DNA from: Oxalicibacterium flavum
GTDB taxonomy: Bacteria; Pseudomonadota; Gammaproteobacteria; Burkholderiales; Burkholderiaceae_D
Assembly: GCF_014635065.1 (NCBI RefSeq)
Contig: NZ_BMCG01000001.1
Coordinates: 186,001 to 250,000 of the forward strand
Direction of reading: 5' to 3'
Length of the DNA stretch: 64,000 bases
How positions within the stretch are numbered: position 1 is the stretch's first letter; the number at the start of each line of letters is the position of its first letter. The position numbers and the translations under genes are program-made. The notes beneath the pieces were generated by a model. The model searched no databases. It was given only the letters and a program-made list of their open reading frames with translations, and was not told where the DNA came from. Shown piece by piece: positions 1 through 64,000 of this stretch.

Positions 1-441
1 CCAGTCCAGCACTTCCACCGATTCGATGCGTTCGCTGACCTCGAGACCGTAGGCGCCGATGTTCTGGATCGGCGCCGCACCCACGGTGCCCGGAATCAGG
101 GCCAGGTTCTCCAGCCCCGGCACGCCCTGTTCCAGCAGCGACATGACGCTGGCGTGCCAGTTCTCGCCCGATGCCACCGTCACACGGATCGCGTCGGCCG
201 CGCTGCGGTCGATCTCCATGCCGCGCAGATCGACCTTGACCGTCAGTCCCGGCAGGTCGCGCGTCAGCAGGATGTTGCTGCCGCCGCCTAGAAAGAAGGC
301 ACCGCCGTGCACGCGGCACTGTTCGATCAGGTCTGGAAGCTGGTCACGGGAATGCAGGACGGCGAAGCGCTCGGCCTGGACGGCGATGCCGAAGGTGTTG
401 AGCGACGCCAGTGGCCTGGCGGCTTCGAGGGAAAGTTTCAT
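1..441 (-). CDS. murB: UDP-N-acetylenolpyruvoylglucosamine reductase MurB (C-terminus beyond window)
   Basis: Cytoplasmic flavoenzyme of peptidoglycan precursor synthesis that uses NADPH to reduce UDP-GlcNAc-enolpyruvate to UDP-MurNAc. The visible 147 codons are the FAD-binding PCMH half. They contain LNTFGI near residue 14, the flavin motif GGGSNILL near residue 52, and the family block [19 protein letters not shown] near residue 113. The ATG at 441 gives [19 protein letters not shown], a normal MurB start. The substrate-binding half lies left of the window. It is divergent from the YajQ gene across about 165 bp, so the two genes share a promoter region. Confidence 0.95.
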
Positions 442-606
442 AGCCCGTCATTATATGCCCGCGCCGCTCCCCCGGTCTGCCGCCGCGATACGATCCGCGC
501 CATGGCAAGACTAGCCTCCATCCCCGCAATTCCTGCGGTTTTCCGGCCCATCGTCGCCGATGACAGGCTAAAATGCGCGCTGAACAAGACATCCGGGAGA
601 ACAAGC

Positions 607-1092
607 ATGCCTTCATTTGATACCGTATCCGAAGCCAACATGGTCGAAGTCAAGAATGCCGTTGACCAGGCCGGCAAGGAAATCTCCACACGTTTCGACT
701 TCAAGGGCAGCGACGCCCGCGTCGAACAGAAAGAACGCGAACTGACCGCCTATGCCGATTCCGAATTCCAGCTCGGCCAGGTGCGCGACGTGCTGACCGC
801 CAAGCTGGTCAAGCGCAACGTCGATGTGCGTTTTCTCGACCAGGGCAAGATCGAGAAGATCGGCGGCGACAAGGTCAAGCAGGTCATCAAGATCAAGAAC
901 GGCATCGAAAGCGAAGCCGCCAAGAAGATCGTACGCATCATCAAGGACAGCAAAATGAAGGTACAGGCCAGCATCCAGGGCGATGCGGTGCGCGTGACCG
1001 GCGCCAAGCGCGATGACCTCCAGGCCACGATGGCGATGCTGCGCAAGGAAGTGTCGGACCTGCCGCTGGAATTCAACAACTTCCGCGACTGA
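607..1092 (+). CDS. yajQ: YajQ family nucleotide-binding protein
   Basis: 161 residues, the usual YajQ length, starting [20 protein letters not shown]. The tandem ferredoxin-like fold core is recognisable from the [11 protein letters not shown] block near residue 27, the [19 protein letters not shown] block near residue 91, and the C-terminal PLEFNNFRD ending. Known family members bind nucleotides, and a Xanthomonas homologue is a cyclic-di-GMP effector; the role here is not shown by sequence. A GGGAGA Shine-Dalgarno sits 6 nt before the ATG. An upstream in-frame extension to 307 is not used, because it overlaps murB and lacks family similarity. Confidence 0.93.
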
Positions 1093-1175
1093 TCCACGCC
1101 CATCCATTCTTCCACGGCCGCCTGCTGCAACCTGCACACGCGGCCGTTTTCCTGAGTCGATCCTTGCCGGAGCCC

Positions 1176-1811
1176 ATGATGAGACTGCCGCTTTCGACCG
1201 CAATCCTGCTTCTGTGCACTTCGTTGGCCCACGCCTCGGAGATCAGTGTAGTTGGCCTGTTTCCCGGCAAGGCCGTGCTCGTCATCGACGGCAAGGCGCC
1301 GCGCACCTATTCGGTCGGCAACACCGTCGCACCGGAAATCCGCCTGCTCGAGGTCGATCAGGGCAGCGCGACCTTCGATGCAGGCGGCAGACGCCAGCGC
1401 ATCGACCTCGGCCATCACGTCAATCGCATCGCGCCGTCGGGCAATGCCAGCGTCACGCTGAAGGCCGACCATCGCGGTCATTTCATGGTGCAGGGGCAGA
1501 TCAACGGCGGCATGACCCGCATGCTGGTCGACACCGGCGCCTCCGCGATCGCGCTGCCTGCGGGCGACGCGCGCCGGCTCGGCATCGACTACCGGCGCGG
1601 CCAGCCGATCCAGATCAATACCGCCAACGGCGTGACGACCGGCTGGATGGTCATGCTCAACAGCGTGCGCATCGGCGACATCACCGTCAACCAGATCGAG
1701 GGCGTAGTGCAGGAAAACGGCCTGCCCTTCGCCCTGCTCGGCATGTCCTTCCTCAAGCGCATGGAAATGCGCCGCGATGGCGACGAGATGACGCTGACCA
1801 AGCGTTACTGA
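1176..1811 (+). CDS. Periplasmic retropepsin-like aspartic protease (clan AA)
   Basis: 211 residues. A signal peptide is visible at 1-20 (hydrophobic LLLCTSLAHA before SEIS). The C-terminal half is a single-lobe aspartyl protease domain: the catalytic motif LVDTGAS lies at about 117-123 and the family block LLGMSFLKRM near the C-terminus. Such single-lobe enzymes act as dimers. N-terminal residues 25-90 form an uncharacterised beta-rich region common in proteobacterial TIGR02281-type proteins. The substrate is unknown. Two adjacent ATGs occur at 1176 and 1179; an in-frame TTG at 1164 is less likely. A hairpin terminator follows. Confidence 0.8.
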   Translation: MMRLPLSTAILLLCTSLAHASEISVVGLFPGKAVLVIDGKAPRTYSVGNTVAPEIRLLEVDQGSATFDAGGRRQRIDLGHHVNRIAPSGNASVTLKADHRGHFMVQGQINGGMTRMLVDTGASAIALPAGDARRLGIDYRRGQPIQINTANGVTTGWMVMLNSVRIGDITVNQIEGVVQENGLPFALLGMSFLKRMEMRRDGDEMTLTKRY

Positions 1812-1878
1812 TCCGTTCGGCGGCAATCCCCACCAGAAGCACCGTCACGCACAGAAATCGGCAATCCGGCGCCGCATG

Positions 1879-1915
1879 AAAAAACGGCAGGTACGTTTCC
1901 GTACCTGCCGTTTTT
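1879..1915. terminator. Bidirectional rho-independent terminator
   Basis: Stem ACGGCAGGTACG / CGTACCTGCCGT with a TTTC loop, flanked by A-run and T-run on opposite sides, so it can work on both strands. It lies between the convergent protease gene and desaturase gene. Confidence 0.9.
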
Positions 1916-1939
1916 GATCGGAGACGCGCTCCGTCAGTC

Positions 1940-3136
1940 TTATGCGTAGCTGCGCAGGCGCAGCGAGAAATCGCGCAGGGCGGCAATGCCCGACGATTCG
2001 GCGCGTGCGCACCAGTCCTGCAGTTGCTGCAGCAGCTGGTCGCGGCTCGCGTGCGAACGCTCCCACAGGCTGCCCAGTTCGACGCGCATCTCGTGCATGG
2101 TCTTGAGCTGCGTGCTGTGCTGGAACAGCGTGGTCAGCTGTTCCTTGTGCGGTTCCTGCAACTGGCTCGGCTCGCGGTGCAGCAGTTTGCGCGTGGAGCG
2201 CAGGAAGCGCGATTCGAGCTTGGCCTTTTCCTTCAGGTGTTCCAGCTCTTCGGCCCAGATGCGGCGCAGCGACTTGGCGTAGGTTGCCGTCACGTCATAG
2301 CGGTTGGCGATGACGGATTGCAGCGTATCGAAATCCAGGTGCAGCTTGCTGTTGTCGAACTTGGGCTTGGGCGCGACCTTCTTGATCTTGGCCAGACCGA
2401 CCATGGACATCATGCGGATGTACATCCAGCCGATGTCGAATTCGTACCACTTCGACGACAGCTTGGCCGAGGTACCGTAGGTGTGGTGGTTGTTGTGCAG
2501 TTCCTCGCCGCCGATGATGATGCCGATCGGGAAGATGTTGGTCGCCGCGTCGTTGCACTCGTAGTTGCGGTAGCCCCAGTAGTGGCCGATACCGTTGACG
2601 ATGCCGGCCGCGGTCAGCGGAATCCAGATCATCTGCACCGCCCACACGGTCAGGCCGATCACGCCGAACAGCGCGACGTCGATGATCAGCATCAGCGATA
2701 CGCCCAGCGCGCTGTGCCTGGTATAGACGTTGCGCTCGATCCAGTCGTCGGGCGTGCCGTAGCCGTACTTCTGCATGGTTTCCTTGTTCTTGGATTCCAT
2801 ACGGTACAGTTCGGCGCCTTCGAAGAAGACCTTCTTGATGCCCTTGACCACCGGGCTGTGCGGATCGTCCTCGGTTTCGCACTTGGCGTGGTGCTTGCGG
2901 TGGATGGCAACCCATTCCTTGGTCACCATGCCGGTGGTCATCCACAACCAGAAGCGGAAGAAGTGGGCAGCGATCGGATGCAGATCGAGACCGCGGTGCG
3001 TGGCGCTGCGGTGCAGATAGATCGTCACGCCGGCGATCGTGATGTGCGTCATGATCGCGGTGAAAATGAAGATTTCCCAACCGCTTGCGCGCGTCAGGCC
3101 GTTCGAGAGGAAGTCGAGTACTGCGTCCAGGGTCAT
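1940..3136 (-). CDS. Acyl-CoA/fatty acid delta-9-type desaturase
   Basis: Integral membrane di-iron desaturase that introduces a cis double bond into acyl chains, affecting membrane fluidity. The three histidine boxes are intact: HRSATH (about 42-47), HRKHH (79-83) and HNNHH (214-218), separated by hydrophobic membrane segments. After the catalytic core there is an extension of about 130 residues, charged and helical (LEHLKEKAKLESRFLRSTRK onward), as in other betaproteobacterial members. The start is an ATGATG pair; the second ATG (3136) has GGAG at 5 nt and is preferred over 3139. It stands alone between the terminator and a 100-bp gap. Confidence 0.9.
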   Translation of the reverse strand: MTLDAVLDFLSNGLTRASGWEIFIFTAIMTHITIAGVTIYLHRSATHRGLDLHPIAAHFFRFWLWMTTGMVTKEWVAIHRKHHAKCETEDDPHSPVVKGIKKVFFEGAELYRMESKNKETMQKYGYGTPDDWIERNVYTRHSALGVSLMLIIDVALFGVIGLTVWAVQMIWIPLTAAGIVNGIGHYWGYRNYECNDAATNIFPIGIIIGGEELHNNHHTYGTSAKLSSKWYEFDIGWMYIRMMSMVGLAKIKKVAPKPKFDNSKLHLDFDTLQSVIANRYDVTATYAKSLRRIWAEELEHLKEKAKLESRFLRSTRKLLHREPSQLQEPHKEQLTTLFQHSTQLKTMHEMRVELGSLWERSHASRDQLLQQLQDWCARAESSGIAALRDFSLRLRSYA

Positions 3137-3243
3137 CATGTCTCCGTGCGACCGCCCGGGATGGGCGTGGTCCTTAAATGGTGCCGATATCGCGTAATAC
3201 GAGAGGCACTAGTCCAAAAAATACAGTGGGATTGTATCGCGTT

Positions 3244-4602
3244 TTAACGCTGCAAGTCCTTGTTTGGCAAGGATTTTTGCTCGATCAGCCCTTGTTGCAA
3301 CTGATTGTATTGCTCATCCGTCAATCTTACTTCGCGCCGCCCCGCCGGCACCTGGATGCCGTGCTCGGCAAACAACCGCCACACCGCGCGGTTGACGTCC
3401 GACAATGCGCCGCCCCGGTGATCCGGTGAATTGACAAAGAAACCGAGCTGCAGTTCGATGCCATCCGCATTGAAAGCCACCAGCGTGGCGCCCGGCACGC
3501 GATCCGGACCCTTGCGCACGCGCTCGACACTGGTCGCAGCCTGCTCCAGCAGACGCAATGCCAGATCGACATCGGTGCGGTAATCGACCGTGATGCGGGT
3601 TGTCGCCTGTACCACATTGTCCGTCAGCGTCACGTTCTGCACCGCCGCCGATACCAGCATGTCGTTCGGCAATACCGTATCGGTACCGTCGCCACCGTGC
3701 AACACCGTGTAGCGCGTATTGATCTGCGCCACCTTGCCGCTGAATTTGTCGATGGTCACGCTGTCGCCGATGGCGAGGCTGCGCTCGAGCAGGATCACGA
3801 AGCCCGAGACGTAGCTGCTCGCCAGCCGCTGCAACCCCAGGCCGAGACCGACGCCGAGCGCCCCGCCGAACACCGACAGCACCGTCAGGTCGATGCCGAC
3901 CATCGACAGGCTGAACAGCAGCGCCAGCAGGATTAGCAGGCCGCGGCTCATGCGCGACAGCACCGCGCGCATCGACGAATGCATGCTGCCGAGCTTCATC
4001 AGGCGCTCTTCCAGCAGCGCCGACAGCCACAGCGCAAGCAGCATGGTCACGCTGACCGAGACCACCGCCTGCAGGATCGTCATCAGCGTCAAACCATTGC
4101 GGCCCAAGGGCAGCGTCACCGATTCGAGCACGTGCACGAGCTCGGGCAGCAACCCGGTCACGTGCAGCGCCATCACACCCCACACCAGCGCCGCGAAGCC
4201 TCGTTCGAACAGCACCACCGTGCCACCGACGCGACCGCCGCGCGCGAAGGTGCGATGCATCAGATAGAACCCCATGCGCACCAGCGCGAACGAACCGAAC
4301 AGGAAGGCTGCCAGCCGCAGCAGATCGACGCTGTACCAGTAGCGCAGGATCAGCGCGCCCAGCACGAGCGGCAGCAGCGTCAGCAGCGGCCACAGGATGC
4401 GGCCCAGCGTTTCTGCCGCCAGCTTGCGATGCGCCGAACCGTCGCCCGTCTCGCGCGCGGCCATGGTCTGGCGAATGCTGCGCGCGAGCCACCAGCCGAA
4501 TGCCATGCTGGCGAGCAGCACGCCAAGCTGCCATTGCAGGCCCGGATGCGCGAGATCGGTGGTCAGGTCGAGCCAGAGCGCGGAAAGCAGGCTGTTGTCC
4601 AT
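3244..4602 (-). CDS. MscS family mechanosensitive channel
   Basis: 452 residues, longer than E. coli MscS (286), with several extra N-terminal membrane helices before the conserved pore. The MscS core is clear: the glycine/alanine-rich pore helix VFGGALGVGLGLGLQRLASS, then ILLERSLAIGDSVTI, and the beta domain with DTVLPN. It should open under membrane tension and release solutes during hypoosmotic shock. MDNSLLSALW at 4602 is the sensible start; the frame is open further but there runs through the rsmB gene. It sits 13 nt downstream of rsmB, so the two are probably co-transcribed. Confidence 0.88.
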   Translation of the reverse strand: MDNSLLSALWLDLTTDLAHPGLQWQLGVLLASMAFGWWLARSIRQTMAARETGDGSAHRKLAAETLGRILWPLLTLLPLVLGALILRYWYSVDLLRLAAFLFGSFALVRMGFYLMHRTFARGGRVGGTVVLFERGFAALVWGVMALHVTGLLPELVHVLESVTLPLGRNGLTLMTILQAVVSVSVTMLLALWLSALLEERLMKLGSMHSSMRAVLSRMSRGLLILLALLFSLSMVGIDLTVLSVFGGALGVGLGLGLQRLASSYVSGFVILLERSLAIGDSVTIDKFSGKVAQINTRYTVLHGGDGTDTVLPNDMLVSAAVQNVTLTDNVVQATTRITVDYRTDVDLALRLLEQAATSVERVRKGPDRVPGATLVAFNADGIELQLGFFVNSPDHRGGALSDVNRAVWRLFAEHGIQVPAGRREVRLTDEQYNQLQQGLIEQKSLPNKDLQR

Positions 4603-4615
4603 GACGATCGCCTCG

Positions 4616-5872
4616 TTACTTCTTGCGTTCGAGCACGGCGGCGAAGAAGCCGTCGGTCTGGTGCCGGTGCGGCAGCAGCTTAAGATAGTTGTCCATCTCG
4701 AGCGCGATCTTCTGTTCGGCCAGCACATCCTTCATCGGCACGAGTACAAAATCGTCGCGCGAGGCCAGGAACTGTTCGACGATGGCGTCGTTCTCTTCCT
4801 CGAGAATGCTGCAGGTCGCATAGACGAGACGACCGCCCGGCTTGACCAGGCGCGCCGCGCCGGCCAGGATGGATTGCTGCTTTTCGTTGAGTTCGGTGAC
4901 GGCCTGCGGCGTCTGGCGCCACTTGACGTCCGGGTTGCGGCGCAGCGTGCCGAGTCCGCTGCATGGCGCGTCAACCAGCACGCGGTCGATCTTGCCAGCC
5001 AGGCGCTTGACCTTGGCGTCGTTCTCGTGCGCGATCACGACCGGGTGCACGTTCGACAGGCCGCTGCGCGCCAGGCGCGGCTTCAGTTTCGCCAGCCGCT
5101 TTTCCGAAACGTCGAATGCATACAGGCGACCGGTGTTGCGCATGGTCGCACCCAGCGACAGCGTCTTGCCGCCGGCACCGGCACAGAAGTCCACCACCAT
5201 CTCGCCGCGCCGCGCGCCGACGATCTGCGACAGCAGTTGACTGCCTTCGTCCTGCACCTCGATGGAACCGTTCTTGAACAGCGGCAGGTTCTGCAGCGCC
5301 GGCTTCTTGATCACGCGGATGCCGAGCGGTGCATATGGCATGGCTTCGCACAGGATGGGTGCCTGCGCCAGCTCCGCCACCACCTCCTCGCGGTCGGCCT
5401 TGATCGCGTTGACGCGCAGGTCGAGCGGCGCCGGACGGTTCATCGCCTGCGCCAGTTCCAGCGTGGCCTGCTCGCCGTCGCGCGCGACCAGCTTGTCGAA
5501 CAGCCAGTCCGGCAGGTTGGCGCGCAGCGATGCCGGCAGGTTGCCGCGGTCGATCTGCATCACGCGCTGCAGCCAGGCGTGCTCGTCTTCGGACAAACCT
5601 CCCAGCGCCTCGACACCCGCGGCGTCCGCCAGCCCGAGCAGCGCCATGCGACGCATCGCCGGTCCGCTGCCGGATTCGGCGAAATGCGTATAGACAGACT
5701 TGTTGCGCAGCAAGCCATAGACCGCTTCGGCGATCACGCCGCGCTCACGGCCGCCAAGACGCGGATGCTCGCGGAAATAGCGCGACAACGTGCCGTCGGC
5801 CGGTGCGGTGAAGCGCAGCACTTCGCGCAGCACTTCTTCGGTATTGCCAATGATCGCTGGGGGCAATCTCAT
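4616..5872 (-). CDS. rsmB: RsmB/NOP family 16S rRNA m5C methyltransferase
   Basis: 418 residues. The N-terminal NusB-like RNA-binding half is followed by an S-adenosylmethionine methyltransferase domain. Motif I VVDFCAGAGGKTL, motif IV VDAPCSGLGTLRRNPD and the catalytic YATCSI cysteine motif are present. RsmB methylates a cytosine of 16S rRNA. The length is slightly below the E. coli protein, so exact target specificity is inferred. The second ATG (5872) has AAGGA at 6 nt, whereas the first (5878) directly abuts the AAGGA; I use 5872. Confidence 0.9.
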   Translation of the reverse strand: MRLPPAIIGNTEEVLREVLRFTAPADGTLSRYFREHPRLGGRERGVIAEAVYGLLRNKSVYTHFAESGSGPAMRRMALLGLADAAGVEALGGLSEDEHAWLQRVMQIDRGNLPASLRANLPDWLFDKLVARDGEQATLELAQAMNRPAPLDLRVNAIKADREEVVAELAQAPILCEAMPYAPLGIRVIKKPALQNLPLFKNGSIEVQDEGSQLLSQIVGARRGEMVVDFCAGAGGKTLSLGATMRNTGRLYAFDVSEKRLAKLKPRLARSGLSNVHPVVIAHENDAKVKRLAGKIDRVLVDAPCSGLGTLRRNPDVKWRQTPQAVTELNEKQQSILAGAARLVKPGGRLVYATCSILEEENDAIVEQFLASRDDFVLVPMKDVLAEQKIALEMDNYLKLLPHRHQTDGFFAAVLERKK

Positions 5873-5947
5873 GAACATTCCTTCAATTTCAATTCAGACG
5901 AGGTAAACAAGCCGCTCTACATGCAGTGTAGCGGCGAAATAGGCGCA

Positions 5948-6562
5948 TCAGCCATCCTGCGCGACGATGCGCACGATGCCATCCCGCACACTCAGACGGT
6001 CTTCGATGAACCAGCGCACGGCAGCCGGATAGATCACGTGTTCCTGCTCCAGCACGCGTGCGGCCAGCGACTCCTCGGTGTCGTCCGGCAGCACCGGCAC
6101 CACGGCCTGCGACACGATGGGACCGTGGTCGAGCTGCGGCGTGACGAAATGCACGGTGGCGCCATGGAAGCGCACACCGGCGGTCAATGCCTGCCGGTGC
6201 GTGGCGAGGCCGACGAAACTCGGCAGCAGCGAGGGATGAATGTTGAGCATGCGGCCGCTGTAATGCAGCACGAAGGCATCGGTCAGGATGCGCATGAAGC
6301 CGGCCAGCACCACCAGATCCGGCGCATGGGCATCGATGCGTTCGCGCAGCGCGGCGTCGAAGGCGGCGCGATCCGGATAATCGGCGCTGGGCACGATCTC
6401 GGTCGGAATGCCGTATTCGGCTGCGCAGGCCAGCCCCGCCGCGTCGGCGCGATTGCTGATCACGGCCGCAACCCGGGCCGGCCATCGTTCACTTTGAGCC
6501 GCACGGAGGATCGCCTGCATGTTGCTGCCCCGTCCCGAGATCAAAATGACGATTTTTTTCAT
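5948..6562 (-). CDS. purN: Phosphoribosylglycinamide formyltransferase PurN
   Basis: Transfers a formyl group from 10-formyltetrahydrofolate to GAR in purine synthesis, in the cytoplasm. 204 residues, the family length. It begins MKKIVILISGRGSNMQAI. The catalytic region is intact: NIHPSLLPSF with the active Asn-His pair, HRQAL, GATVHFV and the DHGPIVSQ aspartate motif. An ATG three codons upstream (6571) is possible but adds no conserved sequence. No strong Shine-Dalgarno is visible. Confidence 0.95.
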   Translation of the reverse strand: MKKIVILISGRGSNMQAILRAAQSERWPARVAAVISNRADAAGLACAAEYGIPTEIVPSADYPDRAAFDAALRERIDAHAPDLVVLAGFMRILTDAFVLHYSGRMLNIHPSLLPSFVGLATHRQALTAGVRFHGATVHFVTPQLDHGPIVSQAVVPVLPDDTEESLAARVLEQEHVIYPAAVRWFIEDRLSVRDGIVRIVAQDG

Positions 6563-6662
6563 GGCGCGCATTGTACCGCAGCGCCATCGGCGATGGCCGG
6601 CAAACCTGCGATGCAGCGTGCGGATGCGGGAAGGAAGGGCCGTGCGGACGACGGCCGGAGAA

Positions 6663-7061
6663 TTACTGGAAGGAGTAGAAGACGCGGAAGGCGATTTTCT
6701 TGTCGGCCCAGAAATCGGCCGCGTCGCGGAACACGTCGAGCAGGGTCTCGCGCGCTTCCTTGTCGAACTTGGGCGTATTGGGCAACTGCTCGAGCACGAT
6801 CAGGAAGCCCGGCTGCGGACCGGCCTTGTGGGCGAGGCTGGTCAGGCAGTCGGACAGGGCATCGAAGTTCTTGCCGAAATGGCGCGGGAAGTGAAAGGCC
6901 TCGGCGATGGTGGTCAGCACCTGCTGCTTGGTCGTCGCGTGCGCGCAATGCGCATAGAGAAAATGCTGCCCGAGCGTCGCCGCTTCCGCCTGCAGGTCTG
7001 CGACGCGAAACGCACGTATCGATTGCACGACATTCGGCGGGACGGTTTTCAACAAACTCAT
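6663..7061 (-). CDS. Barstar family ribonuclease inhibitor
   Basis: 132 residues, cytoplasmic. The barstar signature is clear in FHFPRHFGKNFDALSDCLTS (about 57-76), whose acidic helix residues normally insert into the RNase active site. The C-terminus IAFRVFYSFQ matches the last barstar strand. It lies 25 nt downstream of the barnase-like gene on the same strand, so the two form a toxin-immunity unit that protects the cell from RNase retained in the cytoplasm. A Shine-Dalgarno-like GGAG/AGGA lies upstream of the ATG. Confidence 0.9.
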   Translation of the reverse strand: MSLLKTVPPNVVQSIRAFRVADLQAEAATLGQHFLYAHCAHATTKQQVLTTIAEAFHFPRHFGKNFDALSDCLTSLAHKAGPQPGFLIVLEQLPNTPKFDKEARETLLDVFRDAADFWADKKIAFRVFYSFQ

Positions 7062-7086
7062 GTAATCCTATCTCCAGCAAATAAAC

Positions 7087-7476
7087 TCAACGGCGGTATT
7101 CCTGCTCGATCACGCGGCGAAAACTGCGGTAATGATCGGCCGTGTAATAAATCTCTGCCGTACTGCGCGGCGCACCTCCGGTCACCAGGCGCCGCGCGCC
7201 GCGATTGCGGGCACGCGGCGTTTTTACGGTGAATTCGCGATAATACCCGCGCTTTTGCTGTGGCAAAACCCTTTCGTAGTTTCCGAACACCGATCCGTCC
7301 TTCTCGTACGGAAACGGCCCGCCCTGCCGGATCAATCGCAAGGTTTCCCGCGCCTCCACCGGCAATTCACTGGTGGAAATCGTGCCGGAAACCCCGCTTT
7401 CGAACGAAAAAGCGTTAAAAGAAAGTAATAATGTAGCGAAAAACAATAAAAATCGCGAAATTAATTTATTGCTCAT
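7087..7476 (-). CDS. Secreted barnase/RNase Sa-like guanyl-specific ribonuclease
   Basis: 129 residues. A signal peptide is visible (KLISRFLLFFATLLLSFNAFS, about 4-24), followed by a compact microbial RNase domain. The domain features are LPVEARETLRLI, FPYEKDGSVFGNYERVLP with the general-base Glu, YYREFTVKTP with the Arg, and the C-terminal DHYRSFRRV with the catalytic His. It should cleave single-stranded RNA after guanosine, outside or between cells. The first 60 bases of the gene are strikingly A/T-rich compared with neighbours, which may ease translation initiation or hint at transfer. Confidence 0.88.
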   Translation of the reverse strand: MSNKLISRFLLFFATLLLSFNAFSFESGVSGTISTSELPVEARETLRLIRQGGPFPYEKDGSVFGNYERVLPQQKRGYYREFTVKTPRARNRGARRLVTGGAPRSTAEIYYTADHYRSFRRVIEQEYRR

Positions 7477-7531
7477 TTTTTATTTTCCCCAAAGAAATGA
7501 CTGACGCAGGCGGCCGCCTCTACCGGCGAGC

Positions 7532-8767
7532 TCAGGAAGCCGCACGGTTTTCGCCCTCGACCCAGCGCGTGCCCTCTTCCGCCTGCTGCCGACATCCGAA
7601 GAAGGCAAGAATCTCGTTGCGGTGCGCCAATGCATCCTTGCGTCCCAGCGCCATCAACTCCCCCGTGTAGCTGCGTTCGAACAGCAGGTACGACGCCAGC
7701 GCCGCACCGCGCGCCTCGGTCGCGCCGATGCCGCCCAGCAACATGCGCACCGGGCGCGGCAGGCTGCCGACGTGGCGACTGGCGATGCTGTCGAGCCGCT
7801 CGGACGGGGCGATCGCCAGCATCTCGAGCGGACGCAGCGACGTCTTTGCACGCTGTTCGGGCGTCAGCACCGAGAGCGTCTGGTTGACGCGATTCAGGCG
7901 CTCCATGTCGCTGGCGATGCTGTCGAGGAAGATGCTCGACAGCGCATGACCGGCAATCTGCGCCAGGCTCGGATAGCGCGCATGCTCGGCCAGATCCATG
8001 GCCGGCTCGAGCAGGCGGCCGGCGCCGATCACGAGGATCTTGTCGGCGCCCAGATGGATCGCCGGCGAGATCGGCGCCACCTGCCGCATCGAACCATCGC
8101 CGAAGTATTCGCGGCGGCCTTCGCAGAAAATCGGCACCGCCGGAAAGATCAGCGGAATCGCCGCCGATGCCAGCAGGTGCTCGACCCCGATCTGGCCATG
8201 GATGGACACGCGCTGCGTGCGTACCCACGGCTTGATGTCGGCTTCGGTCTGGTAAAAGGTGATGTGGCGGCCGGCGGTATAGGAAGACGTCGTCACCGCC
8301 AGCGCATGCAGCTTGCCGCCCGCCAGCGCGGCGTCCAGCCGCGGCAGGTTCAGCATGCGGTTGAGCAGGCTGACCAGCGGCGTGTTGTCGAGCAGGGACA
8401 CCGGCGGATTGGCCTTCCATGAACGCATCAGCCAGCCGAAGGACAGCACCGACAGCCAGCGCGCGCCCGAACCCAGCACGCCGAACAGATCGGCACGATA
8501 GACCTGCTCCGCCGTGAAATGCTCCCATACACCGGCCACGCGTTCGAGGCCATTGCCGAAATCGTCTGCATGACAGGCCAGCGCGGTGGCATTGATGGCG
8601 CCGGCCGACGTGCCGGTGATGATGTCGTATGGATTGCGGTCGGACTGCCAGCCGGCCTCGCACAGGATGCCGGAGATCGCCTGCAGTACGCCTACCTGAT
8701 AGGCAGCGCGTGCGCCGCCTCCGGTCAGTACCAGACCGATTTTCTTGCTGTCTCCCATACGTTCCAT
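7532..8767 (-). CDS. Patatin-like phospholipase
   Basis: 411 residues. The patatin fold motifs are present: oxyanion hole [19 protein letters not shown], nucleophile elbow GTSAG, and the catalytic Asp in FGDGSMR. This predicts a Ser-Asp dyad acyl hydrolase acting on phospholipids or other acyl esters. No signal peptide or C-terminal beta-barrel is seen, so it is probably cytoplasmic or membrane-associated. MERMGDSKK at 8767 is the likely start; an ATG at 8758 is an alternative. The frame is open to 8854 but that segment is not family-like. Confidence 0.88.
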
Positions 8768-8828
8768 TATTCCGGCGTTTGTGCCATGGAGCAAGCTCGG
8801 AGCGAAAGCCGACGGGAAAGACCGGCCG

Positions 8829-10619
8829 TCATTCGCCTGCGGCAATCCCCTCACGGCGCGGATCGGCGCCGCCGAACCACATGTCCTCGCCGTGGATGTT
8901 CATGCGCATGATGCCGTGCAGTCCCGAGGTCTGTTCCTCCACTGTGACCTCATGCCCTTTCGCGCGCAGGGCATCGGCCAGAGCCGGCGAGGTGCGGCCG
9001 AGTTCGAGTTCGGTCGGTCCGTTGCGGCTGCCAAAGTTGGGCAGGCTGATCGCCTGCTGCACGTTCAGGCCCCACTCCATGGTGCCCACCAGCGTCTTCG
9101 CCACGTAGTTGATGATGGCCGAGCCGCCGGGCGAGCCGATCGCCATCACGAACTTGCCGCTGTCCTTTTCGAACACCAGCGTCGGCGCCATCGAACTGCG
9201 CGGGCGCTTGCCCGGCTGCACGCGGTTGGCGATCGGTCCGTGTTCGTCGGCCGGCAGCATCGAAAAATCGGTCAACTGGTTGTTGAGCAGGAAGCCCGCC
9301 ACCATCTGCCGCGCGCCGAAGGCATTCTCGATGGTGGTGGTCATGGCGAGCGCATTGCCGCGCGCATCGACGACGGACATGTGCGAGGTTGATGGCAATT
9401 CCGGCGAACGATCGCTGCCCCACGCCAGTTGCATGCCGGGCGGCGTGCCTGCCGTGGCAGTGCCCATCGAACGCTCGCCGATCAGCGCTGCGCGCTGCGC
9501 CAGATAGCGTTGATCGAGCAGCGGCATGCCGCCGCCCGGCAAGGGGGCGAAGTCGGGATCGGCCAGGTAGCGGTTGCGGTCGGCATAGGCGAGCCGCCCC
9601 GCTTCGGCAAACAGGTGCACGGCCTGCGGCTGCACGCCGTTGTCATCGGGCGCCAGCGCGCGCAGGTCGAAATGCGCGAGCATGCCCAGCATCTGCGCCA
9701 CCGTGATCGCACCAGACGATGGCGGCGGCATGCCACACAGGCGCCACAGCTTGTAGTCGCTGCACAGCGGCGCGCGCTCTTTTGCGCGATAGCCGGCCAG
9801 GTCCTGCTCGCTCATGGCGCCCGGATTGCTCGCGTGACCCCGCACCTTGGCGACGATGGCGCGCGCGATGTCGCCGTTGTAGAAGGCCTGCGCGCCTTGC
9901 GCGGCGACCGTGCGCAACGTAACCGCCAGTTCAGGATTTCGCAACAGAAAACCGACAGGACGCGGCTGACCGGACGCGTCATAGAAATAGGCGGCCGCCA
10001 CCGGGTCCTGCTTGAGCGCCTGTTCGCGCATCAGCAGCGTATGCAGGCGCGCACTGACGGGAAAGCCCTCTTCCGCCAGCCGGATCGCCGGTTCGAACAG
10101 CGCGGCCCACGGCAGCCTGCCATGCTGGCGATGCACGTCTTCCAGCATGCGCAGCACGCCCGGCACGCCAACCGCGCGGCCGCCGATCACCGCATCGTAG
10201 AACGACATCGGCGATCCATCCGCCTGCAGGAACAGTTTTTCATCGACCGCGGCCGGCGCGGTTTCTCGGCCGTCGAAAGCCTGCACCGTGCGTCCGTCAA
10301 AATGCATGAAGAAGGCGCCGCCGCCGATACCCGACGATTGCGGCTCGACCAGCGTCAGCACCATCTGCGTCGCAATCGCCGCATCCACCGCCGAACCGCC
10401 GCGCTTGAGCATCAGCGCACCGGCCTCCGCCGCCAGCGGGTTGGCGGCCACCACCATTTCCTTCTTGGTGAACCAGCCATCCTTTTCCTGGTAGCCGCTG
10501 GCGCCTTCGGGTTCCAGCGTGGCAACCGGTCCGGCCGGCGGAAGGTGGCTGCAGGCGGACAGCGATGCGGCAAACAGCAAGGCGATCAGCGGACGAGGCG
10601 ACATTGGACGGGATGACAT
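8829..10619 (-). CDS. ggt: Gamma-glutamyltransferase lipoprotein
   Basis: 596 residues. An N-terminal lipobox, LFAASLSAC followed by SHLPP, predicts a lipid-anchored envelope protein, unlike the soluble periplasmic E. coli GGT. The Ntn-hydrolase core is present: [20 protein letters not shown] and GIGGGAFF in the large subunit. The autocleavage site [10 protein letters not shown] follows, where the Thr before SHMSV becomes the nucleophile of the small subunit. [12 protein letters not shown] is also conserved. The enzyme hydrolyses or transfers the gamma-glutamyl group of glutathione. The ATG at 10619 has AGGAG 5 nt upstream; a GTG at 10625 is unlikely. Confidence 0.92.
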
Positions 10620-10701
10620 GAGCACTCCTGCAAGACGGATACAGCCAGCAGTGTAGCGTGCAAGGATGCCAATCAGGCAAGAATGCGTGAGCGCGTACCC
10701 A

Positions 10702-10732
10702 TAAAAAAAGCGGACCCGAAGGTCCGCTTTTA
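10702..10732 (-). terminator. Rho-independent terminator of adk
   Basis: On the minus strand AAAAGCGGACC TTCG GGTCCGCTTTTTTT: a stable stem with a UUCG tetraloop and a T-run, 17 nt after the adk stop and 80 nt before the ggt start. Confidence 0.92.
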
Positions 10733-10748
10733 TCGATGGCTGGCCCGC

Positions 10749-11414
<666 letters not shown>

Positions 11415-11561
11415 CTAAATGAACTTGAATCGATAACCGCAGTGGCCGCGATTGGCCAGGGGAAAAGTCTGAATCACGATTCGACTTGTCGGCAGAGCAC
11501 GGAATTTAACACAAAAAGGGGCAAAAACCCGGTTTTGATGACAGGCAGACAAGCATGCGGG

Positions 11562-12311
11562 TCAGGAAAAATGCCGGCGCACGCGCTCCAGATCGTCCGG
11601 CGTATCGACGCCGGCGGCCGGCGCCTCGTCGGTCACGTGCACCGCGATCGGCACGCCGTGCCACAGCACGCGCAGCTGCTCGAGCGCCTCGATGCGTTCG
11701 AGCGGCGAGACTTCGAGCCGCGGATAGGCCTGCAGGAAATCGTTGCGGAAGGCGTACAGCCCGATGTGGCGCAGCGGCGCGTAACCATCCGGCAATTCAT
11801 CTTGCGCACGGGCGAAGCCGTCGCGATGCCAAGGGATCGTCGCACGCGAGAAATACAGCGCGCGGCCGGCGCGGTCGAGCACGACCTTGACCACGTTCGG
11901 GTTGAAGGTCTCGGCCACGGCGTCGATCGCGTGCGCGGCGGTCGCCATCGACACTTCGGCACTGATCAGTTGCGCGGTGGCCGCGATCAGCGCGGGAGCG
12001 ATCAGCGGTTCGTCGCCCTGCACGTTGACCACCACCGCATCGTCCGGCAGTCCGATGGCGGCCGCCACTTCGGCGATGCGGTCGGTGCCCGAAGGATGGT
12101 CGTCGCGCGTCATGCGTGCATCCACGCCATGCGCCTGGCAGGCAGCGACAATGTCGGCATGGTCGGTGGCGACGATCACCTGCGCCGCGCCGGCCTGCGC
12201 CGCGCGCTCGGCCACGCGCACGATCATCGGCTTGCCACCGAGATCGGCGAGCGGCTTGTTCGGCAGGCGGGTGGAAGCGAGACGGGCGGGAATGATGACG
12301 GTAAAGGACAT
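11562..12311 (-). CDS. kdsB: 3-deoxy-manno-octulosonate cytidylyltransferase
   Basis: Activates Kdo with CTP to CMP-Kdo for lipopolysaccharide inner core synthesis. 249 residues starting [20 protein letters not shown], with the nucleotide-binding RLASTRLP block, [17 protein letters not shown] and [12 protein letters not shown]. The longer open frame to 12380 overlaps the Trm112 gene and is not family-like. It is 17 nt downstream of the Trm112 gene and in one run with lpxK, an LPS-linked operon. Confidence 0.96.
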
Positions 12312-12328
12312 GCTGACTGGCGCTGCGC

Positions 12329-12514
12329 TCAGTTCGCCGTCGGCGCGGCAGCCTGCAGGTCGCGTGCCTGATCGGCCCACATGATCGGAATGCCGTCGCG
12401 GATCGGATAGGCAAGGCGGTCGGCCTTGCAGATCAGTTCCTGCGCCTTGCGGTCATGGTCGAGCGGACCCTTGCAGATCGGGCAAACCAGGATGTCAAGC
12501 AGTCGAGTGTCCAC
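12329..12514 (-). CDS. Trm112/YcaR family zinc-ribbon-like protein
   Basis: 61 residues. [18 protein letters not shown] then [15 protein letters not shown] is the Trm112 (UPF0434) signature, with a single CPxCK pair. In other organisms Trm112 proteins activate methyltransferases; the partner here is unknown. The start is taken as GTG at 12514 with GGAG 8 nt upstream, because family members begin right before LLDILVCP. An ATG at 12529 in the same frame would add five residues. The gene start overlaps the last codons of lpxK by about 20 nt, which implies translational coupling. Confidence 0.88.
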
Positions 12515-13526
12515 GGAGTTTCTCCACAATTCGTTCGGCGAAGGCGCGGTCGAGCTGCGCCGTCACGGGCACGACCCAGATGCGCGGGTCGTTTTTCAAG
12601 GCTTCATGTTGCCGACATTTTACTGCATCCTTCTCCGTGATCAGGATGGTATCGGCTTGCACGGCGGCAAACGGATCGTCGGCAAAATCGTGATGGTCGG
12701 GCAGCGCGAGGCAGTCGAATTGCAGGCCCGCATCGCGCAGCAACTGGAAGAAGCGCGCCGGGTTGCCGATGCCGGCGGCAGCCAGCATGGACGATGAAGT
12801 CCCCTGCTGCGCAAACGATGCAAGCGCGCGCGTTTGCTGCGGATCGCACAGCCGTTCGGCCACCGTTCCCTGCAGCGTCATCGCGACCGCATCGTCCGGC
12901 ACGCCGGGCACCGGCAATGCGCCGTTGACGACTGTAAAGTCGCGCGGCCTGTCGGCCGGCTCGCGCAAGGGACCGGCCGGCAGCAGCCAGCCGTTGCCGA
13001 CACCGCGTCCGTCGAACAGCACGATCTCGATGTCACGCGCGAGACGGTAATGCTGAAGACCGTCGTCGGAAACGATGACATCGACCTGCGGATGCGCGGC
13101 CAGCAGGGCCGATGCCGTCGCCACGCGGTCGCGCCCGACCATGACCGGGCATTGCGCACGCTGCGCGATCAGCAGCGGTTCGTCGCCGACGTCGTGCGCC
13201 GATGCTTGCGCGTGCACCTCGCGCACCACCGTGTTATCTACGCCGTAGCCGCGCGAGATCACGCCCGGGTGGAAGCCGACTTCACGCAGCGCCTGCACCA
13301 GCCAGATTGTCAGCGGCGTCTTGCCGGTGCCGCCGACGAAGATGTTGCCGACCACGATCACCGGCACCGGCATGCGCTGCATCTTTTCCGGATGATCGAG
13401 ATAGGAACGCCGGCGCGCCGCGGCCACGCGGCCGAACAGGCAGGACAGCGGCAGCAGCGCATGCGCTGCCACGCCGCGCCGCAGCCAGGCGCGCGTCAGG
13501 AATTGTTCGAGTCGGGAACGGCTCAC
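12495..13526 (-). CDS. lpxK: Tetraacyldisaccharide 4'-kinase LpxK
   Basis: Inner-membrane-associated kinase that phosphorylates the 4' position of the lipid A precursor. 343 residues. It contains [22 protein letters not shown] (P-loop GGTGKTP), [17 protein letters not shown] and [17 protein letters not shown] at 13526 gives the family-like N-terminus [17 protein letters not shown] with a membrane-binding region behind it. The frame upstream of it overlaps exbD and is rejected. The start lies 13 nt after the exbD stop; the 3' end overlaps the Trm112 gene. Confidence 0.93.
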
Positions 13527-13539
13527 GACGGCAGGCGCG

Positions 13540-13974
13540 TCACTTCTGTCCGCGCGTTTGCGCGACGAACACGACCTTGGGATAGCCGGCAATGCGCGCC
13601 GCGTCGAGCACGTTGATGACGGTCTGATGCGCAGCGGTGGCATCGGCCGCGATCGCGATGACCGGATCGGCATTCTTGCGGCCCGAGGCGTTGACCACCG
13701 ACGTCAGTTCCGCCGCCAGCGCTTCGGCATTCTGCACCGCGACGCGGTTGTTGTTGATGGTGTAGCGGTTCTGCGCATCGATGCCGATGTTGATCTGCAG
13801 CGGCTGCTCCTGCGCCTTTTCGGCGTCGGCGGTCGGCAGTGTGATCTGCAGCGCGGTGAAACGGCTGAAGGTGGTCGTGACCATCAGGAAGATCAGGATC
13901 ACGAGCAGCACGTCGATGAACGGGATCAGGTTGATCTCCGGGTCCTCGCGGCCATGGCGTTTGCGGAAGTTCAT
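13540..13974 (-). CDS. exbD: ExbD/TolR family biopolymer transport protein
   Basis: 144 residues, one transmembrane helix (INLIPFIDVLLVILIFLMVTT, with the conserved Asp that carries protons) and a periplasmic domain. It pairs with ExbB to form the proton-driven motor that energises TonB or a Tol-like partner. No tonB is in the window. It lies 15 nt downstream of exbB and directly before lpxK. The position in a lipid A operon is typical of betaproteobacteria. Confidence 0.93.
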   Translation of the reverse strand: MNFRKRHGREDPEINLIPFIDVLLVILIFLMVTTTFSRFTALQITLPTADAEKAQEQPLQINIGIDAQNRYTINNNRVAVQNAEALAAELTSVVNASGRKNADPVIAIAADATAAHQTVINVLDAARIAGYPKVVFVAQTRGQK

Positions 13975-13989
13975 GCGCGCCGTCCGGCC

Positions 13990-14601
13990 TTATTTGCGGT
14001 TGCCGTGGACGATATCGACGAACTTCACGGCCTGCTGCTCCATCTCGACCACGAAGGTATCGACCAGCGCGCGGAAGTGGCGGTAGAACACCAGCGCCGG
14101 CATCGCGATCGCGATGCCGAAGCCGGTGTTGTAGAGCGCGATGGAAATGCCATGCGCCAGCTGGCCCGGATTGGAGCCGGTGCCGGCTGCGTTCTGCGAA
14201 CCGAAGATTTCGATCATGCCGACGATGGTGCCGAACAGGCCCATCAGCGGCGCCAGCGAGGCGATGGTGCCGAGCGTGGTCAGGAAGCGTTCGAGTTCGT
14301 GCGCGGTCGCCTGCCCTGCTTCCTCGATCGATTCCTTCATGATCTCGCGCGGCGAATCGACGTTGCGCAGGCCGGCCGCCAGCACGCGGCCCAGCGGCGA
14401 ATTCTGCTCCAGCGTGGTCACCACCTTGTCGTCGATGCGGCCGTTCTGATAGACGCGGATCACTTCCTGCAGCAGCGTCGGCGGCAGGATGCGCGCGCGC
14501 CGCAGGTAGAGCAGGCGTTCGACGATCAGCGCGAGCGCGATGACGGAAGCCAGCAGCAGAAAGTAGATCGGCCAGCCTGCTGCGTGAATGATGGCGAGCA
14601 A
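13990..14601 (-). CDS. exbB: ExbB/TolQ/MotA family proton channel protein
   Basis: 203 residues. The first helix is AGWPIYFLLLASVIALALIVERLLYL and the C-terminal block is MGLFGTIVGMIEIF followed by GIAIAMPALVFY, the two conserved MotA/TolQ/ExbB helices. The start is an unusual TTG at 14601: AAGGAG stands 6 nt before it and no ATG or GTG is available nearby. The frame stays open to 14775 but that sequence is not family-like. First gene of the exbB-exbD-lpxK-Trm112-kdsB run. Confidence 0.92.
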   Translation of the reverse strand: MLAIIHAAGWPIYFLLLASVIALALIVERLLYLRRARILPPTLLQEVIRVYQNGRIDDKVVTTLEQNSPLGRVLAAGLRNVDSPREIMKESIEEAGQATAHELERFLTTLGTIASLAPLMGLFGTIVGMIEIFGSQNAAGTGSNPGQLAHGISIALYNTGFGIAIAMPALVFYRHFRALVDTFVVEMEQQAVKFVDIVHGNRK

Positions 14602-14730
14602 GATAAGCTCCTTCGTTGGATCGATGGATGATGCGGAATGAGGGGAAATCGGCGTGAAGCGATTCCCGAGAATGTAACGGTTTGACGGCGGGCAGGCAAG
14701 CGCCGCCTCGTTCTGCCGCGCCTGCGACAG

Positions 14731-14763
14731 TTGTCCACGGTTATGCAGGATTTCTGTGGACAA
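14731..14763. repeat. Inverted repeat with DnaA-box-like arms upstream of exbB
   Basis: TTGTCCAC and GTGGACAA are perfect inverted arms separated by 17 nt. One arm read on the minus strand (TTGTCCACA) differs from the DnaA box TTATCCACA at one position. It lies between the 5' ends of the exbB transcript and the 3' end of the sigma-54 activator gene. The function is unknown. Confidence 0.4.
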
Positions 14764-14846
14764 GATTGTGAGCAACCCTGACCGACGCGCGAGAAGTGAC
14801 TGATTTCAAATGAGATTTTTCCGCTGCCGAAAAAAGTGGCGGTACT

Positions 14847-16481
<1,635 letters not shown>

Positions 16482-16513
16482 GGCATCGTTCTCCTTGTCC
16501 ATGCAGCGTTCCT

Positions 16514-16529
16514 AGCAATGTCCCTGCCA
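16514..16529 (-). promoter_or_regulatory. Probable sigma-54 promoter of the activator gene
   Basis: On the minus strand TGGCAGGGACATTGCT: the invariant GG and GC are 12 bp apart as required, TTGC is perfect, and TGGCAC has one change (C to G). The predicted start is about 16503, placing AAGGAG and the ATG at 16481 in a short leader. This suggests autoregulation. Confidence 0.55.
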
Positions 16530-16651
16530 TGCAGGAAAAACGGCGCCATCACCGCGAAGAACATCGCCGCGCTCGATCAAGGCAGCGGAAAGTCTTGCCC
16601 GCCACACATGTTTTCGCCCCATCGGCGTGCATTCCTGTCGCCCATGCACCG

Positions 16652-16685
16652 CCATGTTGTTAACAACATGGTTAACAAGTGTTGA
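16652..16685. promoter_or_regulatory. Perfect 20-bp palindrome plus adjacent half-sites: candidate enhancer
   Basis: CCATGTTGTTAACAACATGG (16652-16671) is a perfect palindrome. It is followed at once by TTAACAAGTGTTGA (16672-16685), a second near-perfect dyad. GTTAACAA is repeated 12 bp apart. The site is about 240 bp upstream of the operon start and 160 bp upstream of the activator start, distances usual for sigma-54 upstream activating sequences. It does not match the classical NifA site TGT-N10-ACA. Confidence 0.65.
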
Positions 16686-16733
16686 CACAAGCAAGGCTGT
16701 GGCACACCCGAAAATTTGGCATTCGGACAAGCA

Positions 16734-16746
16734 AATCACCTCCTTG
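16734..16746 (+). promoter_or_regulatory. Possible IHF site between enhancer and promoter
   Basis: AATCACCTCCTTG matches the IHF consensus WATCAANNNNTTR with one mismatch. It lies between the palindrome and the -24/-12 element, where DNA bending would be expected. A short degenerate consensus makes this tentative. Confidence 0.3.
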
Positions 16747-16880
16747 AACGGGCGAAAAATGCCATGCAGGCCGGCATGCCGCATCGGCCGCAATCGCTTG
16801 TCCGGCAAGGCTTTTCGGCCGATCGAACGGATCGTGCCGACACTCCCTTTGCAATCCCAAACGGCCTTGCCGCACGCGCT

Positions 16881-16896
16881 TGGCACATCAATTGCA
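16881..16896 (+). promoter_or_regulatory. Sigma-54 (-24/-12) promoter of the ABC-nitrilase operon
   Basis: TGGCACATCAATTGCA: complete TGGCAC and TTGCA elements with GG and GC 12 bp apart, an essentially consensus RpoN promoter. The predicted start is near 16907, giving a leader of about 64 nt before the ATG at 16971. Confidence 0.85.
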
Positions 16897-16970
16897 CTAC
16901 AGGTTCATGTCAAGCGGATGCAACCGGCCAGACGCGACAAGCCCGAAGCAATGTCAACAGGATGCGAACC

Positions 16971-17786
16971 ATGAACTCAGTCGTCGATTTTTCCCACGTT
17001 CAGCACGAACCGCCCGCCGTGCCGGCAGCGGAACGCGCCCACATCACGGTACGCGGCCTGCACAAGGCCTTTGGCGGCGTGCCCGTCTATTCCGATTTCA
17101 ACCTCGATCTGCCCAAGGGGCGCGTGACCTGCGTGTTCGGTCCCAACGGCTGCGGCAAATCGACACTGATCAACATGATCGCGGGCCTGATCCCGCACGA
17201 TGCCGGCGACATCCTGTTCGACGGCAAGACGCTGCAGCAGACCACCATCGGCTACGTGTTCCAGAACTATCGCGAAGCGCTGTTCCCGTGGATGCGCGCG
17301 ATCGACAACATCCGCTATCCGCTCAAGCTCAAGGGCATGAGCGAGGCCGACTGCGATGCGCGCGTGCAGGAACTGATCGAATCCTTCGACGTGCGCTTCG
17401 ACCTCAACCGCTATCCCTATGAATTCTCGGGCGGACAGCAGCAGTTGATCTCCATCATGCGCGCGCTGGCGCCGCACCCGGAAGTGCTGTTCCTCGACGA
17501 GCCGTTCTCGGCGCTCGACTACGAGATGACGCTCTTCATCCGCGAGAAGCTGCAGGAAATCTTCCAGGCCACTGGCGTCACCATGATCGTGGTCTCGCAC
17601 GATCTGGAAGAAGCGGTCTATCTGGCCAATCACATCCTGCTGCTGACCAAGCGCCCGACGCGCGTGGCCGACAACGTGTTCTTCGACGCCGCCCGGCCGC
17701 GCGACCTGCGCACGCTGTCGAGCGATGCCTTCGTGCGCACCAAGGCACGCTGCCTGGATATCTTTCAGAACGAGGTACGCAAATGA
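16971..17786 (+). CDS. ABC transporter ATP-binding protein (nitrate/taurine/sulfonate type)
   Basis: 271 residues. Walker A GPNGCGKST, Q-loop FQNYREALFPWM, signature SGGQQQ (one residue from LSGGQ), Walker B EVLFLDEPFSALD and the switch VVSHDLEEA are in order. The 'FQNYREALFPW' pattern is typical of the TauB/SsuB/NrtD subfamily. MNSVVDF at 16971 has AGGA 8 nt upstream. It is the first gene behind the sigma-54 promoter; its stop overlaps the permease start (ATGA). Confidence 0.92.
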   Translation: MNSVVDFSHVQHEPPAVPAAERAHITVRGLHKAFGGVPVYSDFNLDLPKGRVTCVFGPNGCGKSTLINMIAGLIPHDAGDILFDGKTLQQTTIGYVFQNYREALFPWMRAIDNIRYPLKLKGMSEADCDARVQELIESFDVRFDLNRYPYEFSGGQQQLISIMRALAPHPEVLFLDEPFSALDYEMTLFIREKLQEIFQATGVTMIVVSHDLEEAVYLANHILLLTKRPTRVADNVFFDAARPRDLRTLSSDAFVRTKARCLDIFQNEVRK

Positions 17787-18568
17787 AAACCGCCGCCAAC
17801 CCTTTCCTTTCGCCGCACGTGCTGCGCATCGCGCGCGCCCTGATCGGCCCGGCCGCGCTGGTCGCCGTCTGGTGGGTCGCCAACGATTCGGCATGGGTCA
17901 GCAACAAGCTGCTGCCCAATCCCTTCGACACCTTCGCCACGCTCGGCAGCAGCCTGTGGTCGGGTTCGATGACGGCCGACCTCGGCGCCACGCTGTTCCG
18001 CACGCTGTATGCGTTCGCGATGGCGGCCGCGGCCGGGATTCCGGTCGGCATCGCGCTCGGCTCCAACGACCGCATCTATCGCACGGTGGAATTCCTCGTC
18101 GATTTCTTCCGCTCGACGCCGGCCACCGCGATGTTTCCGCTGTTCCTGCTGATCTTCGGCATCGGCGACTTCGCCAAGATCGCGGTCGCGGCCTTCTCGG
18201 CCTGGCTGGTGGTGGTGTTCAACGTCGCCTACGGCGTCATGAACTCGCGCAAGACTCGCATCCTGGCCGCGCGCGTGATGGGTGCGTCCAGATGGCGCGT
18301 GTTCCGCGACGTGCTGTTCTGGGAATCGCTGCCGCAGACCTTCGTCGGCCTGCGCATGGCGGTCTCGCTGGCGCTGGTGGTCATCATCGTGGCCGAGATG
18401 TTCATCGGTTCCACCAACGGCATGGGCCACCGCATCATCGATGCGCAACAGGTATTCGACCTGCAGCAGATGTACGCCTCGATCCTGATCACGGGCGCCA
18501 TCGGCTACGGATTCAACGTCCTTTTCATCGCGCTGGAGAAATGGATCGTGCACTGGGCCGGTCGCTGA
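17783..18568 (+). CDS. ABC transporter permease (TauC/SsuC type)
   Basis: 261 residues with about six membrane helices, e.g. IARALIGPAALVAVWWVA and LALVVIIVAEMFIGS. The EAA loop that docks the ATPase is seen in AARVMGASRWRVFRDVLFWESLP. Family BPD_transp_1. It starts inside the ATPase stop codon, so the two are translationally coupled. Confidence 0.92.
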   Translation: MKTAANPFLSPHVLRIARALIGPAALVAVWWVANDSAWVSNKLLPNPFDTFATLGSSLWSGSMTADLGATLFRTLYAFAMAAAAGIPVGIALGSNDRIYRTVEFLVDFFRSTPATAMFPLFLLIFGIGDFAKIAVAAFSAWLVVVFNVAYGVMNSRKTRILAARVMGASRWRVFRDVLFWESLPQTFVGLRMAVSLALVVIIVAEMFIGSTNGMGHRIIDAQQVFDLQQMYASILITGAIGYGFNVLFIALEKWIVHWAGR

Positions 18569-18595
18569 CCGCCCGCCTTCAACCTGGAGAATGAA

Positions 18596-19576
18596 ATGAA
18601 AAAGCTCGTTTTGGCATCGCTCATCACCGGTCTGCTGTGCAGCGCAGGCACGGCCTCGGCCCAGAAGATGGAAAAGGTCACCGCGTCATGGCTGCCCATC
18701 ATGCAGACCATGGCCTACTACGTCGCGCTCGAGGAAAAGCTGTTCGAGAAGGCCGGCATCGAGATCAACTCGGTCAAGTTCCAGAACCCGAACCAGATCA
18801 TCGACTCGCTGGTGTCGGGCCAGGCCGACTTCGGTCCGCCGGGTGCGGCGGCCGGCATCACCGCGCTGGCCGAAGCGCGTTATCCCGGCACTTTCAAGGT
18901 CTTCGGCTTGCAGGGCGGTGGCATCAAGGTCAACATGATCAACGACGGCCTGATCGTCTCGAACGCCTCGACGATCTCCTCGTTCAAGGACCTCAAGGGC
19001 AAGCGCATCGGCACCCTGCCCGGCATCCAGTGGAAGACCATCACGCGCTACGTGATCCGCCAGAACGGGCTCGATCCCGACAAGGATGTGACCATCAACG
19101 AGATCGCGGTGCCTATGCACATCCCGTCGCTGCTGGCAGGCTCGGTTGACGCCACGCTGTCGCTGGAACCGGTCGGCTCGATCGCCGTCGCATCCGGCGA
19201 AGCCAAGCGCGCGATGACCAATCCGGTCGCGACCTTCATCGCCGATCCGTTCTATTCGGGCGTGTCGGTACTGTCCACCAAGTTCATGCAGGAACGGCCG
19301 GAAGTGGCGAAGAAGGTGGTCGAAGTGCTCGATCAGGCGACCAGGATGACCAACGAGAACTTCGACAAGTACCGTCCCATCATCGCCAAGTACACGGCCA
19401 TCCAGCCGGCCCAGGTCAACCTGGTGGCGCAACCCTATCTGCGCGCCAACAGCGAGCTGAACGCGACCGACATCCAGTCCTACCAGGCGCTGGTCAACGT
19501 GTTCGAGAAGGAAGGCGTGCTCAAGCAGCACATCGACGTCAAGACGCTGATGCTGAAACCGGGCGACTTCCGCTGA
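18596..19576 (+). CDS. Periplasmic substrate-binding protein, NMT1/SsuA-like
   Basis: 326 residues with a signal peptide (KKLVLASLITGLLCSAGTASAQ). The mature part follows the NMT1/TauA pattern: ASWLPIMQTMAYYVALEEKLFEKAGIE, IIDSLVSGQADFGPPG, DLKGKRIGTLPG. These proteins bind organic sulfonates, nitrogen compounds or pyrimidine precursors, and the ligand cannot be read from sequence. The linked nitrilase suggests a nitrile, amide or carbamoyl compound. It is 28 nt downstream of the permease. Confidence 0.9.
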   Translation: MKKLVLASLITGLLCSAGTASAQKMEKVTASWLPIMQTMAYYVALEEKLFEKAGIEINSVKFQNPNQIIDSLVSGQADFGPPGAAAGITALAEARYPGTFKVFGLQGGGIKVNMINDGLIVSNASTISSFKDLKGKRIGTLPGIQWKTITRYVIRQNGLDPDKDVTINEIAVPMHIPSLLAGSVDATLSLEPVGSIAVASGEAKRAMTNPVATFIADPFYSGVSVLSTKFMQERPEVAKKVVEVLDQATRMTNENFDKYRPIIAKYTAIQPAQVNLVAQPYLRANSELNATDIQSYQALVNVFEKEGVLKQHIDVKTLMLKPGDFR

Positions 19577-19586
19577 CCATGAACCG

Positions 19587-19614
19587 CCGGGCGCCCCCCG
19601 ATCCCGCCGCCCGG
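19587..19614 (+). other. Stem-loop between binding-protein and nitrilase genes
   Basis: CCGGGCG / CGCCCGG arms with a 14-nt loop, without a T-run. It could stabilise the 3' end of the highly expressed binding-protein message or reduce read-through. The surrounding 129-bp gap shows no other feature. Confidence 0.4.
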
Positions 19615-19705
19615 CCCTGACAATCCGATTACCCAGCAGACAAGGCGACGGCCGCGGCCCTCGCAAGGCCGCCGCATTGCCTGCGCAAACCCAAGGAGCA
19701 AGAAC

Positions 19706-21409
19706 ATGACACCCCAACCCTTCCGCGCCGCCGTGGTCCAGACCCTGGCCGCACTCGGCGATCTCGATATCAACATCGGCCTGCTGCGTCAATACACGCG
19801 GGAAGCGGTGCGCCAGGGCGCGCGCCTGATCGTCTTCCCCGAATGCATGAACACCGGCTACCTGTTCGACTCCGCCGAGCATTGCGGCGAACTGGCCGAG
19901 ACCGTCCACGGCCGCTTCGTGCAGGCGATGGCCGACCTGTGCCGCGAACACAACGTCTTCATCGCCAGCGGCTTCACCGAAAAGGACGAGGCCAAGGGCA
20001 AGATCTTCAACACCGGCCTGCTGCTCGACCCCAAGGGCGAGATCATCGTCCACTATCACAAGCAGTTCCTCGCCACGCATGACCAGAACTGGTTCGAGCT
20101 TGGCGAGAACGGCTGCCCGGTGGTGGATACCGAACTCGGCCGCATCGGCCTCTTGATCTGCTTCGACGGCCGCATCCCGGAGATCACGCGCAACCTCGCG
20201 CTGCAGGGTGCCGAGATCATCGTCGATATGGCCAACTTCTTCGCGATGGATCAGGCCGACATGTGGGTGCCGGCGCGCGCCTACGAGAACGGACTGTGGT
20301 TCGTGGCGGCCACCAAGGCCGGCGTCGAGCGCAGCATCTACTATCCGGGCGGCAGCATGATCGTCGCGCCTGGCGGCGAGGTGGTCGCCAAGGTTCCGTA
20401 CGACACGCACGGCGTGGTCAGCGCCGAGATCGATGTCGCCGCCGCACGCGCCAAGCGCTGGCACCACGCCGGCGACCGCTTCCTCGATCGCCGCCCCGCG
20501 CTGTACGGCCTGATCGGCAAGCCGGTGGCCGACACGCCGCTGGCCGCGATCCTCGAGCAACCGCTGGTCCCGGAACAGAGCATCGCCAAGGCCGCCGCCG
20601 TACAGGCGCATGCAACGACGGAAGCCGGCAGCCTGGAAGCCGCCTACGAGATGATCGACCACACCGCCAAGCTCGGCGTCAAGGTCATCGTCGTGCCGCA
20701 GCACTTCGGCAGCGCGCACTGGCTGCCGGGACTGGCCGAAGCCCTGGCCGAGGCGAAGAACACGCCGGCGCACATCGCGCGCGTATCGGGCATCGCGCGC
20801 CAGTACGGCTGCGTGATCGTGCTGCCGGTACTCGAGGAAAAGAACGAGAAGATCCTGCCAACCGCGATCGTCATCGGCACCGATGGCGACATCATCGGCC
20901 GCTATCGGCAAAGCCACCTGGAACCGGAAATGACGGCATGGGCGATTGCCGGCGACAGTCTGCCGGTATTCGACACGCCGTTCGGCCGGCTCGGCGTGCT
21001 GCTCGGCTACGACGGCATGTTCCCGGAAACCAGCCGCGTGCTCGCGCTGCAGGGGGCAGACATGATCGCGTGGTGCAGCGCCTGGCGTCATCCGCTCGAC
21101 CGCAAGCTGCTGACGGTACCCAAGGCCGAGGACAACCGCGTCTTCCTGATCGCCGCCAACCGCAGCGACAGCCCCTATCCCGGTGGCTCCTTCGTGGTCC
21201 CGCCCAACGGTTTCCCGCAATGGGATCTCGACGTCGCGGCGCCGCCCGTCAAGCGGCACGGCGCGGTCATGCCGACCTTCATGAACCTCGCGCTGAGCCG
21301 CCAGAAGTTCATGATTCCGAAGGTGAACATGCTGCGCAACCGCATCGTCGCGAGCTACACGCCGATCACGGCAGTCGATGAGGAAGAAAGCGCGCTGCCG
21401 GTAGCCTGA
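19706..21409 (+). CDS. Tandem nitrilase-superfamily protein, active first domain and degenerate second
   Basis: 567 residues made of two carbon-nitrogen hydrolase domains. Domain 1 (about 5-262) keeps the triad: E46 in VFPECMNTGY, K119 in YHKQF, C152 in LLICFDGRIPE. Domain 2 (about 295-550) aligns by pattern, but the triad positions read Q332 (VVPQHFG), Q402 (YRQSHLEPE) and G434 (VLLGYDGMFPE), so it should be inactive. The enzyme probably hydrolyses a nitrile, amide or N-carbamoyl bond in the cytoplasm on a substrate imported by the preceding transporter. No signal peptide. AAGGAG lies 9-10 nt before the ATG. Last gene before a terminator. Confidence 0.88.
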   Translation: MTPQPFRAAVVQTLAALGDLDINIGLLRQYTREAVRQGARLIVFPECMNTGYLFDSAEHCGELAETVHGRFVQAMADLCREHNVFIASGFTEKDEAKGKIFNTGLLLDPKGEIIVHYHKQFLATHDQNWFELGENGCPVVDTELGRIGLLICFDGRIPEITRNLALQGAEIIVDMANFFAMDQADMWVPARAYENGLWFVAATKAGVERSIYYPGGSMIVAPGGEVVAKVPYDTHGVVSAEIDVAAARAKRWHHAGDRFLDRRPALYGLIGKPVADTPLAAILEQPLVPEQSIAKAAAVQAHATTEAGSLEAAYEMIDHTAKLGVKVIVVPQHFGSAHWLPGLAEALAEAKNTPAHIARVSGIARQYGCVIVLPVLEEKNEKILPTAIVIGTDGDIIGRYRQSHLEPEMTAWAIAGDSLPVFDTPFGRLGVLLGYDGMFPETSRVLALQGADMIAWCSAWRHPLDRKLLTVPKAEDNRVFLIAANRSDSPYPGGSFVVPPNGFPQWDLDVAAPPVKRHGAVMPTFMNLALSRQKFMIPKVNMLRNRIVASYTPITAVDEEESALPVA

Positions 21410-21437
21410 TCGCAGCAGCTCAGCGCTCAAACCGAAA

Positions 21438-21476
21438 GCGGACGGGTCGGCATGCAGCCGGCGCCGTCCGCTTTTT
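21438..21476 (+). terminator. Rho-independent terminator of the nitrilase operon
   Basis: GCGGACGG / CCGTCCGC stem enclosing an inner hairpin, followed by TTTTT, about 30 nt after the nitrilase stop. Confidence 0.85.
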
Positions 21477-21501
21477 CTTCAGCGGCTTGCCGCTGCCATG
21501 T

Positions 21502-21894
21502 TCACGCCGCCATGCGTTCGTAATCGCGCCGCGCGGCGCAGATGTGCGCGTGATTGGCGTCGGCCCACGCGACCAATGACTTCATCGGCACCAGAAACGA
21601 ACGGCCGAGCGGCGTCAACTCGTACTCGACGCGCGGCGGCACTTCCGGATACAGCGTGCGCGCGATGAAGCCATCCTGCTCGAGCCGCTTCAGGGTACGC
21701 GACAGCATCTGCTTGGAGACATCGCCGATCTCGCGATGCAGAGCATTGAAGCGCATCAGCCGCGTGCCGAGCGCGTCCAGGATCAGCAGGCTCCACTGGT
21801 CGCCGATGCGGTCGAGCACGTCCCGGATCGGGCAGGTTTGTTCCGCCGTCGCGGGCGACGGCAGCGATGATGACGATGGCGATGACAGGCTCAA
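21502..21894 (-). CDS. HxlR family transcriptional regulator
   Basis: 130 residues, a small winged-helix protein. The HxlR signature is TCPIRDVLDRIGDQWSLLILDAL, RFNALHREIGDVSKQMLSRTLKRLEQDGFI and VEYELTPLGRSF. The cysteine in the TCPIR motif is the conserved HxlR cysteine, used by some relatives to sense reactive species. The start is a TTG at 21894 with GAGGAG upstream; no in-frame ATG fits. It is divergent from an NAD(P)-binding protein gene with dyads in between, a common regulator-target arrangement. Confidence 0.88.
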   Translation of the reverse strand: MSLSSPSSSSLPSPATAEQTCPIRDVLDRIGDQWSLLILDALGTRLMRFNALHREIGDVSKQMLSRTLKRLEQDGFIARTLYPEVPPRVEYELTPLGRSFLVPMKSLVAWADANHAHICAARRDYERMAA

Positions 21895-21919
21895 TGCAAT
21901 ACTCCTCGATGGCGGGGAC

Positions 21920-21937
21920 GGTCACGTGGCAGTGACC
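21920..21937. promoter_or_regulatory. Inverted repeat, candidate HxlR operator 1
   Basis: GGTCACGTGGCAGTGACC: perfect 6-bp arms, 6-bp spacer, 26 bp upstream of the HxlR start codon. Confidence 0.45.
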
Positions 21938-21996
21938 TGATCACGCCGCGCTGACTTCTTGTTGGACGGCGTGCGATGCGATAGGATTTTCCAACC

Positions 21997-22015
21997 AGGT
22001 CTATTTTATAGACCT
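21997..22015. promoter_or_regulatory. Inverted repeat, candidate HxlR operator 2
   Basis: AGGTCTATTTTATAGACCT: perfect 7-bp arms around TTTTA, in the middle of the divergent intergenic region. The A/T-rich centre resembles a -10 element. Confidence 0.55.
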
Positions 22016-22103
22016 GCATCGTCTCCAACAATCGCCGCGGCATCACGCGCCTGCTCCGCCCGTCGGTCCGGCGCACAATGCGGCACAACACGAAAGACCA
22101 TCC

Positions 22104-22715
22104 ATGACACACATCGCACTCATCGGCGCCTCCGGTCAGGCCGGCTCGCGCATCCTCAAGGAACTCTCGGACCGCGGTCACCGCGTGACCGCCATCGCGC
22201 GCCACCCGGAAAAGATCGCCGCCCTGCCCGGCGTCACTGCGGTCAAGGCGGACGTATTCGACAGTGCCGGGCTGGCCGCCATCCTCAAGGGACACGATGC
22301 GGTCGTCAGTTCCGTGCATTTCACCGCCAGCGATCCGACAAAACTGCTCGACGCCGTGCGCGCTGCCGGCGTCAAGCGCTATCTCGTCGTCGGCGGCGCC
22401 GGCAGTCTCGAAGTGGCGCCGGGCCAGCGCCTGATCGACCAGCCCGATTTTCCCGATGCCTATCGTGCCGAAGCGGCAGGCGGCGCAGCCTTTCTCGACC
22501 TGCTCCGGCAGGAAAAGGAACTCGACTGGACCTTCCTGTCGCCGTCCGCCGAATTCTTTGCCGGCGAGCGCACCGGCAAGTTCAGGCTCGGCAAGGACGC
22601 GCTGCTTGCGAACGAAGACGGTTCGCGCATCTCGTTCGAGGACTATGCGATCGCGCTGGTGGACGAGATCGAAAAACCCGCGCACTCGCGCCAGCGTTTC
22701 ACGGTCGGTTACTGA
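22104..22715 (+). CDS. NAD(P)H-binding oxidoreductase (atypical SDR, NmrA/YwnB-like)
   Basis: 203 residues. A Rossmann motif IALIGASGQAGSRIL at the N-terminus, then KADVFDSAGLAAILKGHDAVVSS, YLVVGGAGSLEV and WTFLSPSAEFFAGERTGKF, the pattern of small atypical SDR proteins. The reaction is unknown; members are often quinone or aldehyde stress reductases. It is divergent from the HxlR gene, which probably controls it. Its 3' end shares a bidirectional terminator with the AAA+ ATPase gene. Confidence 0.85.
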   Translation: MTHIALIGASGQAGSRILKELSDRGHRVTAIARHPEKIAALPGVTAVKADVFDSAGLAAILKGHDAVVSSVHFTASDPTKLLDAVRAAGVKRYLVVGGAGSLEVAPGQRLIDQPDFPDAYRAEAAGGAAFLDLLRQEKELDWTFLSPSAEFFAGERTGKFRLGKDALLANEDGSRISFEDYAIALVDEIEKPAHSRQRFTVGY

Positions 22716-22743
22716 AGCGTCCTCGCAGCGCACGCCCGAAAAC

Positions 22744-22775
22744 AAAAAGCCCGGCTTAGAAGGCCGGGCTTTTTT
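22744..22775. terminator. Bidirectional rho-independent terminator
   Basis: GCCCGGC / GCCGGGC stem, 7-nt loop, A-run on one side and T6 on the other, between two convergent genes. Confidence 0.92.
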
Positions 22776-22787
22776 GCGCGTAGCTGA

Positions 22788-24413
22788 TCAGCGTATGCCG
22801 CGGAACACCGCGCACTGCGCGAACGCTTCTTCCGACAGCGGAATCTGCTTGCTCTTGCAGTACTTGGAAGTCAGCTTCAGCAGTTCCTTGACGTCGCGGC
22901 CGCTGCACTTGGCATAGGTGTCGCTCAGGCGGTCGATCTGCTCGTCGGACAGCTTGGCATTGAACTGGTCCGACAGCGAACGCCACAGGCGCATCGCATC
23001 ATCCTTGGGCGGAATCTCGTACTGGATGGTGGCGATGCAGCGCGACAGGATCGCATCGTCAACGTCGCCGATGCGGTTGGTCGTCATGAACAGCAGGCCC
23101 TTGAAGTATTCGAGCGTACGCAGGAATTCGGCGACGATCGCATTGTGCTGCAGGTCGTTGTCGCGGCAGCGGATATAGACGTCGGCCTCGTCGAGCAGCA
23201 GGATCGCATCCCAGCGCGCAGCGCGGCGCAGGATCTCCGACAGGTTGGCCTCCACCGATTCGGCCGTGATGCCGAGCTGGCCCGAATGCACGCGATACAG
23301 CGGCTTGCGCACCACCTCCGAATACACCTCGGCCGTCAGCGTCTTGCCGAGACCCGGCGCGCCCTGGCACAGGATCGTGGTGCCGCCCGACTTGCCTTCG
23401 ACGATGTCTTCCATCAGCACGTTCATGTCGGCCGTCAGGATGTCGATCAGGTCGCGGTGCTGCTCGGGCAGGATCAGCTTTTCGCGCAGCTCCGGCTTGT
23501 ACCGGTATTCGCTGACGTTCTGCACGTGTACCCAGATGTTCTGATGCAGTTCCAGATGGAACAGATTCAGATAGCAGTGCATCGGAATCTTCTCGAAACC
23601 AGTCTCGAAGCCTGCATCACGCCAGAATTCGGCATCGGTCATCATCTCGAAGCGGCGGTCGAGGATTTCCTCGTCGTTGACGCACCTGGCGGCCATGCCC
23701 TCCTTGAGGGCCATCATCGTCACCTTTTCCTTGTGATCGATGGTGAAGGCAGCGTTGCGTGCCGTGAATTGCTGGCCGAAGCGGCGCTGGTAATCGAGGA
23801 AACGCTTGGCGTGCGTCTCGTATTCCTGCTTGAATTCCGGGCACTCCTTGAAGTAGCCCATCTCGCCGAGCAGTTCGGGAATCGTGCGGTTGACGATGTC
23901 GTGGCGGTTGATGACGATCGCATTGGTCATGCCGGCGCGGCGCATGCGCATGTCGTTCGATTCTTCCTTGGAAGCCGACTGCATGGTGTTGGCCAACAGA
24001 TCGACGACGACGTAGGGCGCGCCCTGGTCCGGCACCATGTAGCGCAGGCGATGCACGAGCCATGGCAGCAGCACGCCGTCCTTGTTGCGCTTGTAGATCC
24101 AGCCGTCGATGACATCGCGCGCGAAATACGCGGCCAGCCCCGGCACCACCTGTTCGAGATCGGGAATCTTGCGTGCCTGCGGCGCGTTGCGGATGTTGTC
24201 GAGCGCCAGCATCTGGAACATCAGCGCGCGATCCTCGTGCGTCTTGGCCAGGCCGTACAGGGTGTTGAGCGACTTGCCGTCGAACAGCTTGCTGGCGACG
24301 ATCATGCGGCCGTGACACACGCCATGCTCCTCGAGCCGCTTGGCGAGCGGCGATTGCGGCTCGATCATGCCGAGCAACACGTGTATCAGCGATTCGGGTA
24401 TTTCAAAATCCAT
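22788..24413 (-). CDS. Orphan AAA+ ATPase of unknown function
   Basis: 541 residues. The C-terminal third is a classical AAA+ module: Walker A GAPGLGKT (351-358), Walker B ILLLDEADVY (404-412), sensor-1 LLFMTTNRIGD and an ILSRC arginine-finger position. Residues 1-340 match no domain I can name. They are rich in charged helices and include MVPDQGAPYVVVDLL and IVINRHDIVNRTIPELLGEMGY. The protein probably remodels or moves a partner protein; no partner is adjacent. The ATG at 24413 has AGGAG at 5 nt. It is transcribed alone, with a 426-bp gap before the next divergent gene. Confidence 0.75.
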   Translation of the reverse strand: MDFEIPESLIHVLLGMIEPQSPLAKRLEEHGVCHGRMIVASKLFDGKSLNTLYGLAKTHEDRALMFQMLALDNIRNAPQARKIPDLEQVVPGLAAYFARDVIDGWIYKRNKDGVLLPWLVHRLRYMVPDQGAPYVVVDLLANTMQSASKEESNDMRMRRAGMTNAIVINRHDIVNRTIPELLGEMGYFKECPEFKQEYETHAKRFLDYQRRFGQQFTARNAAFTIDHKEKVTMMALKEGMAARCVNDEEILDRRFEMMTDAEFWRDAGFETGFEKIPMHCYLNLFHLELHQNIWVHVQNVSEYRYKPELREKLILPEQHRDLIDILTADMNVLMEDIVEGKSGGTTILCQGAPGLGKTLTAEVYSEVVRKPLYRVHSGQLGITAESVEANLSEILRRAARWDAILLLDEADVYIRCRDNDLQHNAIVAEFLRTLEYFKGLLFMTTNRIGDVDDAILSRCIATIQYEIPPKDDAMRLWRSLSDQFNAKLSDEQIDRLSDTYAKCSGRDVKELLKLTSKYCKSKQIPLSEEAFAQCAVFRGIR

Positions 24414-24839
24414 CACAGCTCCTGCTCATGTCGTGCTCCGGCACGATTCGAATGGCATTCCTCGTACAGCGCAGAATGCGATTATCCGCATCGGGAAGAC
24501 GCGCCCGCGCGGCGCATCCCCTTGCAAAGCAAAACGGCCTCCATCGCTGGAAGCCGCCGCAAGACAAGTCCCGGCCGCATTGTCGCTTTCGACGAAGGGT
24601 CTTCGGCACCTGTCCGCAATGCGGCCATCATAATGCAAAGCCGTGCCGCTGTGAAGCCGCGCCCCGGAACCGGCCGGACGGCATCGTGCACAAATCCGGC
24701 CATGACAACCGGCAATTCCGGCCACGGCCATGCCCTACGTCGCATGCGCACGCCTTTTCGCCGACAGGCCGGCGGAAGGATTGACCGCATGGCCTATACT
24801 GCGTGCCTTGTCATTCCAACTATGATTCCCGGATACCTC
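24414..24839. other. Intergenic region, no recognisable gene
   Basis: 426 bp between the divergent ATPase and transporter genes. Open frames here have no coding bias or family similarity. The stretch must contain both promoters, but I see no convincing -35/-10 pair. Confidence 0.5.
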
Positions 24840-25727
24840 GTGGCCAAAGGCGTTCTGTTCTCCATCATCGGATCGGTACTGTTTGCCGTCCTCTACTATT
24901 ACGCGACCCTGCTCGCGCCGCTCGATGGCGAGCAGATCTTCGGCTGGCGCACGCTGCTGACCTTTCCGTTCCTGACCGCCTTCATCTGGCTCAGCCGCCA
25001 GCAGCACATGGTGCTCACTCTGGCGGCGCGCATGCGCGCGCAGCCGCTGCTGATCGCGGGTGCGCTCGCCACCTCGGCCCTGCTCGGTGTTCAATTGTGG
25101 CTGTTCATGTGGGCGCCGCTGCATGGCCGCGCGCTGCATGTGTCGCTTGGCTACTTCCTGCTGCCGCTGACCATGCTGCTGACCGGCCGCCTGGTCTATG
25201 GCGAACGCCTGACGCGCCTGCAGAATCTGGCAGCGCTGTTCGCCGCCGTCGGCGTGCTCAACGAGCTCGTGCAGCTCGGCAGCCTGTCGTGGGAAACCCT
25301 GCTGGTGGCATTCGGCTACCCCGGCTACTTCGTGCTGCGGCGGAAGATGGCGGCCGCCAACCTCGGCGGCCTGTGGTTCGACATGGCCCTGCTGCTGCCA
25401 GCCGGCCTGTGGTTCATCGCAGCCGGACCGGTCGGCTTCGAGTCATTGACCGACCACCGCGCCCTGTTCGGCCTGATCCCGCTCCTGGGGGTATTGAGCT
25501 CGACCGCGCTGGTCTTCTACATGCTGGCCAGCCAGAACCTGCCGCTCAGCCTGTTTGGCCTGCTGGGCTACGTGGAGCCTGTACTACTGGTGCTGGTGGC
25601 GCTGCTGCTCGGGGAGACCATCAGCGGCGCGCAATGGCTGACCTACATTCCGGTGTGGATTGCGGTGCTGCTATTGATCGTGGAAGGAACGCAGGCCACT
25701 CTGCGCAGCCGCATGGCCACGCGCTGA
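24840..25727 (+). CDS. EamA/RarD-like drug-metabolite transporter
   Basis: 295 residues, about ten hydrophobic helices and hardly any loops, as in the EamA/DMT superfamily. RarD-type landmarks are LFAVLYYYATLLAPLDGEQIFGWR, LGYFLLPLTMLLTGRLVYGERL and SLFGLLGYVEPVLLVLVALLLGE. Substrate unknown. The start is uncertain. GTG at 24840 fits family starts and the point where G/C-ending codons begin. ATGs at 24822 and 24789 are in frame; the latter has a good AAGGA but a non-family-like N-terminus. It converges on the chemoreceptor with only 9 bp between stops. Confidence 0.78.
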   Translation: MAKGVLFSIIGSVLFAVLYYYATLLAPLDGEQIFGWRTLLTFPFLTAFIWLSRQQHMVLTLAARMRAQPLLIAGALATSALLGVQLWLFMWAPLHGRALHVSLGYFLLPLTMLLTGRLVYGERLTRLQNLAALFAAVGVLNELVQLGSLSWETLLVAFGYPGYFVLRRKMAAANLGGLWFDMALLLPAGLWFIAAGPVGFESLTDHRALFGLIPLLGVLSSTALVFYMLASQNLPLSLFGLLGYVEPVLLVLVALLLGETISGAQWLTYIPVWIAVLLLIVEGTQATLRSRMATR

Positions 25728-25736
25728 ATTGCAGAC

Positions 25737-27386
25737 TCATGCCGTCAGCAAGGGTTGCGACGCCATGGAAATCCCCTGCGCCGGCTGCAACTCGTTTGCC
25801 GGCGCCATCGACACCTCGGACAGGTGTTGCGACTTCACGGTATCCGCTGCACCAAGCCGGAAGGTGCTGACCACCTGCACCAGATGACCCGACTGGCTTT
25901 GCAGCGCATCGGCCGCCGCAGCAGCCTGTTCCACCAGCGCCGCATTCTGCTGCGTGACCTGATCCATCTGCATGACGGCCTGGTTGATCTGTTCGATGCC
26001 ATCCGTCTGCTCCTGGCTGGCGGCACTGATCTCGCCCATGATGTCGGTCACGCGGCGCACACCCTCGACCACTTCCTGCATGGTCGTACCGGCGTCGTTG
26101 ACCAGCTTCGATCCCGCATCGATACGCTCGACCGAATCGCCGATCAGGCTCTTGATTTCCTTGGCGGCGCTGGCCGAACGCTGCGCCAGCGTGCGCACCT
26201 CGGCCGCCACCACCGCAAAACCCCTGCCCTGCTCGCCGGCACGCGCTGCCTCGACCGCCGCGTTCAATGCCAGGATGTTGGTCTGGAAGGCGATGCCATC
26301 GATGACGCCGATGATATCGACGATCCTGCCGGCAGACTGGTTGATCGCGCCCATGGTATCGACGACCTCGGACACCACGGCGCCGCCGCGCGCGGCGATT
26401 TGCGACGCATGCAGCGCAAGCTGGTTGGCCTGACGCGCGTTGTCGGCGTTCTGCCGCACCGTCGAAGTCAGTTCTTCCATCGAGGAAGCGGTTTCCTCGA
26501 GCGAGCTGGCCTGCTCCTCGGTGCGCGACGACAGGTCCATGTTGCCGGTCGCGATCTCGCCCGAAGCCAGCGCAATCGCCTCCGTGCTGGCGCGCACTTC
26601 GCCGACGAGCCTTGCCAGTCCGTCGTTCATCGACTTGAGCGCCTTCAGCAATTGCGCCGTCTCGTCCTTGCCGCGCACCTCGATCATGCTGCTCAGATCG
26701 CCGCTGGCGACCGTCTGCGCGATGCGTACCGCCTCGTTCATCGGCTGCGTGACCGAGCGCGTGATCAGCCATGCGCAGGCCAGGCCGATCAGCACCGCCG
26801 CGACGCCGAGCCCGATCATCCAGTTCAGCGCCGAGGCAATGTGCGCGCCTGCCGCCTGTCCGCTCTGGCTCACGTATTCCTTCTGCAGACTGCCAAGCTC
26901 GGCCACCACCTTCTGCACCGCATCCAGTGTCGGCAGCGTTTCGCGTTGCATCAACTGTCGCGCCGCGTCCGTCTGCTGGTCGTGAATCAGCGCGCCGACA
27001 CGGCCGAACGACGCCACGTACTTGCCTCGTACCTCCTTGAACTGCGCCAGCAGGACCTTGGCGTCGTCATTCACGACCAGGCGGTCCAGTACCGCAACCG
27101 CATCGTCGATGGTCTTCTTGTTGCGCGCAATGTCGGCAAACAGGAAGTCGATGCGCGACGGGTCGGTCTCGATGAAGAATTCCAGGTTGCGGCGCGCGTT
27201 GGCGCGCGTGGTCGCATCGATGGTCGCGACCGCCTCCGCCTTGATCCAGTCTTCCTCGACCATGCGTTTGTTGATGCCGCCCAGTTCGCCGAAGTGATGG
27301 ACCGCCACCGCGATCAGCACGACCATCAACAACGACACCAATCCGAAGCCCAAGCCCAGCCGGGCACCGATTCTCAAATTCGACAT
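25737..27386 (-). CDS. Methyl-accepting chemotaxis protein
   Basis: 549 residues. TM1 at about 8-31 (LGFGLVSLLMVVLIAVAVHHF), a four-helix-bundle periplasmic sensor to about 190, TM2 (MIGLGVAAVLIGLACAWLI), a HAMP domain, then a long signalling coiled coil. The conserved hairpin tip is DGIAFQTNILALNAAVEAARAGEQGRGFAVVAAEVRTLAQRSA. It relays ligand occupancy to CheA/CheW; no che genes are in this window. No C-terminal CheR/CheB pentapeptide is seen. The real start is MSNLRIGARLG at 27386 with GGGAG upstream; the longer frame to 27815 overlaps xseA and is a shadow. Confidence 0.92.
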   Translation of the reverse strand: MSNLRIGARLGLGFGLVSLLMVVLIAVAVHHFGELGGINKRMVEEDWIKAEAVATIDATTRANARRNLEFFIETDPSRIDFLFADIARNKKTIDDAVAVLDRLVVNDDAKVLLAQFKEVRGKYVASFGRVGALIHDQQTDAARQLMQRETLPTLDAVQKVVAELGSLQKEYVSQSGQAAGAHIASALNWMIGLGVAAVLIGLACAWLITRSVTQPMNEAVRIAQTVASGDLSSMIEVRGKDETAQLLKALKSMNDGLARLVGEVRASTEAIALASGEIATGNMDLSSRTEEQASSLEETASSMEELTSTVRQNADNARQANQLALHASQIAARGGAVVSEVVDTMGAINQSAGRIVDIIGVIDGIAFQTNILALNAAVEAARAGEQGRGFAVVAAEVRTLAQRSASAAKEIKSLIGDSVERIDAGSKLVNDAGTTMQEVVEGVRRVTDIMGEISAASQEQTDGIEQINQAVMQMDQVTQQNAALVEQAAAAADALQSQSGHLVQVVSTFRLGAADTVKSQHLSEVSMAPANELQPAQGISMASQPLLTA

Positions 27387-27555
27387 GCGCACTTTTTCTC
27401 CCTGTGATCCTGCTTTATCGAGGCAATCGCTGATGGATGCCCGCGATTCCTTTACCATGCATGCTGCCGGCCGCGAAAAATGTGCATCGCTCATGCACTT
27501 ATGAAGTGCGCGCCCGGCGGCATTCCTTCCTTCATGCACCACGACGACCTGCCTT

Positions 27556-28896
27556 ATGAACAACCCGTCCAGCCCCGCCGTCCTCAGCGTTTCCGCCCTC
27601 AACCAGGCGGTCGCCCGCATGCTGGAACGGCAGTTCCCCTTGTCATGGATCGCCGGCGAGATTTCCAACTTCACGCGCGCGGCGTCCGGCCACTGGTACT
27701 TCACGCTCAAGGACGATGGCGCGCAGGTACGAGCCGTCATGTTCCGTGGTCGTGCCCAATATGCAGATTTCATGCCACGCGAAGGCGACAAGGTGGAGGT
27801 GCGTGCGCTCGTCACGCTCTACGCGCCGCGCGGCGACTATCAGTTGAATGTGGAAGCGATCCGCCGTTCGGGCGTCGGCAATCTCTACGAAGCCTTCCTG
27901 CAGTTGAAGGACAAGCTCAATGCGGAAGGCCTGTTCGATCCGGCGCGCAAGCGTCGTCCGCCACTGTTCGTCAAGACCATCGGCATCGTCACCAGCCCGC
28001 AGGCAGCCGCGCTGCGCGACGTGCTGACAACACTGGCGCGCCGTGCGCCGCACGTCAATGTGATCCTCTATCCGACGCCGGTGCAGGGAGAAGGCGCGGC
28101 CATGAAGATCGCACAGGCGATCGCCACTGCCTCCGCGCGTCATGAATGCGATGTGCTGCTGATCTGCCGCGGCGGCGGCAGCATCGAGGATCTGTGGTCA
28201 TTCAATCATGAAGTGGTGGCGCGCACGATTGCCGGTTCGGAAATTCCCGTAATCACCGGCATCGGCCACGAGACCGATTTCACGATTGCCGATTTCGCCG
28301 CCGACGTGCGCGCGCCGACGCCAACCGCCGCCGCCGAACTCGCCACCATGGCGCGCGCCGACTGGATCGCGCGCGTCGATGCACATGCCTACGACCTGCG
28401 CTTTGCGATGAAGCGCCAGCTCGGCGAGGCGGCGCAGACGCTGGACTGGATGTCACGCCGCCTGGTCAATCCATCGTCCACTATCGGACAGGAACGCGCG
28501 CGGCTGGCCGCGCTGCAAAACCGGCTGCACCATGCCACCCGCATTCCACTCGACCGCGCGCGCCTGTCATTGACACGCCTCACGCACCGCTGGCAAACCC
28601 ACAAACCCGACACGCGCAACGCGCGCCTGCACATCGCGCGCGATGCGCGCAGCCTGGTCAACTGCATGCAGGCGCAATTGCGCCAGCGCCACCAGCACCT
28701 GCGCGCGCTATCGGCCCAGCTCGAGATGCTGAACCCGCAACGCACGCTGGAACGCGGCTACGCCATCGTCAGCAATGAAAAGGGAGAAATCCTGCGCTCG
28801 CCGCACGCCCTGCAGCCACGCAGCAATGTGACGGTACGGCTGGCGGAAGGAACGGCGCAGGTGGGGATTGCGAGCGTGCAGCAGCAGATCGACTGA
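27556..28896 (+). CDS. xseA: Exodeoxyribonuclease VII large subunit
   Basis: 446 residues. The N-terminal OB fold ([42 protein letters not shown]) is followed by the catalytic core with [49 protein letters not shown] and [12 protein letters not shown]. The C-terminal coiled coil ends with RGYAIVSN. With XseB it degrades single-stranded DNA to acid-soluble pieces; xseB is not in the window. Neighbourhood with sodB is usual in related bacteria, but here a receptor remnant lies between. Confidence 0.95.
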
Positions 28897-28918
28897 AACG
28901 CTCGCGGGATCGATGGGA

Positions 28919-29235
28919 TTACTTGAAGGTGCCGCGCAGCGTGAGCATGGCATTGCGCGGCTCGCCCACATAATTGTTCATGTAGTTGCTTGCGATCGAC
29001 GAGTAATAATGTTTATCGAACAGATTCTCGACGTTCATGGCAGCAGACCAGGTTTTATTGATCTGATACGCCACGCGCGCATTCCAGACTGCATAGCCGC
29101 CCTGCACGGGATTCAACATCGTCGTACGTCGGTTTTCTGCTTGCTCCGGTAATTCACGCCCATTCCGACGCGCCAGTTGCCCGTCGCCACCGGTGCATGC
29201 ACATCGTTCTGCGTTCCGGTTTTGACGATACTCAT
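28919..29235 (-). pseudogene. Remnant of a TonB-dependent siderophore receptor
   Basis: The last 60 or so codons read as the C-terminal barrel end of a TonB receptor (GGYAVWNARVAYQINKTWSA, MNVENLFDKHYYSS, ending LTLRGTFK). A neighbouring frame gives TGNWRVGMGVNYRSK, another barrel strand. The two frames meet at an AAAA run near 29133-29136, so a one-base indel separates them. About 600 codons expected upstream (plug and most of the barrel) are missing. An ATG at 29235 with GGAG 5 nt upstream and a Fur-like box remain, so the promoter end has been joined to the receptor tail by deletion. Not functional as a receptor. Confidence 0.85.
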
Positions 29236-29266
29236 CGGGTCTCCTCGCAGGCGCTTTTCGCCATAA

Positions 29267-29290
29267 CAATAATGAGAATAATTCGCATTA
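29267..29290 (-). promoter_or_regulatory. Fur-box-like site
   Basis: The minus strand reads TGCGAATTATTCTCATTATT, with alternating AT-rich hexamers resembling the Fur consensus GATAATGATAATCATTATC. It precedes the receptor remnant by about 35 bp, as expected for an iron-repressed receptor promoter. Confidence 0.6.
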
Positions 29291-29464
29291 TAAATCAGCA
29301 CCATCCCCTTGGAACGCCGCATCGTTGCTTGCTCTCCGAAGGGCTGCCTATTTTTTAATCATTCGCCGAAATTGACCTGCGTCGTGTGCAAGCAATCAAT
29401 AACCGCTTTACAATGAATGCCTTTCCAAAAGATGTTTTTACTTTAATTTTCACAAAGGACGACC

Positions 29465-30043
29465 ATGGAACATACCCTGCCGGCACTGCCCTATGCGTTG
29501 GATGCGCTTGCCCCCCACATCTCGAAAGAGACGCTTGAATTCCACTATGGCAAGCATCATCAGACCTATGTGACCAATCTGAACAACCTGATCAAAGGTA
29601 CCGAATTCGAAAACCTGTCGCTCGAGGAAATCATCAAGAAATCTTCCGGCGGCATCTTCAACAACTCGGCCCAGGTGTGGAACCACACCTTCTACTGGAA
29701 CGGCTTCAAGCCGAACGGCGGCGGCGCACCGACCGGCGCCCTGGCCGACGCGATCAACGCCAAGTGGGGTTCGTTCGACAAGTTCAAGGAAGAATTCACC
29801 AAGTCGGGCCTCGGTAACTTCGGTTCCGGCTGGACCTGGCTGGTCAAGAAGCCGGACGGCTCGCTCGACATCGTCAACACCTCGAACGCCGCCACCCCGC
29901 TGACGACCGAGAACAAGCCGCTGCTGACCTGCGACGTCTGGGAGCACGCCTACTACATCGACTACCGCAACGCGCGTCCGAAGTACATCGAGTCGTTCTG
30001 GGCGATCGTCAACTGGGACTTCGTGGCGCAGAACTTCGCCTGA
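29465..30043 (+). CDS. sodB: Superoxide dismutase [Fe]
   Basis: 192 residues. Converts superoxide to hydrogen peroxide and oxygen. It starts [17 protein letters not shown]. Metal ligands are in place: His in LEFHYGKHH, His in VWNHTFYW, and Asp/His in [14 protein letters not shown]. The stretch [19 protein letters not shown] and a Gln near GLGNFGSGW favour the iron form. GGACGACC precedes the ATG. It stands between the receptor remnant and a strong terminator. Confidence 0.95.
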
Positions 30044-30074
30044 TCGTTCCAGACCGCCAGCGCGCGGCACATGC

Positions 30075-30104
30075 AAAAAACGCCTCCTTCCGGAGGCGTT
30101 TTTG
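30075..30104 (+). terminator. Rho-independent terminator of sodB
   Basis: CGCCTCC TTCC GGAGGCG stem-loop followed by TTTTTG, about 30 nt after the sodB stop. Confidence 0.93.
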
Positions 30105-30145
30105 TTTGTCGGACAACTTGGGTATCATGCTGACCTTCATGCGCA

Positions 30146-30188
30146 TTTCGCATAAGGACATGCAAAATCGATAGTTTGAACGCATAAG
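30146..30188 (+). promoter_or_regulatory. GCATAAG direct repeats, candidate sulfur regulator (CysB-type) site
   Basis: TTTCGCATAAG at 30146-30156 and GCATAAG again at 30182-30188, 32 bp apart (about three helical turns), 120-160 bp upstream of sbp. The same TTTCGCATAAG string occurs upstream of the sulfonate operon near 61000. CysB is a guess based on the regulated genes. Confidence 0.45.
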
Positions 30189-30306
30189 CGAACTTGATAT
30201 ATTTGTCGCTCGGCAAATTTGTCGGCTATCAACGGCAATGTGCAGCGTCGCGGTCCTGTCGGTGGCGCCCGGAACCCTCACTATATAAAACAACGGAGTT
30301 ACAACC

Positions 30307-31317
30307 ATGTTCAAGAAAACGCTCTTGCTCTCCGCCACGGCAGCCGTGCTGCTGTCCGGCGCCGCCCAGGCCCAGGAGAAGCCGCTGCTCAACGCGTCCT
30401 ACGACATCGCGCGCGAACTGTTCGCAAGCATCAACCCGAAATTCCAGGCGCACTGGAAGAAGCAGACCGGCGAAGATCTGAAGATCGACCAGTCGTTCGC
30501 TGGCACCTCGCGCCAGGCACAGGACATCATCCAGGGCAAGAAGGTCGATACCGTGACCTTCAACCAGGTACCGGACATCGACATCCTCGCCAAGCGCGGC
30601 CTGGTACGCAAGGACTGGCAGAAGGCTTTCCCGAACAACGCCTCGCCCTACTACAGCACGATCGCCTTCCTGGTCCGCAAGGGCAATCCGAAGAACATCA
30701 AATCCTGGGACGATCTGGTGCGCGACGACGTGAAGGTCGTCTTCCCGAATCCGAAAACCTCGGGCAACGCGCGCTACAGCTACCTCGGCGCATGGCTGTA
30801 CGCCAATGAGAAGTTCAAGGGCGATGAAGCCAAGACCAAGGAATTCGTCGGCAAGCTGCTGCGCAACGTGGTCAACTTCCCGACCGGCGGCCGTGGCGCC
30901 ACCGTGGCATTCGCACAGAACAACCAGGGCGATGCACTGCTGACCTTCGAATCGGAAGTCATCAACATCGCCAAGAGCGACGAGTTCAAGGCCGGTGGCT
31001 ATGAAATCGTGGTGCCGCCGGTTTCCGTGCTGGCCGAGTTCCCGGTTGCCGTGGTTGACAAGGTGGTCGATGAAAAAGGCACCCGCAAGGTCGCGACCGA
31101 ATACCTGAACTACCAGTATTCGCGTGAAATCCAGCTGCTGCTGACGACCTTCAACTACCGCGTCCATCACCCGGATCTGGTCAAGGTCATCACCGACCGC
31201 TACGCCAAGGTGCGCCTGATCAACCCGAACGACGTGCTCGGCACCTGGGATGCGATCCAGGACAAGCACTTCGGCAGCGGCGGCGTGCTGGACCAGCTGC
31301 TCTCGCAGCGCCGCTGA
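30307..31317 (+). CDS. sbp: Sulfate/thiosulfate ABC transporter periplasmic binding protein
   Basis: 336 residues with a signal peptide (KKTLLLSATAAVLLSGAAQAQ). Sbp landmarks: LLNASYDIARELFASINPKF, DQSFAGTSRQAQDIIQG, TVTFNQVPDIDILAKRGL, FPNPKTSGNARYSYLGAW and FPTGGRGATVAFAQN. It binds sulfate in the periplasm and delivers it to CysTW. A hairpin separates it from cysT, which may set a high ratio of binding protein to permease. Confidence 0.94.
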   Translation: MFKKTLLLSATAAVLLSGAAQAQEKPLLNASYDIARELFASINPKFQAHWKKQTGEDLKIDQSFAGTSRQAQDIIQGKKVDTVTFNQVPDIDILAKRGLVRKDWQKAFPNNASPYYSTIAFLVRKGNPKNIKSWDDLVRDDVKVVFPNPKTSGNARYSYLGAWLYANEKFKGDEAKTKEFVGKLLRNVVNFPTGGRGATVAFAQNNQGDALLTFESEVINIAKSDEFKAGGYEIVVPPVSVLAEFPVAVVDKVVDEKGTRKVATEYLNYQYSREIQLLLTTFNYRVHHPDLVKVITDRYAKVRLINPNDVLGTWDAIQDKHFGSGGVLDQLLSQRR

Positions 31318-31390
31318 TGCGGCAGCCGGTGGCACCGCGTGCGACCGGCTTTGGCAAGTCCACAGGCGTGGTTTACAATGCCACTCTTTC

Positions 31391-31417
31391 AAACGACCAT
31401 CCTCGTGATGGTCGTTT
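31391..31417 (+). terminator. Perfect hairpin between sbp and cysT, possible partial terminator
   Basis: AAACGACCAT / ATGGTCGTTT: a perfect 10-bp stem with a 7-nt loop, followed by GCTTTCC rather than a clean T-run. Likely a leaky terminator or a 3'-end stabiliser for sbp mRNA. Confidence 0.6.
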
Positions 31418-31471
31418 GCTTTCCGGCCGCAGCCTTGCGCGGCCTTGCCCAGCCATGACATCGTTCCTATC

Positions 31472-32317
31472 GTGACCCAGTCCCTTCGCTTTTTCCGCAG
31501 CACGCCGGTCCTGCCGGGCTTCTCGATCAGCTTCGGCATTTCGACGCTGTACATCAGCCTGGTGATCCTGCTGCCGATTTCCGCGCTGCTGATCTACGTC
31601 AGCGGCATGACGTGGTCGCAGTACTGGTTCGCGATCACCGACGTGCGCGTGCTGCAGAGCTACAAGGTCACGCTGACGGGTGCGTTCTATTCGACGGTGG
31701 CGGTGACCGCCATCGGCTTCGTCTGGGCGTGGATCATCACGCGCTACAACTTCCCGGGCCGCCGCCTGCTCGACTCTCTCGTCGATCTGCCGTTCGCGCT
31801 ACCGACCTCGGTGGCCGGCCTGACGCTATCGACGCTGTTCATCCCGAGCGGCTGGCTCGGCCAGTTCTTCGACATGGTCGGCATCAAGATTTCCTACGCC
31901 TTCCCCGGCATCGTGGTCGCCATGATCTTCACCAGCATTCCGTTCATCGTGCGCTCGGTGCAGCCGGTGCTGGAAGACATGGAGAAGGAACTCGAGGAAG
32001 CCGCACTGATGCTGGGTGCGAACAAGTGGCAGATCTTCTGGCGCGTGATCCTGCCGACGCTGGTGCCGGCATTGATCGCCGGTTCCTCGCAGGCCTTCAT
32101 CCGCAGCCTCGGCGAGTTCGGCGCCGTCATCATGATCGCCGGGAACATCCCGTTCGAGACCGAGGTGACCTCACTGATGCTGTTCGTGCGTCTGCAGGAA
32201 TTCAACTACCCGGCCGCCGCCGCCATCGCCTCGGTGGTGCTGCTGGCGTCGCTGACGCTGCTGTTCATCCTGCAGCTGATCCAGGGCCGGCTGTTCAACA
32301 AATCGATGGGCGCATAA
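31472..32317 (+). CDS. cysT: Sulfate ABC transporter permease CysT
   Basis: 281 residues with about six membrane helices. The start GTG at 31472 gives MTQSLRFFRSTPVLPGF, a common betaproteobacterial CysT start; the frame is open to 31445 without a better signal. Landmarks: FVWAWIITRYNFPGRRLLDSLVDLPFALPTSVAGL, and the EAA loop EAALMLGANKWQIFWRVILPTL. It forms the inner-membrane channel with CysW, which follows 12 nt later. Confidence 0.93.
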   Translation: MTQSLRFFRSTPVLPGFSISFGISTLYISLVILLPISALLIYVSGMTWSQYWFAITDVRVLQSYKVTLTGAFYSTVAVTAIGFVWAWIITRYNFPGRRLLDSLVDLPFALPTSVAGLTLSTLFIPSGWLGQFFDMVGIKISYAFPGIVVAMIFTSIPFIVRSVQPVLEDMEKELEEAALMLGANKWQIFWRVILPTLVPALIAGSSQAFIRSLGEFGAVIMIAGNIPFETEVTSLMLFVRLQEFNYPAAAAIASVVLLASLTLLFILQLIQGRLFNKSMGA

Positions 32318-32329
32318 GGACGGAACGAC

Positions 32330-33184
32330 ATGGCAAAGGCAATCAAACGTCCGACCGAAGCGCACCAGTGGCTGCTGATCGCGCTCGGTCTCTTCCTGGC
32401 GGTGGTGTTCCTCGTGCTGCCGCTGACGCTGATCTTCGCGCAGGCGCTGAGCGGCGGCGTCGGCCTGCTGTGGCAGAACCTCAATGAAAGCTACATGACG
32501 CACGCGATCAAGCTGACGCTGCTGGCGGCGGTCATGACGGTACCGATCAACCTCGTGTTCGGCATCCTGCTCGCATGGTGCGTCACGCATTACGATTTCA
32601 TCGGCCGCCGCCTGCTGGTCACGCTGACCGAGATTCCGTATGCGACCTCGCCGGTGGTCGCCGGCTTCTGCTATCTCGTCGTCTATGGACTCGAAGGCAT
32701 CATCGGGCAGTGGCTGTACGCCAAGGACATCCAGCTCATGTTCGCCTGGCCCGGCATCATCATGGTCACGGTATTCGTCACCGCGCCCTATATCGCGCGC
32801 ATCCTGATGCCGCTGATGCAGAAGCAGGGAACGGAAGAAGAGATCGCCGCGCTGTCGCTGGGCGCCAGCGGCTGGCAGATCTTCAGCAAGGTCACGCTGC
32901 CCAACATCAAGTGGGCGCTGCTCTATGGCTGCGTCATCACCAATGCGCGCGCGGTCGGCGAGTTCGGCGCGGTGGCGGTGGTCTCCGGCACCATCATGAA
33001 CCAGACGCTCACGCTGCCGCTCCTGGTCGAACAGCTCAACAACGACTACAAGACCGCCGCCGCCTTCACCGCTGCCGGCCTGCTCGCCTGCATGGCGATG
33101 CTGACGCTGCTGCTGAAGACCTTCATGGAATGGCGCCAGGAACGGCGCGAAGCGGAGCCGGTAGAAGATATCCGCGGCGCCTGA
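32330..33184 (+). CDS. cysW: Sulfate ABC transporter permease CysW
   Basis: 284 residues, about six membrane helices. Landmarks: LVTLTEIPYATSPVVAGFCYLVVYG, the EAA loop AALSLGASGWQIFSKVTLPNIKWALLYG, and NARAVGEFGAVAVVSG. Partner of CysT. The ATPase gene cysA, which normally follows directly, is absent. The next sequence is a weak hairpin and 340 bp with no ATPase remnant. Confidence 0.93.
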   Translation: MAKAIKRPTEAHQWLLIALGLFLAVVFLVLPLTLIFAQALSGGVGLLWQNLNESYMTHAIKLTLLAAVMTVPINLVFGILLAWCVTHYDFIGRRLLVTLTEIPYATSPVVAGFCYLVVYGLEGIIGQWLYAKDIQLMFAWPGIIMVTVFVTAPYIARILMPLMQKQGTEEEIAALSLGASGWQIFSKVTLPNIKWALLYGCVITNARAVGEFGAVAVVSGTIMNQTLTLPLLVEQLNNDYKTAAAFTAAGLLACMAMLTLLLKTFMEWRQERREAEPVEDIRGA

Positions 33185-33192
33185 TGCCTGCC

Positions 33193-33208
33193 GCCGTCAT
33201 CAGACGGC
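33193..33208 (+). terminator. Short hairpin after cysW
   Basis: GCCGTC ATCA GACGGC, directly after the cysW stop and followed by TTGCGTGTTTT. Weak terminator candidate. Confidence 0.45.
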
Positions 33209-33551
33209 TTGCGTGTTTTGCGCACCGGAACATTCATGATCGATTCTCATTTACGATCGTCAGGCACGCCGGGATGTAAAGTTCGCATTCCCGCGACGGG
33301 GATGTTAGACTCTGTGCACTGCAGGTCAGACGCCAGTCTGGTGACACCGCAGTCGAATAGCATGATCACATGACATTCGCACTACAAGAAAGTCAGTGCA
33401 TTCCTACCGAAACATGGGACAAGCGCTGATCGCCATCGAATGAAGGCTCCTCTATTCTCGCAACGCAGTCGAGAAGATTTGTTTGCCGGATTGGAGAAAC
33501 GATTCCTCCCGGGAATTTCGCTTCACCGATCGCTACGATAAGGAATCGATC
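33209..33551. other. Intergenic region after cysW, no gene seen
   Basis: 343 bp without coding bias and without similarity to cysA. It must hold the promoter of the small acidic gene at 33552, but no clear -35/-10 pair is visible. Confidence 0.5.
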
Positions 33552-33734
33552 ATGTACAAGACGCCCGATGAGATCACTACCCGCATTCTTTCCATGAGCG
33601 CGGAGCAGGCCGAAGAACAGAACGAAGTCTGCAACGAACAGGACAATGCCGTCGACGGTGAAGAAGACCTCGACAAGCGCGGCCACATCACGGTCGTTCC
33701 CTTCAACCCGGTACAGACGGGTTCGTTCCAGTAA
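33552..33734 (+). CDS. Small acidic protein of unknown function
   Basis: 60 residues, MYKTPDEITTRILSMSAEQA at the start, with a central acidic stretch (EEQNEVCNEQDNAVDGEEDLD). No membrane segment or motif I recognise. AAGGA stands 7 nt before the ATG, and codons end mainly in G or C, so it is probably real. It converges on the nhaR-like gene. Confidence 0.55.
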   Translation: MYKTPDEITTRILSMSAEQAEEQNEVCNEQDNAVDGEEDLDKRGHITVVPFNPVQTGSFQ

Positions 33735-33758
33735 GCTGCCCTTCCTTTCGCATTCGGC

Positions 33759-34658
33759 CTAGCGGATCAGGCTTTCGCGCGCAGCGGAACTGATCGCCAC
33801 CACGGCCGGATGCGTCAGTTGTCTTTCCACCGAAATCGCATAGAACTGCTCGGTCACCAGATTGGTACGGCCGAGTTCGGTCACGCCTGACTGCTTGCAG
33901 ATCTGGTCGGCCACCGCCGACGGCGCGGCAAAGATGCCCTTGCCGGCTTCGCCGAACGCCTGCAGCAAAGCGCCATCGTCGAACTCGCCGACGATGCGCG
34001 GATGCACGCGCTCCTTCTCGAACCAGCGCAGCAGGCGCGGCCGTACCGCGGCTTCCTCGCCGGCCATCAAAAAAGGTGCGCCGTCCATGCTTGCCGGAAA
34101 ATCCTTCTTGTACTTTCTTGCCAGCGGTTCCGCTGCAAAGAAGCTCACGCTGCATTCGCCCAGCAAGTGGTTGTAGCCGCGCACGTCGATGTTGGCCGGC
34201 ATCGGGCTGTCGGCGATCACGATATCGAGGCGATGGATCGCCAGATCGGCGAGCAGATCGGTCAGCTTGCCCTCGCGGCAGACGATGCGCAGCGAATCGG
34301 GCAACTCCATGGATGGCTCCAGCAGCAGATAGGCGATCGCCTTGGGTACCGCGTCCGCCACGCCGACACGGAACTGCATGGGCAGGCCGTCAGGGCGCGA
34401 GCGCAGCACTTCCTGCAATTCCTCGCCGATGGTGAAGATCTCGTCGGCATAGCTGAGTACCACGCGGCCGGCGTCGTTGAGCTCGAGCCGGCGGCCGACG
34501 CGATTGAAGAGCGGATAGCCAAGCATGTCTTCGAACAGCGATATCTGGCCGCTGATGGTCTGCGGCGTCAGATGCAGGCGTTCGCTGGCGCGGCCGATAC
34601 CGCCCGACTTGGCGACCACCCAGAAATAATGCAGATGCTTGTAATTGATCGCGTTCAT
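33759..34658 (-). CDS. nhaR: LysR family transcriptional activator, NhaR-like
   Basis: 299 residues. The N-terminal helix-turn-helix begins MNAINYKHLHYFWVVAKSGG and contains LTPQTISGQISLFEDMLG, the distinctive NhaR version of the LysR domain. The effector domain follows (FRVGVADAVPKAIAYLLLEP). NhaR responds to sodium and pH in enterics. No nhaA is adjacent here, so the target is unknown. GGGAG lies 6 nt before the ATG. Confidence 0.85.
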   Translation of the reverse strand: MNAINYKHLHYFWVVAKSGGIGRASERLHLTPQTISGQISLFEDMLGYPLFNRVGRRLELNDAGRVVLSYADEIFTIGEELQEVLRSRPDGLPMQFRVGVADAVPKAIAYLLLEPSMELPDSLRIVCREGKLTDLLADLAIHRLDIVIADSPMPANIDVRGYNHLLGECSVSFFAAEPLARKYKKDFPASMDGAPFLMAGEEAAVRPRLLRWFEKERVHPRIVGEFDDGALLQAFGEAGKGIFAAPSAVADQICKQSGVTELGRTNLVTEQFYAISVERQLTHPAVVAISSAARESLIR

Positions 34659-34673
34659 GCACGTCTCCCTATC

Positions 34674-34689
34674 TGGTTTTTACGAACCA
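34674..34689. promoter_or_regulatory. LysR-type dyad upstream of the nhaR-like gene
   Basis: TGGTTTTTACGAACCA: TGGTT / AACCA arms around a 6-bp centre, fitting the T-N11-A pattern of LysR sites, 16 bp upstream of the start codon. Likely an autoregulatory site. Confidence 0.45.
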
Positions 34690-34830
34690 AATGCTGAGTA
34701 TATTCGAATTTTAATGAAAGGAAACTCGGCTTACAGTACTCGGATCGGCACAGAGTTGTCGAATATAAAGAGAAGCGCCCCCGCTTCCGATTCCAATAAT
34801 CGAGACAGCAGCTCACCGAGGATACGACTC

Positions 34831-35127
34831 ATGAAGTGCCCTATCTGCAAGGACATGCAACTGATCATGTCGGATCGCCATGGCATCGAAATCGATTACT
34901 GCCCCAATTGCCGCGGCGTCTGGCTGGATCGCGGCGAACTCGACAAACTGATTGAACGTTCAATTCCGCACCTGCCGCCGGAACCGCATCCGTCGGTACG
35001 TCCGCAAGCCAGCGCATCGCGCGGCCTGCGCCCGCTGTCGTATCAGGATCCACGTTACGGCTACATCAAGGAAGGTTACGGCCAGAAGCAGCGCAAGAAC
35101 CTGCTGGCCGAACTCTTCGATTTCTGA
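34831..35127 (+). CDS. TFIIB-type zinc-ribbon protein
   Basis: 98 residues. Two CxxC pairs, MKCPICKD and DYCPNCRGVWLDRGELDKLI, form the zf-TFIIB ribbon seen in many small bacterial proteins. The C-terminal half is Pro/Arg-rich, with RPLSYQDPRYGYIKEGYG, and probably disordered. Role unknown. GAGGA lies 8 nt before the ATG; a strong terminator follows. Confidence 0.85.
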   Translation: MKCPICKDMQLIMSDRHGIEIDYCPNCRGVWLDRGELDKLIERSIPHLPPEPHPSVRPQASASRGLRPLSYQDPRYGYIKEGYGQKQRKNLLAELFDF

Positions 35128-35156
35128 ATCCTTCCATTCCGGAAGGCTCCGCGTGA

Positions 35157-35187
35157 GCAGGCGGGCAGTTTGCCGCCTGCTTTTTTT
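35157..35187 (+). terminator. Rho-independent terminator
   Basis: GCAGGCGG / CCGCCTGC stem with an 8-nt loop and T7, after the zinc-ribbon gene. Confidence 0.92.
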
Positions 35188-35384
35188 GCGCCTGCCACCA
35201 GGACACGCCTTGTTCGCAAGCGCACATTTCCTCGCTGTTTTTTCCCGGCAGCACGAGCACAGCCGGCCCGAATGCTTTAAAGTAGCGGGCCAGCAGCGGC
35301 GTGCCCGGTCGGGCGCTGCTCTCACGATGCCGACATGACGGCCATCGCCGCCGTACCCCAACAAGCTCTACAGGAAAAATCAGC

Positions 35385-36014
35385 ATGCCAATGCAAACAG
35401 CCAAACAAGCGCTCGAGCGCCTGCGCGAGGGCAATCGCCGCTTCGTCGCGGATATCCGCAACCCGGAAGGCACTTCGGTGCTGACCCGCCGCCAGGAAGT
35501 GGCAGACGGTCAGGAACCGTTCGCCATCATCCTCGGCTGCTCCGATTCGCGCGTGCCGGCCGAGATGGTGTTCGACCAGGGTCTCGGCGACCTGTTCGTG
35601 ATCCGCGTCGCCGGCAACATCGTGGCCCCGTCGCAGATCGGCAGCGTCGAATTCGCGGCGGAACGCTACCGCACCAAGCTGGTGGTGGTGCTCGGCCATT
35701 CGCAGTGCGGCGCGATCCTGGCCACGCTCGAAGAACTCAAGCGCCCCAACGAAAACCAGTCGCGCCACCTGAAATCCATCGTTGACCGCATCCGCCCGTC
35801 AGTGGCGACGCTGCTCGATACCGACCTCAAGCACGATCACGATGCGCTCGTGCATCAATCGGTGCGTGCCAATATCCGCGCCTCGGTCAACCAGTTGCGT
35901 CACGGTTCCGAATTGCTGGAAAACCTGATCCTGAACGAAGGCCTGCTGGTGGTCGGCGCCGAGTATTCGCTCGAAACCGGCGCGGTCGAGTTCTTCGACG
36001 GCCTGCCCGCATAA
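35385..36014 (+). CDS. Beta-class carbonic anhydrase
   Basis: 209 residues. Interconverts CO2 and bicarbonate in the cytoplasm. Zinc and catalytic residues are present: C52 and D54-R56 in GCSDSRVPAE, H105 and C108 in LGHSQCGA, plus RVAGNIV. MPMQTAKQALERLREGNRRF is the family-like start; a second ATG lies two codons in. It has its own terminator and stands alone. Confidence 0.94.
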   Translation: MPMQTAKQALERLREGNRRFVADIRNPEGTSVLTRRQEVADGQEPFAIILGCSDSRVPAEMVFDQGLGDLFVIRVAGNIVAPSQIGSVEFAAERYRTKLVVVLGHSQCGAILATLEELKRPNENQSRHLKSIVDRIRPSVATLLDTDLKHDHDALVHQSVRANIRASVNQLRHGSELLENLILNEGLLVVGAEYSLETGAVEFFDGLPA

Positions 36015-36027
36015 CGAGGCAGAAATA

Positions 36028-36056
36028 AAAAGGCGGGCGCGATGCCCGCCTTTTTC
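36028..36056. terminator. Bidirectional rho-independent terminator
   Basis: GGCGGGC GCGAT GCCCGCC stem-loop flanked by A5 and T5, between the convergent carbonic anhydrase and AraC genes. Confidence 0.92.
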
Positions 36057-36066
36057 GAATCATCCT

Positions 36067-37011
36067 TCAGTCCGCCTGCGCCTGCCGCTCGGCATCGCGC
36101 AACGGCACCCTCAATTCCGGCGGTACACCGCCGCGCATGCTTTCTATATCGCGTAGAGGCGACTGGCCGTAGAGTCGCGCATACTCGCGACTGAATTGCG
36201 AAGGACTTTCATAGCCGACACGATGCCCGGCCGTGCCGACATCGAGCCGGTCAACCAGCATCAGCCGTCGCGCCTCGTGCAGACGCAAGCGCTTCTGGTA
36301 CTGCATGGGCGTCATTGCCGTGACCTGCTTGAACTGATGATGCAGCGACGACACGCTCATGTTCAACCGCTCCGCCAGCTCGTTGATGCGCAAGGGCTGG
36401 TCGAAGTTGTCGCGCAGCCAGGCTGCCGCCCGCGCAATGCGGTTGCCCTGGCTGTCCTTCATCGCCACATTCAGCAGTTTGGCGCCGTAAGGCCCGATCA
36501 GCAGACGATAGAGGATTTCCTGTTCGATCAGCGGCGCCATCGCGGGAATGTCTTCCGGACGATCGAGCAGGCGCAGCAGACGCAATACCGCATCGATCAG
36601 CTCCATCGATGCCGCATGCACCGAAATGCCGCGCAGACCGGTACCGCTCATCGCCGAACGCGGAATGTGGATGCGTTTCAACAGCTCGCCCAGACGTTCG
36701 TTGTCGATCGCCATGCCGAGTCCGAGATGCGGTTCGGCTTCGCTGGCCACGCTGATGCAGGACTCGACCGGCAAGTCCATGGACACCATCAGATAATCGC
36801 CGACGCCATAGGCGAACACTTCCGATCCCAGCGTGACGCGCTTTTCTCCCTGCACGATGAGTGCAAAGCACGGCCATTGGGCGCTGTGCACCACCCGCGT
36901 CGGCTGTGAGCTGCGCTTGAAGAAGAGACTGCCGATGGCGGTTGCACATTCACCATCCTCGTTGGCATAACGGGCAATGATGTCTGCCATTTCCTGATAC
37001 GCGGAATGCAT
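36067..37011 (-). CDS. AraC family transcriptional regulator
   Basis: 314 residues. The N-terminal AraC_N-type sensor half (LIVQGEKRVTLGSEVFAYGVGDYLMVSMDLP) precedes a C-terminal double helix-turn-helix. The latter has RINELAERLNMSVSSLHHQFKQVTAMTPMQYQKRLRLHEAR and VGYESPSQFSREYARLYG. It is of the type often linked to reductases or alcohol dehydrogenases. AAGGA is 6 nt before the ATG. It is divergent from a degenerate SDR gene, which would be its expected target. Confidence 0.9.
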   Translation of the reverse strand: MHSAYQEMADIIARYANEDGECATAIGSLFFKRSSQPTRVVHSAQWPCFALIVQGEKRVTLGSEVFAYGVGDYLMVSMDLPVESCISVASEAEPHLGLGMAIDNERLGELLKRIHIPRSAMSGTGLRGISVHAASMELIDAVLRLLRLLDRPEDIPAMAPLIEQEILYRLLIGPYGAKLLNVAMKDSQGNRIARAAAWLRDNFDQPLRINELAERLNMSVSSLHHQFKQVTAMTPMQYQKRLRLHEARRLMLVDRLDVGTAGHRVGYESPSQFSREYARLYGQSPLRDIESMRGGVPPELRVPLRDAERQAQAD

Positions 37012-37199
37012 GGAGATTCCTTTTATTTCATGAGCTTATGACGAGCGCGATGCTAACAGAGGCAAGCGCCCGCATTGACGGTCCATCCCGCGATTTGCAG
37101 GATCGTGCATGAAGTTCGCAGAATAAGGATAACGATAGGCGCGGCCTGCATGCGAAAGTCTGCTGCTCCGGGCATTGCCAATCTCATCAGGAAAAAACC

Positions 37200-37859
37200 A
37201 TGACGCATCGCATGCACCCGCTTCATGACAGGATCGCCATCGTCATCGACGCCAGTCATGGCATCGGCGCCGAAATCGCACGCCATCTCGCGCGTACCGG
37301 TGCGCGGGTGGTGCTGAATTACCGGCCAGCGCAGCGGCGGGCGGCACAACAGCTCGAAGAGGAAATATTCGGCAGCGGCGGCCGCGCCTGGGCGGTACCT
37401 GCCGACCCGCGCAACGAGAACGAGGTTCGCTTTCTGCTGGAACAGACCGCCAGCGGCTTTGGCGAACCCGACATCATCATTGCCGCCGACAAGGCAGCGG
37501 ACGCTGCGCTGCCGCATCGCTTCGGCATGCATGCGGACAAGGTCTGGACGCTGCAGGCGCCCTGGTTCCTGCCTCCGTCCTGTCCTTCCGCAGGCAGTCT
37601 TGCCGCCGACGCCGCATGTGCGTTGCGCCGCACGATCGATGCGGCAGTCACGCACTCGCTGCAACAAAACGCCAGAAACATGGAACAACCGGACCCGCCG
37701 GCCCGCCGTGCAGAAGCAGCCTTCGATGACATGACGGAACTGCGCCCGCGGCGCACGTCATGCACCAGCCATGCGCCGGATGATACGACGCAGACCGTGC
37801 TGGCCGCAGCGCGTATTGGCAGCGGCAGACGCAGACGACGCCTCAGTATTCGAAGCTGA
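37200..37859 (+). CDS. Degenerate short-chain dehydrogenase-like protein
   Basis: 219 residues. The N-terminal half follows the SDR Rossmann pattern: IAIVIDASHGIGAEIARHLARTGARVVLNYRP, then AVPADPRNENEVRFLLEQTASGFGEPDIII. The usual NNAG motif is replaced by AADKAAD, and no YxxxK active site follows. The last 90 residues are Arg/Pro/Ser-rich and unlike the family. It may be a decaying gene or a non-catalytic derivative. AGGA at 7 nt supports translation. Its 3' end overlaps the convergent deacylase gene by 17 nt. Divergent from the AraC regulator. Confidence 0.5.
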   Translation: MTHRMHPLHDRIAIVIDASHGIGAEIARHLARTGARVVLNYRPAQRRAAQQLEEEIFGSGGRAWAVPADPRNENEVRFLLEQTASGFGEPDIIIAADKAADAALPHRFGMHADKVWTLQAPWFLPPSCPSAGSLAADAACALRRTIDAAVTHSLQQNARNMEQPDPPARRAEAAFDDMTELRPRRTSCTSHAPDDTTQTVLAAARIGSGRRRRRLSIRS

Positions 37860-38946
37860 TCGTAATCGAACCGTAGCTCTGCGGCTTGTCCTGTCCGCGG
37901 AACTCCTTACTGCGCAGGTACTGCGCGTAGGTGATCTTGCCGCCGCTCCATTGCCATGCAATGCCGGCTGCCACGTCGCCGACGAAATAGCGCTTGGACA
38001 CGCTGTGGCTGTCGGCAAAGGTATTGCCGTCGAGGAAGATGTTGTGCGCCACCGCGCGCGCATCGAGCGAGACGAAGGCGTGCAGGCCCCCATCTTCCAG
38101 CCGGCGCATCGCACCGGCCGGCAGCGGCGCATTGCTGTCGCTGGCGGGGCGGATCGGCGACGTACCGAAGTCATTGGGCAAATGGCTGCCGATACGGAAC
38201 TCCATGCCGGCATTCAGATAGGTCTTGACGTTGCCGACTGCATAGCCGTAGTGCGTGATCGCATCCATCTTCGGCATGCCGTGTTCGGCCACCTGCAGCA
38301 CACGGCGCTTCTTCTCGTGCACCAGCATGATGCCGAGTTCGTTGTGCAACTGGTTGTCCCAGCCTTCGAAGCGGTCGATGCCGCGCAGATCGTGGATGAA
38401 ATTCTGTGCCTGCCGCGCCAGCGAGGCCGGGCCAACCACGCCGACATTGATCTCGACCGTGTCCATCTCCTTCTCGTTGCGCGCGTTGTAGGCCATGCCG
38501 AGATAGAGCCAGCCGGCGTAGGGGCGATCGTCGGCGATCAGATCGCGCCGCGTGTGATCGGTCGGCGTGTACATTTCCTGGCCGCCGCTGACGACCATGT
38601 TGCGCGAGGCATAGGAACCGGGCTGCACGCGCTTGGAAAGGTAGTTCAGGCGCCGCACCCACTTCGGCAGGCAGGGATCGCTGGTGTAGTCCTGCAGGTT
38701 GGCCGACACCCATGACAGCTTGATGCCGTTGGTGTAGTTGTTGTCGGTGCCGGCGAACAGGTCATTCTCGTAATAGAAGTTATAGACGCCCGGATAATTC
38801 CTCAACTCGCCGACACCCGGCTTTTCACCGCACCGCGTGTATTCGTACTCCTCGGCGGCCGCCAGGCCCGGCGCGGCGGAAAGAAGAAGGCACAGGGCCA
38901 GCGTGGCTTGCCCGTGGCCGGCAAAGCGGAAGAATGGCATCGACAT
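37843..38946 (-). CDS. lpxR: Outer membrane lipid A deacylase, LpxR-like
   Basis: 367 residues with a signal peptide (about 1-30, ending GLAAAEE). The LpxR family block NFYYENDLFAGTDNNYTNGIKLSWVS is followed by DDRPYAGWLYLGMAYN, GPASLARQAQNFIHDL and WDNQLHNELGIMLVHEKKRR, with a C-terminal aromatic YGSITISFEY typical of barrels. LpxR removes the 3'-acyloxyacyl group of lipid A in the outer membrane. The start is 38946 or 38940 (two near ATGs); no clear Shine-Dalgarno. Confidence 0.85.
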   Translation of the reverse strand: MSMPFFRFAGHGQATLALCLLLSAAPGLAAAEEYEYTRCGEKPGVGELRNYPGVYNFYYENDLFAGTDNNYTNGIKLSWVSANLQDYTSDPCLPKWVRRLNYLSKRVQPGSYASRNMVVSGGQEMYTPTDHTRRDLIADDRPYAGWLYLGMAYNARNEKEMDTVEINVGVVGPASLARQAQNFIHDLRGIDRFEGWDNQLHNELGIMLVHEKKRRVLQVAEHGMPKMDAITHYGYAVGNVKTYLNAGMEFRIGSHLPNDFGTSPIRPASDSNAPLPAGAMRRLEDGGLHAFVSLDARAVAHNIFLDGNTFADSHSVSKRYFVGDVAAGIAWQWSGGKITYAQYLRSKEFRGQDKPQSYGSITISFEY

Positions 38947-39130
38947 CGGTAAGGACAGTTGAAAACAGGGAAAATGACGCTTGCCAGTCACGACCGCGGC
39001 ACGATAAAGCCGGCGCTCGATGCGCTGGCGCACATAAGACTAGCGAATAATATGCGAGGATGCCAGTATGCAGCCACGCAAGTAATCGCAACATCGCCTC
39101 GTCAACGTTTCCCTGGATGACCAAATCGCC

Positions 39131-39850
39131 ATGACCATGACATTTTCGCGTGCCATTGCCCTCCTGCTCGCCACCGCCCTGCTGGCCGGCTGCGGCAGCT
39201 TCTTCAAGAAAAAACCGGAGATCGCTCTGTCCGGCCATCTGACCGGCAGCGTGACCTACCGCGAGCGCGTGGCGCTGCCGCCGGACGCCAAGGTGATCGT
39301 GAGCCTCGAGGACGAAACCCGGCCCGAGAGCAGCGGCGAATTCATCGCGCAGCAGGTCATCGAACCCAAGGAACAGGTGCCGGTCGCCTTCGACCTGCGC
39401 TATGTGCCGGCAGCCATCGACCTTGGCCATCGCTACGCGGTCAGCGCCGCCATCATCGACGGCAACGAACAGTTGCTGTGGTCCACCGACGAGTCGATTC
39501 CCGTCGATTTCGCGCAGCAGGACAAGCCCATTCCGGTTACCGTCAACCGCATGCTGACCCCGGTAGCGGCACCGGTGCCGGCACCCAAGGCGCCCGTCCC
39601 CTTCAAATGCGACGAGATCGGCCTCATCGCGCGCTTCTCGGAAGGCGTGGTCGAACTCTCGCTGCCGGGCGACCGCAAGGTCAACCTGCCGCAGGTAGTG
39701 TCGGCCTCCGGCGCGCGCTATACCGACGGCAGCACGCTGTTCTGGAACAAGGGAGACGAGGCGCAGTTCGAGATGAACGGCAGGAAATACACCGGGTGCC
39801 GCATCGACCGTGAACCTGCACCCGAAAAGCCGGCAGCGTCCTTCAAGTAG
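39131..39850 (+). CDS. Lipoprotein with YbaY and MliC domains
   Basis: 239 residues. A lipobox LLATALLAGC near residues 13-22 predicts a lipid-anchored envelope protein. Residues 33-145 resemble the YbaY lipoprotein domain (SGHLTGSVTYRERVALPPDAKVIVSLED, FDLRYVPAAID). Residues 155-225 are an MliC/PliC lysozyme-inhibitor domain: FKCDEIGLIARFSEG, VNLPQVVSASGARYTDGSTLFWNKGDEAQFEMNG, with the Cys pair FKC...YTGC. The protein should block C-type lysozyme at the cell surface. Confidence 0.82.
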   Translation: MTMTFSRAIALLLATALLAGCGSFFKKKPEIALSGHLTGSVTYRERVALPPDAKVIVSLEDETRPESSGEFIAQQVIEPKEQVPVAFDLRYVPAAIDLGHRYAVSAAIIDGNEQLLWSTDESIPVDFAQQDKPIPVTVNRMLTPVAAPVPAPKAPVPFKCDEIGLIARFSEGVVELSLPGDRKVNLPQVVSASGARYTDGSTLFWNKGDEAQFEMNGRKYTGCRIDREPAPEKPAASFK

Positions 39851-39854
39851 GCGC

Positions 39855-40448
39855 TCAGGCGCGATGCCAGACCAGCAGACGATTGTTGGCCGGCATCGCG
39901 TGATCGGCAATGGCGGTCAGGCCGCATGAGCGCGCCAGCTGCTGCATCGCCTCCAGATCGCGCAAACCCATGTGCGCGCCCTGCGCACGCAACGCTTCGT
40001 CGAAGCGCGCATTGCCTTCGCTCGTGTATTGACCGCCGACGTTGAACGGTCCATAGACACACAGCACGCCGCCGGCCGGCAGCAGCCTGCCCACTCCCTC
40101 GAACATGGTCTCCACCCTGTCCCACGACATGATGTGGCAGGTGTTGGCCGTGAACACGGCATCGATATCGCCGGCCGGCCATTGCGGCTGCGTCATGTCG
40201 AGCGTGATCGGCGGCAGCACGTTGGACAATGACGCCTCCTCGATCCAGGCGCGTATGCCCGGATGATGTTCGGACAGATCGCTGGGCTGCCAGCGCAGGT
40301 GCGGCAGGTGTTCGGCCATGAAGACCGCATGCTGGCCGGTGCCGCTGCCGATCTCGAGCACGTGCTTCACATGAGCGAACTCGTGCCGCAACACCTCGAG
40401 GATGGGACCGGCGTTGCGTTCGCACGCGCTGGAAAACCGTTTGTTCAT
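39855..40448 (-). CDS. DUF938 class I SAM-dependent methyltransferase
   Basis: 197 residues. Motif I VLEIGSGTGQHAVFMAEHLPHL, then WQPSDLSEHHPGIRAW, DAVFTANTCHIMSW and LLPAGGVLCVYGPFNVGGQYTSEGN are all typical of DUF938. Substrate unknown. It converges on the YbaY-MliC gene with only 4 bp between stops. Confidence 0.85.
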   Translation of the reverse strand: MNKRFSSACERNAGPILEVLRHEFAHVKHVLEIGSGTGQHAVFMAEHLPHLRWQPSDLSEHHPGIRAWIEEASLSNVLPPITLDMTQPQWPAGDIDAVFTANTCHIMSWDRVETMFEGVGRLLPAGGVLCVYGPFNVGGQYTSEGNARFDEALRAQGAHMGLRDLEAMQQLARSCGLTAIADHAMPANNRLLVWHRA

Positions 40449-40556
40449 CGCACTTCCCCGTTCAATCCTGATTGCACAGGGTACACGATGACGAAGGTGC
40501 GTGATTCATGAGCATGACTCATGAGCGTGATGCGTGAGCACGATCGATGCGCACCG

Positions 40557-40889
40557 TCATGCCGCCATCTCGCGCGCAAGCCGCCACAGCTGATCGCGCT
40601 GCAGGCAGAAGCGGCGCTTGTCGCGCGCGCTCAAACGCTTCATCGCATGTTCGGCACGCAATGCCGAGGAACGGTCCGGATAGGCGACCACCGCCAGCAC
40701 GCGGCGCGGCGGCCGCGAACGCGTGTAGCGCGCGCCCTTGCCGCTCGCATGGAGCCGGAAGCGGGCCTGCACGTCGAGCGCGATGCCGGTATAGATGCTG
40801 CCGTCATGGCATTCGAGCAGATAAAGAAACCAGGCAGTGCCGGTCGCTTCGCTATACTGCGATTCAATCGTCCCCGGATGCCTGCTCAT
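40557..40889 (-). CDS. GIY-YIG nuclease domain protein (YhbQ type)
   Basis: 110 residues. FLYLLECHDGSIYTGIALDVQARFRLHASGKGARYTRS is the GIY-YIG module (YLLE and YTG at the signature positions, Arg on the helix), followed by the ALRAEHAMKRL glutamate. Family members are small structure-specific nucleases with unclear roles. The ATG at 40889 has a GGGGA-rich ribosome site. Its start codon overlaps that of the divergent cytochrome gene. Confidence 0.85.
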   Translation of the reverse strand: MSRHPGTIESQYSEATGTAWFLYLLECHDGSIYTGIALDVQARFRLHASGKGARYTRSRPPRRVLAVVAYPDRSSALRAEHAMKRLSARDKRRFCLQRDQLWRLAREMAA

Positions 40890-41724
40890 GCGTTTTCCCC
40901 TTCACCCCTGCGCCGTCCTTTTTCTGTCGTTGCTGATGTGCCTGCTGTCGAGCATGCCGGCGCATGCCGCCGACGATGCGGTGCTGACGCTCGCCCTGCC
41001 CGGCCAGCAGCAGAAGCTGGCGCGCGCCAACCTGCTGCGCCATCCCGAAACCAAAGTCATCACGATACCCGACGATCCCTCCTATCGCCGCACGATGAGC
41101 TACCAGGCGATTCCGCTGTCGGCCATCGTGCGCGACCTGCGCGGCATCGATACGCTGCAATTCCGTTCGGCCGACGGCTTCGTCGCCAACATTCCGGGCG
41201 AGCTGTTCCGCTCGGCGGCGCAGGCATGGATCGCGATCGAGCCGGCCACGCGGCCATGGCCGCCGCTGAAGGAAGACGGACCGAGCGCCGGCGCATTCTA
41301 TCTGGTCTGGCTGCAGCCCGAACAGGGCGGCGTCTCGCCCGAGCAATGGCCGTTCCAGATCGTTGCCATCAGCAACGTCGCGGCGCTGACGGTACGCTAT
41401 CCGCAACTGCTGCCCGACGCGCTCGAGGACGATCCGCAGCAGCAGGCGGTGCAGCGCGGCCTGCGGCAGTTTCTCGCGCAATGCGCGAGCTGCCACCGGC
41501 TCAATGGCGGCGGCGATGCCGCGCTCGGACCGGACCTGAACCTGCCCTTCAATCCGACCGAGTATTTTCACGAGGATTTCCTGCGGCGCCTGATCCGCGA
41601 ACCGGCCGCGGTGCGCGCCTGGCCGCAGTCAGCGATGCCGGGCTTCGGCGAAGCGGTATTGAGCGAGACGGACCTCGATGACCTGCTCGCCTACCTGCGC
41701 CAGATGGCAAGGCAAAGAAAGTAG
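40888..41724 (+). CDS. Periplasmic cytochrome c with sulfite-oxidase-like domain
   Basis: 278 residues. A signal peptide (about 1-27, ending MPAHA) leads into a domain resembling the molybdopterin-binding SUOX fold (RRTMSYQAIPLSAIVRDL, FRSADGFVANIPGELF). A C-terminal class I cytochrome c follows with heme motif CASCHRLNGGG and a likely axial Met in SAMPGFGE. It is probably a periplasmic electron-transfer protein; true cofactor binding in the first domain is not assured. The ATG at 40888 shares two bases with the divergent GIY-YIG start. Confidence 0.78.
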   Translation: MRFPLHPCAVLFLSLLMCLLSSMPAHAADDAVLTLALPGQQQKLARANLLRHPETKVITIPDDPSYRRTMSYQAIPLSAIVRDLRGIDTLQFRSADGFVANIPGELFRSAAQAWIAIEPATRPWPPLKEDGPSAGAFYLVWLQPEQGGVSPEQWPFQIVAISNVAALTVRYPQLLPDALEDDPQQQAVQRGLRQFLAQCASCHRLNGGGDAALGPDLNLPFNPTEYFHEDFLRRLIREPAAVRAWPQSAMPGFGEAVLSETDLDDLLAYLRQMARQRK

Positions 41725-41728
41725 CCGC

Positions 41729-42598
41729 TCACGCGTCCTGACCGTGCGCCGGCGTGAAGAAGCGCGACGACATCTCTTCAAGCCCCAGCGTCTGCAGCAC
41801 TTCGTGCAGGCGTTCGGTCGGACGACGGCGCGGCAGGTCCTTGTAGCTGGCGATGATGAGTTCGTTCTTCATCGAATGCTCCCAGCCGACCAGTTCGGTC
41901 ACGTTGACCTGATAGCCGTGCGCCTCGAGCTGCAGGCAGCGCAGCACGTTGGTGACCTGGCTGCCGAATTCGCGCGTGTGCAGCGGATGGCGCCAGATCT
42001 CGGTCAGCGGATTGGCGAGCGCCTTGCCCTTGTTCTTTCGCAGCATCGAAGCCACCTCGGCCTGGCAGCACGGCACCAGCACGATGAACTGCGCCTGCTT
42101 CTCGAGCGCAAAGCGGATCGCGTCGTCGGTCGCGGTATTGCAGGCATGCAGCGCGGTGACGACGTCGATCTTCTGCGGCAGGCGATCCGAAACGATGGAA
42201 TCCGCCACCGACAGGTTCAGAAACGACATGCCGGGAAAGCCGAGCTTGTGCGCCAGTTCGGTCGAGCGCTGCACGAGTTCGTCGCGCGTCTCGATGCCGT
42301 AGATGTGCGCTTTGTTCTCGTGCTGGCGCTGCCTGAAGTACAAGTCGTACAGGATGAAGCCGAGATAGGATTTGCCGGCGCCATGATCGACCAGCGTGAT
42401 GTCGGCATGATCGGCGGCGACCTGTTCAAGCAGCGGCTCGATGAACTGGTAGAGGTGATAGACCTGCTTGAGCTTGCGCCGGCTGTCCTGGTTGATCTTG
42501 CCGTCGCGCGTCAGGATGTGCAGTTCCTTCAGCAGTTCGAGCGACTGCCCGGGACGGAGTTCGAGCAAGGTTTGCACATCCTGGTTGTTGCGGCTCAT
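41729..42598 (-). CDS. Class I SAM-dependent methyltransferase (Methyltransf_32 type)
   Basis: 289 residues starting MSRNNQDVQTLLELRPGQSL. Motif I-like ITLVDHGAGKSYLGFILYDLYF, YGIETRDELVQRS, VVTALHACNTATDDAIRFAL and VLVPCCQAEVAS match the PF13679 type, whose members modify RNA or glutathione-related targets. The specific substrate is unknown. The open frame continues to 42673, but the added segment is not family-like. It converges on the cytochrome gene with 4 bp between stops. Confidence 0.82.
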   Translation of the reverse strand: MSRNNQDVQTLLELRPGQSLELLKELHILTRDGKINQDSRRKLKQVYHLYQFIEPLLEQVAADHADITLVDHGAGKSYLGFILYDLYFRQRQHENKAHIYGIETRDELVQRSTELAHKLGFPGMSFLNLSVADSIVSDRLPQKIDVVTALHACNTATDDAIRFALEKQAQFIVLVPCCQAEVASMLRKNKGKALANPLTEIWRHPLHTREFGSQVTNVLRCLQLEAHGYQVNVTELVGWEHSMKNELIIASYKDLPRRRPTERLHEVLQTLGLEEMSSRFFTPAHGQDA

Positions 42599-42831
42599 GG
42601 CGGGAGATGGGACAAAAAGCGGGAGAGCCGCCACTATAGGCACTTTGGCGCGCATCGGCAACCGCCGTCCCATCCCGAGCGCCGGGAACTACGCTCCCGC
42701 CCCACAGTCCGACCCTGCACATCCCGCGCGCCTGCCGCCACGCCCGTGGAAATGCTGATAAGCTGGCGCCGTCCGCCGCACGCACCGTTCTGGCATCGCG
42801 AAACGGCGGACCTTGCCGGTTCGCGACCATC

Positions 42832-44742
42832 TTGCCGAGATTCGCCACGCTTTCGATCAACAACATAGTGCCGAAAAGAATCGTTTCCTTTTTCCATCGC
42901 GCATGGTCGCTGCCCCGGCACTCGCATACCTGCCCGCCTGCCCGCCTGTTTCCCGTGTTTTTCCTGGCCGCGTGCCTGTCGCAGGGCGCGCATGCGCAGA
43001 ACGACGACGCCGCCATTCAGGCCGCAAACGACAGCGTGGCGGCGAACGTCCAGAACGAAGCGGAAGAACGCGTCACGCCCTACCGCGTGGAAATCGAGGG
43101 TGCAGGCGGGCTCACTCCTTTCCTGATCGACAACCTCGAACTCGCCAAGCGGCAATCGCAGTCCCTGCACGAAGACGAGGTACAGCGCCTGGCCGGCGTG
43201 GCGCCGGTGCAGATCCGTTCGCTGCTGGCGACCGAAGGCTATTTCTCCGCCGCCGTCACCCACATGCTCGACCGCAACGTCACACCTTGGGTGGCGCGCT
43301 ACACGGTCACGCTCAACGAGCGCACGCTGGTGCGCGCGGTCGATCTGCGCTTCAAGGGCCAGCTGGTCGAAGCCGATCCGCGCCGCGTCGAGCGCCTGCG
43401 CCGGCAATGGGGTCTGAAGGCCGGCGGCATCTTCCAGCAGAAGGCATGGGACGATGCCAAGAGCGAAATGCTGAAGTCCCTGCTGGTACGCGACTATCCG
43501 GCAGCCGCCATCACCGCCAGCGAGGCGCGCATCGAACCGCTGACGGCGAGCGCCACGCTCAGCGTCGAGGTGGACTCCGGCCCCGCCTTCACCTTCGGCG
43601 AACTCGAGATCGAAGGCCTGCAGCGCTATTCGAGCCGCATCGTCACCGACCTCAATCCGATCAAGCCCGGCGATCCCTATTCGCAGGAAAAGCTCAACGA
43701 GTTGCAGGCACGCGTGCAGGATACCGGCTACTTTCGTTCCGCTTTCGCCACCGTCGATATCGATCCGACCAAACCGCACAACGTGCCGGTGCGGCTCGAT
43801 CTGAACGAGAATGAACGCAAGCGGCTGTCGCTGGGTATCGGCTTTTCGACCGACTCGGGCGCACGGCTGCAGGTCAAATGGCTGAACCGCAATTTCCTGC
43901 AGCGCGACTGGCGGCTCGAATCCAATCTCAAGATCGATCGCGACAACCGCCTGATCGGCTCCGACGTCTATCTGCCGCCGCTGGAAAACGGCTGGATTCC
44001 GAGCTTCGGCGCGCACTACGAATACACCAACAGCGCTGGCGAAACGGTCGACAAGGTACAGACCGGTGCGCGCCTGACCAGTCCCGACAAGAACAACGAA
44101 AAGGTCTGGGCGCTGACCTTCTATGCCGACCGCCAGCGCATCGGCGACACCTATTCGGCCAACCGCGAGGCGCTGCTGGCCTCCTTCAGCTATACGCGCC
44201 GCCGTGTCGATAACCTGATTTCGCCGACGCGCGGCTACGTCGCATCGATCGACCTCGGTGCCGGTCCCAGCGGCGTCGTCAACGAGGACAACATTGCCCG
44301 CGTGGTGGCACGCGCAACTTATCTGTCGCCGACCTGGCATCGGCGCTGGCAGGCCGTGCTGCGCGGCCAGGTCGGACAGGTGTTCGGCAGCAGCCGCCAG
44401 ACCGTGCCGGGCGACCTGCTGTTCCGCACCGGCGGCGATCAGAGCGTGCGCGGCTACGGCTACAACCGGCTCGGCGTGGAACAGGACGGCGCCATCGTCG
44501 GCGGCACCGTGACGGCGGTGGTCAGCGCCGAGCTCGTCTATCGCATCACGCCGGCCTGGGGCGCCGCCATCTTCACCGATGCCGGCAATGCGGCCGACTC
44601 GTGGGGCGACTTCAAATTCCGGCATGGCAGCGGCGTCGGCGCGCGCTGGCGCAGTCCGATCGGCCCGGTGAACCTGGACCTCGCCTACGGACACGAAACC
44701 AGGGAACCGCGCCTGCACTTCTCGATCGGCTATGGATTCTGA
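42832..44742 (+). CDS. tamA: Outer membrane assembly factor TamA
   Basis: 636 residues. After an N-terminal export segment (hydrophobic FPVFFLAACLSQGAHAQ) come POTRA repeats, e.g. VEIEGAGGLTPFLIDNLEL and FTFGELEIEGLQRYSSRIV. The 16-strand Omp85 barrel follows, with the conserved loop motif VRGYGYNRLG and a terminal LHFSIGYGF ending in Phe. With TamB it helps move proteins or phospholipids to the outer membrane. The N-terminus before the signal is unusually long, so the true start may be a downstream GTG (42868). Its last 11 nt overlap tamB. Confidence 0.92.
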   Translation: MPRFATLSINNIVPKRIVSFFHRAWSLPRHSHTCPPARLFPVFFLAACLSQGAHAQNDDAAIQAANDSVAANVQNEAEERVTPYRVEIEGAGGLTPFLIDNLELAKRQSQSLHEDEVQRLAGVAPVQIRSLLATEGYFSAAVTHMLDRNVTPWVARYTVTLNERTLVRAVDLRFKGQLVEADPRRVERLRRQWGLKAGGIFQQKAWDDAKSEMLKSLLVRDYPAAAITASEARIEPLTASATLSVEVDSGPAFTFGELEIEGLQRYSSRIVTDLNPIKPGDPYSQEKLNELQARVQDTGYFRSAFATVDIDPTKPHNVPVRLDLNENERKRLSLGIGFSTDSGARLQVKWLNRNFLQRDWRLESNLKIDRDNRLIGSDVYLPPLENGWIPSFGAHYEYTNSAGETVDKVQTGARLTSPDKNNEKVWALTFYADRQRIGDTYSANREALLASFSYTRRRVDNLISPTRGYVASIDLGAGPSGVVNEDNIARVVARATYLSPTWHRRWQAVLRGQVGQVFGSSRQTVPGDLLFRTGGDQSVRGYGYNRLGVEQDGAIVGGTVTAVVSAELVYRITPAWGAAIFTDAGNAADSWGDFKFRHGSGVGARWRSPIGPVNLDLAYGHETREPRLHFSIGYGF

Positions 44743-47700
44743 CCGCACACCCGCCCCGCAACCCGCACCGCCGCCACGCAAGCGGCGGCGCTGGCTGGCG
44801 GTCGTCATCGTCCTGCCGCTCGTGCTGCTGGCCGTGCTAGTCGCTGCCGGCGGCTGGATTCTCAACACCGAGCGCGGTGCGCAGAGCGCGCTGTCGCTGG
44901 CGACGCGCCTGACGGCCGGCATGGTCGAGGCGCAGGACGTGCGCGGCAGCTTCGGCGACACGCTGCGCATCGCGCAGTTGCGCATCCATCTCGAAAACCA
45001 GGAGATCGTCATCGACGATCTCGCGCTGTCGCTGCGCCCGGCCCAACTGCTGCAGCGCCGCCTGCACGTGACGGCGCTGACCATGGGCAAGCTCGGTATC
45101 GTCAGCAAGATCGACCAGAAGAAGGACGAGGAGCCGGGCAAGCTGCCGAACAGCATTTCCCTGCCGCTGCACGTGCGCATCGACAGCGTGGAAGTGGCCG
45201 GCGGCGAACTGGCGTGGGGACCGCTGAACGTGATCACGCTCGGCGCCTTCGCCTTCCATCTCGATTACGACGGCAAGCGCTACCTGCTCGACCTCGACGA
45301 ATTCAGCGCGCGCTCGGCTGCCGGCGCCAACGCCTTCGCTGGCGACCTCAAGGGCCGGCTCGAACTGTCAACCGCCAAGCCCTACCCGCTTGCTGCCGCA
45401 CTCGCGATCGACAGCGAATCCATGCTCGGCGAACGCACCATCGCCGCCAAGGGCACGGTCAAGGCCGACGGCTCGCTGGCCGACATCGCCGCCAGCGCCG
45501 ACCTGCGCATCGATCAGGCCAGCATCGCCGGCAACGCCAGCATCCGTCCGTTCGGCGAGCAGCCGCTGGGCAAGGCCGATCTCGCGGTGCGCCGGCTCGA
45601 CCTCGCCCTGCTGGCACCCGGCCTGCCGACCACCGCGCTCGACATCGACCTGCAGGCCGGCGAGGACGGCAAGGGTTCGCTCAACGCGCGCAACGCGGCG
45701 GTCGGTCTCTACGACGAAGGACGCGCGCCGCTGTACCGGCTGGTGGTGGACTTTGCGCAGCAGGATGGACGCGTCGACTTCACGCGTGTACTGGCCGCGC
45801 TCGGCAGCGCGCAGCGGCCGGCCGGCAACATCGAGGGCAGCGGCCGCCTGCGCGATGGCGCGCTCGGCATGACGCTGAAGACCGCCCAACTCGACCTGCG
45901 CAAGCTCGACGGCCGCATGCGCGCCACACGCCTTGGCGGCAGCCTGGCGATCCGCCATGCCGACGGCCGCCAGGAATTCACGCTGGCACTACGCGAGCCG
46001 CTGCAGAAGAATCCGCTGACGCTGGATGCGCACGCCGTCATCGCCGACGACCTTGCCGTCATCGACAAGGCCGAACTGCGCGCCGGCAGCAGCGCCATCG
46101 ACCTGACCGCGCGCGTGGGCCTGGCCGATGCGCAGGCGTTCGAGGCGAAGGCGACGATCCGTTCGCTCGACCCGCGCAACTTCGGCAACTTTGCCGAACT
46201 GCCGGGCATCAACCTGAATGCCGAACTGTCGGCCAAGGGCAAACGCCATCCCGCGCTGGAAGCCGATGCCGCGTTCCGCATCATCGACAGCCGGCTCGAA
46301 GGCCATCCGCTGACCGGTCAGGGCCAGCTCACGCTGCGCGCCGACACGCTGCACATCCCGAACCTGGTGCTCAATGCCGGCGACAACCGCCTGTCGGCAC
46401 AAGGCCGCCTCGCGGAACGCGATGCGCGCATCGCCTTTGACGTCGATGCCCCCAAACTCAACCAGCTCGGCAGCGGCTTCGGCGGCGCGCTCAAGCTCGA
46501 CGGCGACGTGCGCGGCAGCGTGCAGCAGCCGCGCATCGCCGCCAGCTGGAGCGGCACTGCACTGCGGCTGCCCGGACAGTTCCAGATCGACGGCACGCAC
46601 GGCAAGCTCGAAGTGGCGTTGAACCGCAATGCCAACGCCGCCCTGCTCGCCAGCATCGCGCTCGAGGCCGAGGCACAGGGCACGCGCAACACGACGCAGC
46701 AGGTCAAGCAGCTCAACGCGCGCCTGCAATACGCGTCGGCCGCCAGCGCACCGCTGCTGCTCGCGATTCGCGGCGAGGGCATCAACGGCCAGCAGCTCGA
46801 TGCCGAACATTTCGAAATCGGCGCCACCGGCACCACCGCGCAGCACACGCTCAATGCCAGCCTCGTCGAGCGCGACCAGGACTGGAAGATGACGGCCAAC
46901 GGCGGCCTGCGCGATCTGGCGCGCGATCCGGGCTGGCAGGGAACGATCGCCGCGCTGCAGGCACAGGGCCGGCTCGACCTGCTCCTGACCGAACCGGCCG
47001 CACTGCAGGTGTCGCAGCGGCAGGTGCAGCTCGAACGCTTCCGCATCGCGCTCGGCCAGGGCACGATCGCGATCGAACGATTCCTGCGCAACGAACGCGG
47101 CATCGTCACCCAGGGCCGCATCGCCCGGCTGCCGGTCGGCGAACTGCTGCGCTACGCGGCGCCCGGTGCCGGCGTCAGCACCGATTTGCTGGTCGGTGGC
47201 GAATGGGACCTCAGCATGAACAAGCGCATCGACGGCAGCTTTGCGCTGCGCCGCGAGGCCGGCGACGTCGCCGTGCTCGGCAACGATTCGGGCCTGCTCG
47301 GACTGACCGCGCTCGACCTCACCGGCACCGTGCGCGACGGCCGCGCCGCGCTGCGCCTGCTGGCACAGGGCAGCAAGCCGGGCCGCATCGAGGTCAGCCT
47401 CGATACCGTCATCGGCGGCGGCGACAGCCGCTTCTCGATCGCGCCCAATGCGCCCTTCGTCGGCAATGCGCGCGTCGATGCGCCGACGCTGGGCTGGCTC
47501 GGCCCCATGCTGTCGCCGACATTGGTGACGGAAGGCGCACTGCACGCCGACGTCGCGCTCGACGGCACCTTCGGCAGCCCGCGCTTCAGCGGCGGCATCA
47601 ATGCCGACCGGCTGCGCGTGCTGATGACCGACACCGGCGTCGATCTGCGGCACGGCACACTGCGCAGCCGCTTCCAGGGCGACCAGCTCGTCATCGACAA

Positions 47701-48709
47701 CCTGACCTTCCGCAACGGCGAGGGCAGCCTGAACATCAGCGGGCCGCTGTCCATGGTGCGCGAACAGCTCGCGCTCGAAATGACGATCACGGCGCAACGC
47801 TATCTGCTGCTCGACCGCTCCGACCGCAAGCTCGTCGTCAGCGGCAACGGCACGGTCGGCTGGCGCGAAGGCCGCGCCAAGGCCAATGGCTCGTTCAGGG
47901 CCGACTCCGGCATGATCGACATCGGCTCGTCGGAAGCGCCGCAGCTGTCGGACGACGTCGTCATCGTCGGCCAGAACGACAAACCGGGCACCAAGACCGT
48001 CATCGCGCTCGATCTCGCGCTGAGCCTGGGCGATGGCATTCGCCTGACCGGCCGCGGACTCGACGGCACCATCGTCGGCGAGATCCGCCTGCTGGCCGAC
48101 GCCGGCGAGGCATTGCGTGCGGAAGGCACGCTGCGCGTCGCATCCGGCACCTTCAAGGCCTATGGCCGCGAACTGGCGATCGAACAGGGACTGCTGCGCT
48201 TCAACGGCCCGCTCGGCAATCCGAACCTCGACATCCTCGCGATGCGGCGCGGGCAGGAAGTCGAGGCCGGCGTCTCGGTGCGCGGCAACGTGCTGGCGCC
48301 GCGCATCACGCTGGTGTCCGATCCGGTGGTGGCCGATGCCGAGAAACTGTCGTGGCTGGTGCTCGGGCGCAGCCTGTCGGGCGCCGGCGCGGGCGACGTC
48401 AGCGCCCTGCAGGCGGCCGCCAGTTCGCTGCTGACGCAGGGTGCGGCGGCGGGTGTGTCGTCGCAGATCGCGACCGCCTTCGGGCTCGACGACTTCAGCA
48501 TCGGCACCAGCGACACCGGTCTGCAGGAACGCATCGTCACGCTCGGCAAGCGCATTTCCTCGCGGCTCTACGTCAGCTACAAGCAAGGACTCGAAAGCGC
48601 CAGCAGCGTCCTGCTGCTGCGCTACACGCTGACGCCGCGCATCACGGTCGAGGGCGAGGCCGGCACCAGCAGTGCCTTGTCGCTGTTCTACAACTTCGCC
48701 TTCGACTGA
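44732..48709 (+). CDS. tamB: Translocation and assembly module protein TamB
   Basis: 1325 residues. A single N-terminal membrane anchor (RRRWLAVVIVLPLVLLAVLVAAGGWIL) is followed by a very long beta-taco region of repeated hydrophobic strands. The conserved TamB/DUF490 C-terminus has FSIGTSDTG, KRISSRLYVSYKQGLES and SSALSLFYNFAFD. It bridges inner and outer membrane, contacting TamA. The start overlaps the tamA stop, giving tight coupling. Confidence 0.93.
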   Translation: MDSDRTPAPQPAPPPRKRRRWLAVVIVLPLVLLAVLVAAGGWILNTERGAQSALSLATRLTAGMVEAQDVRGSFGDTLRIAQLRIHLENQEIVIDDLALSLRPAQLLQRRLHVTALTMGKLGIVSKIDQKKDEEPGKLPNSISLPLHVRIDSVEVAGGELAWGPLNVITLGAFAFHLDYDGKRYLLDLDEFSARSAAGANAFAGDLKGRLELSTAKPYPLAAALAIDSESMLGERTIAAKGTVKADGSLADIAASADLRIDQASIAGNASIRPFGEQPLGKADLAVRRLDLALLAPGLPTTALDIDLQAGEDGKGSLNARNAAVGLYDEGRAPLYRLVVDFAQQDGRVDFTRVLAALGSAQRPAGNIEGSGRLRDGALGMTLKTAQLDLRKLDGRMRATRLGGSLAIRHADGRQEFTLALREPLQKNPLTLDAHAVIADDLAVIDKAELRAGSSAIDLTARVGLADAQAFEAKATIRSLDPRNFGNFAELPGINLNAELSAKGKRHPALEADAAFRIIDSRLEGHPLTGQGQLTLRADTLHIPNLVLNAGDNRLSAQGRLAERDARIAFDVDAPKLNQLGSGFGGALKLDGDVRGSVQQPRIAASWSGTALRLPGQFQIDGTHGKLEVALNRNANAALLASIALEAEAQGTRNTTQQVKQLNARLQYASAASAPLLLAIRGEGINGQQLDAEHFEIGATGTTAQHTLNASLVERDQDWKMTANGGLRDLARDPGWQGTIAALQAQGRLDLLLTEPAALQVSQRQVQLERFRIALGQGTIAIERFLRNERGIVTQGRIARLPVGELLRYAAPGAGVSTDLLVGGEWDLSMNKRIDGSFALRREAGDVAVLGNDSGLLGLTALDLTGTVRDGRAALRLLAQGSKPGRIEVSLDTVIGGGDSRFSIAPNAPFVGNARVDAPTLGWLGPMLSPTLVTEGALHADVALDGTFGSPRFSGGINADRLRVLMTDTGVDLRHGTLRSRFQGDQLVIDNLTFRNGEGSLNISGPLSMVREQLALEMTITAQRYLLLDRSDRKLVVSGNGTVGWREGRAKANGSFRADSGMIDIGSSEAPQLSDDVVIVGQNDKPGTKTVIALDLALSLGDGIRLTGRGLDGTIVGEIRLLADAGEALRAEGTLRVASGTFKAYGRELAIEQGLLRFNGPLGNPNLDILAMRRGQEVEAGVSVRGNVLAPRITLVSDPVVADAEKLSWLVLGRSLSGAGAGDVSALQAAASSLLTQGAAAGVSSQIATAFGLDDFSIGTSDTGLQERIVTLGKRISSRLYVSYKQGLESASSVLLLRYTLTPRITVEGEAGTSSALSLFYNFAFD

Positions 48710-48816
48710 TGCGCAAGCCGACACGGAACGAAGTCGGCCGCTCCCCTCTCTAAAAGCCGGACGGCCATTCGCGGCGCCACTGTCGCACAGGGCCACCCAA
48801 TCATCGAGGGAACACT

Positions 48817-50187
48817 ATGTCGCCGGACAACAAACCGCATCAAACCCGTGGCGCTGCCAGCACGCTTCATCGCATCGTGATCGTCGGCGGCGGCGCTGGC
48901 GGGCTCGAACTGGCTACCGCGCTCGGCAATCGCCTGGGTACGCGCAAGGATGCAAGCGGCGGCGTGCACGTGACGCTGGTCGACCGCAATTCGATCCATA
49001 TCTGGAAACCGCTGCTGCACGAAGTCGCGGCCGGCAGCATGGATGCCAATACCCATCAGCTCGAATATGCGGCACAGGCGCGCTGGCACCGCTTCGTGTT
49101 CCAGCAGGGAGAACTGCTCGGGCTCGACCGCGTGCGCAAGAGCATCACGGTCGGCCCCATGATCGACGAGAACGGCGAGGAACTGATCCCGCAGCGCGAG
49201 ATCGGCTACGACACGCTGGTGCTGGCGATTGGCAGCGTCACCAATTTCTTCAACGTGCCGGGCGCGACACAGCACGCGATCGCGCTCGATGCGCTGGACC
49301 AGGCCGAACATTTCCGGCGCCGCATGATCAGCCTGTGCATGCGCGCCGACCGCGGCATGACGAGCAATTCGGAGCGCAGCGATCCCAAGCTCCACATCGC
49401 CATCATCGGCGGCGGTGCCACCGGCGTCGAACTGGCGGCCGAACTGCGCAACACGGCCGAGGTGCTGGGCGCCTACGGCCTGCATCACCTCGATCCGCAT
49501 CACGACATCCGCATCTCGGTCATCGAGGCCGCGCCGCGCATCCTGTCGGCGCTGCCGGAGCCGGTTTCGGCCAAGACCACTGCCCTGCTGCGCAAGCTCG
49601 ATATCGATGTGCATACGGACGCCAAGGTGGCCGAGGTGCGCGCCGACGCGGTGGTGTTCGACAACGGCGACAGCATGCCGGCCGACCTCACGGTATGGGC
49701 GGCCGGCATCCGCGCGCCGCAGGTGCTGAGCGAACTGGGCCTGCCGGTCAACCGGCTGGGGCAGCTGGTGGTACGACAGACCCTGCAGACCGAAATCGAT
49801 CCGGACATCTTCGCCTTCGGCGACTGCGCCTCGTGTCCGTGGCCGGAGAAGAACAGCACCGTGCCGCCGCGTGCGCAGGCCGCGCATCAGCAAGCCGATT
49901 TTCTGTTCGATGCGATCCGGCGGCGGCTGGCGGGACAGGAGCTGAAGACGTATTCCTATCGCGATCTCGGCTCGCTGGTCTCGCTGGGCCGCTTCGATGC
50001 GGTCGGCAACCTGATGGGGCCGCTGATCGGCAGCACGCTGTTCATCGAAGGCATCCTGGCGCGCCTGCTGTACATCTCGCTGTACCGCATGCACGTGATC
50101 GCGCTGCACGGCTGGCTGCGTACCGCTGCCGATTCGCTCGGCCAGTGGCTGCAGCGCAAGACCTCGCCGCGTGTGAAGTTGCATTGA
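48817..50187 (+). CDS. ndh: Type II NADH dehydrogenase (NDH-2)
   Basis: 456 residues. Two Rossmann folds: FAD motif RIVIVGGGAGGLELATALG near 19-37 and NAD motif HIAIIGGGATGVELAAEL near 190-207. DIFAFGDCASCPWP marks the second FAD contact, and RAQAAHQQADF the quinone side. The C-terminal ILARLLYISLYRMHVIALHGW is the membrane-anchoring helix region. It passes electrons from NADH to quinone without pumping protons. GAGGGAACACT precedes the ATG. Confidence 0.92.
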   Translation: MSPDNKPHQTRGAASTLHRIVIVGGGAGGLELATALGNRLGTRKDASGGVHVTLVDRNSIHIWKPLLHEVAAGSMDANTHQLEYAAQARWHRFVFQQGELLGLDRVRKSITVGPMIDENGEELIPQREIGYDTLVLAIGSVTNFFNVPGATQHAIALDALDQAEHFRRRMISLCMRADRGMTSNSERSDPKLHIAIIGGGATGVELAAELRNTAEVLGAYGLHHLDPHHDIRISVIEAAPRILSALPEPVSAKTTALLRKLDIDVHTDAKVAEVRADAVVFDNGDSMPADLTVWAAGIRAPQVLSELGLPVNRLGQLVVRQTLQTEIDPDIFAFGDCASCPWPEKNSTVPPRAQAAHQQADFLFDAIRRRLAGQELKTYSYRDLGSLVSLGRFDAVGNLMGPLIGSTLFIEGILARLLYISLYRMHVIALHGWLRTAADSLGQWLQRKTSPRVKLH

Positions 50188-50545
50188 CGGCATCAAGCCG
50201 CCAATGCAGGGAGAACCGGAATTTTCCTCTATAATCGGCACCCCGGCTGTTCACCGCCGGATTCAGAAGAACTGCTGCACCGATTCGCCGGCTGCAGCCG
50301 ACTTGCCGGAACGGACTTGTTACCGGACCGTTTTTCGCGTCGTTGAACACGATGCATATCTGCACCGCCGGCCACGGACACGGTGGATTGCAACAAGGCA
50401 AGCAGTCAGACCAGCATGACGGGCAACCAAGACCATCGTGGCGGCAAGAACCGCCCGACTCGCAGCGTGTCGAAAAAGCAGAACAATCCGCCTGCGTAGC
50501 GTGCCCTTGCCGGCCTGACCGCTTTTATCAATTGCCGGGATATTT
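50188..50545 (+). other. 358-bp leader region with promoter-like and terminator-like elements
   Basis: A perfect TATAAT at 50230-50235 (without a good -35) could start a transcript near 50242. At about 50308-50335, CGGAACGG and CCGGACCG form a stem with an internal mismatch, followed by TTTTT, like a terminator. About 210 nt then follow before the antiporter ATG. An in-frame 27-codon ORF at 50416 lacks a ribosome site. Possible sRNA, riboregulator, or just the ndh terminator. Confidence 0.4.
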
Positions 50546-51748
50546 ATGACGCCACACAGTTTTTTTCCGGCGCTGCCAGAAGCGCTGAACGTGCTGACCG
50601 CGACCGGGTTGATCCTGATTGCGGGCCTGCTGGGCGCGCATCTGATGCGCCGCGTGTTTCCGCAGGTGCCGGCCATCACCGGCTATGTGCTGACGGGCCT
50701 GCTGATCGGGCCGTCGGTACTGAACCTGATCGATGCCTCGCTGCTGGCCGAGATGGACCTGTTCGTCGATCTGGCGCTGGGACTGGTGCTGTTCGAACTG
50801 GGCCGGCGCATCGACTACCAGTGGCTGCTGCGCGAGCGCGGCCTGCTGATCACCGGCCTTGCGCTCGGCACCGCGACCTTCTTCGCGCTGTTTTTCCTGC
50901 TGACCTGGTTCGGCGTGAGCAAACTGGTTGCCACCATGGTCGCTGCGCTCGGCATGGCGACCTCGCCGGCCGTCATTCTCAACGTGGTGCGCGAGGTCAG
51001 GGCAGAAGGCCAGCTGACCGAACGCATGCTGCACATCGTGGTGATCGGCAATGCAATGGGCTTCGTCGCCTTCACGGTCGGCCTGATCGCGGTGCACGTG
51101 GAATACCAGGCCGGCTGGCAAAGCTATCTGCTGCATCCGCTCTACCTGCTGCTGGGCTCGGCCCTGCTCGGCTGGGTCATGAGCCGGCTGCTGGTGTGGA
51201 TCGGCCATTACCTCGGACGCGACGTGCAGGCGCGCACCATCCTCGCGCTGGCACTGATCGCGGCCACGGTCGGCATTGCCTTCATGCTGAATCTGTCGGC
51301 GCTGATCGCGCTACTGCTGTTCGGCATCGCCAGCCGCCGCACCGATGCGCGCCATACGGTGGTCGAGACCGATCTGAGCCCGTTCAGCGGCGTGCTCTAC
51401 GTCGCCCTGTTCGTGTTCGCCGGCGCACGCCTCGAACTGTCGCACCTGCTGATGCTGTGGCCGGCAGCACTGGCCTTCATCGCGCTGCGCGTGGCCATCA
51501 TGCTCGGCATCACGACCGGCATGGCGCGCATCAACGGCATGAGCGCGCGCAAGGGTGCGCTGCTCGGCGTGAGCCTGATTCCGCTGTCCGGCTTCAACAT
51601 CATCATGGTGCAGCATGCGGTCGGCTACTATCCGCAGTTCGGCGCGCAGCTGAGCGCGCTGGTGGTCTCGATTCTCGTGATCCTCGAACTGCTGGGACCG
51701 ATCTGCACACGCTACGCGCTGGTAGCCTCCGGCGAAGCCAGGAACTGA
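50546..51748 (+). CDS. CPA2 family cation:proton antiporter, membrane domain only
   Basis: 400 residues, about eleven to twelve hydrophobic helices. Antiporter landmarks: FPQVPAITGYVLTGLLIGPS, DLALGLVLFELGRRI and ATSPAVILNVVREVRAEGQLTE (TSPA unwound helix). It resembles the channel part of KefB/KefC but ends after the membrane domain without a TrkA-N/RCK domain. It is followed 14 nt later by a YbdK-type ligase gene. If KefB-like, it would exchange K+ or Na+ for H+. Confidence 0.85.
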   Translation: MTPHSFFPALPEALNVLTATGLILIAGLLGAHLMRRVFPQVPAITGYVLTGLLIGPSVLNLIDASLLAEMDLFVDLALGLVLFELGRRIDYQWLLRERGLLITGLALGTATFFALFFLLTWFGVSKLVATMVAALGMATSPAVILNVVREVRAEGQLTERMLHIVVIGNAMGFVAFTVGLIAVHVEYQAGWQSYLLHPLYLLLGSALLGWVMSRLLVWIGHYLGRDVQARTILALALIAATVGIAFMLNLSALIALLLFGIASRRTDARHTVVETDLSPFSGVLYVALFVFAGARLELSHLLMLWPAALAFIALRVAIMLGITTGMARINGMSARKGALLGVSLIPLSGFNIIMVQHAVGYYPQFGAQLSALVVSILVILELLGPICTRYALVASGEARN

Positions 51749-51762
51749 CCCAAGGACCCTCC

Positions 51763-52875
51763 ATGCTGGAATTCAACAACTCGACGCCGCTCACCATGGG
51801 CATCGAACTCGAACTGCAGATCGTCAACCGGCGCGACTACAACCTGACGCGCGGCTCCGACGACCTGCTCGAGATCATCAACAAGGTGGACCACGGCTAC
51901 GACATCAAGCCCGAGATCACCGAGAGCATGATCGAGATCGCGACCTCGGTGCACACCGATCACCACGCGATGCTGGCCGAGCTGGTCGAGATGCGCAAGC
52001 TGCTGGTGGCGGCCGCCGACAAGCTCAATCTCGGCCTGGCCGGCGGCGGCGCGCATCCGTTCCAGCACTGGGAAGACCAGCGCATCTACCCGACCGACCG
52101 CTACCGCCTGGTGTCCGACCTGTACGGCTACCTGGCCAAGCAGTTCACGGTCTATGGCCAGCACATCCATATCGGTTGTCCGAGCGGCGACGAGGCAATG
52201 CGCCTGTCGCACCTGCTGGCGCGCACGATCCCGCACTTCATCACGCTGTCGGCCTCGTCGCCGTTCTATCAGGGCGTCGATACCACCTTCCAGTCGTCGC
52301 GGCTGACCAGCATCAACGCTTTTCCACTCAGTGGCACGATGCCGTTCCTGACGGACTGGGAAAGCTTCAATACCTATTTCGACAAGATGTCGCGGCTGGG
52401 CATCGTCGCCAGCATGAAGGACTTCTACTGGGACCTGCGCCCCAAGCCCGAATACGGCACGGTCGAGATCCGCGTCTGCGACACGCCGCTGACGATCGAA
52501 ACCGCGGTCGCGCTCGGCGCCTACGCGCAGACGCTGGCCAAGCACTTCCTCGACCACCGCGAACTGCAGCCGGTGCAGGATACCTATCTGACCTATTCCT
52601 ACAACCGTTTCCAGGCCTGCCGCTTCGGTCTCAACGGCGCCCTGATCAATCCGATCGCCGGCACCCAATCGTCGATCCAGGAAGACATCCTGCAGACCTT
52701 CGACCTGATTGCCGATTCCGCCGAGGCGCTCGGCACGGCCGATGCCATCACCCTGCTGCGCAACCGCATCCGCGATCTGCAGAGCGATGCGACCTGGTTG
52801 CGCGCCAGCTACGAAAAGAGCGGTTCGCTGTCGGACGTAGTGCGCCAGCAAAGCACGATCTGGATGGGACGCTAG
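51763..52875 (+). CDS. YbdK family carboxylate-amine ligase (GCS2)
   Basis: 370 residues. MGIELELQIVNRRDYNLT, KPEITESMIEIATSVH, GGGAHPFQHWEDQ, QFTVYGQHIHIGCP and GTVEIRVCDTPLT match GCS2/YbdK enzymes, ATP-dependent ligases with weak glutamate-cysteine ligase activity in E. coli. The physiological product is unknown. AAGGA is 6 nt before the ATG. It is probably co-transcribed with the antiporter, which suggests a gamma-glutamyl thiol or similar product linked to ion control. Confidence 0.9.
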   Translation: MLEFNNSTPLTMGIELELQIVNRRDYNLTRGSDDLLEIINKVDHGYDIKPEITESMIEIATSVHTDHHAMLAELVEMRKLLVAAADKLNLGLAGGGAHPFQHWEDQRIYPTDRYRLVSDLYGYLAKQFTVYGQHIHIGCPSGDEAMRLSHLLARTIPHFITLSASSPFYQGVDTTFQSSRLTSINAFPLSGTMPFLTDWESFNTYFDKMSRLGIVASMKDFYWDLRPKPEYGTVEIRVCDTPLTIETAVALGAYAQTLAKHFLDHRELQPVQDTYLTYSYNRFQACRFGLNGALINPIAGTQSSIQEDILQTFDLIADSAEALGTADAITLLRNRIRDLQSDATWLRASYEKSGSLSDVVRQQSTIWMGR

Positions 52876-53026
52876 CCTGCCAGTGCGCGTGTTGACATCG
52901 GCCAATCACTGCGGCTGGCATCTTGCCTTGACACATCCATCGATCACTTGATCCGGCCATTACCGGCACGGCTCACCAACGCCTGACACATACCGTCGAA
53001 GCATCCATGTCGGCGTAATCCCACAA

Positions 53027-53051
53027 AAGAATCGGAAAAGCGCCGATTCTT
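53027..53051. terminator. Perfect hairpin in the gap before the sigma-54 activator
   Basis: AAGAATCGG / CCGATTCTT with a 7-nt loop. It is 150 nt after the ligase stop and lacks a clear downstream T-run on the plus strand. Terminator or 5'-leader structure. Confidence 0.45.
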
Positions 53052-53119
53052 CTCCGTCGCCAAAGTGCGGACAATGGCCCCTGTAAAAAATGCACGCTGT
53101 ATTAACACAGGAGATACCC

Positions 53120-54226
53120 ATGTCGAACGGATTGAATGCCTGCAGCAAGGTCATCGGCCTGCCGATGCCGGACAGGCAGCCGCTGCACGATGCAGCCGCG
53201 AACGACATGCCGGAGAAAAGACTGCTTCGCTGCGGCAACCTGTATGGCGCTTCCTCGCCCATGCAGCACCTGTTCAGCATGATCGGCAAGGTCGCTCCCA
53301 CGCATGCCAATGTCCTCATCGTCGGCGAAAGCGGCACCGGCAAGGAGCTGGTTGCCAGCGTGATTCACCAGATGAGTCGGGACAAGGATCAGCCTTTCGT
53401 CGCCCTCAACTGCGGCGCCATCTCGCCGCAGTTGATCGAAGCCGAACTGTTCGGTCACGAGCGCGGCAGCTTTACCGGCGCCGTGCGCATGCAGAAGGGC
53501 TGCTTCGAACGCGCCAACGGCGGCACCCTGTTTCTCGATGAAGTGACCGAGATGTCGCTCGACATGCAGGTCAAACTGCTGCGCGTGCTGGAAACCAACC
53601 GGTTTTACCGCATCGGCGCCGACGAGGAAACCGAGGTCAAGGTACGCGTGGTGGCCGCCACCAACCGCGATCCGGCCGAGGCGGTCGCGGCCGGCGTATT
53701 GCGCAGCGATCTCTATTACCGGCTCGCGGTTTTCCCGATCGGCATGCCCGCCTTGCGCGAACGCGGCGAGGATATCGGCCTGCTGGCCCATCTGTTCCTG
53801 CGCCAGCTCAACGAGGAAGAAGGCAGCCACAAGACCTTCTCGCGTGCCTCGCTGCGCCTGATCAATGCCTATCCGTGGCCGGGCAATGTGCGCGAACTCA
53901 AGAATGCGGTGCATCGCGCCTTCATCATGGCGGATCGCGAACTCGATATCGCACCCGCCATCGGCCCGCTCAAGCCGGTACCGCCGGTGGTCGAACAGAA
54001 TGCCGACAGCGTGACCGTGCCGCTCGGCTGCAAGCTGGCCGACGCCGAGCAGCAGCTGATCTGCGCCACTCTCGACCACTGCGGCGGCAACAAGACACTG
54101 ACCGCCGAGGTATTGGGTGTCAGTCTGAAAACCCTATACAATCGATTGAACGAATACCAATCGAAGCTGTTCCTGCAGAATGCCATCGTGCCGGCGCGCT
54201 CGTATGGCGTGCAGGCACGCAATTAG
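53120..54226 (+). CDS. Sigma-54 activator without N-terminal sensory domain
   Basis: 368 residues. Only about 40 residues precede the AAA+ domain, so neither a receiver, GAF nor PAS domain is present. AAA+ motifs: Walker A GESGTGKE (69-76), GSFTGA loop (116-121), Walker B GGTLFLDE, and NVRELKNAVHRAF. The C-terminal Fis-type HTH is CGGNKTLTAEVLGVSLKTLYNRL. Like PspF or HrpR/S, it should be controlled by a separate protein. GGAG lies 6 nt before the ATG. It is followed by two response regulators and a convergent kinase. Confidence 0.88.
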   Translation: MSNGLNACSKVIGLPMPDRQPLHDAAANDMPEKRLLRCGNLYGASSPMQHLFSMIGKVAPTHANVLIVGESGTGKELVASVIHQMSRDKDQPFVALNCGAISPQLIEAELFGHERGSFTGAVRMQKGCFERANGGTLFLDEVTEMSLDMQVKLLRVLETNRFYRIGADEETEVKVRVVAATNRDPAEAVAAGVLRSDLYYRLAVFPIGMPALRERGEDIGLLAHLFLRQLNEEEGSHKTFSRASLRLINAYPWPGNVRELKNAVHRAFIMADRELDIAPAIGPLKPVPPVVEQNADSVTVPLGCKLADAEQQLICATLDHCGGNKTLTAEVLGVSLKTLYNRLNEYQSKLFLQNAIVPARSYGVQARN

Positions 54227-54258
54227 CCTCTGCATGAATTCATACCCTTGCCAAGACA

Positions 54259-54891
54259 ATGATAAAAATTCTGGTAGTCGATGATCACGCCGTAGTACGG
54301 GCTGGCGTGCAGCATTTCATTTCCCAGGTCCCCGACATGAAAATCGAGGGGGAAGCCGGGACCGCCCAGGAAGCCATTCGCATGATCCGCTCGCAGGACT
54401 ACGACATCGTCCTGCTCGACATCAACATGCCCGACAAGAGCGGAGTCGAGGTGCTCAAGCAGATCAAGCGCGAGAAACCCGACCTGCCGGTGCTGATCCT
54501 GAGCATGCATCCGGAAAGCCGCTACGCGGTGCAGATCCTGCGCAGCGGCGCCAGCGGCTACGTGCAGAAGGAGGCGCTGGCCGACGAACTGGTCAACGCG
54601 ATCCAGACCATCCTGCGCGGCCACAAGTACATCAGTCACGCGGTGGCCGAACTGCTGACGACCGAGCTCGACACCAATACCGAAAAGCCGCTGCACGAAA
54701 CCCTGTCCAAGCGCGAGTACGAGATCTTCTACAAGCTCTGCCAGGGCCACGGCGTGACCAAGATTGCCGAAGACCTCTGCCTCAGCGTCAAGACGGTGAG
54801 CACCTACCGCGCGCGCGTGCTGCAGAAGATGAACATGGAAAACAATGCCGGCATCATCTATTACGCGATCAAACAGAATCTGATCGACTGA
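54259..54891 (+). CDS. NarL/FixJ-type response regulator
   Basis: 210 residues. Receiver domain with acidic pair DD at 8-9, phospho-acceptor D54 in VLLDINMPD and Lys in SGYVQKEAL. The C-terminal LuxR HTH is KLSKREYEIF...VTKIAEDLCLSVKTVSTYRARVLQKMN. Exact spelling in the first helix is 'SKREYEIFYKLCQG', slightly unusual. The kinase at 55439-57478 is of the HisKA_3 class that pairs with NarL regulators and is the likely partner. It starts 32 nt after the sigma-54 activator. Confidence 0.92.
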   Translation: MIKILVVDDHAVVRAGVQHFISQVPDMKIEGEAGTAQEAIRMIRSQDYDIVLLDINMPDKSGVEVLKQIKREKPDLPVLILSMHPESRYAVQILRSGASGYVQKEALADELVNAIQTILRGHKYISHAVAELLTTELDTNTEKPLHETLSKREYEIFYKLCQGHGVTKIAEDLCLSVKTVSTYRARVLQKMNMENNAGIIYYAIKQNLID

Positions 54892-54939
54892 GGCGATCAA
54901 GGAACTACACCAGGAACAGACGCCTTTCGGCATACAGCT

Positions 54940-55374
54940 ATGAACGACACGATCAACAACGACAAGACGCACTGCGACCTGCCTCTGCGCGTCTTTCTGG
55001 TGGAAGACTCCGAAGAAATCCGCGAGTTGATGGTGGAGAACATGGAAATGATCGAGGGCCTGAAGGTGACCGGCGTCGCCGAGTCCGAGGAAGAGGCGCT
55101 GGCGCAGATTCAGGCGATGCCGTTCGACATCCTGATCGTCGACATCCAGCTCAAGAAGGGCAACGGCATCAATCTGCTGCGCAACATCGCCGACGACAAG
55201 AAGTTTTCGGACACCCTGAAGATCATCTGCAGCAACAACGCCAGCGAAGTGTTCCGCCGCGTCGGCCGCCAGTACGGCGTCAACCACTTCTACGACAAGA
55301 CATCCGAATTTCCGCAGCTGTTCGCGCTGCTGCAGGAGACCGTCTCGCGCCAGGAGTGCCGCGGCCGCGCCTGA
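54940..55374 (+). CDS. Stand-alone receiver domain protein
   Basis: 144 residues, a single CheY-like receiver: VFLVEDSEEIREL with acidic pair, phospho-acceptor D68 in ILIVDIQLKKGNG, and Lys in FYDKTSEF. No output domain. It could be a phosphate sink or an inhibitor/anti-activator of the neighbouring receiver-less sigma-54 activator. It lies 48 nt downstream of the NarL-type gene in the same run. Confidence 0.9.
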   Translation: MNDTINNDKTHCDLPLRVFLVEDSEEIRELMVENMEMIEGLKVTGVAESEEEALAQIQAMPFDILIVDIQLKKGNGINLLRNIADDKKFSDTLKIICSNNASEVFRRVGRQYGVNHFYDKTSEFPQLFALLQETVSRQECRGRA

Positions 55375-55438
55375 GGCCATTGGCCATGCACGACATGGCC
55401 CTCTCCCTTCATCTTCCTGCCTCTCGATATTTCCCGAC

Positions 55439-57478
55439 CTAGGTTTCCGCCGATACCGGGCCGGTGGCGCTGTCCGCATCGCCATTCGCAGTCACCGCTT
55501 CTTCCCCTTCCCCGCGCAAGTTGAGCGGCGTCTTCGGGATCGTCGCGCTGATCACGGTGCCGCCTCCCTTCGCATTGACGATGCGGACCGAACCGCCAAG
55601 ATAGGTGGCGCGCTCGCGCATGCCGCGCAGGCCGTGCGTCATCACATCCGTCAGGCGATCCGGTGCGATGCCGATGCCGTCGTCGCGGATGGTCAGCACG
55701 ATCTCATCGTCGGTATCGTCCAGGATCACATCCACGTGCGATGCCTGTGCATGCTTGGCGATATTGTTGAGCGACTCCTGCACCATGCGGAACAGCGCGA
55801 TATCGACGCGCGGCGCGTAGGCCAGCGCATCGTCCGGCAGGCTTGCATTGCAGTGGATGCCCGAATACTTCTCGAACTCCAGCGCCTGCTCCGCGATCGC
55901 CACCTTGATGCCGAACACGTCGAGCTTGTCGGGCCGCAGGCCATTCTGGATGCGCCGCGTGGCGCCCGTGATCGAGGTCAGCAGCGTGCGGATCTTGGCC
56001 GCGCGATCGGTAAACTTCGGTTCTTCCGGCAACTGCTGGAACAGCAGCGACAGATGCATGTTGAGTGCGGTCAGCGCCGAGCCCAGGTCGTCGTGCAGTT
56101 CGCGCGCGATCGCCTTCTTCTCTTCCTCGCGCGTGGTTTCGAGGTGGCCGATCAGTTCGCTGACCTCGGCGGTGCGCGAGGCCACCAGCGCCTCGAGCTG
56201 CGTTTCGTGCGCCTTCAGCGTATCTTCCATGCGCTTGCGTTCGGTAATGTCGGTGCTGATGCCGACCAGCCCCATGATCTCGCCGCGCGCATTGAGCCAC
56301 GGCGCCTTGGTCGAATGCAGCGTGCGCACACCGCGCGGGAAATGCGTGGTGGTCTCGAATACCTTGGCCTCGCCGCTCGCGATCACAAGCTGGTCTTCCC
56401 TTGCCACGCGCTCGGCATCGAGCGGATCGATATACAAGTCCTGGCTGCGGAAACCGAGCACCTCTTCGCTGCTCTTGTCGAGCAGGCGCAGCTTGGCCGG
56501 ATTGGCGAAGATGATGCGCCCCGTGACATCCTTGACGAAGATCGCGTCGGGCGTGCTGTCGCTCACCGCGCGCAGCAGCGCATTGCTCTCGGCCAGCGCT
56601 GCCTCGCCCTGCTGACGGCCTTCGTACTCGCGGTTGAGCAGGCTGGCGGTGCGGCAGAACATGATGAACAGCAGCGAACTGGCGAGCAGGATCAGCAGCG
56701 GCGAGGTCTTGTCGGCCTGGTAGAAACCGTACTCAACGCCCCACTTGACGGCAAAGTCCAGGATCACCAGCAGCAGCAGGCTGTTGGGCAGCAGGCGGCG
56801 CAGCAACGGACCGCCCGGCGACTTGCTGTTCCACAGGCTCATGATGCGGTGCGTGGGCCGCGCCGCGAGGATGCCGAGCGCCAGGATCACGAAGGAAATC
56901 GAGGTGATCGGCGTCACTTCTTGCGGGCCGTTGCTGGTGGCGAACGAAATGACGTGATAGAAGTGCCCGATCAGCGGTACGCCCATGATGCCGCCGAGAA
57001 CGATGGCACTGTATTCGGCCGGATAGTGATTGCCCGGCGTACGGTAATCGATGAACAGCAGGCAACTGCCCGCCAGCACGAAGCCCGCGGCCGACAGCGG
57101 CATGATGTCGTAGGCGTGCAGCGACGCCTGCATGCCCGCCATCACGTAGTCGTCACCGAGCTCGATATTGAAGAGTTGGCGCAGCAGCGCCAGCACGCCC
57201 GCCGCAATCACCGCCACCGAGAAAATGGATGCCAGCATCGCTGCCGCCGTTTTCATGATGCGGCTGGGGAAGCGCAAGGACCGCAGCGCCAGCGCCATGC
57301 TGACAAACACGAACACCAGCCCGGTATGCGCCGGCATGGGCACGAAGTCGGCTACCCGAAAATCGAGTATCCAGTAATTCTGCTGGCCGTTGACGATGGC
57401 GATCAACCCCACCAGTGCGAGAAAGCAGGCCGACAGCAGGGGCGCGGGCAACGCGCGATATCCGATGAATCGGAACAT
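55439..57478 (-). CDS. Membrane sensor histidine kinase, MASE-like + PAS + HisKA_3
   Basis: 679 residues. The first about 280 form seven to eight membrane helices, a MASE-like sensor. A PAS domain follows at about 300-415 (LLRAVSDSTPDAIFVKDVTGRIIFAN; ending ISTDITERKRMED), then HisKA_3 with phospho-accepting H462 in AIARELHDDLGSALTAL. The HATPase domain includes RMVQESLNNIAKHA and RDDGIGI. The acidic tail after 645 is not conserved. Such kinases phosphorylate NarL-type regulators, and one lies convergently next door. GGAG is 6 nt before the ATG. Confidence 0.92.
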   Translation of the reverse strand: MFRFIGYRALPAPLLSACFLALVGLIAIVNGQQNYWILDFRVADFVPMPAHTGLVFVFVSMALALRSLRFPSRIMKTAAAMLASIFSVAVIAAGVLALLRQLFNIELGDDYVMAGMQASLHAYDIMPLSAAGFVLAGSCLLFIDYRTPGNHYPAEYSAIVLGGIMGVPLIGHFYHVISFATSNGPQEVTPITSISFVILALGILAARPTHRIMSLWNSKSPGGPLLRRLLPNSLLLLVILDFAVKWGVEYGFYQADKTSPLLILLASSLLFIMFCRTASLLNREYEGRQQGEAALAESNALLRAVSDSTPDAIFVKDVTGRIIFANPAKLRLLDKSSEEVLGFRSQDLYIDPLDAERVAREDQLVIASGEAKVFETTTHFPRGVRTLHSTKAPWLNARGEIMGLVGISTDITERKRMEDTLKAHETQLEALVASRTAEVSELIGHLETTREEEKKAIARELHDDLGSALTALNMHLSLLFQQLPEEPKFTDRAAKIRTLLTSITGATRRIQNGLRPDKLDVFGIKVAIAEQALEFEKYSGIHCNASLPDDALAYAPRVDIALFRMVQESLNNIAKHAQASHVDVILDDTDDEIVLTIRDDGIGIAPDRLTDVMTHGLRGMRERATYLGGSVRIVNAKGGGTVISATIPKTPLNLRGEGEEAVTANGDADSATGPVSAET

Positions 57479-57733
57479 GAAAAACTCCGGGTTGAGCTCA
57501 ATCGCCGTGCCTGTTCAATGCAGTGCGCGACGACTTCTGGTACGCACATGCAGCGGTGGCAGGGCGGCATTCAGGGGAACGGTCCGATCGGCCCTATTCT
57601 GCACTTTTTGGCACGGCGATGCATCTGATTCTGCCGTCATTTTTCCACGCCAGAACCGGATACGACCGCACATTCGCAACGACACTTCCACTCAGAAAAA
57701 GAATCGTCCGCATGGTTCCATCCGCCCCAAACG

Positions 57734-57760
57734 AAAAGCCCGCATCAGCGGGCTTTTCTT
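57734..57760. terminator. Bidirectional hairpin terminator
   Basis: AAAAGCCCGC ATCA GCGGGCTTTT followed by CTT. It lies just downstream of the 24-codon membrane protein gene (minus strand) and most likely terminates it. Confidence 0.85.
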
Positions 57761-57777
57761 CATGCGACTTCGGTGAA

Positions 57778-57852
57778 TCAGAAAATAAGATAGATGAGCA
57801 CCAGGACAAAGGCGGGAACGCCGAGCAGCCACGCAATAAAGTATTTACCCAT
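57778..57852 (-). CDS. 24-residue hydrophobic membrane protein
   Basis: Reads MGKYFIAWLLGVPAFVLVLIYLIF then stop, written here in two parts: MGKYFIAWLLGV and PAFVLVLIYLIF. It is one continuous membrane helix with a short basic N-terminus. AAGGAG stands 7 nt before the ATG, a very good ribosome site, and a terminator follows 20 nt after the stop. Tiny membrane proteins of this kind are often stress-induced; the neighbourhood with csbD fits that. Confidence 0.7.
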   Translation of the reverse strand: MGKYFIAWLLGVPAFVLVLIYLIF

Positions 57853-58182
57853 CTGGATTCTCCTTGAAATTTCACTGATCGCCCCGCGTGCGGAACGACG
57901 GCAGAACGCCTGTGCACCCGCATGATCGTAACAGCGGCAAAACGTCCGCTCGTATAGGCCGACTACTGATCAGGATGTAGGAAAGCAAGTAAATGCCGGC
58001 GGGAAAACATGGCAGGCCGACACCGCTTTTTCGAGCGGCATCGAATCCGGAAACCCACCGCCGGAACCTTCCACTGCACCGACCGGCGCCCTCTCCTTGT
58101 CTTTCATCGGCTCTCCGCTTTTCTCACATGTAGCGTTTGCAATCCTTGCTGGAATATTTACACAAAAACAAGAACAAAAATA
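57853..58182. other. Intergenic region between the small membrane protein and csbD
   Basis: 330 bp, G/C-rich at first and then strongly A/T-rich from about 58130. It holds the promoter of the small membrane protein gene and any enhancer of the sigma-54 promoter. I see repeated CCGGAA strings but no clear dyad. Confidence 0.4.
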
Positions 58183-58195
58183 TAAGTCATTGATT
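58183..58195 (-). promoter_or_regulatory. IHF-binding-site match
   Basis: The minus strand reads AATCAATGACTTA, a full match to WATCAANNNNTTR, in an A/T-rich segment 18 bp upstream of the -24 element of csbD. Confidence 0.5.
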
Positions 58196-58212
58196 TTTAA
58201 AAGAAAAAAATC

Positions 58213-58228
58213 TGGCACAGGGATTGCC
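58213..58228 (+). promoter_or_regulatory. Sigma-54 promoter of csbD
   Basis: TGGCACAGGGATTGCC: full TGGCAC and TTGC elements, GG and GC 12 bp apart. Predicted start near 58239, about 43 nt before the csbD ATG. Confidence 0.82.
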
Positions 58229-58281
58229 TAGAAGGATGCAGGCACTTTGCCGCATTCAAAAAACGCTTGAAGGAGAATCGT

Positions 58282-58500
58282 ATGAACTGGGACGTTATCG
58301 AAGGCAACTGGAAGCAACTCAAAGGCAACGTCAAGGAACAATGGGGCAAACTCACCGACGACCATCTGGACGTCATTGCCGGCAAACGCGATCAGCTCGC
58401 CGGCAAGATCCAGGAAGCTTACGGCGTCAGCAAGGACGAAGCCGAAAAGCAGATCAAGGACTTCGAAGACCGCAATCGCGACGATCCGCGTTATCGCTAA
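58282..58500 (+). CDS. CsbD family stress protein
   Basis: 72 residues, MNWDVIEGNWKQLKGNVKEQ at the start, then WGKLTDDHLDVIAGKRDQL and a charged helical end. This is the CsbD/YjbJ family: small, hydrophilic, abundant under stress, function unresolved. AAGGAG lies 6 nt before the ATG. It is directly behind a sigma-54 promoter and followed 50 nt later by the Cys-repeat protein. Confidence 0.93.
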   Translation: MNWDVIEGNWKQLKGNVKEQWGKLTDDHLDVIAGKRDQLAGKIQEAYGVSKDEAEKQIKDFEDRNRDDPRYR

Positions 58501-58550
58501 TCCCTGTTCACCAACACACGTTCATTCACATCAAAAAAAGGAAAACCATC

Positions 58551-59099
58551 ATGAAAAAAACGCTCTCCATGCTCATCATCGCTTCCGCCAGCTTCGGCTT
58601 CATGGCTTCGTCGCACGCAGACACCGCCACCAAGACCACCAAGGCCGAATACGACGCCGTGAAGGATCGCGCGGATGCCGATCACAAGGCAGCCAAGAAA
58701 GCCTGCGACAGCCACAGCGGCAACGCCAAGGATATCTGCGAAGCCGAAGCCAAGGTCGCGCACACCAAGACCGTAGCCGAGGCTGAAGCCGCCTACAAAG
58801 GCACGCCCAAGGCCACCGAAAAAGCACACAAGGATGTGGCCGATGCCGAATACAAGCTGGCCAAGGAAAAATGCGATGACCTGAGCGGCAACGCCAAGGA
58901 CGTCTGCGAGAAGGAAGCCAAGGCTACCCATGAAGCAGCCGTAGCCGACGCCAAGGCCGGCAAGAAAATCACCGATGCCAAGCAGGATGCCGCCAAGGAC
59001 AAGCGCGACGCCGAAGTGAAGGCTGAAAAGGAAAAATGCGACGCGCTCTCCGGTGAAGAGAAATCGCGCTGCATCGGCGCCGCCAACGCCAAGCGCTGA
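58551..59099 (+). CDS. Periplasmic helical protein with three Cys-pair repeats
   Basis: 182 residues with a signal peptide (KKTLSMLIIASASFGFMASSHA). The mature part is nearly all Ala, Lys, Asp and Glu, predicted helical. It has three imperfect repeats: CDSHSGNAKDICEAEAK, CDDLSGNAKDVCEKEAK and CDALSGEEKSRC. Each has two cysteines about ten residues apart, probably a disulfide-stapled helical hairpin. Similar proteins occur in betaproteobacteria next to stress genes; function unknown. Probably co-transcribed with csbD and ended by the terminator at 59118. Confidence 0.75.
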   Translation: MKKTLSMLIIASASFGFMASSHADTATKTTKAEYDAVKDRADADHKAAKKACDSHSGNAKDICEAEAKVAHTKTVAEAEAAYKGTPKATEKAHKDVADAEYKLAKEKCDDLSGNAKDVCEKEAKATHEAAVADAKAGKKITDAKQDAAKDKRDAEVKAEKEKCDALSGEEKSRCIGAANAKR

Positions 59100-59117
59100 T
59101 CGGACCTGACGCATGAG

Positions 59118-59147
59118 AAAGCCCTGGCTGCGCGCCGGGGCTTTTTT
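59118..59147 (+). terminator. Rho-independent terminator
   Basis: AGCCCTGGC / GCCGGGGCT nine-pair stem (one G-T wobble), TGCGC loop, T6, after the Cys-repeat protein. Confidence 0.88.
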
Positions 59148-59182
59148 CGAAATGCAACCAATGACCACATGAAGAGGCTGCC

Positions 59183-59452
59183 ATGACCCTGCTCTTCTGT
59201 ATTGCCACCGGCCTGATCGTCAGCGGCCTGCTGGCCTTCCTGACCGCCAGCGACGGCACCGCGCTGATCCTCGACCTGACTGCCGGCATTTCCGGTGCCG
59301 TGCTCGGCGGCTGGCTGCTCGGCCCCGTGTTCGAAGCCGCGCCTGCCGCGGTACGCCTGTTCGACGAAGGCGATGTGTTCTGCGCCGTCGGCGGCGCGTT
59401 GATGCTGCTGGCCGTGACCCACCTGCTGCAGGCGCGCGACCGCGCAGGCTGA
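59183..59452 (+). CDS. GlsB/YeaQ/YmgE-like small membrane protein
   Basis: 89 residues with three hydrophobic segments: LFCIATGLIVSGLLAFLTA, LILDLTAGISGAVLGGWLLGP and VGGALMLLAVTHLL. The glycine-rich GISGAVLGGWLLGP pattern resembles the transglycosylase-associated (GlsB/YeaQ) family of small stress membrane proteins. AGAGG precedes the ATG. It lies behind a terminator, so it probably has its own promoter. Assignment is moderate. Confidence 0.65.
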   Translation: MTLLFCIATGLIVSGLLAFLTASDGTALILDLTAGISGAVLGGWLLGPVFEAAPAAVRLFDEGDVFCAVGGALMLLAVTHLLQARDRAG

Positions 59453-59480
59453 AACTTCCTGCCGCGCCGCCCGACGGGCT

Positions 59481-60866
59481 TCAGCCCGGATGGATCATGT
59501 CGCGCGGCTGCACCCAGCGGTCGAAGTCCTCGGCGCTGACCCAGCCCGAGGCGATCGCGGTTTCCTTCAGATTGCCCCCTTCCTTGTGCGCGGTCTTCGC
59601 GATCTGCGCCGCCTTGTCGTAGCCGATGTGCGGCGCCAGCGCCGTCACCAGCATCAGCGAACGCTCCATCAGATCGGCAATGCGCGCGCGATTGGCGACG
59701 ATGCCGCGCGCGCAATGCTCGTCGAAACTGCGGATGCCATCCGTCAGCAGCCGTGCGCTCTGCAGGAAGTTGTGCGCCAGCAGCGGCTTGAAGACGTTGA
59801 GCTCGAAGTTGCCCGAGGCGCCGCCGAGATTCAGCGCCACGTCGTTGCCGAACACTTGGCAGCACAGCATGGTGACGGCCTCGCTCTGGGTCGGATTGAC
59901 CTTGCCCGGCATGATCGAGCTGCCCGGTTCGTTTTCCGGAATCGACAGTTCGCCCAGCCCGGAACGCGGGCCTGACGCCAGCCAGCGCACGTCGTTGGCG
60001 ATCTTCATCATGGCCGCTGCCAGCGTCTTCAGGCCACCGTGCACGGCCACCAGCCCGTCATGCGCGGCCAGTGCCGCGAACTTGTTGTCGGCGCTGCGGA
60101 ACGGCACGCCGGTACGGCCTTCCAGTTCCTGCGCCACGCGCGCACCGAATTCCGGATGCGTGTTCAGACCGGTGCCCACAGCGGTGCCGCCAACCGCGAG
60201 CTCGTGCAGCGACGGCAGCAGCGCGACGATGACCTTCTCCGCGTGATCGAGCTGGGCCACGTGGCCCGAGAACTCCTGCCCCAGCGTCAGCGGCGTGGCG
60301 TCCTGCAGATGGGTGCGGCCGATCTTGACGATGTCGGCGAACTCTGCGGCCTTGGCATCCAGCGTCGCGCGCAGGCCGCGCAATGCCGGCAGCAGTTTTT
60401 CGACCGCCAGTGCAGCCGCCACGTAGATCGCGGTCGGGAAGATATCGTTGGATGACTGCCCGAGGTTGACCTGGTCGTTCGGATGGATCAGGCGCTGCTC
60501 GCCGCGCTCGCCGCCCAGCAGCTCGGAGCCGCGATTGGCGAGCACCTCGTTCATGTTCATGTTGCTCTGCGTGCCCGAACCGGTCTGCCAGATCGCCAGC
60601 GGGAATTCGTCCGGGTGGCGGCCGACGATCACCTCATCGGCCGCCTGCACGATGGCGTCGGCCTTCTTCGCGTCGAGCTTGCCGAGTTCCTTGTTGACCA
60701 GCGCCGCGGCGCGCTTGACCTCTGCCAGCGCGGTGATCAGCTCGGGCGGCATGCGCTCGGTGGAGATGTGGAAGTGATGCAGCGAGCGCTGCGTCTGCGC
60801 GCCCCACAGGCGCGCGGCATCGACGTCGATGGGGCCGAAGGTATCGCGTTCGATACGGGTGGTCAT
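59481..60866 (-). CDS. fumC: Class II fumarate hydratase
   Basis: 461 residues, iron-free tetrameric fumarase of the citric acid cycle. Signature [16 protein letters not shown], plus [38 protein letters not shown] and [17 protein letters not shown]. These hold the conserved His-Glu catalytic pair and the SS loop. ATGATG at the start: the second (60866) has AAGGAG at 7 nt, the first (60869) at 4 nt. A single gene divergent from the sulfonate operon. Confidence 0.96.
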
Positions 60867-60964
60867 CATGGGTCTCCTTGGAATGAAGTGGAAGCATGAA
60901 ACATCCGGGGCTCCTTCCGCAATGAAGCCCCTGCCGCAGCCGTGGTTATTGCCGTGCCGCGATC

Positions 60965-61014
60965 TGCGTTTTTCACATGAGCATATACCGCAAACGACTT
61001 ATGCGAAAAACGCA
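60965..61014. promoter_or_regulatory. Long inverted repeat upstream of the sulfonate operon
   Basis: TGCGTTTTTCACATGAG (60965-60981) and, on the other strand, TGCGTTTTTCGCATAAG (61014-60998): 15 of 17 positions match, with 16 bp between the arms. The second arm contains TTTCGCATAAG, also found upstream of sbp. Candidate site for a sulfur regulator of the CysB/Cbl type. Confidence 0.55.
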
Positions 61015-61151
61015 CAAGCATGCGCGAAGAGATTCGTTCCTTTGCACAAGGCGAATCGCTACCCTTTCCTCCTCGCGTCGCAATGACGTCTCCAGCCGCT
61101 TTTTCATGACAGGCGGGCTCGCGCAAAAACAAGCAAAGGCACAGAACAAAA

Positions 61152-62144
61152 ATGGATCGCAGAACATTCGTCAAGCACTCTTCCTTCCTGACCATCGCCG
61201 GCCTCGCCGGCACGCTGCCGCTGCGCGGCCATGCGGCCGCCGCGCCGCAGGAAGTCCGGCTCGACTACGCCTACTATTCGCCGACCAGCCTGGTGCTGAA
61301 GAAGTTCGGCTGGCTCGAGGAAGCGCTGAAGCCGTCCGGTATCGGCGTCAAATGGACGCTGTCGCAAGGCAGCAATCGCGCACTCGAATACCTGAGCGCC
61401 AACAGCATCGACTTCGGCAGCACCGCCGGCCTGGCCGCCGTGCTGTCGCGCGCCAACGGCAATCCGATCAAGAGCGTCTATGTCTATTCGCGTCCCGAGT
61501 GGACCGCGCTGCTGGTCGGCAAGGATTCGCCGATCAAGTCGGTCAGGGAACTCAAGGGCAAGAAGGTCGCCGCCACCAAGGGCACCGATCCCTACCTGTT
61601 CCTGCTGCGCGCATTGCAGGTGCATGGTCTGCGCAAGAACGACGTCGAGATCGTCCATCTCCAGCATCCGGACGGCCGCGCGGCGCTAGAAAGCGGCCGC
61701 GTTGACGCCTGGGCCGGACTCGATCCGCACATGGCTGCCAGCGAACTGCAGGCCAATTCGCGCCTGCTGTACCGCAACGTGAACTTCAATACCTACGGCT
61801 TCCTCAACGTGACGGAAAGCTTTGCCAATAAATATCCGGAACAGGTCCGACAGGTGATTGCCGCCTACGAGCGCGCGCGCCTGTGGGTACTCGCCAATCC
61901 GAAGGAAGCCTCGCAGATTCAGGCCGAGGAAGCCAAGATTTCGCTGGCGGTCGCCAAGGTGCAGCTCAATCGCACCGACTTCTCCAACCCGGTCATCGGC
62001 CGCGAGCATCGCGATGCGCTGCAGGCAGCCGCGCCGATTCTGCTGCAGGAAGACCTCGTCAAGCGCGGCACCGACGTCAACAAGGTGGTGGCCGATCTTA
62101 TCGATACGCGCTTCGTGCAGGGCATCGCCGTCAAGGCTGCCTGA
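61152..62144 (+). CDS. Aliphatic sulfonate-type ABC binding protein with Tat-like signal
   Basis: 330 residues. The N-terminus MDRRTFVKHSSFLTIAGLAG has a twin-arginine motif (RRTFVK) and a mild hydrophobic core, so Tat export is likely. The mature protein follows SsuA: RLDYAYYSPTSLVLKKFGWLEE, EYLSANSIDFGSTAGLAAVL, ELKGKKVAATKGTDPYLFLLRAL, GRVDAWAGLDPHMA. It is the first gene of a four-gene transporter run that ends with a second binding protein. Confidence 0.9.
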   Translation: MDRRTFVKHSSFLTIAGLAGTLPLRGHAAAAPQEVRLDYAYYSPTSLVLKKFGWLEEALKPSGIGVKWTLSQGSNRALEYLSANSIDFGSTAGLAAVLSRANGNPIKSVYVYSRPEWTALLVGKDSPIKSVRELKGKKVAATKGTDPYLFLLRALQVHGLRKNDVEIVHLQHPDGRAALESGRVDAWAGLDPHMAASELQANSRLLYRNVNFNTYGFLNVTESFANKYPEQVRQVIAAYERARLWVLANPKEASQIQAEEAKISLAVAKVQLNRTDFSNPVIGREHRDALQAAAPILLQEDLVKRGTDVNKVVADLIDTRFVQGIAVKAA

Positions 62145-62174
62145 CGCAACCCCATCCTTCCCGCAGGAGTGTCC

Positions 62175-63056
62175 ATGACCCGCAGCCAGTCCGCCTCGCT
62201 TTCTCCGTTTGCCGATGCACACGCGGCCGAGCCAGCCAGTCGCACGCCCGCCGTTTCTGCTGCAGCAAAACCGCTGCCGGCCAGGGCCGGCAGGCAACGC
62301 CTCGGCTTGCTGGGCTGGATACTGCCGCTCGCCGCACTCGGCTTTGTCGAGGTCGCCGCGCGCCTGGGCTGGATAGAGGCGCGCCTGCTGCCGCCACCTT
62401 CGGAGATCGTGCAGACGCTGTCGGCACTGGCCGACCAGGGCCTGTGGAGTCACGTCGGCGCCAGCAGCGCGCGCGTGCTGGCCGGCTACGGCATCGGTGC
62501 CGCGCTGGCCGTGCTGTTCGGCCTCGTGGTCGGTCTGAGCCGCCATGCCGAAGCCTTCTTCGAACCGACCTTCCAGGCCCTGCGCGCGATCCCGAGCCTG
62601 GCCTGGGTGCCGCTGCTGCTGCTCTGGTTCGGCATCGACGAGACGCCCAAGGTGATCCTGATCGCCATCGGCGCCTTCTTCCCGATCTATCTGGGACTGG
62701 TCTCCGGCATCCGCAACGTGGACCGCAAGCTGGTCGAGCTCGGCGAGATGTACGGCCTGTCGGCGCTCGCGCTGGCGCGCCGCATCGTGCTGCCGGCCGC
62801 GCTGCCGAGCCTGTTCACCGGCTTGCGCAACGGCCTGTCGCTGGCATGGATGTTCCTGGTCGCGGCCGAACTGATCGCCGCCACGCGCGGCATCGGCTAC
62901 CTGCTGACCGACGGTCGCGAGACCAGCCGTCCCGACGTGGTGCTGGCCGCGATCCTGCTGCTGGCCGTGCTCGGCAAGCTCAGCGACAGCCTGCTCAAGT
63001 GGCTCGAAGTGCGCAAACTCGCCTGGTCCGATTCGCTCGCCACGCGCGCCGCCTGA
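62175..63056 (+). CDS. Sulfonate-type ABC transporter permease
   Basis: 293 residues. A 40-residue Pro/Ala-rich cytoplasmic head precedes about six membrane helices. The EAA loop is GEMYGLSALALARRIVLPAALPSLFTGLRNGLSLAWMFLVAAELI, typical of SsuC/TauC. ATG at 62175 has AGGAG 5 nt upstream; a GTG at 62169 is less likely. It sits 30 nt after the binding protein and 7 nt before the ATPase. Confidence 0.92.
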   Translation: MTRSQSASLSPFADAHAAEPASRTPAVSAAAKPLPARAGRQRLGLLGWILPLAALGFVEVAARLGWIEARLLPPPSEIVQTLSALADQGLWSHVGASSARVLAGYGIGAALAVLFGLVVGLSRHAEAFFEPTFQALRAIPSLAWVPLLLLWFGIDETPKVILIAIGAFFPIYLGLVSGIRNVDRKLVELGEMYGLSALALARRIVLPAALPSLFTGLRNGLSLAWMFLVAAELIAATRGIGYLLTDGRETSRPDVVLAAILLLAVLGKLSDSLLKWLEVRKLAWSDSLATRAA

Positions 63057-63063
63057 GGAACAC

Positions 63064-63798
63064 ATGACCGCCCTGCTCGATCTCCATATCCGCGACAAGC
63101 GCTTCGACCAGCGCGTCGTGCTGCATGACGTCTCGCTGTCGCTGAACGCCGGCGAAGTGGTGAGCCTGGTCGGCAAGTCCGGCTGCGGCAAGAGCACGCT
63201 GCTGCGCCTGATCGCCGGACTCGACCGCCGCTTCGACGGCCGCATCGCGCTCGACGGCCAGCCGCTGGCGGGCGTATCGCCGCACATCGGCCTGATCTTT
63301 CAGGAACCGCGCCTGCTGCCATGGCTGACGGTGGCCGACAACGTCGGCTTCAATCGCGACAGCCACGGCGCGGCCAATGCCGATCCGCGCATTCGCAGCC
63401 TGCTGCAGGAAGTCGGCCTGCTCGATGCCATCGACGCGCTGCCCAAGCAGCTGTCGGGCGGCATGGCGCAGCGTGCGGCGATCGCGCGCGGCCTGTTCAA
63501 CCAGCCGCGCCTGCTGCTGCTCGACGAACCGTTCTCGGCGGTTGACGCCTTCACCCGCATGCGGCTGCAGAACCTGCTGCTGGCGCTGGCGGCGCAGCAC
63601 GGCTTCGCGGTGCTGCTGGTCACGCACGACATCGACGAGGCCGCCTATCTGAGCGACCGCGTGCTGGTCATGGGCCAGGGCGAGATCACCGACGACCTGC
63701 ACGTAGCGACCGCGCGCCCGCGCAGCCGTCACGACGATGCACTGGCGCGCACACGCGACCGCATTCTCGACGCGCTCGAAGCGATACACGCGATCTGA
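63064..63798 (+). CDS. Sulfonate-type ABC transporter ATP-binding protein
   Basis: 244 residues. Walker A GKSGCGKST, Q-loop FQEPRLLPWLTV, signature LSGGMAQR, Walker B LLLLDEPFSAVD, switch LVTHDIDEA. The FQEPRLLPW pattern is the SsuB/TauB form. It energises the permease just upstream. Confidence 0.93.
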   Translation: MTALLDLHIRDKRFDQRVVLHDVSLSLNAGEVVSLVGKSGCGKSTLLRLIAGLDRRFDGRIALDGQPLAGVSPHIGLIFQEPRLLPWLTVADNVGFNRDSHGAANADPRIRSLLQEVGLLDAIDALPKQLSGGMAQRAAIARGLFNQPRLLLLDEPFSAVDAFTRMRLQNLLLALAAQHGFAVLLVTHDIDEAAYLSDRVLVMGQGEITDDLHVATARPRSRHDDALARTRDRILDALEAIHAI

Positions 63799-63845
63799 AC
63801 CGCCGAGCCACACACGACATCCATCATTTTCACAAGGGAGAACAC

Positions 63846-64000
63846 ATGAAGACCAAGCTCAACCTGCGCCGCACCCTGCTGTCGCTGCTGGCCCTCGCAC
63901 CGCTCGCACTGAGCACCAGCGCGCATGCGCAGAAGGCACCGGACACCGTGCGCATCGGCTATCAGAAATCATCGACGCTGATCACCGTGCTCAAGACGCG
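63846..64000 (+). CDS. Second sulfonate-type binding protein (SsuA-like), 5' part only
   Basis: Fifty-one codons visible: a signal peptide (LRRTLLSLLALAPLALSTSAHAQ) then APDTVRIGYQKSSTLITVLKT, the usual mature start of SsuA (VRIGYQK). GGGAG lies 5 nt before the ATG. It is the second binding protein of the same operon; the rest lies right of the window. Confidence 0.85.
   Translation, partial: MKTKLNLRRTLLSLLALAPLALSTSAHAQKAPDTVRIGYQKSSTLITVLKT

Follow-up and report, generated by a model that had tools for sequence, protein, structure and literature searches.

What role can remain for a nitrilase domain that has lost its catalytic residues while fused to one that has kept them? The question is raised by a single gene in the window, the whole 64-kb stretch of DNA that was analysed. 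The gene encodes two nitrilase domains in tandem, and the original prediction had read the first as intact and the second as dead. The features of the gene are as follows.

19706..21409, plus strand: tandem nitrilase gene, 567 aa, an open reading frame without internal stop that matches Pfam CN_hydrolase twice
19706..20530, plus strand: domain 1 (D1), residues 1-275, with Glu46, Lys119 and Cys152, and Asp126 at the fourth tetrad position
20531..20581, plus strand: linker, about residues 276-292
20582..21406, plus strand: domain 2 (D2), residues 293-567, the dead nitrilase domain, with Gln332, Gln402 and Gly434
20699..20701, plus strand: Gln332 codon, at the position of the catalytic Glu
20909..20911, plus strand: Gln402 codon, at the position of the catalytic Lys
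21005..21007, plus strand: Gly434 codon, at the position of the catalytic Cys in the nucleophile elbow
21260..21376, plus strand: D2 C-terminal tail, residues 519-557, the end of which is confidently modelled only with D1 present

Domain layout and relation to known nitrilases

The whole protein matched Pfam CN_hydrolase (PF00795) in 2 stretches with 270.6 bits (1.6e-80), and D2 alone matched with 92.1 bits (E 4.7e-26), both above the gathering cut-off of 23.2. Alignment of the two halves, which are 30% identical, paired Glu46 with Gln332, Lys119 with Gln402 and Cys152 with Gly434. The secondary structure of the AlphaFold model agrees with this register, the triad positions being equally spaced from the strands in both halves: Glu46 and Gln332 each lie 3 residues past strands 41-43 and 327-329, Lys119 and Gln402 follow immediately after strands 113-118 and 396-401, and the elbow helices begin with Cys152 and Gly434 after strands 145-151 and 427-433. 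Alignment and model thus arrive at the same pairs, and the substitutions claimed for the second site are those found there.

In sequence and fold the best match was the hyperthermophilic archaeal nitrilase-amidase PH0642 (1j31, 3ivz, 6ypa; 32-34% identity), and Foldseek aligned the full model with the best PDB nitrilases at TMt 0.94-0.96. D2 alone reached 0.79-0.84; structures of the PH0642 type were also among its best matches, and when modelled by itself D2 was nitrilase-like with a TM of about 0.8 to 6ypa. D1 shares the triad of the PH0642-type structures, although PH0642 is a single domain with no fused dead domain and has Glu120 where D1 has Asp126. Both domains also match the profile of AguB, N-carbamoylputrescine amidase (TIGR03381), at 180 bits against a cut-off of 410; AguB is single-domain, whereas D2 of the window protein lacks the triad. 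The named NCBIfam equivalogs were ruled out, since the scores of nitrile_Arch (NF040852, 233 of 500 bits), formamidase (NF009803, 142 of 406) and aliphatic amidase (NF009802, 113 of 427), like that of AguB, were all far below the respective cut-offs. The closest likeness in layout is with the proteins of clade C, annotated 'nitrilase-related carbon-nitrogen hydrolase', which have the same two domains with Gly in place of the D2 Cys; they are about 30-33% identical to the window protein over the matched part, and their D1 retains the fourth Glu. Several of their genes have acetamidase/formamidase, urea-type ABC transporter and ANTAR regulator genes as neighbours.

Catalytic positions across the tandem family

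All five orthologues at 79-100% identity share Gln, Gln and Gly in D2; the four at 79-86% identity are from Oxalicibacterium, Herminiimonas and a Burkholderiales metagenome genome. Homologues were further sought in one genome per species with patterns derived from D1, leaving the state of D2 unbiased. The scan returned 29 loci, of which 28 belong to the tandem family, in Burkholderiales, other Betaproteobacteria, Rhizobiales, an Enterobacterales metagenome genome, Cyanobacteria and an actinobacterial metagenome genome. A more distant clade of tandem proteins was added by plasmid and phylum-wide searches, giving a final set of 42 tandem proteins from four phyla. This set excludes L019, L042 and L076 (unreliable alignment or wrong frame) and L068-L070 (incomplete or broken copies). 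Among the latter, the copy on a Nitrosomonas europaea contig (L070, 760-1564) lacks approximately residues 55-363, which is most of D1, and is likely a pseudogene, while the copy in Bradyrhizobium uaiense (L068, 4633-6614) is split across two frames by a frameshift or an assembly error.

The Glu, Lys and Cys of D1 are retained in all 42 proteins, in agreement with the triad predicted for the first domain. At the Cys position of D2, 37 proteins have Gly, the other 5 have Asp and none has Cys. The D2 Glu is retained in 22 of the 42 and the Lys in 18, and D2 of the window protein has none of the three. Loss of the second site is therefore conserved, with the Cys absent throughout and Gln, Gln and Gly kept in the close orthologues, and no homologue with both triads intact was found among the 42. 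In 16 proteins D2 is in the state EKEG, in which only the nucleophile is missing; the state in the window's clade is QQMG. The tree requires 3 changes for Lys, 3 for Glu and 1 for Gly versus Asp in D2, and the 33 D2 domains of an earlier set group in a single clade (SH-aLRT 90) that excludes D1 and single-domain nitrilases. Since D2 domains of the EKEG type lack the Cys alone, loss of the nucleophile preceded that of Glu and Lys, an order that assumes a tree root outside the D2 clade. The simplest history, which the original prediction had not foreseen, is that the D2 nucleophile was lost once and early, and that Lys and Glu eroded later and in parallel.

The working half departs from the textbook at another position, a point absent from the original prediction. 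Catalysis in the nitrilase superfamily employs the CEEK tetrad, in which the triad is joined by a second Glu (PMC6637149); in human beta-ureidopropionase this residue is E207, and the E207Q mutant is inactive (PMC10741476). The title of a paper cited in PMC10741476 likewise reports an amidase inactivated by mutation of the fourth Glu. Asp126 of D1 (codon 20081-20083) aligns with Glu120 of PH0642 at this fourth position, which is Asp in 30 of the 42 proteins, comprising the window protein and all of clades A and B, and Glu in clade C, which supplies the other 12. The fold matches from Foldseek included 4lf0, the E142D mutant of Geobacillus pallidus amidase. Judged by its residues, D1 is triad-intact yet not textbook at the fourth position and, since Asp replaces the fourth catalytic Glu, activity of D1 is not assured.

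Arrangement of the domains and the role of D2

An AlphaFold2 model of the full protein, built with 26 tandem homologues, showed two domains with a mean pLDDT of 92.1 and a pTM of 0.91, values that imply a defined D1-D2 arrangement. Residues 528-557 of the D2 tail had a pLDDT of about 75-92 in the full model, which fell to 50-69 when D2 was modelled alone, and helix alpha6 of D2 split in two when modelled without D1. The drop in the tail and alpha6 is as expected if D2 packs both on D1, as it would in a covalent pseudo-dimer; lower confidence in the tail would be expected of any half dimer, and by itself does not tell which surface D1 uses. The models thus predict that the two domains make up a single rigid unit whose tail is interdependent.

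Comparison of the five closest orthologues gave an omega of 0.03-0.11 for D1 and 0.03-0.19 for D2, approximate values with some dS above 1, and indicates that D2 is under purifying selection and functionally constrained, less so than D1. Conservation within D2 peaks on the elbow and the interface helices. Helices alpha5 and alpha6 form the dimer surface of nitrilases (A surface), and in D2 they are the best conserved helices, with entropies of 1.12 and 0.95 respectively versus 1.5-2.1 for alpha1-alpha3. Since this pattern is partly common to single-domain nitrilases, it is supporting evidence only; alpha5 and alpha6 also adjoin the active site. D2 was present in every tandem-type match of the D1-motif scan save at contig ends or in broken copies, and the same scan of one genome per species yielded no close relative of D1 as a free-standing protein.

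In other nitrilases the C terminus or loops of the neighbouring protomer complete the active site (PMC13275509, PMC10741476, PMC6637149), and oligomerisation is required for activity (PMC13275509, PMC10741476). In the DRT1 nitrilase domain the site is completed by the C terminus of the neighbour (PMC13275509); DRT1 differs in that its nitrilase is fused to a reverse transcriptase and acts in phage defence, with the catalytic tetrad described as present. In beta-ureidopropionase and the helical nitrilases (8pt4, 6i00) the neighbouring subunit positions active-site loops and tails. These enzymes assemble from identical active subunits into homo-oligomers; in the window protein one neighbour is instead a fused dead copy.

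The original prediction had suggested a covalent pseudo-dimer whose dead half may shape the active site or bind a regulator, and the pseudo-dimer draws support from the confident two-domain model, the dependence of the D2 tail and alpha6 on D1, the conserved dimer-surface helices of D2 and the absence of free-standing D1 relatives. We regard it as fairly probable that the protein is such a pseudo-dimer with D2 as the built-in partner of D1. In the mechanism proposed, D1 would be the catalytic nitrilase-superfamily domain and D2 an ancient pseudoenzyme domain standing in for the partner that a second subunit provides in ordinary nitrilase dimers. D2 would contact D1 by the helices that normally form the dimer surface, and its C-terminal tail may brace or complete the D1 active site. 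Replacement of the D2 Cys by Gly would have come first, leaving a pocket with Glu, Lys and Glu, and these would then have been lost in several lineages, including that of the window protein, as the pocket was no longer needed for hydrolysis.

The main rival to the pseudo-dimer, which we consider unlikely, is that D2 is a ligand sensor in which the pocket, lacking its Cys, would bind a nitrogen signal or the substrate or product without hydrolysis and tune D1 allosterically. The EKEG state is what a pocket that binds without turnover would present, allosteric regulation occurs in nitrilase relatives (PMC10741476), and purifying selection on D2 persists. However, the Glu, Lys and second Glu are gone in the window's clade, where a polar pocket is not maintained, and it is the elbow and interface helices on which conservation in D2 is greatest. 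It is less probable still that D2 only stabilises D1, passively and with no role in the active site: the strength of purifying selection and the invariant residues of D2 exceed the needs of a passive scaffold, and the tail of D2 depends on D1 in the models, even though a fused dead copy could simply hold the oligomer together and the two-domain model is confident.

Continued catalysis by D2 through migrated residues is very improbable. In the window's clade the candidate Cys457 lies where a strand next to the pocket ends, but it is Ser or another residue elsewhere in the family and was ruled out for this lack of conservation; D2 has no conserved set of Glu, Lys and Cys, and the AlphaFold register places no other such residues at the second site. 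Finally, broken copies do occur in the family, as on the Nitrosomonas europaea contig, so that local decay of an ordinary enzyme with two active sites, or an error of sequencing, might be supposed. This explanation, to which almost no weight can be given, is refuted by the identical replacements in five close orthologues, the loss of the Cys in every D2 of the set and the low omega.

The operon and its probable place in nitrogen metabolism

The tandem nitrilase gene is the last of an operon, following the genes for an ABC transporter ATPase, a permease and an NMT1-type binding protein. The features upstream of it are listed below.

14847..16502, minus strand: divergent regulator with GAF, sigma-54 interaction and Fis-HTH domains (NifA-like), of a family present in 9 of the loci
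16652..16671, no strand assigned: 20-bp perfect palindrome CCATGTTGTTAACAACATGG, likely an upstream activating site, with a TTGTTAACAA core kept in several relatives
16881..16896, plus strand: sigma-54 -24/-12 promoter TGGCACATCAATTGCA, by sequence match
16971..17786, plus strand: ABC transporter ATPase, starting at the ATG that follows the promoter
17783..18568, plus strand: ABC transporter permease
18596..19576, plus strand: substrate-binding protein of the NMT1/SsuA type, adjoining the nitrilase gene in most clade A relatives

The sole exact match to TGGCAC-N5-TTGCW in the 64-kb window lies in the intergenic region that separates the divergent regulator from the ABC operon and that also holds the palindrome; nine related loci have a similar sigma-54 site at the corresponding position. 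The promoter sequence and the adjacent activator gene point to sigma-54 control of the operon. Most clade A loci, among them those of cyanobacteria and of the actinobacterial metagenome genome, have the same order of ABC and tandem nitrilase genes. Directly downstream is a gene for an HxlR-family regulator (21502-21894, minus strand), which was not seen to recur beside the operon in related genomes. Neither in the window nor in 17 related loci did Rfam reveal a guanidine or other riboswitch upstream; the only match was to an unrelated group II intron, a domain of which is at 1613-1784 of L046 near a related tandem-nitrilase locus.

Neighbouring genes in other genomes encode nitrile hydratase subunits, allophanate hydrolase (AtzF), a second NMT1-type ABC transporter and a biuret-hydrolase-like (BiuH-like) enzyme, the last scoring below its curated cut-off. 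Since the operon occurs with genes for nitrile hydratase, a biuret-hydrolase-like enzyme and allophanate hydrolase, nitrogen scavenging is likely, and the setting suggests that the nitrogen is obtained from a small amide, nitrile or ureide. In the genome of the window an allophanate hydrolase above the NCBIfam cut-off is encoded elsewhere (L092, contig C2); nitrile hydratase and BiuH gave no match in this genome, but control genomes likewise gave no nitrile hydratase match, so that the absence of this enzyme may be only apparent. In the working model the substrate would be imported by the neighbouring ABC transporter, the enzyme would release ammonia from it, and the operon would be switched on by its dedicated sigma-54 activator.

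A mobilizable plasmid of wastewater Klebsiella (L072, 3919-16634) carries a complete set near recombinase and transposase genes: a sigma-54 regulator, two NMT1-type ABC transporters, the tandem nitrilase, nitrile hydratase subunits with an accessory protein, a cysteine hydrolase and a LysR regulator. A second tandem clade (L073, L075, L077), with Gly at the D2 nucleophile position, is found near genes for ANTAR and solute-binding regulators, and the L073 and L075 loci have acetamidase/formamidase and urea-type ABC transporter genes nearby.

We found no account of tandem, inactive or pseudoenzyme nitrilases of the present family in the open-licence papers that were searched, and automated annotation names the proteins carbon-nitrogen hydrolases, leaving the dead domain unmentioned. 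Within a known superfamily, the protein represents a tandem nitrilase that is widespread, carries an ancient pseudoenzyme domain in cis and has an unusual fourth catalytic residue in its working half. A speculative extension, possible though doubtful, is that the family is a branch of the superfamily built on this in-cis pseudoenzyme, in which D2 may first have sensed the substrate of D1 and later become a structural partner, and in which clades A and B, with their Asp126, may carry out a non-classical amide, nitrile or ureide reaction on some nitrogen compound.

Nitrilases generally need a partner subunit for activity, and the roles of catalyst and partner are hard to separate when one chain is both. 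The tandem family seems to split them, as one half retains the catalytic residues and the other can only be a partner. The family also provides a stepwise record of the passage from enzyme to pseudoenzyme, the nucleophile being lost first and Lys and Glu then in parallel, and it marks an uncharacterised, probably nitrogen-scavenging operon common to several phyla and present on a mobilizable plasmid. Across these phyla, D2 has probably been kept by selection as a built-in partner subunit for D1.
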